IMG/VR virus record: IMGVR_UViG_3300035698_005042
Span: 1 to 39,801 of that record
Source of the DNA: a virus
Length of the DNA: 39,801 bases
Strand: one strand, 5' to 3'
Positions 1 through 39,801 of the stretch are shown here, one piece after another (the first letter of the stretch is position 1; each line of letters starts with the position of its first letter). Under the pieces are notes generated by a model. That model made no database searches. It was given only the letters and a program-made list of their open reading frames with translations, and was not told the origin of the DNA. The position numbers and the translations under genes were made by a program.

Positions 1-84
1 AGTAGCGATATAACTTACACGGCTAATTACGATAAGCATTAGTATGATAGGAATTAATACCAGAAACTTTTCGACTTTACTCAT
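1..84 (-). CDS. 5' fragment of membrane-anchored hypothetical protein (repeat copy)
   Basis: These are the first 28 codons (MSKVEKFLVLIPII...) of the protein fully encoded at 39342-39758, cut by the window edge. It is not a second gene but the same gene seen twice because of the 127-bp overlap. The ATG at 84-82 follows the Shine-Dalgarno AGGAGGAG. Confidence 0.9.
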   Translation of the reverse strand, partial: MSKVEKFLVLIPIILMLIVISRVSYIAT

Positions 85-127
85 TTATCAATCTCCTCCT
101 GCTATATCACGATATATCAATCTTGAT
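1..127. repeat. 127-bp terminal direct repeat (left copy), assembly overlap
   Basis: Bases 1-127 are identical to 39675-39801. The length is exactly 127, a common assembler k-mer size, so this is most simply the overlap of a circular assembly and not a biological terminal repeat. The circular length would be 39,674 bp. Genes cross the junction smoothly: the left copy holds the first 28 codons of the 39342-39758 gene (84 down to 1) and the last codons of the 107-395 gene. Confidence 0.95.
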
Positions 128-395
128 GTTGTCCCTGTCGCAATCCTTGATCATGTCTTTAAAAGCTCTTTCCCTTAATGCCCTTGCCTCATCATATGGA
201 CTACCCCCACACCTTCCAAGGTATGCTGCACTAATCGTTGAAGGGAGATCTTTGCAATATAAACTATGTTCTTCCGCTTTCCTTGCGTTCTCTTTTGCCT
301 CTATTTCTATCTTTTTCTTTCTTTTCTTCTTTCTTTTACTCTTGTTTATAAACTTATTTATAGTTGGTCAGTATCATCTTTGCATTATCAGTCAT
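107..395 (-). pseudogene. Small basic hypothetical protein, frame broken by one base
   Basis: The ATG at 395 has a perfect AAGGAG seven bases upstream and overlaps the end of the glycosyltransferase gene by eight bases. Its frame reads MTDNAKMILTNYK and stops at 354. A neighbouring frame is open from about 367 to the stop at 107 (about 85 codons, Lys/Arg-rich then a Cys-containing part ending NIKIDIS) and has no ATG, GTG or TTG until late. The 289-base span is one base longer than a multiple of three. I read it as one gene with a +1 frame change between 367 and 354: a real mutation, an assembly error or recoding. The function is unknown. The downstream gene (ATG at 84) follows closely with its own AGGAGGAG. 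Confidence 0.5.
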
Positions 396-1722
396 TAACA
401 AGCTCCTTCTTAATCTTAGCCCTTACCTTGCTATTCTTAGCAGCGCTCTTTTGCTCCTCATGCCTACGGTAGCACCACAATACTTCATCAATACTCTTGT
501 GAGCATATAGCTTATCGAACCTAGCAAAGAACTCTAGCCCTTCAAAGTGTTCTAGCCCATCACGATACTTAAGCTCGTTAACTACTGCCTTATTAAGCAA
601 GCAGCAAGCAGGGTGTTGTTCATCACCAGTACTAATATAATCTAGTCGCTCATTACCAACATTGTACTTACTGAATACAGCCGATGCATTACTTGAATCT
701 ATTTCCTTCACCATCTTTTCAACGCAATCAGGGTATAGAATATCATCCGCATCTAATCGCAGTATGTATCTACCCTTTGCTTCTTTAATTGCCCTATTGC
801 AAGTAGCAGGTAAACCAATGTTTTTTTCGTTTACAAATACTTTAATCTTCTTTTTAACCACATCGTTTTGCTTGGTAATAAACTGCATGGCTTTTTTAAT
901 CCCATCATCATCCGAGCAATCATCCCATATGTGAAGCTCTAGATCCTGGTACGTTTGATTGATAACAGAACTGATCGCATCGACAATATATTTAGAATAA
1001 TTATGATGTGTAATATAGACAGTAACGCGCGGTAACTTGTTTATATTCAACAAATACTTGTTTCTTTTAACGTAATTTATCATGTCTAAAGTACCATATC
1101 CGTGAGCTAGATTAGAGTCAACAATTCTAATTAGTGTAAGGTCTTCTGGGTAGTCTAAGGTTAACCTAAAATTACTTTGGTATGACATCTCAGGAAAGTA
1201 TTCCGCATATTTTATGCCTTCCTTTTTTAGTAAGTATGAGATAAACTCAATTGGTTTATTCCCTACTTGATCTATAATATCTTTAAGCACTGATGTTCTA
1301 ATTACTTCTGCTGCGATTCCTTCAGGGCACCTACTCATGTACACATAGTCTAAGTCATTGTTTAAGCACCACTGAGTTTGTTTCTTAAGTAATAGCTGGT
1401 CAATGAATATATCATCAGCAGTTACTCTAATCACATAATCCCAATTGTGTTTTTTTGCTACTGCGTAGAGTCTGTGTAGTGGTGATTCGTCCTCGCCTCT
1501 GTATATCTCTATTGGTATGTTGGTCTCTTTGATCTTACTTATGATCTTATCGTCTTTGCTTGCAGTTGGTATTGCTAGTACTGCTGGCCATCGTGAATAG
1601 TTGATTACGTGCTCAAGTAATATTTGAAGTGCAAATTTATTACCTATTCTTCTAAGTATCTTATTTGGTAGTCTTCTTGAATCCGTTCTTGCACAAATAC
1701 AAATTCCTATTTTTTTATCCAT
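388..1722 (-). CDS. SpsF-like cytidylyltransferase fused to GT2 glycosyltransferase
   Basis: A 444-residue two-domain protein. Residues 1 to about 225 look like the SpsF/CMP-sugar synthetase family: an N-terminal CARTDSRRLPNK signature for the nucleotide-binding loop, then RGEDES and RVTADD. This family activates acidic sugars with CTP. From about residue 233 (PRVTVYITHHNYSKYI) to the end it is a family-2 glycosyltransferase: INQTYQDLE, IWDDCSDDDG, NIGLPATCNRAI and the DxD-type metal motif LDADDILYPD. Joining donor synthesis and transfer in one chain suggests direct channelling of the sugar. It starts one base into the stop of a tiny upstream ORF (TAATG). There is no signal peptide or membrane segment, so it acts in the cytoplasm. 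It belongs to the sugar block with the radical SAM, SDR and DAHP-synthase-like genes. The target is unknown. Confidence 0.85.
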   Translation of the reverse strand: MDKKIGICICARTDSRRLPNKILRRIGNKFALQILLEHVINYSRWPAVLAIPTASKDDKIISKIKETNIPIEIYRGEDESPLHRLYAVAKKHNWDYVIRVTADDIFIDQLLLKKQTQWCLNNDLDYVYMSRCPEGIAAEVIRTSVLKDIIDQVGNKPIEFISYLLKKEGIKYAEYFPEMSYQSNFRLTLDYPEDLTLIRIVDSNLAHGYGTLDMINYVKRNKYLLNINKLPRVTVYITHHNYSKYIVDAISSVINQTYQDLELHIWDDCSDDDGIKKAMQFITKQNDVVKKKIKVFVNEKNIGLPATCNRAIKEAKGRYILRLDADDILYPDCVEKMVKEIDSSNASAVFSKYNVGNERLDYISTGDEQHPACCLLNKAVVNELKYRDGLEHFEGLEFFARFDKLYAHKSIDEVLWCYRRHEEQKSAAKNSKVRAKIKKELVND

Positions 1723-1793
1723 TATTTATTTACCTTCCGTTTTTTATTCTTTCTAATTAATCTCAACCATTCAGCACGAGTTTTTCTAGACAT
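1722..1793 (-). CDS. Tiny basic peptide upstream of the glycosyltransferase (23 aa)
   Basis: ATG at 1793 follows GGAG at good spacing and reads MSRKTRAEWLRLIRKNKKRK before ending VNK. Its TAA overlaps the ATG of the glycosyltransferase by one base (TAATG). It is very basic (about ten Lys/Arg). The coupling suggests it is translated, perhaps only as a leader that delivers ribosomes to the next gene. No homology is recognised. Confidence 0.45.
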   Translation of the reverse strand: MSRKTRAEWLRLIRKNKKRKVNK

Positions 1794-1949
1794 CTGAAAT
1801 TCTCCATTGGAAAGTCATTGCAGCTTAGAGTGCACTCTTCCTTCTACAACTTGATAACGTGATTGACATGTTGTGCATCATCCGGGAATACACACGAGTT
1901 ACCATCGCAGCCCTCGCCATTGCGTTTCTCTTCCGCTACTATCCTGCAT
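1794..1949 (-). other. Short stretch between two genes, possibly a decayed Cys-rich ORF
   Basis: This 156-base gap has no intact ORF. One minus frame just after the radical SAM stop is open for about 36 codons (...IVAEEKRNGEGCDGNSC...) up to a TAG, and the same frame continues after the TAG with a Cys-rich segment (KEECTLSCNDFP). It has no proper start in frame, although an ATG one base out of frame lies at its beginning. It resembles a broken small zinc-binding gene, but this is weak. Confidence 0.3.
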
Positions 1950-2981
1950 TCATTTCACCTTATACGATTGATAGCTTGTACATCGTGCACAGCTTGGCAG
2001 CTTCTCAAAATCATGCTGCCTAAGTCTATAAATTACATTGTGCCTATATACTGAGTTAATCATATTAACTATCTTTAGATTATTCACATTACCTAAGTAC
2101 AGAGTTGAGCATTCTTTATAAGCTAGGCAGCACATGAAAGTTTTACCATTAACTCCAATAACTATTCGATTAGATGGTTGTTTGCAGTACTGACGTTTGA
2201 TTCTTCCGTCTTTCCACAGTTCATAATATGCTAGTTGCGAGTCAGCATCGTTCCTACTCTCTACAATTCTAGGCTGAACTGGCTTGGAGTCAAACCTTCT
2301 TAGTTTCTTTTCTTTGAATAGCTTACTCATGACTAAATAAATATCAATATCACTATTTCTTTCGTTGTATGCTATTGCCTTATAGTATCTCTCTGCTATC
2401 TGATCATAAAGTGTTTTCTGGAATTTCTCATCGCTCTCGCATCCACCCTGCACTCTTCGCTGAATGTAAACCTTGGTTTGTTTAGGATCATATTTTTCTA
2501 CAAGCTCGGTTAGGTTATCTAGGAGTTTGCTAAGCTTAGCTGGAGTCCGCATTACTTCGTACATCTCTGGTTTCATGGTGTCTAATGATATGCGGATCTG
2601 AGTTAAATATTTAAGTGCTTCTGTTGAGATAGGCTTAGCAGTAAGATTAGTATTAATCATTATATCAAGGTAGCCAATATCAGATGCCATTTTACAGATC
2701 TTATCTAATTTAGGATGAACGGTAGGTTCACCACGCCAGTTAAACTTAACTGATCGTATACCAGCATTATAAGCTTCCTGCATAATACGTTTAGCTTCTG
2801 AAGGCATCATTAAGTCATCGATATATTTTTCTTTGAATCCGGGTTCTTGTCTATAGCAGAAAGGGCATTTGAGATTACACGCACGTATAATCTCTAAATC
2901 TAAGTGGACGGGTTGGTCTTGAAACCAGTGGGGCTTATTGAACTTTAGTCGGTAGAGTAAGTACTTAAGTTTTTTTAACAA
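1950..2981 (-). CDS. Radical SAM / SPASM domain enzyme
   Basis: A 343-residue protein with the radical SAM cluster motif CNLKCPFC (CX3CX2C) at residues 35-42, binding a 4Fe-4S cluster and S-adenosylmethionine for radical chemistry. The C-terminal part has the Cys pattern of a SPASM domain (YCKQPSN..., FMCCLAYKEC, ...CARC), which binds extra clusters. The start is TTG at 2981, with GAGGAG six bases upstream. It is the first gene after the 3110-3139 promoter and a long hairpin leader. Radical SAM/SPASM proteins act on peptides, sugars or other small molecules; the substrate cannot be read from the sequence. Its place before the sugar-activation and transfer genes suggests sugar or protein modification. 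Confidence 0.85.
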   Translation of the reverse strand: MLKKLKYLLYRLKFNKPHWFQDQPVHLDLEIIRACNLKCPFCYRQEPGFKEKYIDDLMMPSEAKRIMQEAYNAGIRSVKFNWRGEPTVHPKLDKICKMASDIGYLDIMINTNLTAKPISTEALKYLTQIRISLDTMKPEMYEVMRTPAKLSKLLDNLTELVEKYDPKQTKVYIQRRVQGGCESDEKFQKTLYDQIAERYYKAIAYNERNSDIDIYLVMSKLFKEKKLRRFDSKPVQPRIVESRNDADSQLAYYELWKDGRIKRQYCKQPSNRIVIGVNGKTFMCCLAYKECSTLYLGNVNNLKIVNMINSVYRHNVIYRLRQHDFEKLPSCARCTSYQSYKVK

Positions 2982-3009
2982 TTCTATCTCCTCACGGAGG
3001 TACAGAGTG

Positions 3010-3089
3010 GCGTTTTAGAAGGGACTTAATCATCCGGCCAGGGAATCGTGTTGGAGTTGGTATTGTAATTAAGTCCCCTAAAAAGACGC
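3010..3089 (-). other. Long hairpin in the 5' leader of the radical SAM gene
   Basis: The arms GGGACTTAAT (3021-3030) and ATTAAGTCCC (3068-3077) are perfect inverted repeats. The outer bases GCGTTTTAG (3010-3018) and CTAAAAAGACGC (3078-3089) extend the stem with small bulges. The loop is 37 bases. It lies between the predicted transcription start (about 3103) and the TTG start codon at 2981. There is no U-run after the arm, so it is not a standard terminator. It may be a processing, stability or regulatory element. Confidence 0.75.
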
Positions 3090-3109
3090 TTTAACTACGT
3101 TCTGTATTT

Positions 3110-3139
3110 CATATAACATATATTTTTATTTCTTGTCAA
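3110..3139 (-). promoter_or_regulatory. Sigma70-type promoter for the sugar block
   Basis: On the minus strand, TTGACA (3139-3134) is followed after 18 bases by TATATG (3115-3110), preceded by TG at the extended -10 position. The expected start is near 3103, in the only clear gap between the early genes and the radical SAM gene. Confidence 0.65.
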
Positions 3140-3156
3140 GTTTTTCTTTTTCTTTT

Positions 3157-3405
3157 TCATTCGCTCGCTCTCCTATTCCATATTTCTAATGATTCTGCTT
3201 CGGTGTTTTGAAACCCTGTAGAACATCCGCAATGGTCGCATCTAATCCAATGATCGCCAAGGCATTCTAGCCTTTCCGCTACCAATCCACAAAAAGGGCA
3301 TGGCTTAAGCTCGGGCTTTTTTACTTTTCCCTTTTTTGGAAAAATCTTATCCCATCTTTCAGGGCTTACACTACTTCCTGCAATTCCATATCTATCATCT
3401 CTCAT
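3157..3405 (-). CDS. Lar-like zinc-ribbon protein
   Basis: An 82-residue protein. After a variable N-terminus it has CPFCG (about residue 37), then RCDHCGCSTG and an ending EIWNRRASE. This CPFCG...C..CG...WN.R layout is that of the Lar restriction-alleviation family common in phages. Members reduce host type I restriction or are simply zinc-binding proteins of unknown role. It overlaps the next upstream gene by one base. Last gene of the early block. Confidence 0.7.
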   Translation of the reverse strand: MRDDRYGIAGSSVSPERWDKIFPKKGKVKKPELKPCPFCGLVAERLECLGDHWIRCDHCGCSTGFQNTEAESLEIWNRRASE

Positions 3406-3596
3406 TACACTAAGCTCCCTACTGAAATGATTTGATCTATCTCCTCTTGGTCTTCCGCGAAACTGCTAGTGTTATTTAGTTTGCTACCTTTCGGATAATG
3501 ATTGCACTCTGATATATAGCCATAGTGATCATAGCTAGCATAATATTGTTCTTTGTCAATTTCCATCCCACAAAACTCACACACTATTTTTTCCAT
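3405..3596 (-). CDS. Small zinc-finger-like protein
   Basis: A 63-residue protein starting MEKIVCEFCGMEIDKEQYY, with CxxC near the N-terminus and a later Cys/His (SECNHY) that could complete a metal site. It ends in the start region of the Lar-like gene. Function unknown; one of many small Cys-rich early proteins here. Confidence 0.6.
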   Translation of the reverse strand: MEKIVCEFCGMEIDKEQYYASYDHYGYISECNHYPKGSKLNNTSSFAEDQEEIDQIISVGSLV

Positions 3597-3618
3597 CTAG
3601 TTTCCTCTTCTCTCTTTC

Positions 3619-3909
3619 TCACTCATCTACTTCCTCCAGTTTTATAACCTCTATTTGATTCAACCCTTCGCTTAAAACTATATAGCAGTCAATTATCTCT
3701 TTATCTTCAGCCTTTAGTATCTTGAACATAGTGTATTTTTTCTTCTCTACCACCTCGTTAGTGAAGTAAGTAACCTTACCGTCTTCATTCGCTACGTTAA
3801 CTTGATAATTGTACACTTCCTCTGCATTAGACCTATTAACCCATAAAAGTATTAGCATGAAAAATAAACAAATCGCACAAATTAAAATAACCCTATTGTA
3901 TAGATTCAT
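3619..3909 (-). CDS. Membrane-anchored hypothetical protein
   Basis: A 96-residue protein with one N-terminal membrane segment (about residues 7-24, ILICAICLFFMLILLW) and an acidic, beta-rich tail predicted outside the membrane. AAGGAGG precedes the ATG. No family recognised. Its build (short anchor plus about 70 residues) resembles the 39342-39758 protein. Confidence 0.6.
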   Translation of the reverse strand: MNLYNRVILICAICLFFMLILLWVNRSNAEEVYNYQVNVANEDGKVTYFTNEVVEKKKYTMFKILKAEDKEIIDCYIVLSEGLNQIEVIKLEEVDE

Positions 3910-3923
3910 TTCAAATCCTCCTT

Positions 3924-4184
3924 TTAGCCATTGCCATAACCATCGCCATTGTCATTGCCATCGCCATAGCCATTGCCATTGCCATTGCCATTGCCATAGC
4001 CATAGCCATTGCCATTGCCATTGCCATTGCCATTGCCATTGCCATAGCCATCGCCATTGCCATTGCCAGTACCATTGCCATTGCCAGTACCATTGCCATT
4101 GCCAGTACCATTGCCATTGCCATAGCCATAGCCATAGCCATAGCTTGTTAAACTTTCATCAAAATTTATAGTACGCTTTCCCAC
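3924..4184 (-). CDS. Gly-Asn/Gly-Tyr hexanucleotide-repeat protein
   Basis: An 86-residue ORF starting with GTG at 4184 after AAGGGGG and overlapping the upstream gene by 19 bases. The first 14 residues (MGKRTINFDESLTS) are normal. The rest is a Gly-X repeat (X = Tyr, Asn, Thr, Asp) from a tandem six-base unit. A very similar short Gly-Tyr-rich tail gene after the same kind of upstream gene fits my memory of other phages, but I cannot check this. It may be disordered. Two other frames across the repeat are also open; they are shadows of the repeat. Confidence 0.6.
   Translation of the reverse strand: MGKRTINFDESLTSYGYGYGYGNGNGTGNGNGTGNGNGTGNGNGDGYGNGNGNGNGNGNGYGYGNGNGNGNGYGDGNDNGDGYGNG
3929..4140. 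repeat. Hexanucleotide tandem repeat (CCATTG)n
   Basis: About 35 copies of a six-base unit, CCATTG on the plus strand, with variants CCATAG, CCATCG and CCAGTA. A higher-order 18-base unit (CCAGTA CCATTG CCATTG) is repeated three times at about 4066-4121. Because the unit is six bases, length changes keep the reading frame. It makes long open frames on both strands, all artefacts except the Gly-X gene. Confidence 0.95.
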
Positions 4185-4501
4185 GGTTCCCCCTTACAGG
4201 CTATCATAGCCACAACAGTTAAATAGTCAAACTCTACCACGCCATATGTTTTATCTAATTTGGTGCTACTGGTAGGCCCTCCTAGAGCTATTTCTCCTAA
4301 TCCATTGGTCGTTCCCCAGGATCTTATAACACTAGCATTGTGCAATTTGCAATCACTTCCTTCACGTTCAAACCTCCCAACCATTGACCAGCCCCTTTGC
4401 AATATTACAATCTTAATATCCCCTTTTATCTCTTTCACTGTGTCTTTCGGTACATATGTTTTCCCTTCAATTACAACACTACTTACGTCTAGTTTGTTCA
4501 T
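4166..4501 (-). CDS. Hypothetical protein, upstream partner of the repeat protein
   Basis: A 111-residue soluble protein (MNKLDVSSVVIEGKTYVPKD...), with AAGGGGTGGG before the ATG. The middle part, RSWGTTNGLGEIALGGPTS, and the end, ACKGEPWESVL, look conserved-type, but I cannot name a family. Its stop is inside the start of the Gly-X repeat gene, so the two are probably co-translated. Confidence 0.6.
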   Translation of the reverse strand: MNKLDVSSVVIEGKTYVPKDTVKEIKGDIKIVILQRGWSMVGRFEREGSDCKLHNASVIRSWGTTNGLGEIALGGPTSSTKLDKTYGVVEFDYLTVVAMIACKGEPWESVL

Positions 4502-4537
4502 TTTCCCACCCCTTTTATTTAATTATCGTGCATTTTT

Positions 4538-4627
4538 TTACGCTATAATATAACTAGTAATGTACAGCGAAAATATAAAAAACCCAAAGCTAAAACATAG
4601 CACTAGCGCTGCTTTAAGTGGATTCAT
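4538..4627 (-). CDS. Tiny single-span membrane peptide (29 aa)
   Basis: The ATG at 4627 has AAAGGAG seven bases upstream. It encodes about 29 residues that are almost all hydrophobic after MNPLKAA, ending TSYIIA. It fills the gap between the 4649 and 4501 genes. Probably a one-pass membrane microprotein; function unknown. Confidence 0.55.
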   Translation of the reverse strand: MNPLKAALVLCFSFGFFIFSLYITSYIIA

Positions 4628-4648
4628 TGCTCAGCTCCTTTAGTTTGA

Positions 4649-4918
4649 TTAACTAATCGATATAGAATTATCTCTCGCCGAGCAATCTCTACTAGCCACT
4701 CCTTCGCTTTTAAGCTCTTCACAAGTTGAATATGTAGAATCTATCCATGGCTCCATATACCCTTCATCCCCAGAATTCTCTTGAGCTATTTCTCTAGCTC
4801 TTTTTTCGTTCTCCGCCATTATTATAAATCCGTAACAACGACCATCCGAGTCTTCCCACGGATTATGGTCTAATTTTTCTCTATCTGTTCTAGCTGTTAT
4901 TAACCATGCTTTCATCAA
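4649..4918 (-). CDS. Hypothetical protein
   Basis: An 89-residue acidic soluble protein beginning MMKAWLITARTDREKLDHNPW. The N-terminal part (AWLITA... DGRCYGFIIMAENEKRAREIA) looks like a small beta-alpha fold. It overlaps the next upstream gene by four bases (ATGA). Function unknown. Confidence 0.6.
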   Translation of the reverse strand: MMKAWLITARTDREKLDHNPWEDSDGRCYGFIIMAENEKRAREIAQENSGDEGYMEPWIDSTYSTCEELKSEGVASRDCSARDNSISIS

Positions 4919-5133
4919 TTACCTCCCTTCTCCATCTTAATTCGTTTAGCTCTAACTATATCTAGATCAGCTTGCTTATCTAAATGCGGTGTTGTGTGTA
5001 GCATGTACATAGTTGAGAATCCAAACCCAGCTCCAATGCAAGCAATCACGAACATAAACGAACCTAGTACAATTATAAGTGCGGCTATTACAGATACCCA
5101 CCTGGGTGCATCGCTATCTATCGTTATTTTCAC
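4915..5133 (-). CDS. Small membrane protein, GTG start
   Basis: A 72-residue protein starting with GTG at 5133 after GGAGG. A hydrophobic stretch from about residue 13 to 45 (VSVIAALIIVLGSFMFVIAC...) gives one or two membrane spans, followed by a charged tail. It overlaps the upstream gene by 20 bases. Could be a holin-like or signalling microprotein; its early position makes holin less likely. Confidence 0.6.
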   Translation of the reverse strand: MKITIDSDAPRWVSVIAALIIVLGSFMFVIACIGAGFGFSTMYMLHTTPHLDKQADLDIVRAKRIKMEKGGN

Positions 5134-5323
5134 TTACTGCCTCCTTCTCATCGCGCACCATCATCAGTTCGATTTTATGCAATAAAATTGATAAAGCCGC
5201 CATCTTACCTGACGAATGCATTAACTCTTTTGCAGTTTGGTGTTGTGTGTCCTCCTTGGTATAATTGCTTATTTGTACGGCGCATTCGCTAATTGCTTTT
5301 AATACTTCGTTTATGTAAATCAT
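5114..5323 (-). CDS. Hypothetical protein
   Basis: I place the start at ATG 5323, not at the longer ORF start 5431, because AAAGGAGG lies eight bases before it and this leaves only a small overlap with the upstream gene. The product is about 69 residues (MIYINEVLKAISECAVQI...), mostly helical. Function unknown. Confidence 0.6.
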   Translation of the reverse strand: MIYINEVLKAISECAVQISNYTKEDTQHQTAKELMHSSGKMAALSILLHKIELMMVRDEKEAVSENNDR

Positions 5324-5585
5324 CCTCTGCCTCCTTTGCTTTTTTCGTTTGGTATATTTCCTCAATACTTTTATTAAATTGCGATAAGTTTTCTTTTCCT
5401 CCTCGGCAATATTTAGTATTTCTAAAAGCACATCCCGCTATATATTTACCGCTTTTATAATACTCAATGCATTCTTTTGGCGTTGCGGGTTCGCCAAACA
5501 TTTCTTTTATTAATGATAAAATCCAATCACATATTTTGTTTGCTTCTTTTTGTGTGAACTTATTCATACACTTTAAAATATCCAT
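5289..5585 (-). CDS. Hypothetical protein
   Basis: A 98-residue protein starting MDILKCMNKFTQKEANKIC after AAAAGGAG. It has several Cys residues and a Lys-rich C-terminus. No family recognised. It sits in the run of small early genes and overlaps the next by 35 bases. Confidence 0.55.
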   Translation of the reverse strand: MDILKCMNKFTQKEANKICDWILSLIKEMFGEPATPKECIEYYKSGKYIAGCAFRNTKYCRGGKENLSQFNKSIEEIYQTKKAKEAEDDLHKRSIKSN

Positions 5586-5650
5586 TTTTTCTCCTTTTCA
5601 TTATCGGCTCGAGGATTCGTTTAATTGAATCGCAAGAGTCCATCGTGGAA

Positions 5651-5854
5651 TTATTTGCTAGTGCTTCTTAACTGGTCTATGTCTTTTTTAGAAAGTCCTA
5701 ATTTATCAAGGTTGTTAACATTTACTCTGAAGTTATTTTCTCCCCACTTTTTAACCCTACAATCATATCCACAGTAAACTTGATCTCGCCTTTTTTGATT
5801 AAAGGTGTCGTTACACACAGGACATTTTTTAAAAATCTTTTTATTCTTTTTCAT
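5651..5854 (-). CDS. Small zinc-finger protein (paralogue of the 8636 gene)
   Basis: About 67 residues from the ATG at 5854, preferred over 5869 because GGAG is correctly placed before it. The motif is CPVCNDTF-x3-RRDQVYC-x3-C, followed by a Leu-rich tail (DKLGLSKKDIDQL). The same CxxC-x4-F-x3-RRDxVYCx3C layout occurs in 8636-8905, so the two are paralogues. Probably zinc-binding and perhaps nucleic-acid-binding; precise role unknown. Confidence 0.65.
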   Translation of the reverse strand: MKKNKKIFKKCPVCNDTFNQKRRDQVYCGYDCRVKKWGENNFRVNVNNLDKLGLSKKDIDQLRSTSK

Positions 5855-6329
5855 ATTCCAAATCTCCATTCTTTATCTTTTTATCGATCTTACGACCGAT
5901 ACATAACCTGGCATCTTCTATGCTTTCGTAAATTATCTTGCTTTTAATCCCATTGCAAATATTACAAGCCATGACAAAATTCTCTGATAGATTATTAAAC
6001 GAGTAGCAATAAGGAACTAAATGATCCCAATGAATTATAGTTCTTTTTACCTTTCCTCCTCTCCAATACCAAACCCCTATCTTTTTCTGGCAATAAATAC
6101 ATCTTCCATCTTGCGCTTTAATCAGTTTTTTCTTAGTTTCATTCAAAGGGCCCCTTCTGACGCTTGCCGGAGCTACAATTTGTTTGAATTTATCAGTCTT
6201 TATTTCTATCAGTCCACCACAGCAAGCGAACCTGCCGTCAATAATAAAGCTCTCGCTTTCGCATTCTTCGCAATGAGCTCTTTTTACTAACACATTTCCA
6301 TATTTTCCGTAATGGGCTTTTCTTTTCAT
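5841..6329 (-). CDS. HNH endonuclease-like protein
   Basis: A 162-residue protein. N-terminal Cys pairs (HCEECES, ACCGG) form one likely zinc site. The core at residues about 74-125 has CIYCQ, then WDHLVPY (the HNH histidine strand), NLSENFVMACNICN and an Asn/Cys helix, typical of HNH nucleases. It may nick or cut DNA, as a homing-type or packaging-associated enzyme. It has no Shine-Dalgarno: the -10 element of a promoter ends only six bases before the ATG, so the transcript may be leaderless. Confidence 0.75.
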   Translation of the reverse strand: MKRKAHYGKYGNVLVKRAHCEECESESFIIDGRFACCGGLIEIKTDKFKQIVAPASVRRGPLNETKKKLIKAQDGRCIYCQKKIGVWYWRGGKVKRTIIHWDHLVPYCYSFNNLSENFVMACNICNGIKSKIIYESIEDARLCIGRKIDKKIKNGDLEYEKE

Positions 6330-6335
6330 GTCGAT

Positions 6336-6364
6336 ATTTAATCACAAAACCAGACCATTGTCAA
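6336..6364 (-). promoter_or_regulatory. Sigma70-type promoter next to the HNH start codon
   Basis: TTGACA at 6364-6359, 17-base spacer, TTAAAT at 6341-6336. The predicted start is at or next to the ATG at 6329, which would give a leaderless message. It lies in the 144-base gap between the 6474 and 6329 genes. Confidence 0.6.
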
Positions 6365-6428
6365 TAGCTTTAAGCAACGCGTTGGTTTATTGTTGAAAAC
6401 CTTAGACACGAAACAGGCCATTTCTCTC

Positions 6429-6475
6429 AATCTAACCCTATCCTTGGCCCAAAATAGGCTATTGTGGTTTAGATT
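6429..6475 (-). terminator. Large hairpin at the end of the 6474 gene
   Basis: AATCTAAAC/GTTAGATT form an outer stem with one bulged base. CCTAT/ATAGG and TTGG/CCAA form an inner stem. The arm overlaps the TAA stop of the upstream gene. There is no U-run, so it may be a weak or factor-dependent terminator, or a 3'-end stabiliser, just before the next promoter. Confidence 0.5.
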
Positions 6476-6716
6476 AGTCCTCGGTATTGTAATCCTTAAC
6501 GCATACTTCCTCCTGGATAAATTCTTTTAAATCTTTAAGAGCTTCTCTTGCACCAATGCACTGACTTGGTCCTGCTGGCTGGCAACCATCTATTCTCTCG
6601 GAACCGCAAGCAAATAAATCTTCTAAACTACATCCGCATTCACCTGGTATGCATAATCCGCCATACTTGTTTTTTATCAACCATTCTTTTATTATGCTTT
6701 TTATAGTTTTATCCAT
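6474..6716 (-). CDS. Cys-rich hypothetical protein
   Basis: About 80 residues from ATG 6716 (GGGGG nine bases upstream; the in-frame TTG at 6722 is too close to it). The core CIPGECGCSLEDLFACG...CQPA is a Cys-rich pattern I have seen as a conserved phage hypothetical, possibly a metal site. Followed by a helical segment (CIGAREALKDLKEF). It overlaps the upstream stop by eight bases. Confidence 0.6.
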   Translation of the reverse strand: MDKTIKSIIKEWLIKNKYGGLCIPGECGCSLEDLFACGSERIDGCQPAGPSQCIGAREALKDLKEFIQEEVCVKDYNTED

Positions 6717-7038
6717 TGCCAATCGCCCCCTTCAACTTCGCTTGTAAAGCTGGCAATATTATGTCAGCAAATCTATCACAAGCGCCCCTAATTTCTTTTG
6801 TTATTCTAGCTTGATAGGCCATACCTAATTGCATCTTACACGAAAAATAACCAGGGTTGAGCTGTAACAGAAACTTTTTAAAAGGTTCCTCGCCATAATA
6901 ACGCCAAGCATATGAAAAGTTTCCGTAATCTGTAACCGATCCAAAAAAACCATCTTCTGTTATGACTATCTGTCCAAGCCATTCCCTGTTTTTGCTGTAT
7001 AGCGTGATGCTTTCTGCTTTTGTTGTTTTTTCATCCAT
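6709..7038 (-). CDS. Hypothetical protein
   Basis: A 109-residue protein after GGAGG. The sequence ITLYSKNREWLGQIVITEDG...VTDYGNFSYAWRYYG looks like a beta-rich fold conserved in phages of unknown role, followed by a helical C-terminus. Early-block gene. Confidence 0.6.
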   Translation of the reverse strand: MDEKTTKAESITLYSKNREWLGQIVITEDGFFGSVTDYGNFSYAWRYYGEEPFKKFLLQLNPGYFSCKMQLGMAYQARITKEIRGACDRFADIILPALQAKLKGAIGNG

Positions 7039-7059
7039 TAGCTACTACCTCCTCGGTTA

Positions 7060-7458
7060 TTAGAACTCTGCAACTCCATCCTCTACTCCTAAATGTGGTT
7101 TTTCCTTCGAATAATCTTTTACGGGGTTCTTAACATCGTACATAGTATCCTCTATGCGTTGTAGAATTACTTGCGATTCTTCCATGTAATATTTTTGTCT
7201 GTCATTGGGTCCGTCTTTCTGTTTGTTAATTCCATCGTGTGTTTTTAAGATTCCTGCATGAGCTTTTTGCAGGTTGTCTAATTGCAACTCGCAGTCACAA
7301 ACTAACAGAACTTTTCTTTTGTATATTGGATCATCATAGTAAGAGCGTTCTTTATTGCAGTAAGCGCAATGTACACCTGACTTAGATAAGCGGTTCAACC
7401 ATTTACCTAACACACTCTCGGCATTACGCTGACCTTTGGCTCTATTCATGATCTCCAT
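7060..7458 (-). CDS. Hypothetical zinc-binding protein
   Basis: A 132-residue protein whose ATG directly follows the stop of the helicase-loader-like gene (TAAATG). It has CAYCNKE and, 25 residues later, CDCEL, making a likely zinc site, then an acidic/Lys-rich helical half. Close coupling with replication genes suggests a replication-related or DNA-associated role, but this is inference. Confidence 0.55.
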   Translation of the reverse strand: MEIMNRAKGQRNAESVLGKWLNRLSKSGVHCAYCNKERSYYDDPIYKRKVLLVCDCELQLDNLQKAHAGILKTHDGINKQKDGPNDRQKYYMEESQVILQRIEDTMYDVKNPVKDYSKEKPHLGVEDGVAEF

Positions 7459-7851
7459 TTAGTTTCCCCTCTGCAACTGTTTTGGTTTAATCACGTTGTT
7501 ATCTGAATCCCATCTCTCTTTACATTTCTCTTGAAATAGATAACTACATCCGTTGCGCATATCACAGAATCCGTTTTCTCCTATCACTCCAGAGCAAGTC
7601 CTTTCTGTTGCTAGCATTCTACGGTTCTTTTCTTTTTCGTTTATCACGCTTGCCTTTTCCCTTAGTTCTGCAATAGACGGAAAGAACCTAAGCGTTCTCA
7701 AGCATTCTTTGGCTGATAAGATCAAGGTCTCGTCATCAATGTCTTTTAACTCCTCGTTGTAAATCTCAAAAAACTCTTCACTCATCTCTTTATCCTGTAA
7801 GACTTTTGACACCTTCTCCAGTATTTTGCTCAATATTTCTAAGTTTGCCAT
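7459..7851 (-). CDS. Helicase-loader-like protein (G39P-like N-terminus)
   Basis: A 130-residue protein overlapping the initiator gene by 62 bases. Its N-terminal two-thirds is helical and ends DETLILSAKECLRTLRFFPSIAELREKA, which resembles the N-terminal domain of replicative helicase inhibitors/loaders such as SPP1 G39P. The C-terminal third has four Cys (CSGVIGENGFCDMRNGC...C) for zinc. Such proteins bring the host or phage DnaB helicase to the initiator-bound origin. No helicase gene is seen, so the host helicase would be used. The assignment is by resemblance and position. Confidence 0.55.
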   Translation of the reverse strand: MANLEILSKILEKVSKVLQDKEMSEEFFEIYNEELKDIDDETLILSAKECLRTLRFFPSIAELREKASVINEKEKNRRMLATERTCSGVIGENGFCDMRNGCSYLFQEKCKERWDSDNNVIKPKQLQRGN

Positions 7852-8632
7852 TACGGTTTTCCTCCTGTGCTCGTTTAATCATTTTTGCTGCCACTTCCAT
7901 GTTCCTGTCATACTTTGTTTTAGGTCTCACACTACCTGCGAACATCTTCAAGCAAAGTTGATCGTACTGCTTCCTCAACTTCTGCGTAGAGAGAATGTTG
8001 TTTTGCCAGAACGGATCATCTTGGCACCAATCTATAACCAGTAAAATATCATTTATTGATTTATTGTCATTTACGTTTAATAGTTTTATGTGCTTATCCC
8101 ATTCGGCGAGGTTCGGCTTTTTGTGGTTAGGATTCCTAGAGAGTATTTTTTTGTAAAGAAGCTCGGAAGCTTGGCGATGGTTTTCATCGACATGCGACTC
8201 TGTATCTGTTCTGTTCTGTTCTGTATCTGTTCTGTTCTGTAGAGAGACATTCTTAGGACATGTCTTAGGACTGTCTTTGGACATGTCCTGAGACAATGGA
8301 GTGTGGTATTTTGCCTTTTCCCTTTGTTTACGCTTGTTTTCTGCTGCGTTGTCGCTTGCGTATTGACGTTTACTCCAATTTAAAATAACAATTACGTGTT
8401 CATTAAAATCCAAGACTCGATGCTTTTTGAGCAAAACAAGCGAAGTTTTGAGCGTTGAACAACGCAATCTTAGTCTCCACGAAACATTTTCTAATCCCAA
8501 AGTGATATTTCCATCATCATTAAGTTCACTTGCGAGGCACAAAAGATAGATAAACACTCTGAAAGTTTTATCTTTAAGTTGTCTCATTTTCGGATCATCT
8601 TTTAGCTCTACATACATTCTAAACCACTGCAT
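7790..8632 (-). CDS. Phage replication initiator (lambda O / replisome organiser type)
   Basis: A 280-residue protein. Residues 1-100 form a winged-helix-like DNA-binding part (MQWFRMYVELKDDPKMRQLKDK..., LGLENVSWRLRL). A low-complexity linker carries a duplicated heptapeptide QNRTDTE. The C-terminal part, LAEWDKHIKLL...VIDWCQDDPFWQNNILSTQKLR, is the hallmark C-terminal domain of phage replication proteins. It should bind the origin and recruit the helicase through the loader next door. AAGGA precedes the ATG. The linker-encoding DNA holds repeats that may be the origin, as in lambda. Confidence 0.8.
   Translation of the reverse strand: MQWFRMYVELKDDPKMRQLKDKTFRVFIYLLCLASELNDDGNITLGLENVSWRLRLRCSTLKTSLVLLKKHRVLDFNEHVIVILNWSKRQYASDNAAENKRKQREKAKYHTPLSQDMSKDSPKTCPKNVSLQNRTDTEQNRTDTESHVDENHRQASELLYKKILSRNPNHKKPNLAEWDKHIKLLNVNDNKSINDILLVIDWCQDDPFWQNNILSTQKLRKQYDQLCLKMFAGSVRPKTKYDRNMEVAAKMIKRAQEENRNGKLRNIEQNTGEGVKSLTG
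8200..8241. repeat. Two 21-bp direct repeats inside the initiator gene
   Basis: Two tandem copies of CTGTATCTGTTCTGTTCTGT plus one further base (8200-8220, 8221-8241), differing only in the last base. They encode the doubled QNRTDTE of the initiator linker. Together with nearby GGACATGTC repeats they form a candidate iteron cluster. Confidence 0.9.
8256..8288. other. Paired GGACATGTC palindromes; candidate origin region
   Basis: GGACATGTC at 8256-8264 and GGACATGTCC at 8279-8288 are 23 bases apart, start to start, and each contains the 8-bp palindrome GACATGTC. They sit beside the 21-bp repeats in the middle of the replication initiator gene, the place where lambda-type phages keep their origin iterons. 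Origin function is inferred. Confidence 0.45.
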
Positions 8633-8635
8633 GTT

Positions 8636-8905
8636 TTATTCCTTCTCTAATACAAAATGAGATAAGTTTCCAATAGTAGTTTTGCCAAAAGATAGCTTGC
8701 ATTTATCTAATATATTAGCTACTGTATCTTTGCTTAATGTTCCAGAAGTTTTGGTATTTGTTAGCTTTGAAATCCTCTTAATTGATATTCGTGGATGTTT
8801 TTCTTGCCAATCGTGAGTGCAGCATAAAGTAGAGCAATAAACTCTGTCCCTCCTCTTTATCTCGAATGGTTTACCGCAGTACAAACATTTAACTGTTTCT
8901 TTCAT
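8636..8905 (-). CDS. Small zinc-finger protein (paralogue of the 5651 gene)
   Basis: An 89-residue protein with CLYCGKPF-x3-RRDRVYC-x3-C near the N-terminus and a helix-turn-helix-like tail (SGTLSKDTVANILDKC). It shares its metal motif with 5651-5854. It follows its own promoter (8946-8974) and directly precedes the replication initiator, so it may be a regulator of that operon. This role is inferred. Confidence 0.6.
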   Translation of the reverse strand: MKETVKCLYCGKPFEIKRRDRVYCSTLCCTHDWQEKHPRISIKRISKLTNTKTSGTLSKDTVANILDKCKLSFGKTTIGNLSHFVLEKE

Positions 8906-8945
8906 CTTTGCTCTTTTCTTTGAAGTATTTGAATTATTATTATAA

Positions 8946-8974
8946 ATACTATCTCACTACAAACCATTTGTCAA
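8946..8974 (-). promoter_or_regulatory. Sigma70-type promoter for the replication genes
   Basis: TTGACA at 8974-8969, 17-base spacer, TAGTAT at 8951-8946; a TATAAT-like sequence lies a few bases further on. The -35 overlaps the end of the 8971 gene. It would start RNA near 8939, ahead of the zinc-finger and initiator genes. Confidence 0.65.
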
Positions 8975-9438
8975 CCTTCTTTTCTTTTATTTTCTTCTAA
9001 TCCTGCTAGTATCTCTTGTATTTTATCTGACTCTGCTGCTGCGCCGCTTTGCTCTATCTCTGACTTCAGTGAGGTTATAAACTTGGTTCTCTCTTCCTTG
9101 GTATAGAACACCCAAGAGACTGGTATCTTTACTATAGTTCCGTCAATAGTCATTGAGTGGCATGGCCCCCATTTAGCTTTACACCATAGCTTAAAAAAAT
9201 CCTCTGTGCTGCCTTCAGGTGCGCTGTGGCAAGCGGTTTTATAGTACTCCGAAAGAAGCAAATGCGCTAGTTTGTTTTGCTGTGCTGTACCGTACTCAAT
9301 GCATTTAGTAACTGTGCATCTAACTACACCGGAATTTTTCTTTGCTAACTTTGCTAGTTTGATGTTGTTGCAATGTGGGAAGCGTATGTAGTAGGTGCCT
9401 CTCTCGTCCTTATGCAGGTTAGCGTTGTCGTCAATCAT
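8971..9438 (-). CDS. Hypothetical protein, possibly NinB-like recombination protein
   Basis: A 155-residue protein. Its middle and end (TAQQNKLAHLLLSEYY..., KLWCKAKWGPC, VSWVFYTKEERTKFITSLKSEIEQSG) resemble the general layout of phage NinB/Orf-type proteins, which help load recombinases onto single-stranded DNA. The match is only a feel for the pattern and no diagnostic motif is certain. It overlaps the methyltransferase gene by four bases (ATGA). AGGAGG lies upstream of the ATG. Confidence 0.4.
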   Translation of the reverse strand: MIDDNANLHKDERGTYYIRFPHCNNIKLAKLAKKNSGVVRCTVTKCIEYGTAQQNKLAHLLLSEYYKTACHSAPEGSTEDFFKLWCKAKWGPCHSMTIDGTIVKIPVSWVFYTKEERTKFITSLKSEIEQSGAAAESDKIQEILAGLEENKRKEG

Positions 9439-10112
9439 AGTGGTAGCACCTCCTGCTCTAGTCTTCGAGCTGCTATCTCACAATACTTTTCTTCTAGCTC
9501 AATACCTATTGCTTTGCGTTGTAAGTTTTTGGCTGCTCGCAGAGTAGTGCCGGAACCCATATATAAATCAAGTATCAAATCATCTTTTCCACTATACTTT
9601 TCAATAATTATATTCATTAAAGCTAATGGCTTTTGTGTCGGGTGCATTCTTTTTTTTATGTCTTGTTTTTCCATTCCAAATATTCCTGCGAACTTAACCC
9701 TCAAAATATCTCTTTTATGCGTAGTTTTACTCCATATCATTTCAAAACAAGAACCATACATTTTATCAGCCGAATCTGTTAGTCTTTTATCCCAAACTAA
9801 CCAACTGCCACCTTTAGGTAATTTGTCGGCGTAATAATCACCACCAAACCAAAATTGTTCTTTAGCGTCTATTTTATTCAATATTTTTCTAGGATCGAAT
9901 TCCTTGTCATCTCCAATAACTTTATTATAGTCACAACCACCAGTTTTTCCTTTAAACATTTTGCTTTTCATTGACCCAAAATTAGTATTTAATTTCATGC
10001 CATAAGGCGGATCAGTAAGCACCAGATCAACTTTCGGCAACTCTGGTAATATTTCTAAGCAGTCACAATTATATATAGTGCAATGATTATCTTGATAGTA
10101 TGGTTTTATCAT
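9435..10112 (-). CDS. DNA methyltransferase, N6-adenine/N4-cytosine type
   Basis: A 225-residue enzyme. The catalytic motif DPPYG (in VLTDPPYGMKL, about residue 35) comes before the AdoMet-binding motif (LDLYMGSGTTLRAA, about residue 185), the beta-class order. HPTQKPLALM just before is also typical of this family. It methylates DNA at a short site, probably to protect the phage from restriction; no partner nuclease is next to it. The ATG follows the upstream stop directly (TAAATG) with GGAAGGG as ribosome site. Confidence 0.88.
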   Translation of the reverse strand: MIKPYYQDNHCTIYNCDCLEILPELPKVDLVLTDPPYGMKLNTNFGSMKSKMFKGKTGGCDYNKVIGDDKEFDPRKILNKIDAKEQFWFGGDYYADKLPKGGSWLVWDKRLTDSADKMYGSCFEMIWSKTTHKRDILRVKFAGIFGMEKQDIKKRMHPTQKPLALMNIIIEKYSGKDDLILDLYMGSGTTLRAAKNLQRKAIGIELEEKYCEIAARRLEQEVLPL

Positions 10113-10322
10113 TTACCCTTCCTGCATCACATAGTTAAAATATTGTTTTCCTTCAACTCTTGCGCTAACAATATTATGACCCTCTCGTCTTAGGTCAGTT
10201 ATTCTTCTGCGGTAGTCGACGATATAAATCTTGCCAATGATTTTAGCAAAGGTCACGCCTTTCGAACCTGCTTCTTTTAACATCGCGAGTATTCTGCTTT
10301 TTTGATTATTTCGATTTTTCAT
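10113..10322 (-). CDS. Winged-helix / helix-turn-helix small protein
   Basis: A 69-residue basic protein: KSRILAMLKEAGSKGVTFAKI...RRRITDLRREGHNIVSARVEGKQYFNYV. This is the compact winged-helix fold seen in many phage small regulators and replication accessories. Its ATG overlaps the stop of the frame-restored YopX gene (TAATG), with AAGGAGG inside the YopX end. Likely DNA-binding. Confidence 0.65.
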   Translation of the reverse strand: MKNRNNQKSRILAMLKEAGSKGVTFAKIIGKIYIVDYRRRITDLRREGHNIVSARVEGKQYFNYVMQEG

Positions 10323-10734
10323 TACGCCGCCTCCTTGGGGTCTAGTAGTTCCGGGTTGTCGTGAATGTTACCGATGACTTCAGGCAGCCCTTCTGCAAAA
10401 ATAGATTTTTTTCTCCGTATAACCTTTCATATAATGGAGCGGTTGGGCCAATTTGTTTTTCTATAAACATTCCGTTTCCATAACCAACAACCATAAGCAC
10501 AACACCAGTAACACTTATTATATCCCCCTCGAATATCTTCTTTTTGTTCTTATCCTTTAGCCCAGTGTATTGGCCAACGGTTTGGGGGCATACGTCCGAA
10601 CAGCAAGTTATATATTTTGCGTCATCGTTTATATATGTCCATTCAATTCGGCACCCTGCTCTTGTAGAAAGATCTCCATAACACCACTCTTTATTGTCAT
10701 ATCGTTTTGCCCTAAACATTATTGATCTTATCAT
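10322..10734 (-). CDS. YopX family protein, C-terminus in the -1 frame
   Basis: The zero frame starts MIRSIMFRAKRYDNKEWCYGDL, contains VGQYTGLKDKNKKKIFEGDI (classic YopX), and ends at 10342 with an unrelated tail. In the -1 frame the expected YopX ending EVIGNIHDNPELL appears and runs to TAA at 10322, which overlaps the next ATG (TAATG). The frames meet at A7 (10412-10406), read A AAA AAT in the zero frame. One extra A, or -1 slippage, gives a 137-residue protein. YopX proteins are common in phages; their role is unknown. Confidence 0.75.
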
Positions 10735-10747
10735 GTTCTACCTCCAT

Positions 10748-11089
10748 TTAATTTATATATCCTATCCATATTTTAGGCTCCTTCACACGGTCAGCAAACC
10801 AAAAGAACTGACAGGTAAATGGATCTAGACCAGTGTGTTTTATTGCTTGGTGAAACTTAGTAAAGTCGGCTTTGGAAGGTTTGCGCTTGGTATGTTTTAC
10901 TTGGATATAGTAGGTTGCGATTATTTTATTAACTAGGTCTGGTTTCAATGCTATTACATCACCGAGCCCAAATAGATCTGTATTACCTCTGGTATGTGGC
11001 CATGCCTCGGCATGTGTAAATCCGTTCCCTAGGAGCCACGCAATGGCCTTTCTATGCCCACGGCCCCCCTTTGCTCTACAGTTAATCAT
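10748..11089 (-). CDS. PD-(D/E)XK nuclease-like protein (Hjc/VRR-NUC-like)
   Basis: A 113-residue protein with an N-terminal GGRGHRKAIAWLLGNGF helix, then GDVIALKPD and YYIQVKHTKRKP. This gives the D...QxK core of small restriction-like nucleases and Holliday-junction resolvases; the usual Glu is Gln. Family members resolve branched DNA in phage replication and packaging. It is joined to an upstream small gene by ATGA. Activity is uncertain because of the Gln. Confidence 0.6.
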   Translation of the reverse strand: MINCRAKGGRGHRKAIAWLLGNGFTHAEAWPHTRGNTDLFGLGDVIALKPDLVNKIIATYYIQVKHTKRKPSKADFTKFHQAIKHTGLDPFTCQFFWFADRVKEPKIWIGYIN

Positions 11090-11238
11090 TTGTCCTCCGG
11101 CGGTTGTGGATTATCTTCTAGTTCGGCTTGTTCTTCACAGAACTCTTTATGACAAGCATCTGAGCACACTATATAATTTCCTGGAGTTTCTAAAAAAGTA
11201 ATTCCACATACATAACATTGTATTTTATCGCCTGTCAT
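11086..11238 (-). CDS. Small zinc-ribbon protein (50 aa)
   Basis: Start ATG 11238 with AGGGGGAG upstream, and ATGA overlaps on both sides. MTGDKIQCYVCGITFLETPG then CSDACHKEFC gives a clear CxxC...CxxxC zinc motif, followed by an acidic tail. The couplings make it a real gene despite its size. Confidence 0.7.
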   Translation of the reverse strand: MTGDKIQCYVCGITFLETPGNYIVCSDACHKEFCEEQAELEDNPQPPEDK

Positions 11239-11414
11239 TTGTCTCCCCCTTGTACATAATTACGGCATCCTTGGTCGTGGGCAATAATAACTGTCCTTAC
11301 ATCTGGTAGGGGATCAAAATTCTTAGCGTATTGAGTACATATCCCACAGCCCTTTAAAATGATCGAGTCCCAGTTACTATAGTTTTGCCAGTAAACACAT
11401 GTTTCGCATTTCAT
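11235..11414 (-). CDS. Small Cys-rich protein (59 aa)
   Basis: ATG 11414 follows GGGAGG and the stop is in an ATGA overlap with the next gene. MKCETCVYWQNYSNWD...GCGICTQYAKNF...GC has two CxxC pairs: a compact zinc-binding phage protein of unknown role. Confidence 0.7.
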   Translation of the reverse strand: MKCETCVYWQNYSNWDSIILKGCGICTQYAKNFDPLPDVRTVIIAHDQGCRNYVQGGDK

Positions 11415-11432
11415 TTTAAGCCTCCCTTTTGA

Positions 11433-11600
11433 TTAAAAAACTGAGAATATAACCCAGTAATAAAAGACTATTGCGAATGCTGCTAAGCAAGTTAGTGCAC
11501 CTATAAAAACTTGCCATTTATCTACCTTCTTAGGTGGATTCAATCGCTTGATCCTTCTAGTGTTGCTGCTACAGTAACTGCGAGGTCTGTATGAGTTCAT
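11433..11600 (-). CDS. Small single-span membrane protein (55 aa)
   Basis: Start taken at ATG 11600, with AGGGGAGA upstream, in place of the longer frame at 11633. A basic N-terminal half (MNSYRPRSYCSSNTRRIKRL) is followed by one membrane segment (about residues 35-52). The positive-inside rule puts the N-terminus in the cytoplasm. Function unknown. Confidence 0.6.
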   Translation of the reverse strand: MNSYRPRSYCSSNTRRIKRLNPPKKVDKWQVFIGALTCLAAFAIVFYYWVIFSVF

Positions 11601-11851
11601 AATATTCTCCCCTGTGATTTTCGCTCGTCCCACTTGCGTTCTTTCATGAGATCTAATATTTTTTCTATGTCATTAATATTATATTTACATACGTAATCCC
11701 TAGCACCTTTTTTAGAAGGCCCATATTTAGCTGGTGAAATGCTAAAACTTTGAATTGCGCTTACTACAGTACCCCTAGTAATAACCTTTTTCTTTAGCTT
11801 CCATTTTCTGTTTATATATTCTACTGCTTTTACGAAAGTAAGTGTCTGCAT
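11597..11851 (-). CDS. Hypothetical, probably DNA-binding protein
   Basis: An 84-residue basic protein (MQTLTFVKAVEYINRKWKLK...TRGTVVSAIQSFSISPAKYG...) with AGGAG upstream. The order TRGTVVSAI...GPSKKGARDYVCKYNINDI resembles a small helix-turn-helix protein of the kind that reads a DNA site, but no family is certain. It overlaps the next gene by four bases. Confidence 0.5.
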   Translation of the reverse strand: MQTLTFVKAVEYINRKWKLKKKVITRGTVVSAIQSFSISPAKYGPSKKGARDYVCKYNINDIEKILDLMKERKWDERKSQGRIL

Positions 11852-11870
11852 ACCGTCTCCTAAAGTTTAT

Positions 11871-12047
11871 TTAGTAACAACACATCCAGTCTTCTTGATC
11901 TTCAGGTTCGTTCTTCTTGCGGTCTTGCTCCTTTTTTATTTCCTCTAGATACACTTTAGCAAGCCTTTTACCTAACATCTTCTGTTTGTAATCTTCAGGT
12001 AGTGGCTCTGCGTCTAGCATTATGTCCGTACTATCGAATTCAATCAT
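11871..12047 (-). CDS. Small acidic/helical hypothetical protein (58 aa)
   Basis: ATG 12047 with GGAGGAG upstream, overlapping the upstream gene by ATGA. MIEFDSTDIMLDAEPLPEDY, then a Lys/Glu helix, and ending WMCCY. Too short for most gene finders, but the coupling and ribosome site are convincing. Function unknown. Confidence 0.6.
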   Translation of the reverse strand: MIEFDSTDIMLDAEPLPEDYKQKMLGKRLAKVYLEEIKKEQDRKKNEPEDQEDWMCCY

Positions 12048-12256
12048 TGTTTCTCCTCCACAAGTTGGATTGTTTGGATTAATAAATCTATTAGCGTGTC
12101 ATTGTATCCATTCAGTGATGTCATAACCCCTTCGTTAATCTCAGTTATTATTACCAACGGAACCTCGTTCTCTGCGCAAAAGTTGTTCAACTCAGTTGAT
12201 TTAGTTTCTATAGTTTTCCTAACTACTTTCTTATCTAAAATGAATAATTCATCCAT
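12044..12256 (-). CDS. Hypothetical protein
   Basis: A 70-residue soluble protein (MDELFILDKKVVRKTIETKS...) with AGGGGGAAT upstream. No motif recognised. It lies in an operon with the RecB-like nuclease and ends in an ATGA overlap. Confidence 0.6.
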   Translation of the reverse strand: MDELFILDKKVVRKTIETKSTELNNFCAENEVPLVIITEINEGVMTSLNGYNDTLIDLLIQTIQLVEEKQ

Positions 12257-12274
12257 ATAATTCCCCCTTAGATA

Positions 12275-12874
12275 CTAATATTTGGATTTCCAATTAGCAT
12301 AATATAACTCTTTTAATTCCTGGTCATACTCTAGCCAGGCAATAAAATCATCAACCACTGGCTCAATGTTATTGTCTGTGTATCGCTCTATACTCAATCC
12401 TTTGCATACAGTATCTTTTTCTCCGTGATATACTTCCACTACCACATAATCACAGTATGTTAGCCCAGTGCAGTACAAATATAGTTTGTGTTGCGCACTA
12501 GATTTAAATTTACCCACGTTATAATTAGATGTGGTTTTTATATCTATGATTATATTCCCCTTCACCACGTCCATCCGGCCATATAACAAGTAATCCTTAT
12601 ACTTCTTTTTACAAGGTAATTGCCAGGTACCTCCATCAACTATTCCGGCTACCTGTTTAGTATGCCTAACATAACTTTCCTCCTCTTCTTCAAGTGGTCT
12701 GGAATTGCAAATCGCTTCAACGTCTTCCTCAAATTTCTTACCAAATAAAATAGGTCTATTTGGCTCACCGTATATCCTTTTCAATGTCAAAATGAATTTG
12801 TCTCTCTCCTCAGACTTTTCCGAGGCGAGATACCATAACCAACTATTTAATAAACTTGGAGTGATAAGATACAT
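12275..12874 (-). CDS. RecB/Cas4-like PD-(D/E)XK exonuclease
   Basis: A 199-residue protein: N-terminal ITPSLLNSWLWYL helix, IVDGGTW, YGRMDVV (Asp), IIIDIKTT (D-x-K) and SSAQHKLYLYC (motif QxxxY). This is the PD-(D/E)XK arrangement of RecB-family phage exonucleases. It would process DNA ends and give single strands for the recombinase-like ATPase encoded just upstream. AAAGGAG precedes the ATG; the gap to the ATPase gene is two bases. Confidence 0.75.
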   Translation of the reverse strand: MYLITPSLLNSWLWYLASEKSEERDKFILTLKRIYGEPNRPILFGKKFEEDVEAICNSRPLEEEEESYVRHTKQVAGIVDGGTWQLPCKKKYKDYLLYGRMDVVKGNIIIDIKTTSNYNVGKFKSSAQHKLYLYCTGLTYCDYVVVEVYHGEKDTVCKGLSIERYTDNNIEPVVDDFIAWLEYDQELKELYYANWKSKY

Positions 12875-12876
12875 AT

Positions 12877-13791
12877 TTAAACTCCTTTGAATTCTTTGGT
12901 CTTAAAATCATAGGTTAATCCAATTGATTTTATTTTTTGATTAAGCAAGTGTTTGCATTCTGCCAAGCTATGATACACATGCTCTAACTTATAGATATTT
13001 TCTAGGCATAGCGTAGCTGTATCTGCATCGATTACTGCTTCAATGTCAGCCTTAGCAATGTTTTTTATAGCTAAGTATTTTTCGTTTAGTTTGCCATGCT
13101 CTTTATTAGAAGCGTTTGCACGAGCGAATAAATTTGTCAGGTAATCATTTGGAGCACCTGTCAATACATTAGGTAGCCTTTCAAAATCCGAGATACCTAA
13201 ACTATTTTTAGTGTAGTACCTCTCATTTGGTGAGAAGTTAATCATAGGATTAGTACCTTGAACTTCTGCAAAACCAACTAAGTCCATATCCTTGAAGATT
13301 TCTTTTTTAGCTCGACCTCCAGCATCAATACGATAGACCTTAGTTTCTCCATCTGTTTCTTCTGTTGCGTGTGCTACATATACTAAATGCTTCTTTAAAG
13401 AACTCATTAAATTATGGAACTTATTAAACTCTCCTGCTAACCATCCCCAGCCTTTTTGTGTGAGCGATCCATCAGATTGAACTAATTTGGGATTAATTGT
13501 TTTTGCATGTGCAGTCATTAATTCCAACAGCCTACCCAATGTATCAACTACAATAGTTTTATAGTTCCCTAAATCACCCATTAAATCTTCTAGCAATTCT
13601 GGGTGAGTTTCAGGCTGCAAATATCCTTGAGGTCTGCTAGGTGGGTGAATCCGCTTAATACCCCTGTCCACGTCAATTAATAACGGAGATGGAGCACTGC
13701 AGGCAAGAGTGCTTTTTGCTGCTCCTGGTTTACCATATATTAACACCTTGTATATTTCATCGTGATTTACATCTGCAGAATTCTTAATCAT
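12877..13791 (-). CDS. RecA-like P-loop ATPase (Sak4-like recombinase)
   Basis: A 304-residue protein. The Walker A is GKPGAAKST near residue 17, with Ala at the last usual Gly. The Walker B is YKTIVVDTLGRLL near residue 78. Further on, LVYVAHATEE fits a sensor strand. This is the phage AAA_24/Sak4-type single-domain RecA relative that aids strand annealing or exchange. The pairing with the nuclease next door makes a two-gene recombination module. AAAGGAGAT is upstream. Confidence 0.75.
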   Translation of the reverse strand: MIKNSADVNHDEIYKVLIYGKPGAAKSTLACSAPSPLLIDVDRGIKRIHPPSRPQGYLQPETHPELLEDLMGDLGNYKTIVVDTLGRLLELMTAHAKTINPKLVQSDGSLTQKGWGWLAGEFNKFHNLMSSLKKHLVYVAHATEETDGETKVYRIDAGGRAKKEIFKDMDLVGFAEVQGTNPMINFSPNERYYTKNSLGISDFERLPNVLTGAPNDYLTNLFARANASNKEHGKLNEKYLAIKNIAKADIEAVIDADTATLCLENIYKLEHVYHSLAECKHLLNQKIKSIGLTYDFKTKEFKGV

Positions 13792-13803
13792 TTGTCATCT
13801 CCT

Positions 13804-14157
13804 TTAAAAGTGAGTATTATGAGTGAGCAATGCAGAAGCATATGCCCCTCTAACGATTGCTTCTTCTTCTATCTTTCCATCTACTAGTATTTTACTGCTA
13901 ATTAATACCTCGTCATCCCCTGAAAAGACAGACAGAGATACATACGTATTGACCTTAACTTCTATTTCTATAGCCCAAGGAAAAGCAATCTCTGTTTGAA
14001 TAATATTATCGCTACTATCAATATATGTAGCATATCCAGTAGTTGCGTTCTGGGCAGTAGCCTCATACTTTATCTTAAACATAGTCGGCTCAAACGGATT
14101 CTCTCCACAACCAAACAAGAACAATCCCAGTAGTACTGCCAACCATAGCTTTTTCAT
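13804..14157 (-). CDS. MmpS-like lipoprotein
   Basis: A 117-residue protein with a lipoprotein signal peptide: MKKLWLAVLLGLFLFGCGEN, lipobox LFGC, Cys 17 as the lipidated residue. The mature part (YEATAQNATTGYATYIDSSD...IAFPWAIEIEV...VSLSVFSG) has the short beta-sandwich pattern of MmpS-like phage lipoproteins. Such a lipoprotein would sit on the outer face of the host membrane and could block superinfection; that role is inferred. Its ATG follows the stop of the upstream gene (TAAATG). Confidence 0.7.
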   Translation of the reverse strand: MKKLWLAVLLGLFLFGCGENPFEPTMFKIKYEATAQNATTGYATYIDSSDNIIQTEIAFPWAIEIEVKVNTYVSLSVFSGDDEVLISSKILVDGKIEEEAIVRGAYASALLTHNTHF

Positions 14158-14361
14158 TTACTCTACCCCCTCGTTTTTTAATGAGAATGCTACATCGCAT
14201 TTTTCGCCGTGCTTATATTGAATAGTGTACTTACAATCCATACTAACTATTTTCACTGGTGGTATATATGTTAGGCAATCCTCCTGCTTTGCTACCTGCG
14301 CTATCAATGTTTCAACTACATGCTCTTTCAATCTCTCTAACGTTTCTACGACTTTTGACAT
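14158..14361 (-). CDS. Hypothetical protein
   Basis: A 67-residue protein (MSKVVETLERLKEHVVETLI...) with an N-terminal amphipathic helix and a beta-type C-terminus. TAGGGGGAAA lies upstream. Unknown function; co-translated with the lipoprotein gene. Confidence 0.55.
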   Translation of the reverse strand: MSKVVETLERLKEHVVETLIAQVAKQEDCLTYIPPVKIVSMDCKYTIQYKHGEKCDVAFSLKNEGVE

Positions 14362-14381
14362 GAATTTCCCCCTAAGATGTA

Positions 14382-14597
14382 TTATATGTCTAGTAACGAC
14401 TCTAAATCTTCGCCTCCTTTTAATTTATTCCCTTTTATGTACTTGTGTAATGATAGAACAGCAAATGTAATGATATTCTTTACATAGCAATTCCCTTTAA
14501 ATAATACTTTCATTTCTTCTAATGCTTCGCTTGCGTCTGGGTGAATTTCAGTAAATAACTTTACCTTGTAATCACCGTGTAGCCGATGTTTAGTCAT
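14382..14597 (-). CDS. Hypothetical small protein
   Basis: A 71-residue basic protein (MTKHRLHGDYKVKLFTEIHP...) with AAGGAG upstream. The pattern LFTEIHPDASEALEEMKVLFKGNCYVKNIITFAV could be a small ribbon-helix-helix-like fold. Overlaps the upstream gene by eight bases. Function unknown. Confidence 0.55.
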   Translation of the reverse strand: MTKHRLHGDYKVKLFTEIHPDASEALEEMKVLFKGNCYVKNIITFAVLSLHKYIKGNKLKGGEDLESLLDI

Positions 14598-14790
14598 TTC
14601 TTAACTCCTTATCTGGATTTTTAACCATAGAATAATTCCTGCAGTATTCAGAGGTTGCGTGCGGTCCGTCTATGTGTGCACACTTCCCTCTATCATAATA
14701 TGCGCATATTCTTCCTCCGAAATTGCAATTCCTGAAGACAAACTTGACCTCAGGATCATTCTGTGGTATCTTTGAATTGTAATCGTTCAT
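14590..14790 (-). CDS. Cys-rich hypothetical protein, first early gene
   Basis: Start chosen at ATG 14790 (GGGGGAAAAC upstream), which removes an unsupported extension to 14832. 66 residues with four to five Cys (RNCNFGGRICAYYDRGKC...EYCRNY), likely a metal-binding fold. It is the first gene of the early transcript and therefore probably among the first made. Role unknown. Confidence 0.6.
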   Translation of the reverse strand: MNDYNSKIPQNDPEVKFVFRNCNFGGRICAYYDRGKCAHIDGPHATSEYCRNYSMVKNPDKELRND

Positions 14791-14806
14791 GTTTTCCCCC
14801 AATCGT

Positions 14807-14858
14807 GAGGCTCTAGTTTTAAGGAGGAACACCCTTTCCCTCTTCTGACCTGAGCCTC
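14807..14858. other. Inverted repeat GAGGCTC/GAGCCTC in the early leader
   Basis: GAGGCTC at 14807-14813 and GAGCCTC at 14852-14858 could pair over a 38-base loop. On the plus strand the second arm is followed by seven T, like a terminator. On the minus strand it lies in the 5' leader of the early message, just before the first gene. Function unknown. Confidence 0.45.
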
Positions 14859-14903
14859 TTTTTTTGTGAGTGGCGGTGTAGCGTCGTTTCTCTATCTATT
14901 ATT

Positions 14904-14932
14904 ATTATAGCAAGTTTATATTAATTTGTCAA
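14904..14932 (-). promoter_or_regulatory. Main early promoter, perfect sigma70 consensus
   Basis: TTGACA (14932-14927), 17-base spacer, TATAAT (14909-14904), with TG at the extended -10 position. All twelve consensus bases match. Expected start near 14897, driving the whole leftward early block. Confidence 0.9.
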
Positions 14933-14933
14933 T

Positions 14934-14949
14934 ACAAAATATATATTGT
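14934..14949. promoter_or_regulatory. Near-palindrome between divergent promoters, candidate operator
   Basis: ACAAAATATATATTGT pairs with itself at seven of eight positions. It sits directly upstream of the leftward -35 and overlaps a possible rightward -35 (TTGTTT, 14946-14951). It would suit a dimeric repressor, but no repressor gene is recognised. Confidence 0.4.
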
Positions 14950-14974
14950 TTATATTTAATTACCTATGTATAAA
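14946..14974 (+). promoter_or_regulatory. Possible rightward promoter (distal)
   Basis: TTGTTT at 14946-14951, 17-base spacer, TATAAA at 14969-14974. It would start RNA near 14981, ahead of the M15 peptidase. Confidence 0.45.
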
Positions 14975-14992
14975 AACTCCCGGAAATACCCA

Positions 14993-15021
14993 TTGCTTTT
15001 TAGATGCTAGTATGGTATACA
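14993..15021 (+). promoter_or_regulatory. Possible rightward promoter (proximal)
   Basis: TTGCTT at 14993-14998, 17-base spacer, TATACA at 15016-15021 with TG at the extended -10 position. The start near 15028 leaves a very short leader carrying AAAGG before the ATG at 15042. Confidence 0.45.
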
Positions 15022-15041
15022 CTCACTAAAGGATGGTGATT

Positions 15042-15437
15042 ATGTTGAGATTTAAGTACATTTCTTTGAAGCAGGAAATATTGCTATTGCACCCTATGCT
15101 AGCAAAGATAGCTTTAGAAATAGATACTATATTCCCCGGACAATTAATTACTCATATATCCCGCACGCAATCAGAGCAAGACGAAATATACAATAAAAAC
15201 AAAGCCTACAAAAACAAGCCTTGGAAATCAGTACATCAGCCTAGTTATGATAATAATAATAGATTGGTATTAAGAGGTGTGGATTTAAGAATGAACGGAT
15301 TAACATATCAAATAGAAGAATATATAAATAGGAATTATGTCTACGATCCTACACGAACAAATTATAAATGCGCTATAGTGCATGGAGTACCAGTACATAT
15401 GCATCTGCAAGTACATCCCAATACAATTAGAGTTTAA
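15042..15437 (+). CDS. M15-type peptidase, probable endolysin
   Basis: The only clear plus-strand gene. I take ATG 15042 (AAAGG nine bases before) over ATG 15033, which has no room for a ribosome site. The 131-residue product has the M15 D-Ala-D-Ala/L,D-peptidase pattern: HISRTQSEQDEIY (residues 38-50), S-x-H at 63-65, Asp 81 in LRGVDLR, and HMH at 119-121 for zinc. Such enzymes cut peptidoglycan cross-bridges or stem peptides. No signal peptide, so release would need the holin-like protein. It converges on the lysis genes at 15485-16408. Confidence 0.72.
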   Translation: MLRFKYISLKQEILLLHPMLAKIALEIDTIFPGQLITHISRTQSEQDEIYNKNKAYKNKPWKSVHQPSYDNNNRLVLRGVDLRMNGLTYQIEEYINRNYVYDPTRTNYKCAIVHGVPVHMHLQVHPNTIRV

Positions 15438-15453
15438 ACCTATTTAAAGAACA

Positions 15454-15480
15454 TGTCGACAAAACAGAAAACTATCGACA
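15454..15480. terminator. Hairpin between convergent genes
   Basis: TGTCGA (15454-15459) and TCGACA (15475-15480) form a 6-bp stem with a 15-base loop in the 47-base gap between two converging genes. A. T-poor flanks make it a weak candidate for a two-way terminator. Confidence 0.35.
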
Positions 15481-15484
15481 CATT

Positions 15485-16087
15485 CTATTTACAACCCCAC
15501 TTTAATTGATCAAAGCTAGTATTTACTATACATCCATCATGTAGATCTTGTGGAACTAAAAACTCTGGATCTACTCCAGGAAGAGATACCTTTTTAATCT
15601 TCTTATAACACATCGAACATGTAGAAGAGCATACATAAAGATCAGCATTATTAGGAACAGTTTTGATTATATGTTTGAGGAACTCTAAATAGTCGTATGG
15701 TTTACCAACTAACCCATATGCACGCTTCTTAATTATAGAGAACTCCCTAGGGGTTAGGTCATTAGGTGAGAAAACAATCATCTGCATATCGCTGCGAAGG
15801 TTTTTGTCTAGGCTATCGATAATAACACCTTTACCCTGCGCTTCCACTATCTCATGCAGCAAACCCTTTTCACCAGAAGACTTACCGAAATACAATCCGG
15901 CATGTTCAAATGGTGAGCTAGTCGCTCCTTGTATTGCTTTGGCTAACAAGCTGTTAGAGCTGGTTAAAAAAATAGATCCTGGTTGTATCTCGCGTAAGAA
16001 TTTTGCCTTATCAGTTTTCTTGTACGTTAGTCTTTTTCGCTTGAATCCTAACATGGCGAGTATTGCACCAAATAACTTTTTAAACAT
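15485..16087 (-). CDS. YiiX/NlpC-P60-like cysteine hydrolase
   Basis: A 200-residue protein. After a hydrophobic/basic N-terminus (MFKKLFGAILAMLGFKRKR) it has QPGSIFLTSS, then SPFEHAGLYFG with the catalytic His, HEIVEAQGKGV, and YVCSSTC with the probable catalytic Cys. This His-before-Cys order is that of the permuted YiiX/YebB branch of NlpC/P60. The family cuts amide bonds in peptidoglycan or lipids. Located beside the holin-like gene, it is probably a lysis or virion wall-cutting enzyme. AAGGAGG is upstream. Confidence 0.65.
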   Translation of the reverse strand: MFKKLFGAILAMLGFKRKRLTYKKTDKAKFLREIQPGSIFLTSSNSLLAKAIQGATSSPFEHAGLYFGKSSGEKGLLHEIVEAQGKGVIIDSLDKNLRSDMQMIVFSPNDLTPREFSIIKKRAYGLVGKPYDYLEFLKHIIKTVPNNADLYVCSSTCSMCYKKIKKVSLPGVDPEFLVPQDLHDGCIVNTSFDQLKWGCK

Positions 16088-16096
16088 GGCGCCTCC

Positions 16097-16408
16097 TTAA
16101 AATAGTTTATCTGTAAATTTAATAACTAATTCGCTGCCAACCATAATGAGTATTAACTTCCACCAAAGTGAATCCACCCACTTCTTCATGTCCATGGCAA
16201 TTTTATTAGAGCGCTCGGTACTCTCCGCGCTGTCTGTGGCCATTCTCACGCTTACCTCCATTTTCTCCCTCAGTTTAGGGAATTCATGATCGCGAATAAC
16301 CTTGTTATAGGTTTCCAAACTCTCTACCTTTGAATCATATCTAGCTTTATAATCGTTGAATTTCACGCACAGGATTCTCCCGTATTCACAACCATCTGAT
16401 CCCGACAT
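16097..16408 (-). CDS. XhlA-like / holin-associated membrane protein
   Basis: A 103-residue protein: a long helical, coiled-coil-prone segment (residues 20-75, ...VESLETYNKVIRDHEF...) followed by one C-terminal membrane span (WWKLILIMVGSELVIKF). This layout matches haemolysin XhlA-type proteins that act with holins. It starts at the last base of the tail gene and lies next to the hydrolase gene, making a lysis cassette. Confidence 0.55.
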   Translation of the reverse strand: MSGSDGCEYGRILCVKFNDYKARYDSKVESLETYNKVIRDHEFPKLREKMEVSVRMATDSAESTERSNKIAMDMKKWVDSLWWKLILIMVGSELVIKFTDKLF

Positions 16409-19056
16409 TATACTTCCCTTAAGGTGAATTTGCTGTCTAACTTTTCTAGATTGTGCTGTGTCTTAATCACCTTGAATTCTTGATTGTTAATACTAATTTG
16501 CCGGGCCGAATAAGGGTCCCCTTTCTGCGATACAACAATGTTATCTATAGTCCAGCCACCTAGATATCCGTTCATGGCGATCGATCCGGCAGTAAACAAA
16601 TAAGCAGTGTTGGTATGAGTACCAATAAAAACTCCATCAATCCATAGAGATACTTCAATTCCCTCTAGTCCTATTTTTACAGAAGAGACCGTGTTGGGGG
16701 CAAATGCATCCCAATTTTTTATTACTCCAGCACCAGTTGGGATTGTTGCTGATGATCTTAGTAATCTCAATTCTGAACCCGGAATATGTTGGATATAATA
16801 CTGCCTTGTGCCATCATGCCTGAATCCAAATAACCATCTACCGCCAGGATGAGATATAACATCAAAATCAATTATATAATCTGTCCATGATCCCGCTGAT
16901 CCAGCAACATCATATACAAATGTGCCTGGCCAATTTCCAGAAATAATCCGCATTTGTCCATGGTTAGAACTAGCCCCTGCTGTCGCATTAAATCTTCCAA
17001 CCTCAGTTGAATATGGGTACCATGTCCATCCATGGGCAGTCATGCTATCCCCGTCAGCTAACGCATCAAAATTTTCGGAATATAATGATATAGAAGGCGT
17101 GGTAGAAAATATAATAGGAGTGTTATAGGTTAATCTAACTGTATCAGCCACATTTATATATGGATACAGTTTAGTAGTAATGTTAACTTCTTTTTTCGGT
17201 TCATCTAAATTATCTTGCCAATAGTTAGCGATAACCTGAGCCAGAGAATCATTAATGATATTATTATTAGAAATATCCAATCTTCTTACACCATATATAT
17301 CCGCACTGCTTCCCGCTCCTACGACAGGGCTAGAAAAAGCAGTGACGCTATTATTCAGATACTGAATATTTATATCATTGTATACTTTCTTTATCTCATC
17401 CTTGATTTGGAAGCTAACAATATCATCTTGATTTATTAGTAATTTTTCTTTATACGCATAGGAATCTTCCTCATCTCTAGTAGAATAATCAACTCTAGCA
17501 TAATTATAAACTTTGAGATTATCCATAGCGATTTTATTAGTAGCTCCCCCGGATATATATGACCTGGCTACTTGAAGATGATCCACATTCCCGCCAGTAA
17601 TAAGTATTTTGCCACTGACGCCTTCGCCTATTTTAGCATAACTATTACGCATACTCTCCCATAGCGTTCCTGCTGTCTCTGATCCTACAATGCTAATAGA
17701 ACCACCATCTGCTGCGTGATAAATTCTGAATATATCTCTGCTTCCCTCTATCCCATCGCTGTCATGCACAAAGGAAAAGAAATGGACGCTATTTGCACTA
17801 AAATCTAATGTAGTGGTATTCGCAACAGCATTTATATAAGTATTATCCAGTGAATTATATTTACTGATCCCTAGGGTCATTACGCCAGCGGTATTTGGTC
17901 CCCAAGTCCCCCAACCTATTTTTAATTTATCGTTTCCTGTCGTATATAGATTCCCCATTTGTGACTCAAAAGCATATACTTTATCAGGAGCAATACCTCC
18001 ATCGGTAGTATCAAAAAACGGCTTAGTCCAAAACTCTACGGTGAATTTATTATAATTTATTCCGCTACTGTTGCTCATGGCAATAACCGCATTAGTTGCT
18101 GTTACATACATGCCCTTATTGAATTTAACATCTATATAGGCTGAATCACCTGTCGCAAACTGCTTGAACTCTCTACCACCAGACAAAGGCAGGCCAGAGG
18201 TAGCGGTATCATATAATGTAGTTAACGTTAAAGCTGTCGTTGGAGCAGAGTCAAATCTAGCATGTAAAGCTAGGTCAGTAGGAATAGAGGTAGTGAACTT
18301 TTCCGCGTAAAACTCATCTATATCAAACGGGGTTAGAACTACCTTTCCCTGTCTACTAATAAAAAACCTTCCGCCATCAGCTTCCGCTATACCTTGAAAG
18401 AAAGTCCATAGGGATTGTTCACCTAGGATATTGCTGGATAGATTAGAGTTAAAACTATTGTTTCCTGGGTTCCCTCTCCAGTTGTCATGTTCTATATACC
18501 GTTTAAATACATCATTGCCACTTCCATCCGTAGCATCTCTTACTGCAGTTAATAACGTCCACGAGCTTTGAAAACCAGTGTCTGGAATCCAATCCTTTGC
18601 TTTCTCTTCTTTGAATAAATCATCTAATGGGTTAATTGACATACGAACCAGGGGGTATTCATTACTATAATTTTCTGTGATGTACCCTATAAAAACTGTG
18701 GGGACGGAAGGAAAGGAACCGCCATCTTCATCCAAATACTCTACTTCTATTTTAACCATGGTTTTATAGATTGAATAATAGGAATAGAAAAACGAGGCTT
18801 GATCTGTTATATCATTAAAGTATCCGTCTTTGTTATCCAGGACCAGGCTAGTTCTAGCATTAGAGGTTTTGTTATTCAAAACATCACTTGCATTTTGCCC
18901 TATATTGCCTATCTTAACAATCTTGTCATTAGAGATTAATTGCCAATCAGTTTCATAGGCAGTGGGCGTGCGTCTCTTGAAAAAAAGCTTACGATTAACT
19001 TTAAGATTATTATTATTAAAGATAGTCTGTAAACTATTAAAATCCTCTGCGCTCAT
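16408..19056 (-). CDS. Large tail-tip protein with LamG-like domain
   Basis: An 882-residue virion protein. Residues 1-150 look like a tail baseplate/hub part (NRKLFFKRRTPTAYETDWQL..., TVFIGYITENY). Residues about 265-515 form a concanavalin/LamG-type beta-sandwich (LHARFDSAPTT..., FTVEFWTKPFFDT...), and another carbohydrate-binding-like stretch lies near 650-840 (WTWYPYSTEVGRF..., GWTIDNIVVSQKG). It probably contacts the cell surface. It overlaps the next upstream tail gene by four bases (ATGA). Confidence 0.7.
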   Translation of the reverse strand: MSAEDFNSLQTIFNNNNLKVNRKLFFKRRTPTAYETDWQLISNDKIVKIGNIGQNASDVLNNKTSNARTSLVLDNKDGYFNDITDQASFFYSYYSIYKTMVKIEVEYLDEDGGSFPSVPTVFIGYITENYSNEYPLVRMSINPLDDLFKEEKAKDWIPDTGFQSSWTLLTAVRDATDGSGNDVFKRYIEHDNWRGNPGNNSFNSNLSSNILGEQSLWTFFQGIAEADGGRFFISRQGKVVLTPFDIDEFYAEKFTTSIPTDLALHARFDSAPTTALTLTTLYDTATSGLPLSGGREFKQFATGDSAYIDVKFNKGMYVTATNAVIAMSNSSGINYNKFTVEFWTKPFFDTTDGGIAPDKVYAFESQMGNLYTTGNDKLKIGWGTWGPNTAGVMTLGISKYNSLDNTYINAVANTTTLDFSANSVHFFSFVHDSDGIEGSRDIFRIYHAADGGSISIVGSETAGTLWESMRNSYAKIGEGVSGKILITGGNVDHLQVARSYISGGATNKIAMDNLKVYNYARVDYSTRDEEDSYAYKEKLLINQDDIVSFQIKDEIKKVYNDINIQYLNNSVTAFSSPVVGAGSSADIYGVRRLDISNNNIINDSLAQVIANYWQDNLDEPKKEVNITTKLYPYINVADTVRLTYNTPIIFSTTPSISLYSENFDALADGDSMTAHGWTWYPYSTEVGRFNATAGASSNHGQMRIISGNWPGTFVYDVAGSAGSWTDYIIDFDVISHPGGRWLFGFRHDGTRQYYIQHIPGSELRLLRSSATIPTGAGVIKNWDAFAPNTVSSVKIGLEGIEVSLWIDGVFIGTHTNTAYLFTAGSIAMNGYLGGWTIDNIVVSQKGDPYSARQISINNQEFKVIKTQHNLEKLDSKFTLREV

Positions 19057-19874
19057 GCAGGAGTCTCCCTCAAACGAATTGTACCAGTGTAATAAGGGAT
19101 GCTTCTTTGGTTTAATGCAGGCTGTTTAAAATCATATACTCCAGTCCAATTAGTTTCCCATACATCACCATTCCAGGAAGTAACAGTTTCAAAAGGGACG
19201 AAATTCCACGCAGTGGTAGCAGAGTATAAAGATCTCAATTCGCTTGTAACTGTAAGAGGTACATAATTTAATTTTATATCTGCACTGAATTTCTCTACTA
19301 ATTCGTACGTAATCTCGCCACCATCAATCATTCGTTTAGACAATCGCTTACCATTTAGTAGAGGTTTATAATCTACAAAGTTAGGGTTATTAGGTAGCTC
19401 GTATTGCTCGTTGCAAAATATCACTTGTCCTATTTCTAACGATTGTATAATCCCGTAAATCATAGCTGTATTAGCTGTAGTAGTAGCAAACCGAACGATC
19501 AAATTATTGCCCGGAGCAGCACCCCACGGATTAGTTACCCAGACGCTAGCCGAGGTATCATAGTTAATCGGAAGAACAGTAGTGCTGTTCACCCAAATAG
19601 CAAAGTTAGTACCAGAAGAAGAATCAGGAGTGCCAGTAAAATTCTGTACTATCACAGTATTAATAACCGCTGGAGTAGACCAAGCGAATTCAAATCCAAC
19701 ACCTGAATTACCACCAGATCCAGTAGTCATTATAAATGTATCATGTCTATCCCTATCTATAAGCGGAGCAAAATCATACGTTACCGATGCACTAGTCCAG
19801 CCTAGATTATAATTCCAAGCCGTAAAGGCTCCCGTTGATTTCATCTGATTTACATTGAAGAATTTAAATTCCAT
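19053..19874 (-). CDS. Tail protein (distal tail region)
   Basis: A 273-residue beta-rich protein with a central discoidin-like stretch (FEFAWSTPAVINTVIVQNFTG..., SLEIGQVIFCNEQYELPNNP). It lies between tape measure and tip genes, the usual place for distal-tail proteins. No catalytic motif. AGGAG precedes the ATG. Confidence 0.6.
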   Translation of the reverse strand: MEFKFFNVNQMKSTGAFTAWNYNLGWTSASVTYDFAPLIDRDRHDTFIMTTGSGGNSGVGFEFAWSTPAVINTVIVQNFTGTPDSSSGTNFAIWVNSTTVLPINYDTSASVWVTNPWGAAPGNNLIVRFATTTANTAMIYGIIQSLEIGQVIFCNEQYELPNNPNFVDYKPLLNGKRLSKRMIDGGEITYELVEKFSADIKLNYVPLTVTSELRSLYSATTAWNFVPFETVTSWNGDVWETNWTGVYDFKQPALNQRSIPYYTGTIRLRETPA

Positions 19875-19882
19875 GATATCTC

Positions 19883-20188
19883 CTAGTAATTTAAAAGTGT
19901 ATTTCTAGCAGCAACTAATGCATTCAAATCTGCACTTGTTAATTTAGCATAAATGTAATTTTCAGGTTCGTCCTCTATAAAGGTATGAGTTAAAACGTTT
20001 ACATTCGCATCCGCTTTAAACGAGATAGATCCACTCGTGAGATATTGAACGTATTGATTTAATCTGTTTTCGCTTTCAGCAGCTGGAACACCTCGACCAA
20101 TAAATCTATCTATCTTTGCATACCCTTTAATTTTATAAAAGCTTCCTGCAGTTAAATCTCCTGTTGATACTATTACTTCTCCAGCCAT
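19883..20188 (-). CDS. Small tail-region protein
   Basis: A 101-residue protein (MAGEVIVSTGDLTAGSFYKI...) that looks like a small beta-domain (SGSISFKADANVNVLTHTFIED). The Shine-Dalgarno overlaps the TAG stop of the tape measure gene. Likely structural, role unknown. Confidence 0.55.
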   Translation of the reverse strand: MAGEVIVSTGDLTAGSFYKIKGYAKIDRFIGRGVPAAESENRLNQYVQYLTSGSISFKADANVNVLTHTFIEDEPENYIYAKLTSADLNALVAARNTLLNY

Positions 20189-20198
20189 GATTGCCTCC

Positions 20199-21965
20199 CT
20201 ATGCTAATTGTGTCTGTAATCCAACTGTAAACGTACTAGACTCTGTACGCCTTAAATCCTCTAATGCTTCATCTATTAACATCGCTACCCGTCTAGGCAT
20301 AGAATCATCCTCCGCAAAGAAATTTTCTATATTAAGATTGATTGTAGCACCACCTGCACCACCACCTAGCGCACCTTGCAATCTCGCTAGACCTGCTCCC
20401 TCTAAAGGAACAATGGCCTCCTGAGAATTATTCTCTCCTGCTCTGATTAACTGACCGTTTGCTGATGCAGGGATAATGCCCCCAAACTGTGCTGCCGGAG
20501 GTGATTGGCTAGATATCTGAGATACTGCCGCCGCTCCCGCGGCTGTAATGGCACCCGCAGCAGTAATTCCTGCGACTACACCCAAGGGACCAAGAAAAGC
20601 GAATGCAGACAGGGCTTGTTGCGCTCCTGCAATTGTTTTAACGATAGTATTAGCTATAGCGGCTGCTTTCCCTAGTTCAAACACTTTTGTGTTTTCGCTA
20701 CTCATTAACGAAGTTAAAGCACTTACCGCAGCTCCGATCGCCTGGTCTGCTGCTTTTTCTTCTTCAACACGAGATTTATTAGTTGCCTTAGAGCCTGTAA
20801 CTATATTAGTCCAGTGCTTTTTATATACTGACTCCTGCTGTTTTTGCTCTGTTTTAATTGTTTTAGTCTGCTTCTTCATTGCTTTGGTTGTTTCGTTAAC
20901 CATCGCATTATTAATGCTAGCGATGCTTCCAAGAGTGCTTGTCTTTATTTCTTCCCAGCCTTCAACCTGCCCCGTCTTAAATTCAACAAACGATTCTTGA
21001 ACAGAAGCAAGTGCCTCTTTCCATTGGCCTGTTAAAAATAAAGTTATCGATTCAGCGCCAACTTGAAATATATTTAAAAAAGAAATAAATTGATCTTTAA
21101 TAAACTGCCATGAAGCGGCCCATAGATTGCTAAACTCTTCCGTTGCAAGGCCCCAATTGGTAAACATATTTAGTAAAAAAGTGGAGGTATCTGCTAGGAA
21201 ATTCACTACTTTAGTAGCTACGGGCAATAATAATTTTCCTAAAGTTCCAACTAGATCTGTAAATCTAGCCTCAAGGCGTTTAACTGTATTAGCATAGTCC
21301 TCAGAAGTTCTAGCCATATCTCCTACAGCGTTCTGTGAACCCTTTACAATCAATTTATACGCTACTGTAGCCTTTGTAGCTGCATCTAATTGACCCTTAC
21401 CATCAAACAGCCCATCATTCATAGCAGCCTGTTTAATAACGGTTTCATTTAATACAACACCGTATTTTTTCATCGTTTCGAAATTACCGACTAGAGCACT
21501 CTGGATATCTCCCATGACTTGCTCGGTGGGTAAATTATTGAATGAACCTAAATCAGCAGACAACTTAACTACTTCATCAGATAAACTAGCCGCCTCATCT
21601 GAAGCCACACCCATTGGAACTAATAGATCCTGCACTGATGCTAAATATCTTCTTGCTTCTTCTGTGGATAAGGCATAGCTAGTTGTTAACTCTTTTACTG
21701 ATTGATTAGCTTTATCCATTTGATCTGCAAAAACGGTACCGAATTTAGCAGTGGTTTCTTCTAGATCGGATGTGACAGAAATAACTTTGCCTAAAGCTAG
21801 GCTTACACCTACAATGGCTGCTGTAACTGGAATAAAAGCTGATTTAAATTTACTTCCTAATGTGGTGCTTTGGTCACCAAACTTCTCTAGTTTTTTCCCA
21901 GTTTGACCTAATAGTTTTAGATTCTTACCTTCCGCTTCTATGATTAGTTTTGTTTTTTCGGCCAT
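20199..21965 (-). CDS. Tail tape measure protein
   Basis: A 588-residue protein: N-terminal helical part (MAEKTKLIIEAEGKNLKLLG), the tape-measure core ATAAIVG..., FNNLPTEQVMGDIQSALVGN and MARTSEDYANTVKRLEARF, hydrophobic segments in the middle, and an Ala/Gly-rich region (AITAAGAAAVSQIS) before the C-terminus. It sets tail length; at about 0.15 nm per residue it implies a tail near 90 nm. It follows the frameshifted chaperone pair, the standard order. Its ATG overlaps the chaperone extension by 22 bases. Confidence 0.88.
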   Translation of the reverse strand: MAEKTKLIIEAEGKNLKLLGQTGKKLEKFGDQSTTLGSKFKSAFIPVTAAIVGVSLALGKVISVTSDLEETTAKFGTVFADQMDKANQSVKELTTSYALSTEEARRYLASVQDLLVPMGVASDEAASLSDEVVKLSADLGSFNNLPTEQVMGDIQSALVGNFETMKKYGVVLNETVIKQAAMNDGLFDGKGQLDAATKATVAYKLIVKGSQNAVGDMARTSEDYANTVKRLEARFTDLVGTLGKLLLPVATKVVNFLADTSTFLLNMFTNWGLATEEFSNLWAASWQFIKDQFISFLNIFQVGAESITLFLTGQWKEALASVQESFVEFKTGQVEGWEEIKTSTLGSIASINNAMVNETTKAMKKQTKTIKTEQKQQESVYKKHWTNIVTGSKATNKSRVEEEKAADQAIGAAVSALTSLMSSENTKVFELGKAAAIANTIVKTIAGAQQALSAFAFLGPLGVVAGITAAGAITAAGAAAVSQISSQSPPAAQFGGIIPASANGQLIRAGENNSQEAIVPLEGAGLARLQGALGGGAGGATINLNIENFFAEDDSMPRRVAMLIDEALEDLRRTESSTFTVGLQTQLA

Positions 21966-22171
21966 TTTGGAATTCCTTCAAGCTGTTTATTTTGCAATTC
22001 TTTTAATGTATTCTGGTTAGAGTTTTTGCGACTTCTATACTCTAACATTGCAATAAACAATACCCAGGGCATAAATAATATCTTTTCACAGGTGTAGGCA
22101 GGAAAAGTAATGCAAAATTCAGACACAAGAGCCACTATATCTGTTTCTTGTTGAGGCTTTACCTGCCACAC
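21944..22171 (-). CDS. Tail assembly chaperone, T part (made as -1 frameshift extension)
   Basis: A 75-codon frame (VWQVKPQQETDIVALVSEFC...) beginning inside the end of the upstream gene and ending in the tape measure start. The A AAA AAC slip site at 22180-22174 lets ribosomes pass from the G frame into this one. The combined GT product is 189 residues. No good independent start exists (only GTG without a proper ribosome site). Confidence 0.8.
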   Translation of the reverse strand: MWQVKPQQETDIVALVSEFCITFPAYTCEKILFMPWVLFIAMLEYRSRKNSNQNTLKELQNKQLEGIPKWPKKQN

Positions 22172-22512
22172 TCGTTTTTTGAATTATCTACAATGCCCTC
22201 GTTATCTTCTGCTTTTTCTTCGCCACCATTGTCATTAAAAATAAACTCAACAAGAGCTCCAATCATTGGAAGTTTAATGGCGTTGATAAATTCTTCTTTG
22301 CTTCTCTCTTTGTTATACGGAGCTAATATCTGCCACAAGGCTTCTATAGCATCAATTATTTTATCCGGCTTATCCTGTACCTCCTGAGATATTTTGCTAG
22401 TGTGCAAAATCTCTTGTACAGATAAAGCTCCCGGCACTAGATACTCCTTACCGTCTAATTCAAAATATCTATTCTCAGGAATTAATTTATCTAAATTCAA
22501 AATCTTACTCAT
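22159..22512 (-). CDS. Tail assembly chaperone, G part
   Basis: A 117-residue protein (MSKILNLDKLIPENRYFELD...) with AGGAGG upstream, between the major tail and tape measure genes. Position and the slip site identify it as the G-type chaperone that, with the longer GT form, holds the tape measure while the tail tube is built. Confidence 0.8.
   Translation of the reverse strand: MSKILNLDKLIPENRYFELDGKEYLVPGALSVQEILHTSKISQEVQDKPDKIIDAIEALWQILAPYNKERSKEEFINAIKLPMIGALVEFIFNDNGGEEKAEDNEGIVDNSKNECGR
22174..22180 (-). promoter_or_regulatory. Programmed -1 frameshift site A AAA AAC
   Basis: In the G frame the codons are TCA AAA AAC, giving the slip heptamer A AAA AAC. After a -1 shift the next codons are CGA GTG TGG, the T frame. 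Confidence 0.9.
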
Positions 22513-22544
22513 TGTTCCTCCTAAAAAGAAGTTTTATTTTGCTG

Positions 22545-23567
22545 CTAGTATGCTGCAGTTGCATTCGTAACCTTAATATTAGCTACATCAGCCCCTATTG
22601 AAGAAGCGATGCAATCAATCTCGATCTCTTGTAATAGAATACCCTGATCACTTACTTTAGGTGTTTGAGTTTTATAATAACCTTCTGGGATTTCTATTGA
22701 CATTGCATAGGTAGTGCTTCCTGCTCCTGCACCAATAGTTTGCCCAGATCCCATCAACACACCAAAACCATAAGCAGTTTCAGCATGTGAACGAGCATAC
22801 GCAGTTGTAGTATCAAAACGCTGAGTAAACTTGAAAGTGGTTTCCCGTCTTCCATATTTAATCATATCCACAGTAATTGTACCCAATGCGCGAGCGTTAT
22901 CTTCTGCAAGTAAATTATTGTTTTCTGTATATTCGAAACTCTGAATATATTCAGTTGCACCAGAAGCTAATACTGAAGTCATAGATGCTGATTCACCCGT
23001 CTTGAAATTAACTCCATCCCAAAGCATAGGCGTAACTGCTGGTAATATAACTGTCACAGTATCCGTAGAAGTAGATCCTGTACGGCCAATAAACTCCGCC
23101 GAGAACAGGCAGGGACCATTAAGCTCCCCTTTTACGCTCCAGGAATTTACTCTGCAACCCATGAAATCAAAAATAGTAGTATCGCCTACACGCTTCTGGA
23201 TAGTTAAAGAACTTTCGGGAGTCTCTAGCTCTCCCTCTGCAAAACTATGGATGTAACCAAGGGAAGCATCACCGCTAGCGGTTGCCGTTCCAGCTCTAGC
23301 CACTTTAATAATCTTAGCTATTGCATCAGAAGCGACATTTAAGTACGCCTCTACTCCGCCAGCTACTACTTCATCCCCGAGAATACGCCTAGTTCTATTT
23401 CTAGATGTATTTATCTCATCTAATATAATGCTCTCTCTAGTACGGTCTAATCCTTCTGTTTGGAACTCCATGAAGGAAGAAGCTGTCTTCTTGGTACTCC
23501 ATGTGCTTTCTTCTCCAACACCAAACCAACTTTTATAACCTAGTTGTCCGCCATCACCGACTGCCAT
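22545..23567 (-). CDS. Major tail (tube) protein
   Basis: A 340-residue protein (MAVGDGGQLGYKSWFGVGEE...) of the phage tail-tube type: EESTWSTKKTASSFMEF start, central beta domain with DFMGCRVNSWSVKGEL, and a conserved-type end (GYYKTQTPKVSDQGILLQEIEIDC). Size and the place before the chaperones fit. AAAGGAGG gives strong translation. If the DUF115 protein glycosylates the virion, this Ser/Thr-rich protein is the first suspect. Confidence 0.8.
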   Translation of the reverse strand: MAVGDGGQLGYKSWFGVGEESTWSTKKTASSFMEFQTEGLDRTRESIILDEINTSRNRTRRILGDEVVAGGVEAYLNVASDAIAKIIKVARAGTATASGDASLGYIHSFAEGELETPESSLTIQKRVGDTTIFDFMGCRVNSWSVKGELNGPCLFSAEFIGRTGSTSTDTVTVILPAVTPMLWDGVNFKTGESASMTSVLASGATEYIQSFEYTENNNLLAEDNARALGTITVDMIKYGRRETTFKFTQRFDTTTAYARSHAETAYGFGVLMGSGQTIGAGAGSTTYAMSIEIPEGYYKTQTPKVSDQGILLQEIEIDCIASSIGADVANIKVTNATAAY

Positions 23568-23799
23568 TTGGAACCTCCTTTTCTATCTCTGCTTGTTTAA
23601 GCCTAAAAATAGGCTTGCCTCCCTTTTTGGGGTTACCATTTGTCATTTTAAGTAAGAACCTTTTCTCAGCATCGCTTACGGTTATTTCGTCTCCTGGCTT
23701 ATTTATATCCTTGTTCCCTGCTCTATAATGATGCAATTCCATCACGCGCATAGGCATAGTGTGCTGATATATCAACGTATGCTTATTGCCTACACCCAT
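23554..23799 (-). CDS. Hypothetical protein between major tail and DUF115 genes
   Basis: An 81-residue basic protein (MGVGNKHTLIYQHTMPMRVM...) overlapping the DUF115 gene by ten bases and the major tail gene by 14. Only a weak ribosome site, so translation may depend on coupling to the DUF115 gene. Function unknown. Confidence 0.55.
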   Translation of the reverse strand: MGVGNKHTLIYQHTMPMRVMELHHYRAGNKDINKPGDEITVSDAEKRFLLKMTNGNPKKGGKPIFRLKQAEIEKEVPNGSR

Positions 23800-24818
23800 G
23801 ATATTTCTTCTTTCTTATCGCAATAATCTATTTGAATATTAACAACTTCCTTGCTATTTAAGATCTCTTTAAGCATAGCCTCGCTAGCATTCCGAGAATT
23901 AAATATTAAGCGTTTAGCCCTCGCTACTTTTTTCTTTGTTAGTATCTCTGCCGTAATAGGCTTTTTAACAAACTTAGACACTCGCTTATTTAAATCATGG
24001 TTAGGTATCTGCAAGAATCCTCTATCCGAACAATTGAAAAGACGTATCCCGTTTGCTCTTAAAGGACCATCATAATAGTCTTGCAACCATCTGCAGGAGA
24101 ACAGTAAGTTAGGCGATGTATAAGCAATGTTCCCTGATATATCAAATCCAGAATGACCTTTCATCCAATAGCGTTTCTCGCTATCGTTAAAAGCATAGTA
24201 GTTCTGTTCTGGCTCCCATCCAAAATCATATCCAACTAAAAGATATTCTGAATAACCTAGCATCTGTGTAGAAAATACTACGGAAGTATTCCCCACATTA
24301 GAAGACGCTGGGAGAATATCGCTACACCCAGAGATTTCCATAAATATCTTTTCGCTTTGTATAGTGTCCTTATTTACATAAAAATAAACTGGCCCTTGCC
24401 AATTAGTTGCCCATTCTGGATTAGCACAAATGCTCGAGACTAAAGTAACATCCTGAGTTTTGTGTATTACTGGCTGTATCCATTCAGCATACTTAATATT
24501 AGCGTCTGCTAATATAACCCACTTAACTTTAATATCATGCTCTACTAAAATTTTGAACGCCTTATCACAGCATGCAATATCTACATCATCTCTATCATTA
24601 TACTTTTTAAGTAGCTCTATTTTATCTTCTAAACTTTTTCCCATTCCTACAACTACTACGCATTTACCAAATCCTTCTAGATACAAGTCTTTTAATGAAT
24701 TACCATTTTTCTTGTAAATATCACCATTGAGTTTAGCGTGATTCTTCCATTTCTCGCCAGATTGAGCGAACGCCGTTAATGATTGCTTTCTTACATCCTG
24801 TTCGTTTAGTTGTTGCAT
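23790..24818 (-). CDS. DUF115 / Maf-like glycosyltransferase-family protein
   Basis: A 342-residue protein. VVVVGMGKSLEDKIELLKKY is the GxGxSL start of the DUF115 domain. It continues with DIACCDKAFKILVEHDIKVK and WVILAD, then ILPASSNVGNTSVVFSTQML and YLLVGYDFGW. Relatives include Maf proteins, which transfer CMP-activated pseudaminic or legionaminic acid to flagellin, and MptE-like enzymes. Set among tail genes, next to the major tail protein, it may glycosylate a virion protein. Its ATG (24818) lies in a perfect palindrome. Confidence 0.8.
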   Translation of the reverse strand: MQQLNEQDVRKQSLTAFAQSGEKWKNHAKLNGDIYKKNGNSLKDLYLEGFGKCVVVVGMGKSLEDKIELLKKYNDRDDVDIACCDKAFKILVEHDIKVKWVILADANIKYAEWIQPVIHKTQDVTLVSSICANPEWATNWQGPVYFYVNKDTIQSEKIFMEISGCSDILPASSNVGNTSVVFSTQMLGYSEYLLVGYDFGWEPEQNYYAFNDSEKRYWMKGHSGFDISGNIAYTSPNLLFSCRWLQDYYDGPLRANGIRLFNCSDRGFLQIPNHDLNKRVSKFVKKPITAEILTKKKVARAKRLIFNSRNASEAMLKEILNSKEVVNIQIDYCDKKEEISWV

Positions 24819-24829
24819 AAATATGCAAC
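24812..24829 (-). promoter_or_regulatory. 18-bp perfect palindrome over the DUF115 start codon
   Basis: GTTGCATA/TATGCAAC around two bases: in RNA a 7-bp stem with a 4-base loop. It contains the ATG (24818-24816) and touches the last base of the AGGAGG at 24834-24829, so it could hide the ribosome site or bind a protein dimer. Confidence 0.7.
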
Positions 24830-24845
24830 CTCCTTTTTATTTTTA

Positions 24846-25388
24846 TTAGTCTATCTCATACCATGATATTTGTGGATAGGCCCAGTTCACGCTGGGAGTA
24901 TCATTATGTATTCTAAACAAATAAACTGTATCTTTTTTGACAATTAATTCTGCTAATGCAGCAATTTCACCGCCCGCCTGTTTACCCGAACCTGTTTTGC
25001 CAAAGACTATCTGTGTTCCCGTAGTGACGATTGTAGGGGCATCATAGGCTAGTACGGTGGTGCTGTTAGAGCTATTTCTGTTCCTGTTAAATAGATTATT
25101 GACTGGTGTACCTGGAGCGGATGCCGTCACACTTTCGAAAACTGCTATTGTCGTTTCGGCTTCTGTGGCAACAGCAAAGCGAACATGCACCTCTGGTCCA
25201 GCGGAGGTTACTACTAATAGATCGGAATCAGAACTTGCGGTAAGATCTCTTGCCGCCGAGAGAAACCAGGTCTTGCCTTCGTGTATTCTAGCGTGTACCA
25301 TATCTATAGCTTTAAGGCTATCTTCATTCTGTTTAACGCTTCTCCGGGAATTAGTGCTCTGATCGTACGCTCTTATATTTTCTGCCAT
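24846..25388 (-). CDS. Virion structural protein, SWYE-ending family
   Basis: A 180-residue protein with RIHEGKTWFLS, VFESVTASAPGTPVNNLFNRNRNS, and the terminal ISWYEID. This pattern is common in phages and is usually encoded among tail or head-tail genes; its exact role is not known to me. No enzyme motif. AAAGGAGG is upstream. Confidence 0.6.
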   Translation of the reverse strand: MAENIRAYDQSTNSRRSVKQNEDSLKAIDMVHARIHEGKTWFLSAARDLTASSDSDLLVVTSAGPEVHVRFAVATEAETTIAVFESVTASAPGTPVNNLFNRNRNSSNSTTVLAYDAPTIVTTGTQIVFGKTGSGKQAGGEIAALAELIVKKDTVYLFRIHNDTPSVNWAYPQISWYEID

Positions 25389-25399
25389 AATTCCCTCCT

Positions 25400-25888
25400 T
25401 TACGGCGTGATTAGTTTAAAGCAATTTACTTCTATTTTGGAGTTCTTAACATATGTGTTATCCTCAATCTCATCATTGAAGATTGCATTTAGGCTATTCA
25501 CCATTAGCCCAGTTATTGAAAGATCGTTTTTAACTCTAAACAGATCATTGATATTCTCATTTAGTAATAGGTTCTCATCGTCTGCTACCTGTGCACCGCG
25601 GGGACTACCCGATTGACCCACTTGGGTTATAGGGAATATTTCAAAGGTGATATCTAAATCTCTATGCGCTGATTGTCCCATGGTATTCCTTTCTTCTAGA
25701 TACGACCCTACTTGAACATAAATCACAGGGTATCCTGTATTCAGTTGGCCATATTGAGGCTTGCCAGGGAGTACCTTCTTAACCCTTAATTTCAAACCGC
25801 TAGAAATATCATAAGCGCTGGTAATGGTGTTATTCTTAGCTAGCAGATTTACAACGCTATCTCTTAATCCAAGTAAATCAAGCGACAT
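25400..25888 (-). CDS. Tail completion/terminator-like protein
   Basis: A 162-residue protein (MSLDLLGLRDSVVNLLAKNN...; GYPVIYVQVGSYLEERNTMG) with the alpha-beta layout of tail terminator proteins and the correct position just before the gpG-like gene. Overlaps by one base. The assignment rests on layout and position. Confidence 0.5.
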   Translation of the reverse strand: MSLDLLGLRDSVVNLLAKNNTITSAYDISSGLKLRVKKVLPGKPQYGQLNTGYPVIYVQVGSYLEERNTMGQSAHRDLDITFEIFPITQVGQSGSPRGAQVADDENLLLNENINDLFRVKNDLSITGLMVNSLNAIFNDEIEDNTYVKNSKIEVNCFKLITP

Positions 25889-26304
25889 TATTTTCCCCTT
25901 ACTATGAATCTGGCGTACTTATTAACTAAGTTTTTTAAAAAGTGTTTTGACAACCACATAAATTCCCTCTTGGGAATGTTCTTAGTTCCTTCATTATGGA
26001 ATGGAGCATATCTAACAGTAGTAAACAAAATTACTTTTCTAGTAAATGCCTTCCATCTAATCGAGTTACGCAATCTACCTGTATCCTGCAATACTTTTGT
26101 TCCGCCTCTTTTACGAGGAAATTTTAATTTGTCCCAGTTCTTGCGTGGTCCAGTCTCATCTCTAAAATGCTGTATTATTTCTTTAAATCCTTTTGCTCCA
26201 GCTATATCCCAAAAGCTTCCGCCTCTAGCGGCTCTTTTTTGCATAGCCCTGAGATTTTTAGCGACTGTATCAATTCCCTGTACTTTTAGTTTAAGTCCGG
26301 CCAT
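25888..26304 (-). CDS. Tail completion protein, Mu gpG / gpS-like
   Basis: Start taken at ATG 26304 (MAGLKLKVQGIDTVAKNLRA), which removes 35 residues that only reflect overlap with the upstream gene. About 138 residues, containing LQDTGRLRNSIRW and VRYAPFHNEGTKNIPKREF, the signature of the phage virion morphogenesis/tail completion family. Joins head and tail. Confidence 0.7.
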   Translation of the reverse strand: MAGLKLKVQGIDTVAKNLRAMQKRAARGGSFWDIAGAKGFKEIIQHFRDETGPRKNWDKLKFPRKRGGTKVLQDTGRLRNSIRWKAFTRKVILFTTVRYAPFHNEGTKNIPKREFMWLSKHFLKNLVNKYARFIVRGK

Positions 26305-26794
26305 TTCGGATATTGTCCAATAGTGTAGAATTAGGCTCCCAGGCAGTCGCGCTATCCACATCAAAGATGCTCTGGTAACTTCCATGCGCACTTCTAACTT
26401 TAACAGCATCAGACTTAAACTCTAATAAGGTGCCGTTGGTTAATGTTAGCCTTAAATCTCCTTTGGCAATAGCTTTCAGATTAGCGAATACATTATCTTC
26501 TGTATCATTCGTTTGATCCACGAACTCATTACGATTCATATTATCAGCAGAGTATTGATATTTATACGTGTAGTAAGTAGACAATGCTAAGGACTCTTCT
26601 AATATAATTGGGGGTACCGTAGTAAACGGAAGCGAATACTTCTGAGCGATATAACCATTAACGATTCCCTCAGCTCTGCCAATCGCTTTAGTTATTAATA
26701 CTGAGCTGTTACTATATTCAGCCGATGTTGAAACCTGGCCGAGATATTGTGGCATAAGAGATCTTACATCCGCTTCCGCTACATACGTTCCCAT
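26291..26794 (-). CDS. Head-tail connector, DUF1320/gp36-like
   Basis: A 167-residue protein (MGTYVAEADVRSLMPQYLG...). AEGIVNGYIAQKYSLPFTTVPP is the central DUF1320-type motif of Mu-like head-tail adaptors. AAGGAG is upstream. It should attach to the portal ring. Confidence 0.7.
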   Translation of the reverse strand: MGTYVAEADVRSLMPQYLGQVSTSAEYSNSSVLITKAIGRAEGIVNGYIAQKYSLPFTTVPPIILEESLALSTYYTYKYQYSADNMNRNEFVDQTNDTEDNVFANLKAIAKGDLRLTLTNGTLLEFKSDAVKVRSAHGSYQSIFDVDSATAWEPNSTLLDNIRNGRT

Positions 26795-26804
26795 AATAAA
26801 CTCC

Positions 26805-27143
26805 TTATATTTTGATCCCAGTCATTTCTTGCAATAGTATAGAATTGATATTCTTGCTTGCACCAACACCCAACCAAGACCCTTTTACTTTCTTAAACTG
26901 CGCAAAAAGTCTGCGGGTAACTTTTTCTGCTGTCTTCCGCTCCTTATGATCTTTGTGCACAAATTTAGTCGTCTTATAGATCTTAATTATTTCTTTACCA
27001 TTTTGTCTAATGTTGTATTGGCTAAATTCTACCTTCCCTAATCGTATCCAAGTTTGCTTAGCTTCCTTAATCTCCTTGGGTGACATTGGAACAAAACCGA
27101 TTCCGTTTTCGTTTCTTGTTACTCTTCCTTTTGCTCTAGGCAT
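26805..27143 (-). CDS. Basic hypothetical protein in the head region
   Basis: A 112-residue strongly basic protein (MPRAKGRVTRNENGIGFVPM...) between the capsid and connector genes. No family recognised; position suggests a minor head protein or assembly factor. Confidence 0.5.
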   Translation of the reverse strand: MPRAKGRVTRNENGIGFVPMSPKEIKEAKQTWIRLGKVEFSQYNIRQNGKEIIKIYKTTKFVHKDHKERKTAEKVTRRLFAQFKKVKGSWLGVGASKNINSILLQEMTGIKI

Positions 27144-27213
27144 AATAATGTGCCCTCCATTAATTTATTTATGTGAGGAGAGTATATACCCCCCTCACAA
27201 GAGTTTACCTATT

Positions 27214-28128
27214 TTATAGAGATACTGATTTGATCAAATATCCAGCGCCGGTAGCAACCGCTTTATGATCATACATTTCGCTAACTTGTAACCAATCTCC
27301 TGAGCGATCTTCATCACGCCATTTAGTAGCAGTTCGAGATCTCTTCTCAAACCGATAAACAGCAGATGGAGTTCTTAGTCCTGGATTAGGAGCAACATAA
27401 CCAACAAAACAATTCGCACCCCAGATATAATCTGTGGATTCTGAAAGACCTTCTTTGTTAGTGTCATAAATAGCCTTACCTACCAGAACCTTGTCGATAT
27501 CTGTCAATGCTCCGATAATGTCAGCTGTAACAATAGCTCTTTCAACATATTTGATCCGCTCTGTTACATTTGTGTTTTCACGGAATGCATCATATGCTTC
27601 TGTTCCTAGAACCATTAGATTAGCTTCTTGTACAGAAGCTTTACGAATAACTGAAGTAGCAGAAATGATATCAGCTACAGGGTTAACCGTTGAAGTCTTC
27701 CAAGTCTGAGTAGCAGTCGCTGTATAAGTAGTACTATTACTAAAAGAAGTAGTAGTAAAAAGAATAGCAGCAGCTTCTTGCTCTTTGCGAAGCATCAAGC
27801 CATCGGTCAAAGTTTCAACCCTTGATCCTTCAGCGTCAATTGGAATGTCATAATTTGCCTTATCTCTATCGGTTAAGATGTCTTTTAAGGCATGCTCCTG
27901 CAATGCATAGGTAGAGGTGGATACTCCCCAGGTAATCTGATTAGCAGGAGTTCCATTCGCCCGTAACGTCTCAGGAATCTGGAAGGATGAATTATGTACA
28001 TAGTACAAATCAGTATCCTTCTTTACGTTTACTTTCGGGAATGCTTCATCACCGATATACTTAGTATTGCGATATTTAACCGATATATTGGTTAATGGTT
28101 TATTTGTGTGTAGCGTGCTATTAGGCAT
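27214..28128 (-). CDS. Major capsid protein
   Basis: A 304-residue protein. An N-terminal segment (NKPLTNISVKYRNTKYIGDE) precedes the body, and the sequence continues with DGLMLRKEQEAAAILFTT, LMVLGTEAYDAFREN and WLQVSEMYDHKAVATGAGYL, features of HK97-fold capsid proteins of Mu-like/major-capsid-E-related phages. It follows the cement-protein and protease/scaffold genes. GAGGAGG drives high translation. Confidence 0.8.
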   Translation of the reverse strand: MPNSTLHTNKPLTNISVKYRNTKYIGDEAFPKVNVKKDTDLYYVHNSSFQIPETLRANGTPANQITWGVSTSTYALQEHALKDILTDRDKANYDIPIDAEGSRVETLTDGLMLRKEQEAAAILFTTTSFSNSTTYTATATQTWKTSTVNPVADIISATSVIRKASVQEANLMVLGTEAYDAFRENTNVTERIKYVERAIVTADIIGALTDIDKVLVGKAIYDTNKEGLSESTDYIWGANCFVGYVAPNPGLRTPSAVYRFEKRSRTATKWRDEDRSGDWLQVSEMYDHKAVATGAGYLIKSVSL

Positions 28129-28146
28129 TTTTAGTTCCTCCTCTCT

Positions 28147-28626
28147 TTATTGTGTTGCAACGCCAACCTGGCCACCGATCAATACAGTGATGTACTGTCC
28201 AGTTGCAGTTGCCGCAGTTAATGCTCGACCTAGTATTCCTCTTGTTACTGAAGCAGCTCCAGCAGATGCATCTACTGCAACATACGCAATAACCGCACCA
28301 GCAGTGGTTGCACCAGCAGTAACATTAGCTACAGTTACAAAAGCTCCAGCTGCAATTGCATTTCCAGCGATAGCTTTACTTAATCCAGAAATACGTAAGT
28401 TCCCAGTTAGGGAGCTAGAAGTATTAACCGTCTGCATAATCCCGATTGGGAAATATGATTCGGTACTAGTTGCAGATCCAGAAATAACTTTTACAGTTAA
28501 ATCAGATGCTGACGTAGGGTCCATAACCACAGCTTTATACTGTGAGGTAGTAGTTTTAAGATTAGCATTCAAATATGCATTGATGCCATACTCGGTGCCA
28601 TTTCCAACGATTGCTTGAGTTGCCAT
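28147..28626 (-). CDS. Capsid decoration (cement) protein, DUF2190-like
   Basis: A 159-residue Ala/Gly/Thr-rich protein (MATQAIVGNGTEYGINAYLN...). FPIGIMQTVNTSSSLTGN, GAFVTVANVTAGATTAG and RGILGRALTAATATGQY are the repeating beta pattern of DUF2190-type cement proteins. Lies between scaffold and capsid genes. AAAGGAGG is upstream. Confidence 0.7.
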   Translation of the reverse strand: MATQAIVGNGTEYGINAYLNANLKTTTSQYKAVVMDPTSASDLTVKVISGSATSTESYFPIGIMQTVNTSSSLTGNLRISGLSKAIAGNAIAAGAFVTVANVTAGATTAGAVIAYVAVDASAGAASVTRGILGRALTAATATGQYITVLIGGQVGVATQ

Positions 28627-28627
28627 G

Positions 28628-29164
28628 TTAAATTTCCTCCTTTTGTACTATCCGCAAAGCGTCCATATACTCGAGCTCGGGATCTTTTTTCATTAATTCA
28701 TTAGCCTTTTGATCTAGCTTGTTACCCGTGGAATATTTACGGCCACTTTCAACATCCTGGATTTTTTCTTTTTCATCGCTTTTAATCCGTTCATCAGATT
28801 TATCTACCGCAGTGTACTCCTTCTGATCAATGATTTTAGGCGATTTTTCGATAATGCTTTCAACTACCTCTAGGTTGCTAGAAAATTTGATTTCTTTTTC
28901 TTCGCTACCTTCAGTATATTTGTGTATCTGCGATTCTTCTTTCTGAGCTAATGCTAATGCCGCAAACTGTTCCCGAGCAGCAGGTACAATCTTACCTTCA
29001 GCAATAGCCTTATCAACTACAGAATAAACTTTTACTTTTAAGCTTTCCAGCTTTTGTGCTTGCGCTTCATTTTTAAGAGCTTCGTTTTCTGCCTGCAAAT
29101 TAGAGAAATTAGCAAGTTTTTGTTCTAACTCTTGATTTTTAACTTCTAGTTCTTTAATCTCCAT
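28628..29164 (-). CDS. Nested scaffold protein (internal start)
   Basis: In the same frame as the protease gene, ATG 29164 has AAGGAG seven to eight bases upstream, a far better ribosome site than chance expects inside a gene. It would yield 178 residues: the coiled-coil scaffold without the protease. The layout mirrors lambda C/Nu3. Confidence 0.7.
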   Translation of the reverse strand: MEIKELEVKNQELEQKLANFSNLQAENEALKNEAQAQKLESLKVKVYSVVDKAIAEGKIVPAAREQFAALALAQKEESQIHKYTEGSEEKEIKFSSNLEVVESIIEKSPKIIDQKEYTAVDKSDERIKSDEKEKIQDVESGRKYSTGNKLDQKANELMKKDPELEYMDALRIVQKEEI

Positions 29165-29701
29165 TTCGTTTTCTCCTTTCTCATTTAATACATGATAAGC
29201 ATGTACTTCCCCGCCAGTAAGCTCTAGGTCATTAGAGAACATAGCGACTATGTCATCTATACTAGAGATTGCTGGCATATCCGCGCCCAAAAGAGCGACC
29301 GCACCTAGTAACCGTTTATGACTATTACCCTCATGCTTGAAATTCCAAAGAATCTCAGATGAGAAACGTCCATAAGCGCCATTTTCGATTAGTTCTTTTA
29401 TTTTACGAGGGATGCCCTCAAATTTCGCGATAATCTTTTCACCTTTATGCTTGAGCTCCGTAACCCAGCCAAGAGCAGGAAGTCCATCTCTTTGAACAAG
29501 TTTTTGATTAGAATCATGTCCTAGTTTTAATGGTATTTTAATTCTGTTTTTGAATACATTAAAGTTTTTAACAATGTTGTCTAAATCGTCTCCAGTATAT
29601 TTATCCCCGTTCCAGGTACCAGTGGCAAAGATCTCTACTTCTTTCTCAAACGTCTCTGCTTTATATTCTTGTTTGACTTCTTCCTCAACATCAATAGGCA
29701 T
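28628..29701 (-). CDS. Prohead protease with scaffold domain
   Basis: A 357-residue protein. Residues 1-150 look like the Mu gpI-type head protease: GTWNGDKYTGDDLDNIVKNF, IPLKLGHDSNQ with a likely catalytic His, and GAYGRFSSEILWNF with a likely catalytic Ser. From residue 180 on it is coiled-coil scaffold (MEIKELEVKNQELEQKLANF) with a charged tail. As in other phages, the protease cuts the scaffold as the head matures. A second start at 29164 makes the scaffold alone. Confidence 0.75.
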   Translation of the reverse strand: MPIDVEEEVKQEYKAETFEKEVEIFATGTWNGDKYTGDDLDNIVKNFNVFKNRIKIPLKLGHDSNQKLVQRDGLPALGWVTELKHKGEKIIAKFEGIPRKIKELIENGAYGRFSSEILWNFKHEGNSHKRLLGAVALLGADMPAISSIDDIVAMFSNDLELTGGEVHAYHVLNEKGENEMEIKELEVKNQELEQKLANFSNLQAENEALKNEAQAQKLESLKVKVYSVVDKAIAEGKIVPAAREQFAALALAQKEESQIHKYTEGSEEKEIKFSSNLEVVESIIEKSPKIIDQKEYTAVDKSDERIKSDEKEKIQDVESGRKYSTGNKLDQKANELMKKDPELEYMDALRIVQKEEI

Positions 29702-29711
29702 GTTTGCCTCC

Positions 29712-32090
29712 TTATTTTTTCTTAGGTTTTTCTTTTATCAACTTAAGAAAACCACCCTTATCTCGCTCAGTATTAACTACATTAGTCTGCGGTAAATCCC
29801 GCAACGTCTCTCCTGTATCAGCTAACTCATCTACAAATATAGGAACTAACAGAGATCTACATTGAAAATGAATAGGCGGATTATAATAATCTATCTCGTC
29901 AGGGCGCAAAACTCTGCCATCTAACGATGCGCAAATTTCAGAGGTTCTGCCATCTAAAATAGCGCTGAATTGATACCCTGATATAGATTCCTTGGCTTTA
30001 GTGAACTCTGAGGCCCGTGCCTGATTATATCCTTTTAACGTATTAGTTCTTACGATGGTTTCTAATCTCGCTCCGGTTATAGATTTATCATATTGCCATT
30101 TAGCAAACTCTTTCTCTAACATTGATTTAGTTTCCTCTACTCCTGCGCCAGATCTGATACCATCCATCAGAACGCCTTTAGAAGTCTCTAGTATGGCCGC
30201 GCTTTCACGATCGGTTAGGAAAGGGGTATACTGCTTAACCCACAAAGCCACATCCTCGTCTGTTAAGGAGGGCCCTGTATCAAAGATAGCAAAGTTAGCC
30301 GACTTAGGAATCGACTCCTTGCCACCTTTCCAAGAATCCTTAAGCATATTATCAATACTTTTCCTTAATTGCGGCCGGCCCTTGATCTTCAGTTCGTTAA
30401 CTGCATCAAATCTCTTATTCTCAATAATTTTTCTCTTCTCGATATCATTCCATAGATTATTAATGATAACTTTAAAGTCCTCACCTAAGATGGGAGTATA
30501 TTTAGCATCTAGTTCCTTTGTATCCGTGTCTATCTTTGCAAAGTTAACTTTCTTTTCAAATCTAGTCAATGGTCTATCGAGCGACTCTATTTCATACTCT
30601 TTAATAGTATTGTTTTTCTTTTCTACTACTTCTTCTTTGATCTCTTTCTCAGTAACAACTACTTTATCCTCTGGCACCTCTTCGACTTCTGTTTCTCTAG
30701 CAGGAGTTTTGGGAGTAGTGACAGGTGTAGTTGGAGGTGGCGTGGTAGGCTGCGTTGGGGCTTCGGGAGTTACAGTAATTTCAGGAGTAGGGTTCTTAGC
30801 CTCTTCCTTTTCCCTATCCTCGTCCTCTTGGATCATAGCAGCAGTAGGAGCGCCTATTACATCCAGTGCCCAAGCCTTCTGTTCAATATTAGGAGTATGT
30901 CCAGTCTTCTGTACAAATTCACTGAAGATGCCCAGTGCTGCAAACTCTTGGTCTTTAGTCATTTCTCTAAACTTAAGAACAGCTTCTGCATCATTACCAA
31001 AATTAAACTTAGTAAGAGGTCCAAAGATACGCCTATTTAGTAATGACAGCAGTTCCTTCCGCTGTTTGGCAATTGTGGACAAGAATAGGTTGAATTGTGT
31101 TTCGCCTAATCTACCTCCCATTCCCCCGCCTGTGTTCTGCGATCCTGACAGACCTAATAAATCAGGGATTAACATGGCACGAGCCATCATTAGATTATGA
31201 TACGAAACAGCATCTTGATATGCAGATCCACCTTTGGAATCGCCAGCAAACTCTTGTATCTCAAATTCTTTATCCATTACAATAGAACTTTTAGCCTGGA
31301 TATTCTTCAAGCCTTTCTCAAATTCATCAATGCTAGAATCGTCTGTGCTATTAGGATACTTACCCACGTAGAACTTCATTGCATCCCGCTCTAACATGAT
31401 ATTCCAGAACTTAATGATATTATCTTTGGACCAATAGGAACGATAGACGCTAATATTCAAATCAGATATTCCATATGGATTACCAAACTCGCCTTGGTAA
31501 GTAAACAGAAGCATTTTCTGAGGTGGGATATTCGCAACGTTTCCATTCTGCCACTGCACAATGTTTTCAATATTACCTTGATCAGTTACATGTATCTCAA
31601 ACGACTGAGGAGCACGGGTTTTAAGTTTCTTCAGTATCCAACGTGGAACGCCCTCAATAACCTCTGTAGCTGCTATAATCTCAGTCAAACTAAATCCGTA
31701 ATCAATAGCGCTAAGTATTTCATACAGCGCATTGTCAAAGGTTGCTCCATCATCCTGACTGTAATTCTCATTTAACGACTTAGTCCAGAAATCAACTATC
31801 TTCTCATCAGGGCTATCTATATACCATTCCGAGCCCATGATAATTGACTTCTTAAAGGCAAGCACTGCGCGTACTTGATCATCCTCCCGTATGCGGTCGA
31901 ATAAATCATAGTTGCCCTGCTTCTGATATAATGTGCTAGGATTATAAGGATCTAGCTGGGATGCCTCATAAAGAGAGGAACGATAAGTGGTCATTTCCTT
32001 TTTTAGGATTGTCATTCTGGATTGATTAACTTCTTTGGATGCTTCTGCAGGCTTCTCTTTCTTTTGAAATAAGCGAGGGAAAAAACGCAT
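29712..32090 (-). CDS. Portal protein fused to Mu-F-like head protein
   Basis: A 792-residue protein. The first 430 residues are a DUF935-type portal (FDRIREDDQVRAVLAFKKSI, LLFTYQGEFGNPYGISDLN, GSQNTGGGMGGRLGETQF). A Pro/Thr-rich linker follows (PTPEITVTPEAPTQPTTPPP and on). The last 150 residues are a Mu-F-like domain (VRTNTLKGYNQARASEFTKA, ILDGRTSEICASLDGRVL, NPPIHFQCRSLLVPIF). In most Mu-like phages these are separate adjacent genes. AAAGGAG is upstream. Confidence 0.85.
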   Translation of the reverse strand: MRFFPRLFQKKEKPAEASKEVNQSRMTILKKEMTTYRSSLYEASQLDPYNPSTLYQKQGNYDLFDRIREDDQVRAVLAFKKSIIMGSEWYIDSPDEKIVDFWTKSLNENYSQDDGATFDNALYEILSAIDYGFSLTEIIAATEVIEGVPRWILKKLKTRAPQSFEIHVTDQGNIENIVQWQNGNVANIPPQKMLLFTYQGEFGNPYGISDLNISVYRSYWSKDNIIKFWNIMLERDAMKFYVGKYPNSTDDSSIDEFEKGLKNIQAKSSIVMDKEFEIQEFAGDSKGGSAYQDAVSYHNLMMARAMLIPDLLGLSGSQNTGGGMGGRLGETQFNLFLSTIAKQRKELLSLLNRRIFGPLTKFNFGNDAEAVLKFREMTKDQEFAALGIFSEFVQKTGHTPNIEQKAWALDVIGAPTAAMIQEDEDREKEEAKNPTPEITVTPEAPTQPTTPPPTTPVTTPKTPARETEVEEVPEDKVVVTEKEIKEEVVEKKNNTIKEYEIESLDRPLTRFEKKVNFAKIDTDTKELDAKYTPILGEDFKVIINNLWNDIEKRKIIENKRFDAVNELKIKGRPQLRKSIDNMLKDSWKGGKESIPKSANFAIFDTGPSLTDEDVALWVKQYTPFLTDRESAAILETSKGVLMDGIRSGAGVEETKSMLEKEFAKWQYDKSITGARLETIVRTNTLKGYNQARASEFTKAKESISGYQFSAILDGRTSEICASLDGRVLRPDEIDYYNPPIHFQCRSLLVPIFVDELADTGETLRDLPQTNVVNTERDKGGFLKLIKEKPKKK

Positions 32091-32225
32091 TCTTAGCTCC
32101 TTTAAAGTATTCTTAATTTGCTAAAAAATGCGCCCTATTGGCGTGATTTGTGTGTATAATGAAAGACAGGTATATTCCTATCTATTCTTAATATATACAT
32201 ACATTAATACTGATTGTCAAGCTTT
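32091..32225. other. Intergenic leader between terminase and portal genes
   Basis: A 135-base gene-free region holding the 32192-32220 promoter. In the leader, CGCC-AATAG-GGCG followed by six T could be a weak attenuator on the minus strand before the portal ribosome site. Confidence 0.4.
32192..32220 (-). promoter_or_regulatory. Sigma70-type promoter for the head and tail genes
   Basis: TTGACA at 32220-32215, 17-base spacer, TATATA at 32197-32192. Placed directly after the terminase stop, expected start near 32185; the first gene is the portal-F fusion. Confidence 0.75.
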
Positions 32226-33791
32226 TTATTTCCATCCTGGTTGAGTTACAGTCCGATCATTACCCTCTCTCACTGAACGACTTCTAATTGCCATGGTAAG
32301 ACCGTATATAGCTAATAGAAATACATCCCCTTCATCAGGACTACCCGCACCAGTCCTGCGCTTATAATCATCCTTTGACTCTATGCGCATTCTTCCCTTG
32401 CTAGTAAATGTATAGCGTCTATTAGACAACTGAGCGAACAATTCTCCATCATCATTGATACCTATCTCTTTTGATTCCAACATTTCTTGCGCTCTCTTGA
32501 ATAACTCGGTTACCATATCCTCGCACGTGTCTTCATACGGAGTGGAAGGCTTCTCATTAAAGCCTAGACCTACAATTTTAGGTGCTCCTACTATGTCTTT
32601 GAAATGTTCCTTTAGTCTATCTACTACACCTGATCCTATTCCTATTACATCTACCACAATCACATGAAACTTATTCTTAACATCATTTCTAGTTAGGTTC
32701 CAGTAGTAGATGATACGGTTAACTGTATACATCAGATCCCTACCATTATAAACTTCCTTTAAGCACTCCTTTGAATGCCTTAGTCCGTAGATAACAGTAT
32801 TGTCATCACCAAAGCGAGCAGGATCACAAGCTAATACATTCTTGCTAGGCATTGGGTCAATGTTCTCATTATGGCAATTCTCTAGATCTACTAGACTGAT
32901 AAGACTATCTGTAGCCTGCTTGGGGAATTGAGATAGCACACGAGATTGAAATAAAGGTGATCGCTCTCCCCACTTTCTTAATCTACTGACAGCCCATTTA
33001 GGATTAGTTAGTGCAGGGAAGGGAAACCTCATCTTAGCATAAGCTTTCATCTGCTCATCTTTAGATAAACGAAACAAGGCTTTCAGCTTACTCATATCTG
33101 TAATGCCATTTACAACAAAGTTGGGATTATTGAAGATGTTTAAATTGATCCGTTTATTATGTGAGTCTTGGAACGCTCGATAGAACTCTCCGCTGGAGTC
33201 TACAGGATTACCAATAGCTAGAAGGTGCGAATTACTGGAGGTGAGTAGGGTCTGGATACCCTCCCAAACTATGGGACTGATCGCAGGCCCCTCATCTAAT
33301 ACAGCTAAGAAGTTCTCATGGTGAAACCCAGTCATACGCTTACTAGCATCCTCACCCTTTTCAATCTTAGGTGATAGACCAACGGCGAACCAATCCTCAT
33401 CTAAAGGAAGTATTGTATCTCCAGGGTCTTTAGCTAGCTTTATCCCCATATGCTGGCATATTTCTAATGCTGGTGATTTCTTCCAGATGTTACGTATCTC
33501 AGACCATAATAAGAATTTAACTTGGTTCCAACTAGGTGCAGTGGTAACTACTTTAGAAGTGATGTACACGAATAGAAAGGTAAGAGTTACTAATGCGGCT
33601 GTATAAGTTTTACCAGCTCCATGATAAGACTTCACATACGTTTCAGGCTCATAGATAGCTGCTTCTATTATATCCTCTTGCTCTTTGTACAGCTTATTAC
33701 CTTGAGGCACGAATAATGTATATGTGCACAGTAGAGGGTCTTTCCTCCACTTCTCTTGCATATCATATAAATCAATCATCTTCCTCCTCAT
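32226..33791 (-). CDS. Terminase large subunit
   Basis: A 521-residue protein. ATPase part: SYHGAGKTYTAAL (Walker A type), NFLAVLDEGPA (Walker B) and LLAIGNP (coupling motif). Nuclease part: VLACDPARFGDDNTVIYG, VVDVIGIGSGVVDRL and GDVFLLA, carrying the acidic residues. It packages DNA into proheads through the portal. The exact start is uncertain (33791 or ATG 33779); both overlap the small-terminase gene, and AGGAGG lies between. Confidence 0.92.
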   Translation of the reverse strand: MRRKMIDLYDMQEKWRKDPLLCTYTLFVPQGNKLYKEQEDIIEAAIYEPETYVKSYHGAGKTYTAALVTLTFLFVYITSKVVTTAPSWNQVKFLLWSEIRNIWKKSPALEICQHMGIKLAKDPGDTILPLDEDWFAVGLSPKIEKGEDASKRMTGFHHENFLAVLDEGPAISPIVWEGIQTLLTSSNSHLLAIGNPVDSSGEFYRAFQDSHNKRINLNIFNNPNFVVNGITDMSKLKALFRLSKDEQMKAYAKMRFPFPALTNPKWAVSRLRKWGERSPLFQSRVLSQFPKQATDSLISLVDLENCHNENIDPMPSKNVLACDPARFGDDNTVIYGLRHSKECLKEVYNGRDLMYTVNRIIYYWNLTRNDVKNKFHVIVVDVIGIGSGVVDRLKEHFKDIVGAPKIVGLGFNEKPSTPYEDTCEDMVTELFKRAQEMLESKEIGINDDGELFAQLSNRRYTFTSKGRMRIESKDDYKRRTGAGSPDEGDVFLLAIYGLTMAIRSRSVREGNDRTVTQPGWK

Positions 33792-34317
33792 ATCCAGTCA
33801 AAGCCGCTTTGCGTCTGGCAGCGCCTTGCTTGAACATCTCGGCTAGTGATTCGCCTATGTCATGAGTGGTGTGCTGCTCTGTTTTGTCTCTCCACCCAGC
33901 TCTGTTCTTCAACCAGAAAACTGTAGCTCCAAACCAGGATTTATTATCTACATCATTAGCCACTTTAAACAGTTTGGTAGTGATTGCAATCTCTGCATCA
34001 AAGCTACCCCGTTTATACTCATCCCTTATGCGATCGGCATCGGTATTGACACCCTCTCTAGATGGAGCAACTGACTCTCTACGCATACCAATCATGTTAG
34101 TTATCTGCTTCATAGGGATACCTATTGCAGCCAAATCATACACGAGTTTAAATGGCATCTTGGCCTTACCATCAAAATAGATCATCTCATCAGACTTATC
34201 TTTCTTAATAATAAGACCAGTATCCGCACCCTTGCCACGTTTACCTACTTTTTTAGATGATTTATCTGGTAGTGATGGACCGAACTCCCATGCTTTACCA
34301 CGCTTGTTTCTATACAT
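33772..34317 (-). CDS. Terminase small subunit-like protein
   Basis: A 181-residue basic protein directly before the large terminase. A helix-turn-helix-like part (VYDLAAIGIPMKQITNMIGM) and the ending FWLKNRAGWRDKTEQHTTHD are typical of small terminases, which bind the packaging site and hand DNA to the large subunit. Confidence 0.7.
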   Translation of the reverse strand: MYRNKRGKAWEFGPSLPDKSSKKVGKRGKGADTGLIIKKDKSDEMIYFDGKAKMPFKLVYDLAAIGIPMKQITNMIGMRRESVAPSREGVNTDADRIRDEYKRGSFDAEIAITTKLFKVANDVDNKSWFGATVFWLKNRAGWRDKTEQHTTHDIGESLAEMFKQGAARRKAALTGYEEEDD

Positions 34318-34599
34318 TTAGTGTTTTTGCTCTTCTTTAGTTTCTGTCATATCGTTAGCCTCAAGAAATGCTGCTTCTGCCATTCTTAATGATTTTTCTG
34401 ATAAGTCTAACGCATCAATGGCTCGCTTACTCGAGGAGTCCATAAAATGCATGTACATTTCCATAGGCGCTCTGCTTTTCCAGATATCTATGGCATGATT
34501 AAGAAGCTTGCTTTTATCACATTCATCTGTGGCCGCATCATACCGATCCTCAAGATGTTGTAGCATGCGATGCAGGTTAGTAAATTTAGTGTTTTCCAT
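34318..34599 (-). CDS. Hypothetical protein
   Basis: A 93-residue acidic helical protein (MENTKFTNLHRMLQHLEDRY...) with GGGAGG upstream. Predicted helices only. Its stop abuts the small terminase start (TAAATG). Perhaps a packaging helper; unproven. Confidence 0.5.
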   Translation of the reverse strand: MENTKFTNLHRMLQHLEDRYDAATDECDKSKLLNHAIDIWKSRAPMEMYMHFMDSSSKRAIDALDLSEKSLRMAEAAFLEANDMTETKEEQKH

Positions 34600-35035
34600 T
34601 TTTTCTAGGCCTCCCTGGTTTTCTTTTAATCTTACGTGCTGGCTTAGTTATTGTATTACCGAAATTGCTAAGGTCAGTTGCGAGAACGAAATCCGTAAAT
34701 GATCCTTTTTTTATTTCTTTCTTTTTCTCTTTCTTCTGTCCTTTCTCAATTGCTCGCTTGCCTGCTTCAACTTTTAGATAAAGTTCCTTATTGTATTCTT
34801 CTTTTTCAAATATACCTAACCAAGTTTCTACAGCGCATTTTAAACCACCCAAATATAAATCAAATGATCCGCGCCTATGGATTTCTCTACATTTAGGCAC
34901 ATATTTAATAATGCGGTATAATACCTTTTCGAAAGTTGATTGCAGTTCGTTATTCCTTTTCCTGAGATCATTGTACGCCAGTTCCAGCCGTTCCGCATTT
35001 TCAATCAATTCCTTTTTTTCCTTTGTTAAGAACAT
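34586..35035 (-). CDS. Coiled-coil protein with C-terminal AT-hook
   Basis: Start at ATG 35035 (AAAGGAG nine bases upstream) in place of 35044. 149 residues: a helical/coiled-coil N-terminus (KELIENAERLELAYNDLRKR), a Lys/Glu-rich middle and a C-terminal KRKPGRPRKNGKH, whose GRPRK is the AT-hook core that binds the minor groove of AT-rich DNA. Located just before the terminase genes, so a DNA-site or packaging role is possible. Confidence 0.6.
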   Translation of the reverse strand: MFLTKEKKELIENAERLELAYNDLRKRNNELQSTFEKVLYRIIKYVPKCREIHRRGSFDLYLGGLKCAVETWLGIFEKEEYNKELYLKVEAGKRAIEKGQKKEKKKEIKKGSFTDFVLATDLSNFGNTITKPARKIKRKPGRPRKNGKH

Positions 35036-35201
35036 GCTTACCATCTCCTTTGCACCACGGGCATTTTATTTTTCTTTTAATCTCTTTGAATACAAGTTCG
35101 CGCGGGTTCTTTTTAGTTCCCCACTGCAATCCATTAAATTTCCTATCTATATAATATCCCCTTCCATCACAGAGTAAGCAGGTCTTCCCCCTTATCGGCA
35201 A
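35001..35201 (-). CDS. DnaJ-type zinc-finger small protein
   Basis: 66 residues from a TTG start at 35201. CLLCDGRGYYI and CPWCKGDGKH form a pair of CxxCxGxG repeats, the zinc motif of DnaJ. It lacks a J domain. It overlaps the methyltransferase gene by ten bases and has a poor ribosome site, so translation is presumably coupled. Confidence 0.6.
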   Translation of the reverse strand: MPIRGKTCLLCDGRGYYIDRKFNGLQWGTKKNPRELVFKEIKRKIKCPWCKGDGKHVLNKGKKGID

Positions 35202-36505
35202 TGCAGCCAGCCTAGATGCTCTACAACATCTACGATAGCTGCTGGGTTAATTGATAGCATTCTCTCGGCACAGTAATTAGCTTTCTGAGGGTCTTTATAA
35301 TACTGCACTGCTAATTCAAACAGTACCTTCCATACTTCCATGTTCCCAGGGTCTACTTCAGAGGCTTGCAAATAGATCTGCTCTGCTTGACGTACGCTAT
35401 TAGATAGTTGACGATCAGCACCATTCTTAGGCTCTCCCCATTGCTTGAATATACCAGCGAAATGGATCTTGAGCCTATGGTTATCACCGATAACACTTAG
35501 CGCTCTCTTGAACAGCTCTCTCACCTTGTTAACATCTTGATAGTAGGACTTCTGCACAGATAGAATGAGGTAAGGGTCTAGATACTTAGGATATATAGCT
35601 AGTGCAGTCTCGCATGCTTCCTCTACTGGTGGCAGTCCGTTCTCCATTGATTTATTAACGCTGCTTAACACGTCCATGGCTTTCTTCTGCGTTTGTAGTG
35701 TCTTCTCTATCTGAACTACATCACCTTTAACTATATCATCTGAAGGCTCACGCTTCTTATTCAGTGTAGCATAGCCATACACCTTATCATCACTCTTGAT
35801 AGTCTCAAATCCAACCGCTTTAAACAAGTTATTAACTGATTGCTGTGAGAATACATTGTGATGATTTAAGTGGTACAATTCTTCAAACTCAATACATGGA
35901 TTGCCAGATACTTCTCTTAATACATCTAAATAATCAGGTACTGCTACATACAAATGGCCATCATCCTTAAGCACTCGCTTAACTTCTATAAGAGTAGCGC
36001 GTGCATCTGTTACATGCTCAAGAGTGTGGTACATTATAACTAGATCCTGGCTCTTATCAGGTAGCTCTTTAACCTCATCGATTATATTAACCTTATAGCA
36101 AGTACGCGCATAGTTAGCTAGTGCGGATGAGTACTCTGTCCCTGTAACATTAGCTTTGGGGAATATCTCTCTTGTCATTCCAAACGCACATCCTATATCT
36201 AATACATTGACGCCTTCTTTATCGAATATGCCCAGCTCGTTAAGCATCTTACGATGGAAATGATTCTTCTTTCTACCTTTGCACGTCATCTGATATGTTA
36301 CTCGTGCACGCTGACCATTATAACTTGTTTTAAGCTGCTCCTCGGTCCATCTAGGAGTATAGGTTACGAAACCACAACCCTTACATATCTTAAAGCCAAT
36401 CTGTTCATTAAAGATAGTGTTGTTATCAAACCAGTATTGCTTATTTCTTAGATAGTCTAGCGAGTGCCAATCCTCAGTGTTACATATTACGCAATTGTTA
36501 TTCAT
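35192..36505 (-). CDS. Zinc-ribbon SAM methyltransferase with TPR tail
   Basis: A 437-residue protein. CVICN (residues 5-8) and CKGCGFV (41-44) make an N-terminal zinc ribbon, as in sugar C-methyltransferases. Then VLDIGCAFG binds SAM, LVIMYHTLEHVTD is the class I motif IV region, and VLKDDGHLYVAVP follows. Residues about 300-430 look like TPR helices (ALAIYPKYLDPYLILSVQ..., YLQASEVDPGNMEVWKVL). Members methylate deoxysugars or other small metabolites. It joins the sugar block to the terminase genes; ATGA links to the gene before. Confidence 0.75.
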   Translation of the reverse strand: MNNNCVICNTEDWHSLDYLRNKQYWFDNNTIFNEQIGFKICKGCGFVTYTPRWTEEQLKTSYNGQRARVTYQMTCKGRKKNHFHRKMLNELGIFDKEGVNVLDIGCAFGMTREIFPKANVTGTEYSSALANYARTCYKVNIIDEVKELPDKSQDLVIMYHTLEHVTDARATLIEVKRVLKDDGHLYVAVPDYLDVLREVSGNPCIEFEELYHLNHHNVFSQQSVNNLFKAVGFETIKSDDKVYGYATLNKKREPSDDIVKGDVVQIEKTLQTQKKAMDVLSSVNKSMENGLPPVEEACETALAIYPKYLDPYLILSVQKSYYQDVNKVRELFKRALSVIGDNHRLKIHFAGIFKQWGEPKNGADRQLSNSVRQAEQIYLQASEVDPGNMEVWKVLFELAVQYYKDPQKANYCAERMLSINPAAIVDVVEHLGWLHCR

Positions 36506-36657
36506 TTGTTCTCCTTTGATTTTTCTTTTCGCAAAGCTTCTAGATATGCAGCGCTAGCCGCTACTTGAACAGCTATTAAAATAGGTGATGGTAATTTAAA
36601 TATCTTATCTAAAACTTCATAATATTGTTTAGCAATGCTTTTGTATTTTTCGCTCAT
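36502..36657 (-). CDS. Small hypothetical protein (51 aa)
   Basis: ATG 36657 with AAGGAG upstream, ATGA overlaps at both ends. MSEKYKSIAKQYYEVLDKIF, then a mildly hydrophobic stretch, and a basic end. The double coupling between the DAHP-synthase-like and methyltransferase genes makes it real. Confidence 0.65.
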   Translation of the reverse strand: MSEKYKSIAKQYYEVLDKIFKLPSPILIAVQVAASAAYLEALRKEKSKENK

Positions 36658-37418
36658 GCATTCTCCTTAATATAATCGTATATTAATTGGAACTCTTCTA
36701 TATTCAGTATCTGCCTTTTATCAGTCTGGCTAAGAGAGGGGTCATCCATTACCTCAAGCATGAAGTTCTTCACACCTATTGCAACCGCTGCCTTAACCAT
36801 TGGGAAAATATCCTCATACTGTCCGCACGCATGGGAGGGATCAAAGCATAGTTCAATATCAGGGCGCTCCTGTATAATCCTAAGCATCCCCTGAAAGTCA
36901 GGCATCCAACGCCTATTATCAGTCCTGCAAAATGTGTTAATGCCTCTCTCAACTATAACTGGTTTGTATCCGTGCCGCTTCTCGCATATATCGTGTATAC
37001 CTATTATCTCATCTACTGTCATGCCAGGATGGCGTTTGATAAGTACTTCCTCGGCATCGCTATTATCTAGATACCAGTTAGCCTGACACAGCAATTCATA
37101 ATTCTGCGCAGATCTTGCCGCTATCCAAATGAAATTAGTGCATTTGTCTATCGCATCTGGATGATCTGCTAATTGGTTGCTATCTCTTATTTCAATCCCT
37201 GTTTTTAATTTATAAGTATCTTTAACATTATTAATTACATGAAATCCTTTATTCCCTATCCCCTCAACATACTTCTCAGGGGTAGTCCCGCCTCCCCATG
37301 TCTTGCACCTAAAGCGAATGTCTTTGTCTATATACGATAAGCGTTCAGCAGTCTTATAGCAGTTTTCAATCTCTTCAGGTCGATTATTCAATAGGCAAGG
37401 GCCACAATAAAGCTTCAT
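36654..37418 (-). CDS. DAHP-synthase-like (AroF-Ib/KDO8P-synthase family) enzyme
   Basis: Start at ATG 37418 (AGGAGA upstream), not 37541. 254 residues: YCGPC at 4-8, GGGTTPEKYVEGIG (like the substrate loop T-P-x-x-[FY]-x-G-[IL]-G), FIWIAARSAQNYELL, VLIKRHPG, VIVERGINTF and CFDPSHACG, the metal and phosphate motifs of type I DAHP synthases. The family condenses phosphoenolpyruvate with a sugar phosphate to give 3-deoxy-ulosonic acids. In this cluster it may make the acid that the SpsF domain activates; alternatively it is a bona fide aromatic-pathway enzyme. Confidence 0.75.
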   Translation of the reverse strand: MKLYCGPCLLNNRPEEIENCYKTAERLSYIDKDIRFRCKTWGGGTTPEKYVEGIGNKGFHVINNVKDTYKLKTGIEIRDSNQLADHPDAIDKCTNFIWIAARSAQNYELLCQANWYLDNSDAEEVLIKRHPGMTVDEIIGIHDICEKRHGYKPVIVERGINTFCRTDNRRWMPDFQGMLRIIQERPDIELCFDPSHACGQYEDIFPMVKAAVAIGVKNFMLEVMDDPSLSQTDKRQILNIEEFQLIYDYIKENA

Positions 37419-37534
37419 TAGAAGTCTCCTGTTATCGCTGTTTTTATCATGAAAATCATTAATACTATTACTTGTAACATAATTACAGCAACCGACCAAA
37501 ACATGACCATCTCCATTACCTCTTTGCTTATCAT
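37418..37534 (-). CDS. Tiny membrane peptide (38 aa)
   Basis: ATG 37534 shares ATGA with the upstream gene and its TAA overlaps the next ATG (TAATG). MISKEVMEMVMFWSVAVIML, then mostly hydrophobic residues to about 30. The double coupling supports translation. One-pass membrane microprotein, unknown role. Confidence 0.6.
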   Translation of the reverse strand: MISKEVMEMVMFWSVAVIMLQVIVLMIFMIKTAITGDF

Positions 37535-37812
37535 ACGTCATACGTCCTTTTAAGTTTAGTATTGAAGTTAGTGATCAGCTTCTTTAGTTCCTTATGCTGG
37601 CTATATCCTCTAGCGTGCAGCTCTTTGAGTATCTTAGTTCGCTTTCGTTCAAGGTCAGTATATAAATACTCAGGGTGCTTCTTGCCTATCTCATCACCAT
37701 GGTTCCTGAGCCACTGGCTGAGGTACTTGTACAAATTAACTAGAGCTACATCACTGAACGTAGGTAATTGTATTGTTAGTGACATTACAGATATTTGAAT
37801 TAAGTTTTGCAT
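37531..37812 (-). CDS. Hypothetical helical protein
   Basis: 93 residues (or 84 from a second ATG at 37785). Mixed charged helices (YLSQWLRNHGDEIGKKHPEY...ERKRTKILKELHARGYS). No family recognised. Its stop is in ATGA with the tiny membrane peptide. Confidence 0.55.
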   Translation of the reverse strand: MQNLIQISVMSLTIQLPTFSDVALVNLYKYLSQWLRNHGDEIGKKHPEYLYTDLERKRTKILKELHARGYSQHKELKKLITNFNTKLKRTYDV

Positions 37813-38006
37813 TCGCTATTCCAGTCCTCTATTAGTTTCTGCTTGGTATCCTTAAACGTTTTAAGTAGTTTCCGTGTTCTCATCTTAGAGCATCTAGAAC
37901 AATAGATATACAGCTCAGCTACATCCACTTGTTTAGCATTAGTATACTTGGTGATAAGCTTAAGTTTCGTATTACCACAGTCTTGACATGCTCTAGCTCG
38001 TTCCAT
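37800..38006 (-). CDS. Zinc-ribbon protein, possibly Ogr-like
   Basis: A 68-residue protein with CQDCGNTK and YCSRCSKMRTRKLLKTF, two CxxC pairs. The layout resembles small phage activators (Ogr/Delta) or other zinc ribbons. GGAG is upstream and the start overlaps the SDR stop (TAATG). Confidence 0.55.
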   Translation of the reverse strand: MERARACQDCGNTKLKLITKYTNAKQVDVAELYIYCSRCSKMRTRKLLKTFKDTKQKLIEDWNSECKT

Positions 38007-38965
38007 TACAAATCTCCATTGCCCTCATGCATTTCTTGCTCTGCAGCACGGGATGCTTGATTTTGTTCGTCCTCTAGCTTCTTAACTTCTATTGCTGCTT
38101 CTACGCATCTTTCCATACCTGTTAAATAGCTGGTAGAAATAGCCCATCCTAAAATTACTCCCGCTCTATATCCTAGTAAATTTTGGTTCTTTATCTGACC
38201 TTCTCTTTCAACTGTATTAGTTGTCTTGATTGGCCTATCAACAAACCGTTTAACTGTAGCCATTGTATCGTTTACAGTCCACCCAGATTTTCCTATGATG
38301 TTAATTATCGGTAATGGATTGCCTTTTAGTTCTTCAATAGGATAGGTTTTCTTACAGGCTAAATATATCGCCTCGGCTACGTCCTCTACATACACATACT
38401 GCCTACTTTGTTTACCATCTCCATGAATCAAAATCGTTTCTCCACGCAAAGCCTTGTTAATTGCTACAGCATTAAATAGACTGTCTCTCATACCCGGACC
38501 ATAGAACGTGCCTAACCTAAGTATGCATCCCTCAATCTTGCCTACGCAACCCAGCACCTTCTCTCCTGCTAGTTTAGACCAAGCATAAGTTTCAGTAGGA
38601 ATAGGCATGTCATCCTCATCTATTCGTTCGCGAGTTGATTGATTACCGTACGCGCAGCAGGTAGAGATGTAGATGATTGGTATATCTAGGATTGAGCAGA
38701 TTCTACCAATGAAATAAGTTCCCTGCACATTGATAGAAAAGTTCTTGTCTATGTTCTTCTCCGAGTCGTATAGATCCGCTACTGCTGCTGCGTGCACGAC
38801 AACATCCGGCTTTTCAGAAGCACATACTGTGTAAAACTGATCTCTATCTAAAATGTCATTGCCATTAGATACATCATAGTTAATGAATTGATCGCCAGCC
38901 TTCTCTACTTGCGCCTTTATGTATTGACCAAGGAAGCCTGAACCACCTGTGCAAAGTATTTTCAT
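38006..38965 (-). CDS. SDR sugar epimerase/dehydratase
   Basis: 319 residues from ATG 38965, chosen because ATGA couples it to the preceding small gene. TGGSGFLG (6-13) binds NAD(P). The active site is S101-T102 (ISTCCAYG) plus Y127 and K131 (YAWSK). This is an extended SDR acting on a nucleotide sugar; the exact reaction cannot be set. It fits a sugar biosynthesis block. Confidence 0.8.
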   Translation of the reverse strand: MKILCTGGSGFLGQYIKAQVEKAGDQFINYDVSNGNDILDRDQFYTVCASEKPDVVVHAAAVADLYDSEKNIDKNFSINVQGTYFIGRICSILDIPIIYISTCCAYGNQSTRERIDEDDMPIPTETYAWSKLAGEKVLGCVGKIEGCILRLGTFYGPGMRDSLFNAVAINKALRGETILIHGDGKQSRQYVYVEDVAEAIYLACKKTYPIEELKGNPLPIINIIGKSGWTVNDTMATVKRFVDRPIKTTNTVEREGQIKNQNLLGYRAGVILGWAISTSYLTGMERCVEAAIEVKKLEDEQNQASRAAEQEMHEGNGDL

Positions 38966-39075
38966 ACCACGGTGCGCCAATCATCGCACATGATGTCTGT
39001 TTGACTTGCCAACCATGGACACCGCGTTCCATTTTTACATGTGTTCTTGCTAGCTTTCCAATCTTCTTTCTTCAT
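38962..39075 (-). CDS. Small Cys-containing protein (37 aa)
   Basis: ATG 39075 has GGGAGAAG upstream and its TGA overlaps the SDR ATG (ATGA). MKKEDWKASKNTCKNGTRCP, then WLASQTDIMCDDWRTVV: three Cys. Function unknown, but the coupling fixes the SDR start. Confidence 0.6.
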   Translation of the reverse strand: MKKEDWKASKNTCKNGTRCPWLASQTDIMCDDWRTVV

Positions 39076-39076
39076 T

Positions 39077-39345
39077 TTACTTCTCCCTCGCCTTATCAAT
39101 AGCCGCTAGCTTCCTTACCAAATCATTACCATAATCCCTGAGGCTTGCATGTTTTTCAGCCAATGATTTCATCTCTGCCGTTGCTCGCTTCAAAGCTTCT
39201 AGTAGCATCTCTTCTTCGTTCTCTTCAGTTACATGATTCTCGTAAAAATCACTAATCCTTGATGCTATTCTAGCACATGAGGAGCTATTTTCTCTGCTTC
39301 TGTTATCCTGTTTCTAGTTGCTTCTAAGTATTTTTTATTGCTCAT
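39077..39345 (-). pseudogene. Small helical protein, frame broken by one base
   Basis: ATG 39345 is coupled by ATGA to the upstream gene and reads MSNKKYLEATRNRITEAEKI before a TAG at 39265. A second frame is open from before that stop and continues ARIASRISDFYENHVTEENE to TAA at 39077, just before the next gene. The span of 269 bases is one short of a multiple of three. A single missing base near GAGAAAAT (about 39286) would restore an 89-residue helical protein. An ATG at 39208 could start the second half alone. Confidence 0.5.
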
Positions 39346-39758
39346 TCTAGTTCAAACTTCCCCTCTATTTGTTTTATTGAGTTCTTCGGTATATATATAT
39401 TCGCATCTATAGCATTCTTTCTTAACGCATCTAGCTTTGAATCATACCGCCGTACGTGGTACTTGAACTCTACTCTAGGGTTGATATTGTCAAAATATAT
39501 AGTACATAAAGAATGTGGTTTTTTAATACTATTGATTCCACCATCTTCTTTTTTTATATAAAAATAATAAGAGTTTCTATTACCAATATAACCCGAGCCT
39601 AAGAAAAGCGATCCCTGTATTTCTTTGCCACTATTCAAATTAACTAAGGAATACGAGCTTTCTATTTCCGGACCAGTAGCGATATAACTTACACGGCTAA
39701 TTACGATAAGCATTAGTATGATAGGAATTAATACCAGAAACTTTTCGACTTTACTCAT
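39342..39758 (-). CDS. Membrane-anchored hypothetical protein
   Basis: 138 residues: one N-terminal membrane segment (about residues 7-24), then a domain outside with GKEIQGSLFLGSGYIGNRNS and YYFYIKKEDGG, a beta-type pattern I have seen as a conserved phage hypothetical. AGGAGGAG is upstream. Could be an envelope protein acting in host takeover or superinfection exclusion; unproven. The first 28 codons repeat at 1-84. Confidence 0.65.
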   Translation of the reverse strand: MSKVEKFLVLIPIILMLIVISRVSYIATGPEIESSYSLVNLNSGKEIQGSLFLGSGYIGNRNSYYFYIKKEDGGINSIKKPHSLCTIYFDNINPRVEFKYHVRRYDSKLDALRKNAIDANIYIPKNSIKQIEGKFELE

Positions 39759-39801
39759 TTATCAATCTCCTCCTGCTATATCACGATATATCAATCTTGA
39801 T
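39675..39801. repeat. 127-bp terminal direct repeat (right copy)
   Basis: Identical to bases 1-127; see the left copy. It contains the first 28 codons of the 39342-39758 gene and the last bases of the 107-395 gene. Confidence 0.95.

Follow-up and report, generated by a model that had tools for sequence, protein, structure and literature searches.

Why should a phage carry, inside its tail operon, a gene resembling those that decorate flagellin with sugars? This question is raised by a viral genome in IMG/VR (record IMGVR_UViG_3300035698_005042), whose whole analyzed stretch of 39,801 nucleotides is hereafter called the window. The earlier note on it, made from the sequence alone, had claimed that a Maf/DUF115-like gene lies one small gene from the tail-tube gene, that the tube product is Ser/Thr-rich, and that the phage may make an ulosonic-acid sugar and attach it to its own tail, a pathway regarded as new. 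The first two claims held: the gene belongs to PF01973, the gene order is as described, and Ser and Thr make up 20.3% of the tube protein. The third is supported, with attachment to the tail remaining an inference and no glycan having been seen.

The gene in question (23790..24818, (-); 342 aa, ATG start) encodes a putative Maf/MptE-like CMP-ulosonate protein glycosyltransferase. Its product matches Pfam PF01973 (MptE-like), the family earlier named DUF115/MAF_flag10, with 74.8 bits against a cut-off of 34.6 (E 9e-21), and the sole NCBIfam match is the PseD flagellin-modification domain (7e-8). Between this gene and the tube gene lies a small gene of 81 aa, named sm81 (23554..23799, (-)), which overlaps both neighbors, the three ORFs being joined by end-to-end overlaps. 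It is restricted to the window's subclade, whose members have it at the equivalent position, in gaps of ~170-275 bp. ORF 23790-24818 is thus a genuine PF01973 protein encoded one small gene from the tail tube. In an alignment of 35 sequences of the Maf-like family, 28 columns are invariant, including D85, K86, D105, N149, D151, N174, D198, and K215. These conserved polar residues resemble an active site, a resemblance that, like catalysis itself, is inferred from sequence alone. In the same alignment, no column shows a histidine that is invariant or even 90% conserved. It is known that the GT42 sialyltransferase CstII has a conserved catalytic histidine base (His188); therefore, a CstII-like His base is not conserved in this family. 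The dN/dS ratio of the Maf-like gene was 0.05 in two close pairs of relatives and 0.28 in a third pair, values within the range of the capsid and tube genes, and the gene is under purifying selection.

An AlphaFold2 model of the Maf-like protein, built with 34 relatives as the alignment, reached a pLDDT of 92.8 and a pTM of 0.89. Its best match in the whole PDB is the Maf flagellin glycosyltransferase of Magnetospirillum magneticum (5mu5; Foldseek E 1.6e-10; Z 23.0, rmsd 3.1 over 247 residues, model residues 14-300), to which it aligns only over chain residues 238-528. The next match is the archaeal MptE/HPPK of M. jannaschii (8sd5, Z 16.9), followed at lower scores by SteA (Z ~11) and the CMP-sialic-acid transferases ST8SiaIII, CstII, and Cst-I (Z ~9-10). 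A profile search also placed Maf (4.6e-5) above MptE (0.07). Comparison with Maf structures had been proposed as a check before this analysis; it was run, Maf tops the PDB, and the outcome that would have refuted the idea, a fold unlike Maf/MptE, is absent. Among database entries, its nearest relatives are "MptE-like" proteins from uncultured viruses (A0A0F7L3H2 and A0A6J5PG89).

One alternative is that the PF01973 protein is no transferase here, being instead a diphosphokinase of pterins/nucleotides or a tail-assembly chaperone without catalytic activity. In its favor are the Pfam name MptE-like, the position of MptE as the second-best structure, and the lack of a conserved CstII-type His; in addition, tail-assembly chaperones are generally encoded near tube genes. 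However, Maf outscores MptE by both structure and profile, the many invariant polar residues favor an active site, the scanned genes included none recognized as a pterin gene, and a CMP-sugar synthetase and an ulosonate synthase constantly co-occur with the gene. We consider this alternative very unlikely and prefer to read the protein as a Maf-type glycosyltransferase.

The proposed acceptor is the major tail tube protein (22545..23567, (-)), which matches PF18906 (Phage_tube_2, 3e-19). Its AlphaFold2 model (pLDDT 81.7) matches the P74-26 tail tube (8ed0, Z 29.8), the major tail protein of SH-Ab15497 (28.7), and T5 pb6 (~20-24), and it is therefore a pb6-like, double-domain tube protein. Ser plus Thr averages 20.9% in the tubes of relatives, compared with ~10-12% in most other proteins and 16.4% in the capsid protein, which makes the tube the most Ser/Thr-rich of the families compared. 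However, it should be held against the main reading that beta-rich virion proteins are commonly high in Ser/Thr. Phage tail tubes carrying glycans have been described in mycobacteriophages, in which capsid and tube are both glycosylated (Freeman et al. 2023, cited in PMC12619734 and PMC11256854).

We then considered how widely the gene pair occurs. A search of IMG/VR with the window's Maf-like protein alone found no relatives. A distant relative was reached through the major capsid protein (41% capsid identity; GC 52% versus 38%), and it contains an MptE-like gene directly before the tube gene as well as five genes of the sugar cassette described below (24-36% identity; the SDR is partial at the record end). 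An alignment of the two MptE-like proteins, from the window and this relative, found 47 loci in IMG/VR, and in 47 of the 47 records reaching that far (window included), the Maf-like gene immediately precedes that of the tube in the same orientation. The gap between the two is mostly ~-15 to +30 bp, or else sm81 lies between them in the window's subclade. Among the contigs found through the CTP/GT2 fusion of the cassette, PF01973 is encoded in 25 of the 34 new records, and none of the 22 records of ≥29 kb with a full-length fusion lacks it; in each of these 25, the gene is directly upstream of the tube. Contigs were also found through the tube, using the subset alignment A12 because the full tube alignment A8 was too diverse for scanning; the Maf-like gene is upstream of the tube in all 60 with enough upstream sequence and is missing from none, and 33 of the 60 are new compared with the other scans. 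The gene pair is present in 6/6 capsid-found contigs of sufficient reach, including one absent from the MptE scan, and in three contigs placed in bacterial MAG bins.

In total, ~109 uncultured viral contigs, some of them near-identical, have the Maf-like gene before the tube gene, without a counterexample. The survey of other phages for DUF115 genes beside tube genes, which had been suggested in the earlier note, was thus performed on these contigs, and the pair was kept throughout them. The possibility of a single odd gene was rejected, as the linkage recurs in three independent scans (fusion, tube, and capsid); therefore, it is not an artefact of searching with the Maf-like gene. However, the conserved neighbors come from one phage clade, and adjacency and co-occurrence may partly reflect common descent. 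In tblastn searches of 50,697 sequenced phage records, no relative of the Maf-like protein was detected (E up to 1e-3 with the window query and up to 10 with that of a relative), nor any relative of the window tube, and no good match for the Maf-like family was found in PHROGs. A host search by genome scan yielded three contigs binned with unrelated bacteria (Phycisphaerae, Gastranaerophilales, and Pricia), and host assignment failed; these may be stray phage contigs.

Several other features of the window and its relatives were observed. The tail-tip-type protein of the window (16408-19056, (-)) has 882 aa versus ~370-500 aa in its orthologues, and the extra middle part has, by eye only, a LamG/concanavalin-type carbohydrate-binding look. 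In one relative (G036, L081-L083; oriented 9549-10970), the gene before the Maf-like gene encodes 473 aa versus ~167 aa and has an extra domain. The window also contains an N6/N4 DNA methyltransferase gene (9435-10112, (-); PF01555) and, after the tail genes, a permuted papain-like amidase (15485-16087, (-); Peptidase_C92, YiiX type), a possible lysis or cell-wall enzyme.

Candidate genes for making the sugar lie near both ends of the window. The window has a 127-bp direct terminal repeat (1-127 and 39675-39801), and several relatives also have terminal repeats of 110-127 bp. Since the repeat size is near the assembly k-mer length, it is probably a sign of a closed or permuted genome and not a biological repeat. 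In a relative (L009, end of IMGVR_UViG_3300043395_003292, with L007 60-632), the SDR match is split, with one piece lying at each end of the record, in support of circular closure. The window genome being closed, the sugar genes at its two ends therefore form one cassette. The first gene encodes a radical SAM/SPASM enzyme (1950..2981, (-); PF04055 9e-14, SPASM 1e-7), whose CxxxCxxC and SPASM cysteines are invariant in 18 sequences, and nearly all loci have this gene directly before the CTP/GT2 gene. The latter (388..1722, (-)) encodes a CMP-sugar synthetase (CTP_transf_3, SpsF/KdsB-like; PF02348 1.5e-14) fused to a GT2 glycosyltransferase (PF00535 8.5e-27). In 15 sequences of the fusion, S15, R17, and K21 of the CTP domain are invariant and R12 and P19 nearly so, and the R-x-x-S-x-R-x-P-x-K motif is met; D190 and D194 and the GT2 aspartates (D267 D268, D324 D326 D327) are also invariant. 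An NAD-dependent sugar epimerase/dehydratase-type SDR (38006..38980, (-); PF01370 9e-37) is also found in the cassette of close relatives, and a small conserved gene of the window's subclade (37531..37812, (-); family c25 in G000, G007, and G014) overlaps the gene of a DAHP-type ulosonate synthase (36654..37541, (-); PF00793 2.4e-19). The last gene encodes a SAM methyltransferase with a C-terminal TPR-like part (35192..36505, (-); PF13489 3e-16).

Further examination of the DAHP-type synthase revealed that C49, H237, E263, and D274 are invariant in 11 phage sequences (alignment A11). The metal ligands of type I DAHP/KDO8P synthases (AroG) are known to be Cys, His, Glu, and Asp, a criterion met by the phage enzyme. 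The CTP/GT2 fusion, radical SAM, and methyltransferase genes, the last as an orthologue, are all present in 13 of the 13 long genomes compared, and the usual cassette order is radical SAM, CTP/GT2, small gene or SDR, synthase, and methyltransferase. The synthase, the SpsF-like/GT2 fusion, the SDR, and the methyltransferase, all listed before this analysis, are real; the radical SAM/SPASM gene and the terminal repeat had been missed. Two additional genes were observed in relatives. A UDP-glucose/GDP-mannose dehydrogenase-type gene (L007 1075-1923 and equivalents) occurs in 8 of 13 genomes, often near the SDR, and may feed the pathway. A small conserved gene (~113-142 aa; L008 4334-4708, L076 4656-5027) directly follows the CTP/GT2 fusion in 9 of 13 genomes and gave no match in a Pfam search.

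It is worth noting that the synthase is exchanged within this clade. Phages without the DAHP-type gene have a NeuB-type gene (PF03102), nearly always in the equivalent slot. PF03102 was above the cut-off in all five proteins of relatives tested (E 3e-59 to 6e-5), and the SAF domain gave no match in five NeuB-type proteins scanned (225-293 aa), a short or diverged form not being ruled out. PF00793 or PF03102 is present in 34/34 records found through the fusion, a count that leaves out weak NeuB matches overlapping DAHP-type genes. In 48 untruncated loci, the slot holds a DAHP-type gene (31 loci), a NeuB-type gene (13), or both (2), so that a synthase follows the fusion in 46 of them, and NeuB is elsewhere nearby in 2. 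In the tree of the Maf-like protein, well-supported branches require the synthase type to have changed at least five times, a count that rests on a quick tree. It has been known that 3-deoxy-2-ulosonic acids arise from the condensation of PEP with a sugar, the reaction of DAHP/KDO8P synthases as well as of NeuB. As both types make such acids from PEP, the conserved element is therefore the class of product. It is thus very likely, albeit by inference, that the cassette makes a CMP-activated (non)ulosonic acid.

A referee may argue that the DAHP-type gene serves the shikimate pathway as an auxiliary gene and has nothing to do with the Maf-like protein. Indeed, NCBIfam places DAHP synthase models first, and the best PDB matches are DAHP synthases. 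However, NeuB fills the equivalent slot between the CMP-synthetase fusion and the methyltransferase in other phages, and no other shikimate gene was seen. This is the least plausible of the alternatives considered and is very unlikely; we retain the reading as an ulosonate synthase of the sugar cassette.

Two other explanations accept the sugar and dispute its destination. The first is that the sugar from the CMP-ulosonate pathway is placed on a different virion protein (capsid or tail fibre/tip), and that the gene sits next to the tube gene merely because the late operon is a convenient site. Most of the clade has the cassette directly after the genes for the tail tip and fibre, Ser and Thr are also fairly abundant in the capsid protein, and mycobacteriophages glycosylate both capsid and tube (PMC12619734). 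However, the Maf-like gene never adjoins fibre or capsid genes and is always directly before the tube, often overlapping or nearly touching it, which makes this explanation unlikely. The second is that the infecting phage uses the cassette to alter the LPS or capsule of the host envelope, e.g., to hide receptors, with the Maf-like protein acting as a cytoplasmic ulosonate transferase on a surface glycan. Phage enzymes modifying nonulosonic acids of host capsules are known (PMC12053666, PMC6586298), and for a protein of the E. coli K15 capsule, whose predicted fold resembles Maf/CstII, a function as KDO transferase has been predicted (PMC7387560). However, the Maf-like gene is invariantly linked to the tail tube and not to other sugar genes, and within the shared part of the cassette, no flippase, polymerase, or membrane-anchored transferase was recognized. 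Genes for surface modification are mostly accessory and variable, but the Maf-like gene is core. We regard this explanation as unlikely as well.

We therefore return to the main reading, that these phages make a CMP-ulosonic acid, which the Maf-like enzyme attaches to a virion protein, most likely the tube. We favor it, albeit by a modest margin, as catalysis, donor, and acceptor are all inferred. In this scheme, a PEP-condensing synthase (DAHP-type here, NeuB-type in relatives) would produce a 3-deoxy-ulosonic acid from a sugar substrate; the SDR, radical SAM enzyme, and methyltransferase would prepare or modify the sugar, in an order that is inferred; and the synthetase half of the fusion would activate the acid as a CMP-sugar. 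The Maf-like protein, in the cytoplasm, would then transfer it to hydroxyls of newly made tube protein, the product of the next or next-but-one gene, before or during tail assembly, as Maf does on flagellin. The GT2 half of the fusion may extend or cap the glycan. The homologies, predicted fold, gene order, constant co-occurrence, exchange between two synthases, and purifying selection are shown. Tube adjacency in ~109 contigs, the constant cassette, and the alternation of DAHP and NeuB together support a phage ulosonic-acid pathway tied to tail assembly. CMP-ulosonate is the likely donor by inference; a virion protein is also a likely acceptor, inferred with less confidence than the donor. 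The tube in particular, being the next gene's product and the most Ser/Thr-rich family compared, is by analogy with Maf the likeliest acceptor, an inference from gene position that we hold to be only slightly better supported than its negation. The biological benefit, like the order of steps, is inferred.

With regard to novelty, glycosylation of the tail tube as such has been found before, in mycobacteriophages; what is new is the family of the enzyme, the class of sugar, and the clade of phages. No paper treating DUF115 or MptE-like proteins in phage tails was found by title or abstract in the literature searched. If the main reading is true, flagellin-type glycosylation with sialic-acid-like sugars has a viral tail counterpart, as a core function rather than an occasional accessory, and a role can be assigned to the "MptE-like" proteins of uncultured phages. 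Phage tail glycans would become testable by mass spectrometry, and small Maf-like enzymes would be on offer for protein glycoengineering. A further question would be what acidic sugars do for a long non-contractile tail, with stability, shielding, adhesion, and the evasion of defence as candidates. A bolder reading, which we would not yet back, is that tail glycosylation is essential, and has a system dedicated to it, in a widespread clade of uncultured siphophages, with a Maf-type transferase fixed beside the tube, the whole tube decorated with phage-made CMP-activated ulosonic acids, and the chemistry repeatedly switched by DAHP/NeuB exchange under pressure from host or environment.

Compared with known systems, the phage protein has the superfamily fold of MptE (archaeal 6-hydroxymethylpterin diphosphokinase, 8sd5), but this is a weaker match than Maf and the phage gene lacks a pterin pathway context. 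The catalytic-His criterion of GT42 CstII is not met, although the Maf central domain resembles CstII (PMC11339370). A0A0F7L3H2 and A0A6J5PG89 are close structural relatives (TM 0.72-0.86, 26% identity); they are named from the domain alone, and their entries state no role, gene context, or pathway. In mycobacteriophages (Che8 and relatives), a phage-encoded system is proposed or shown to glycosylate the capsid or tail-tube protein, as proposed here, but those phages are unrelated, and the accounts in PMC11256854 and PMC12619734 include neither a Maf-like gene beside the tube nor a NeuB/DAHP-type synthase cassette. The bacterial NulO (NeuB/PseI with NeuA/PseF/SpsF) and KDO (KdsA/KdsB) pathways have, like the phages, a PEP-condensing synthase and a CMP-sugar synthetase. 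In contrast, the phage cassette is short, its synthetase is fused to GT2, a radical SAM enzyme and a methyltransferase are added, the synthase type is exchangeable, and the phage NeuB proteins have only ~200-290 aa.

The nearest system is that of the Maf flagellin glycosyltransferases (5mu5, C. botulinum CbMaf, and Campylobacter Maf/PseD), which have the PF01973 domain in common with the phage protein. The phage protein is shorter (342 aa versus 632 in the 5mu5 structure), with only the central and part of the C-terminal region matched; it lacks the N-terminal degenerate Rossmann domain of Maf and does not meet the three-domain architecture (~600 aa or more). Its gene sits in a tail operon beside the tail tube and not in a flagellar locus, and its activity is unproven. 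C. botulinum Maf accepts CMP-Neu5Ac and CMP-KDO and transfers Neu5Ac and KDO to Ser/Thr, with mass shifts of +291 and +220, respectively (PMC11339370), and flagellin is modified by Maf before chaperone binding and export (PMC4065374). Maf-type glycosylation is thus already known in flagella; in phages, the pathway is well supported and the acceptor is open, gene linkage being shown and activity not. As in the phage cassette, companion genes in Maf systems make and CMP-activate ulosonic acids, and the Maf gene adjoins that of a Ser/Thr-rich, self-assembling tube protein, flagellin, just as the phage gene adjoins the tail tube.
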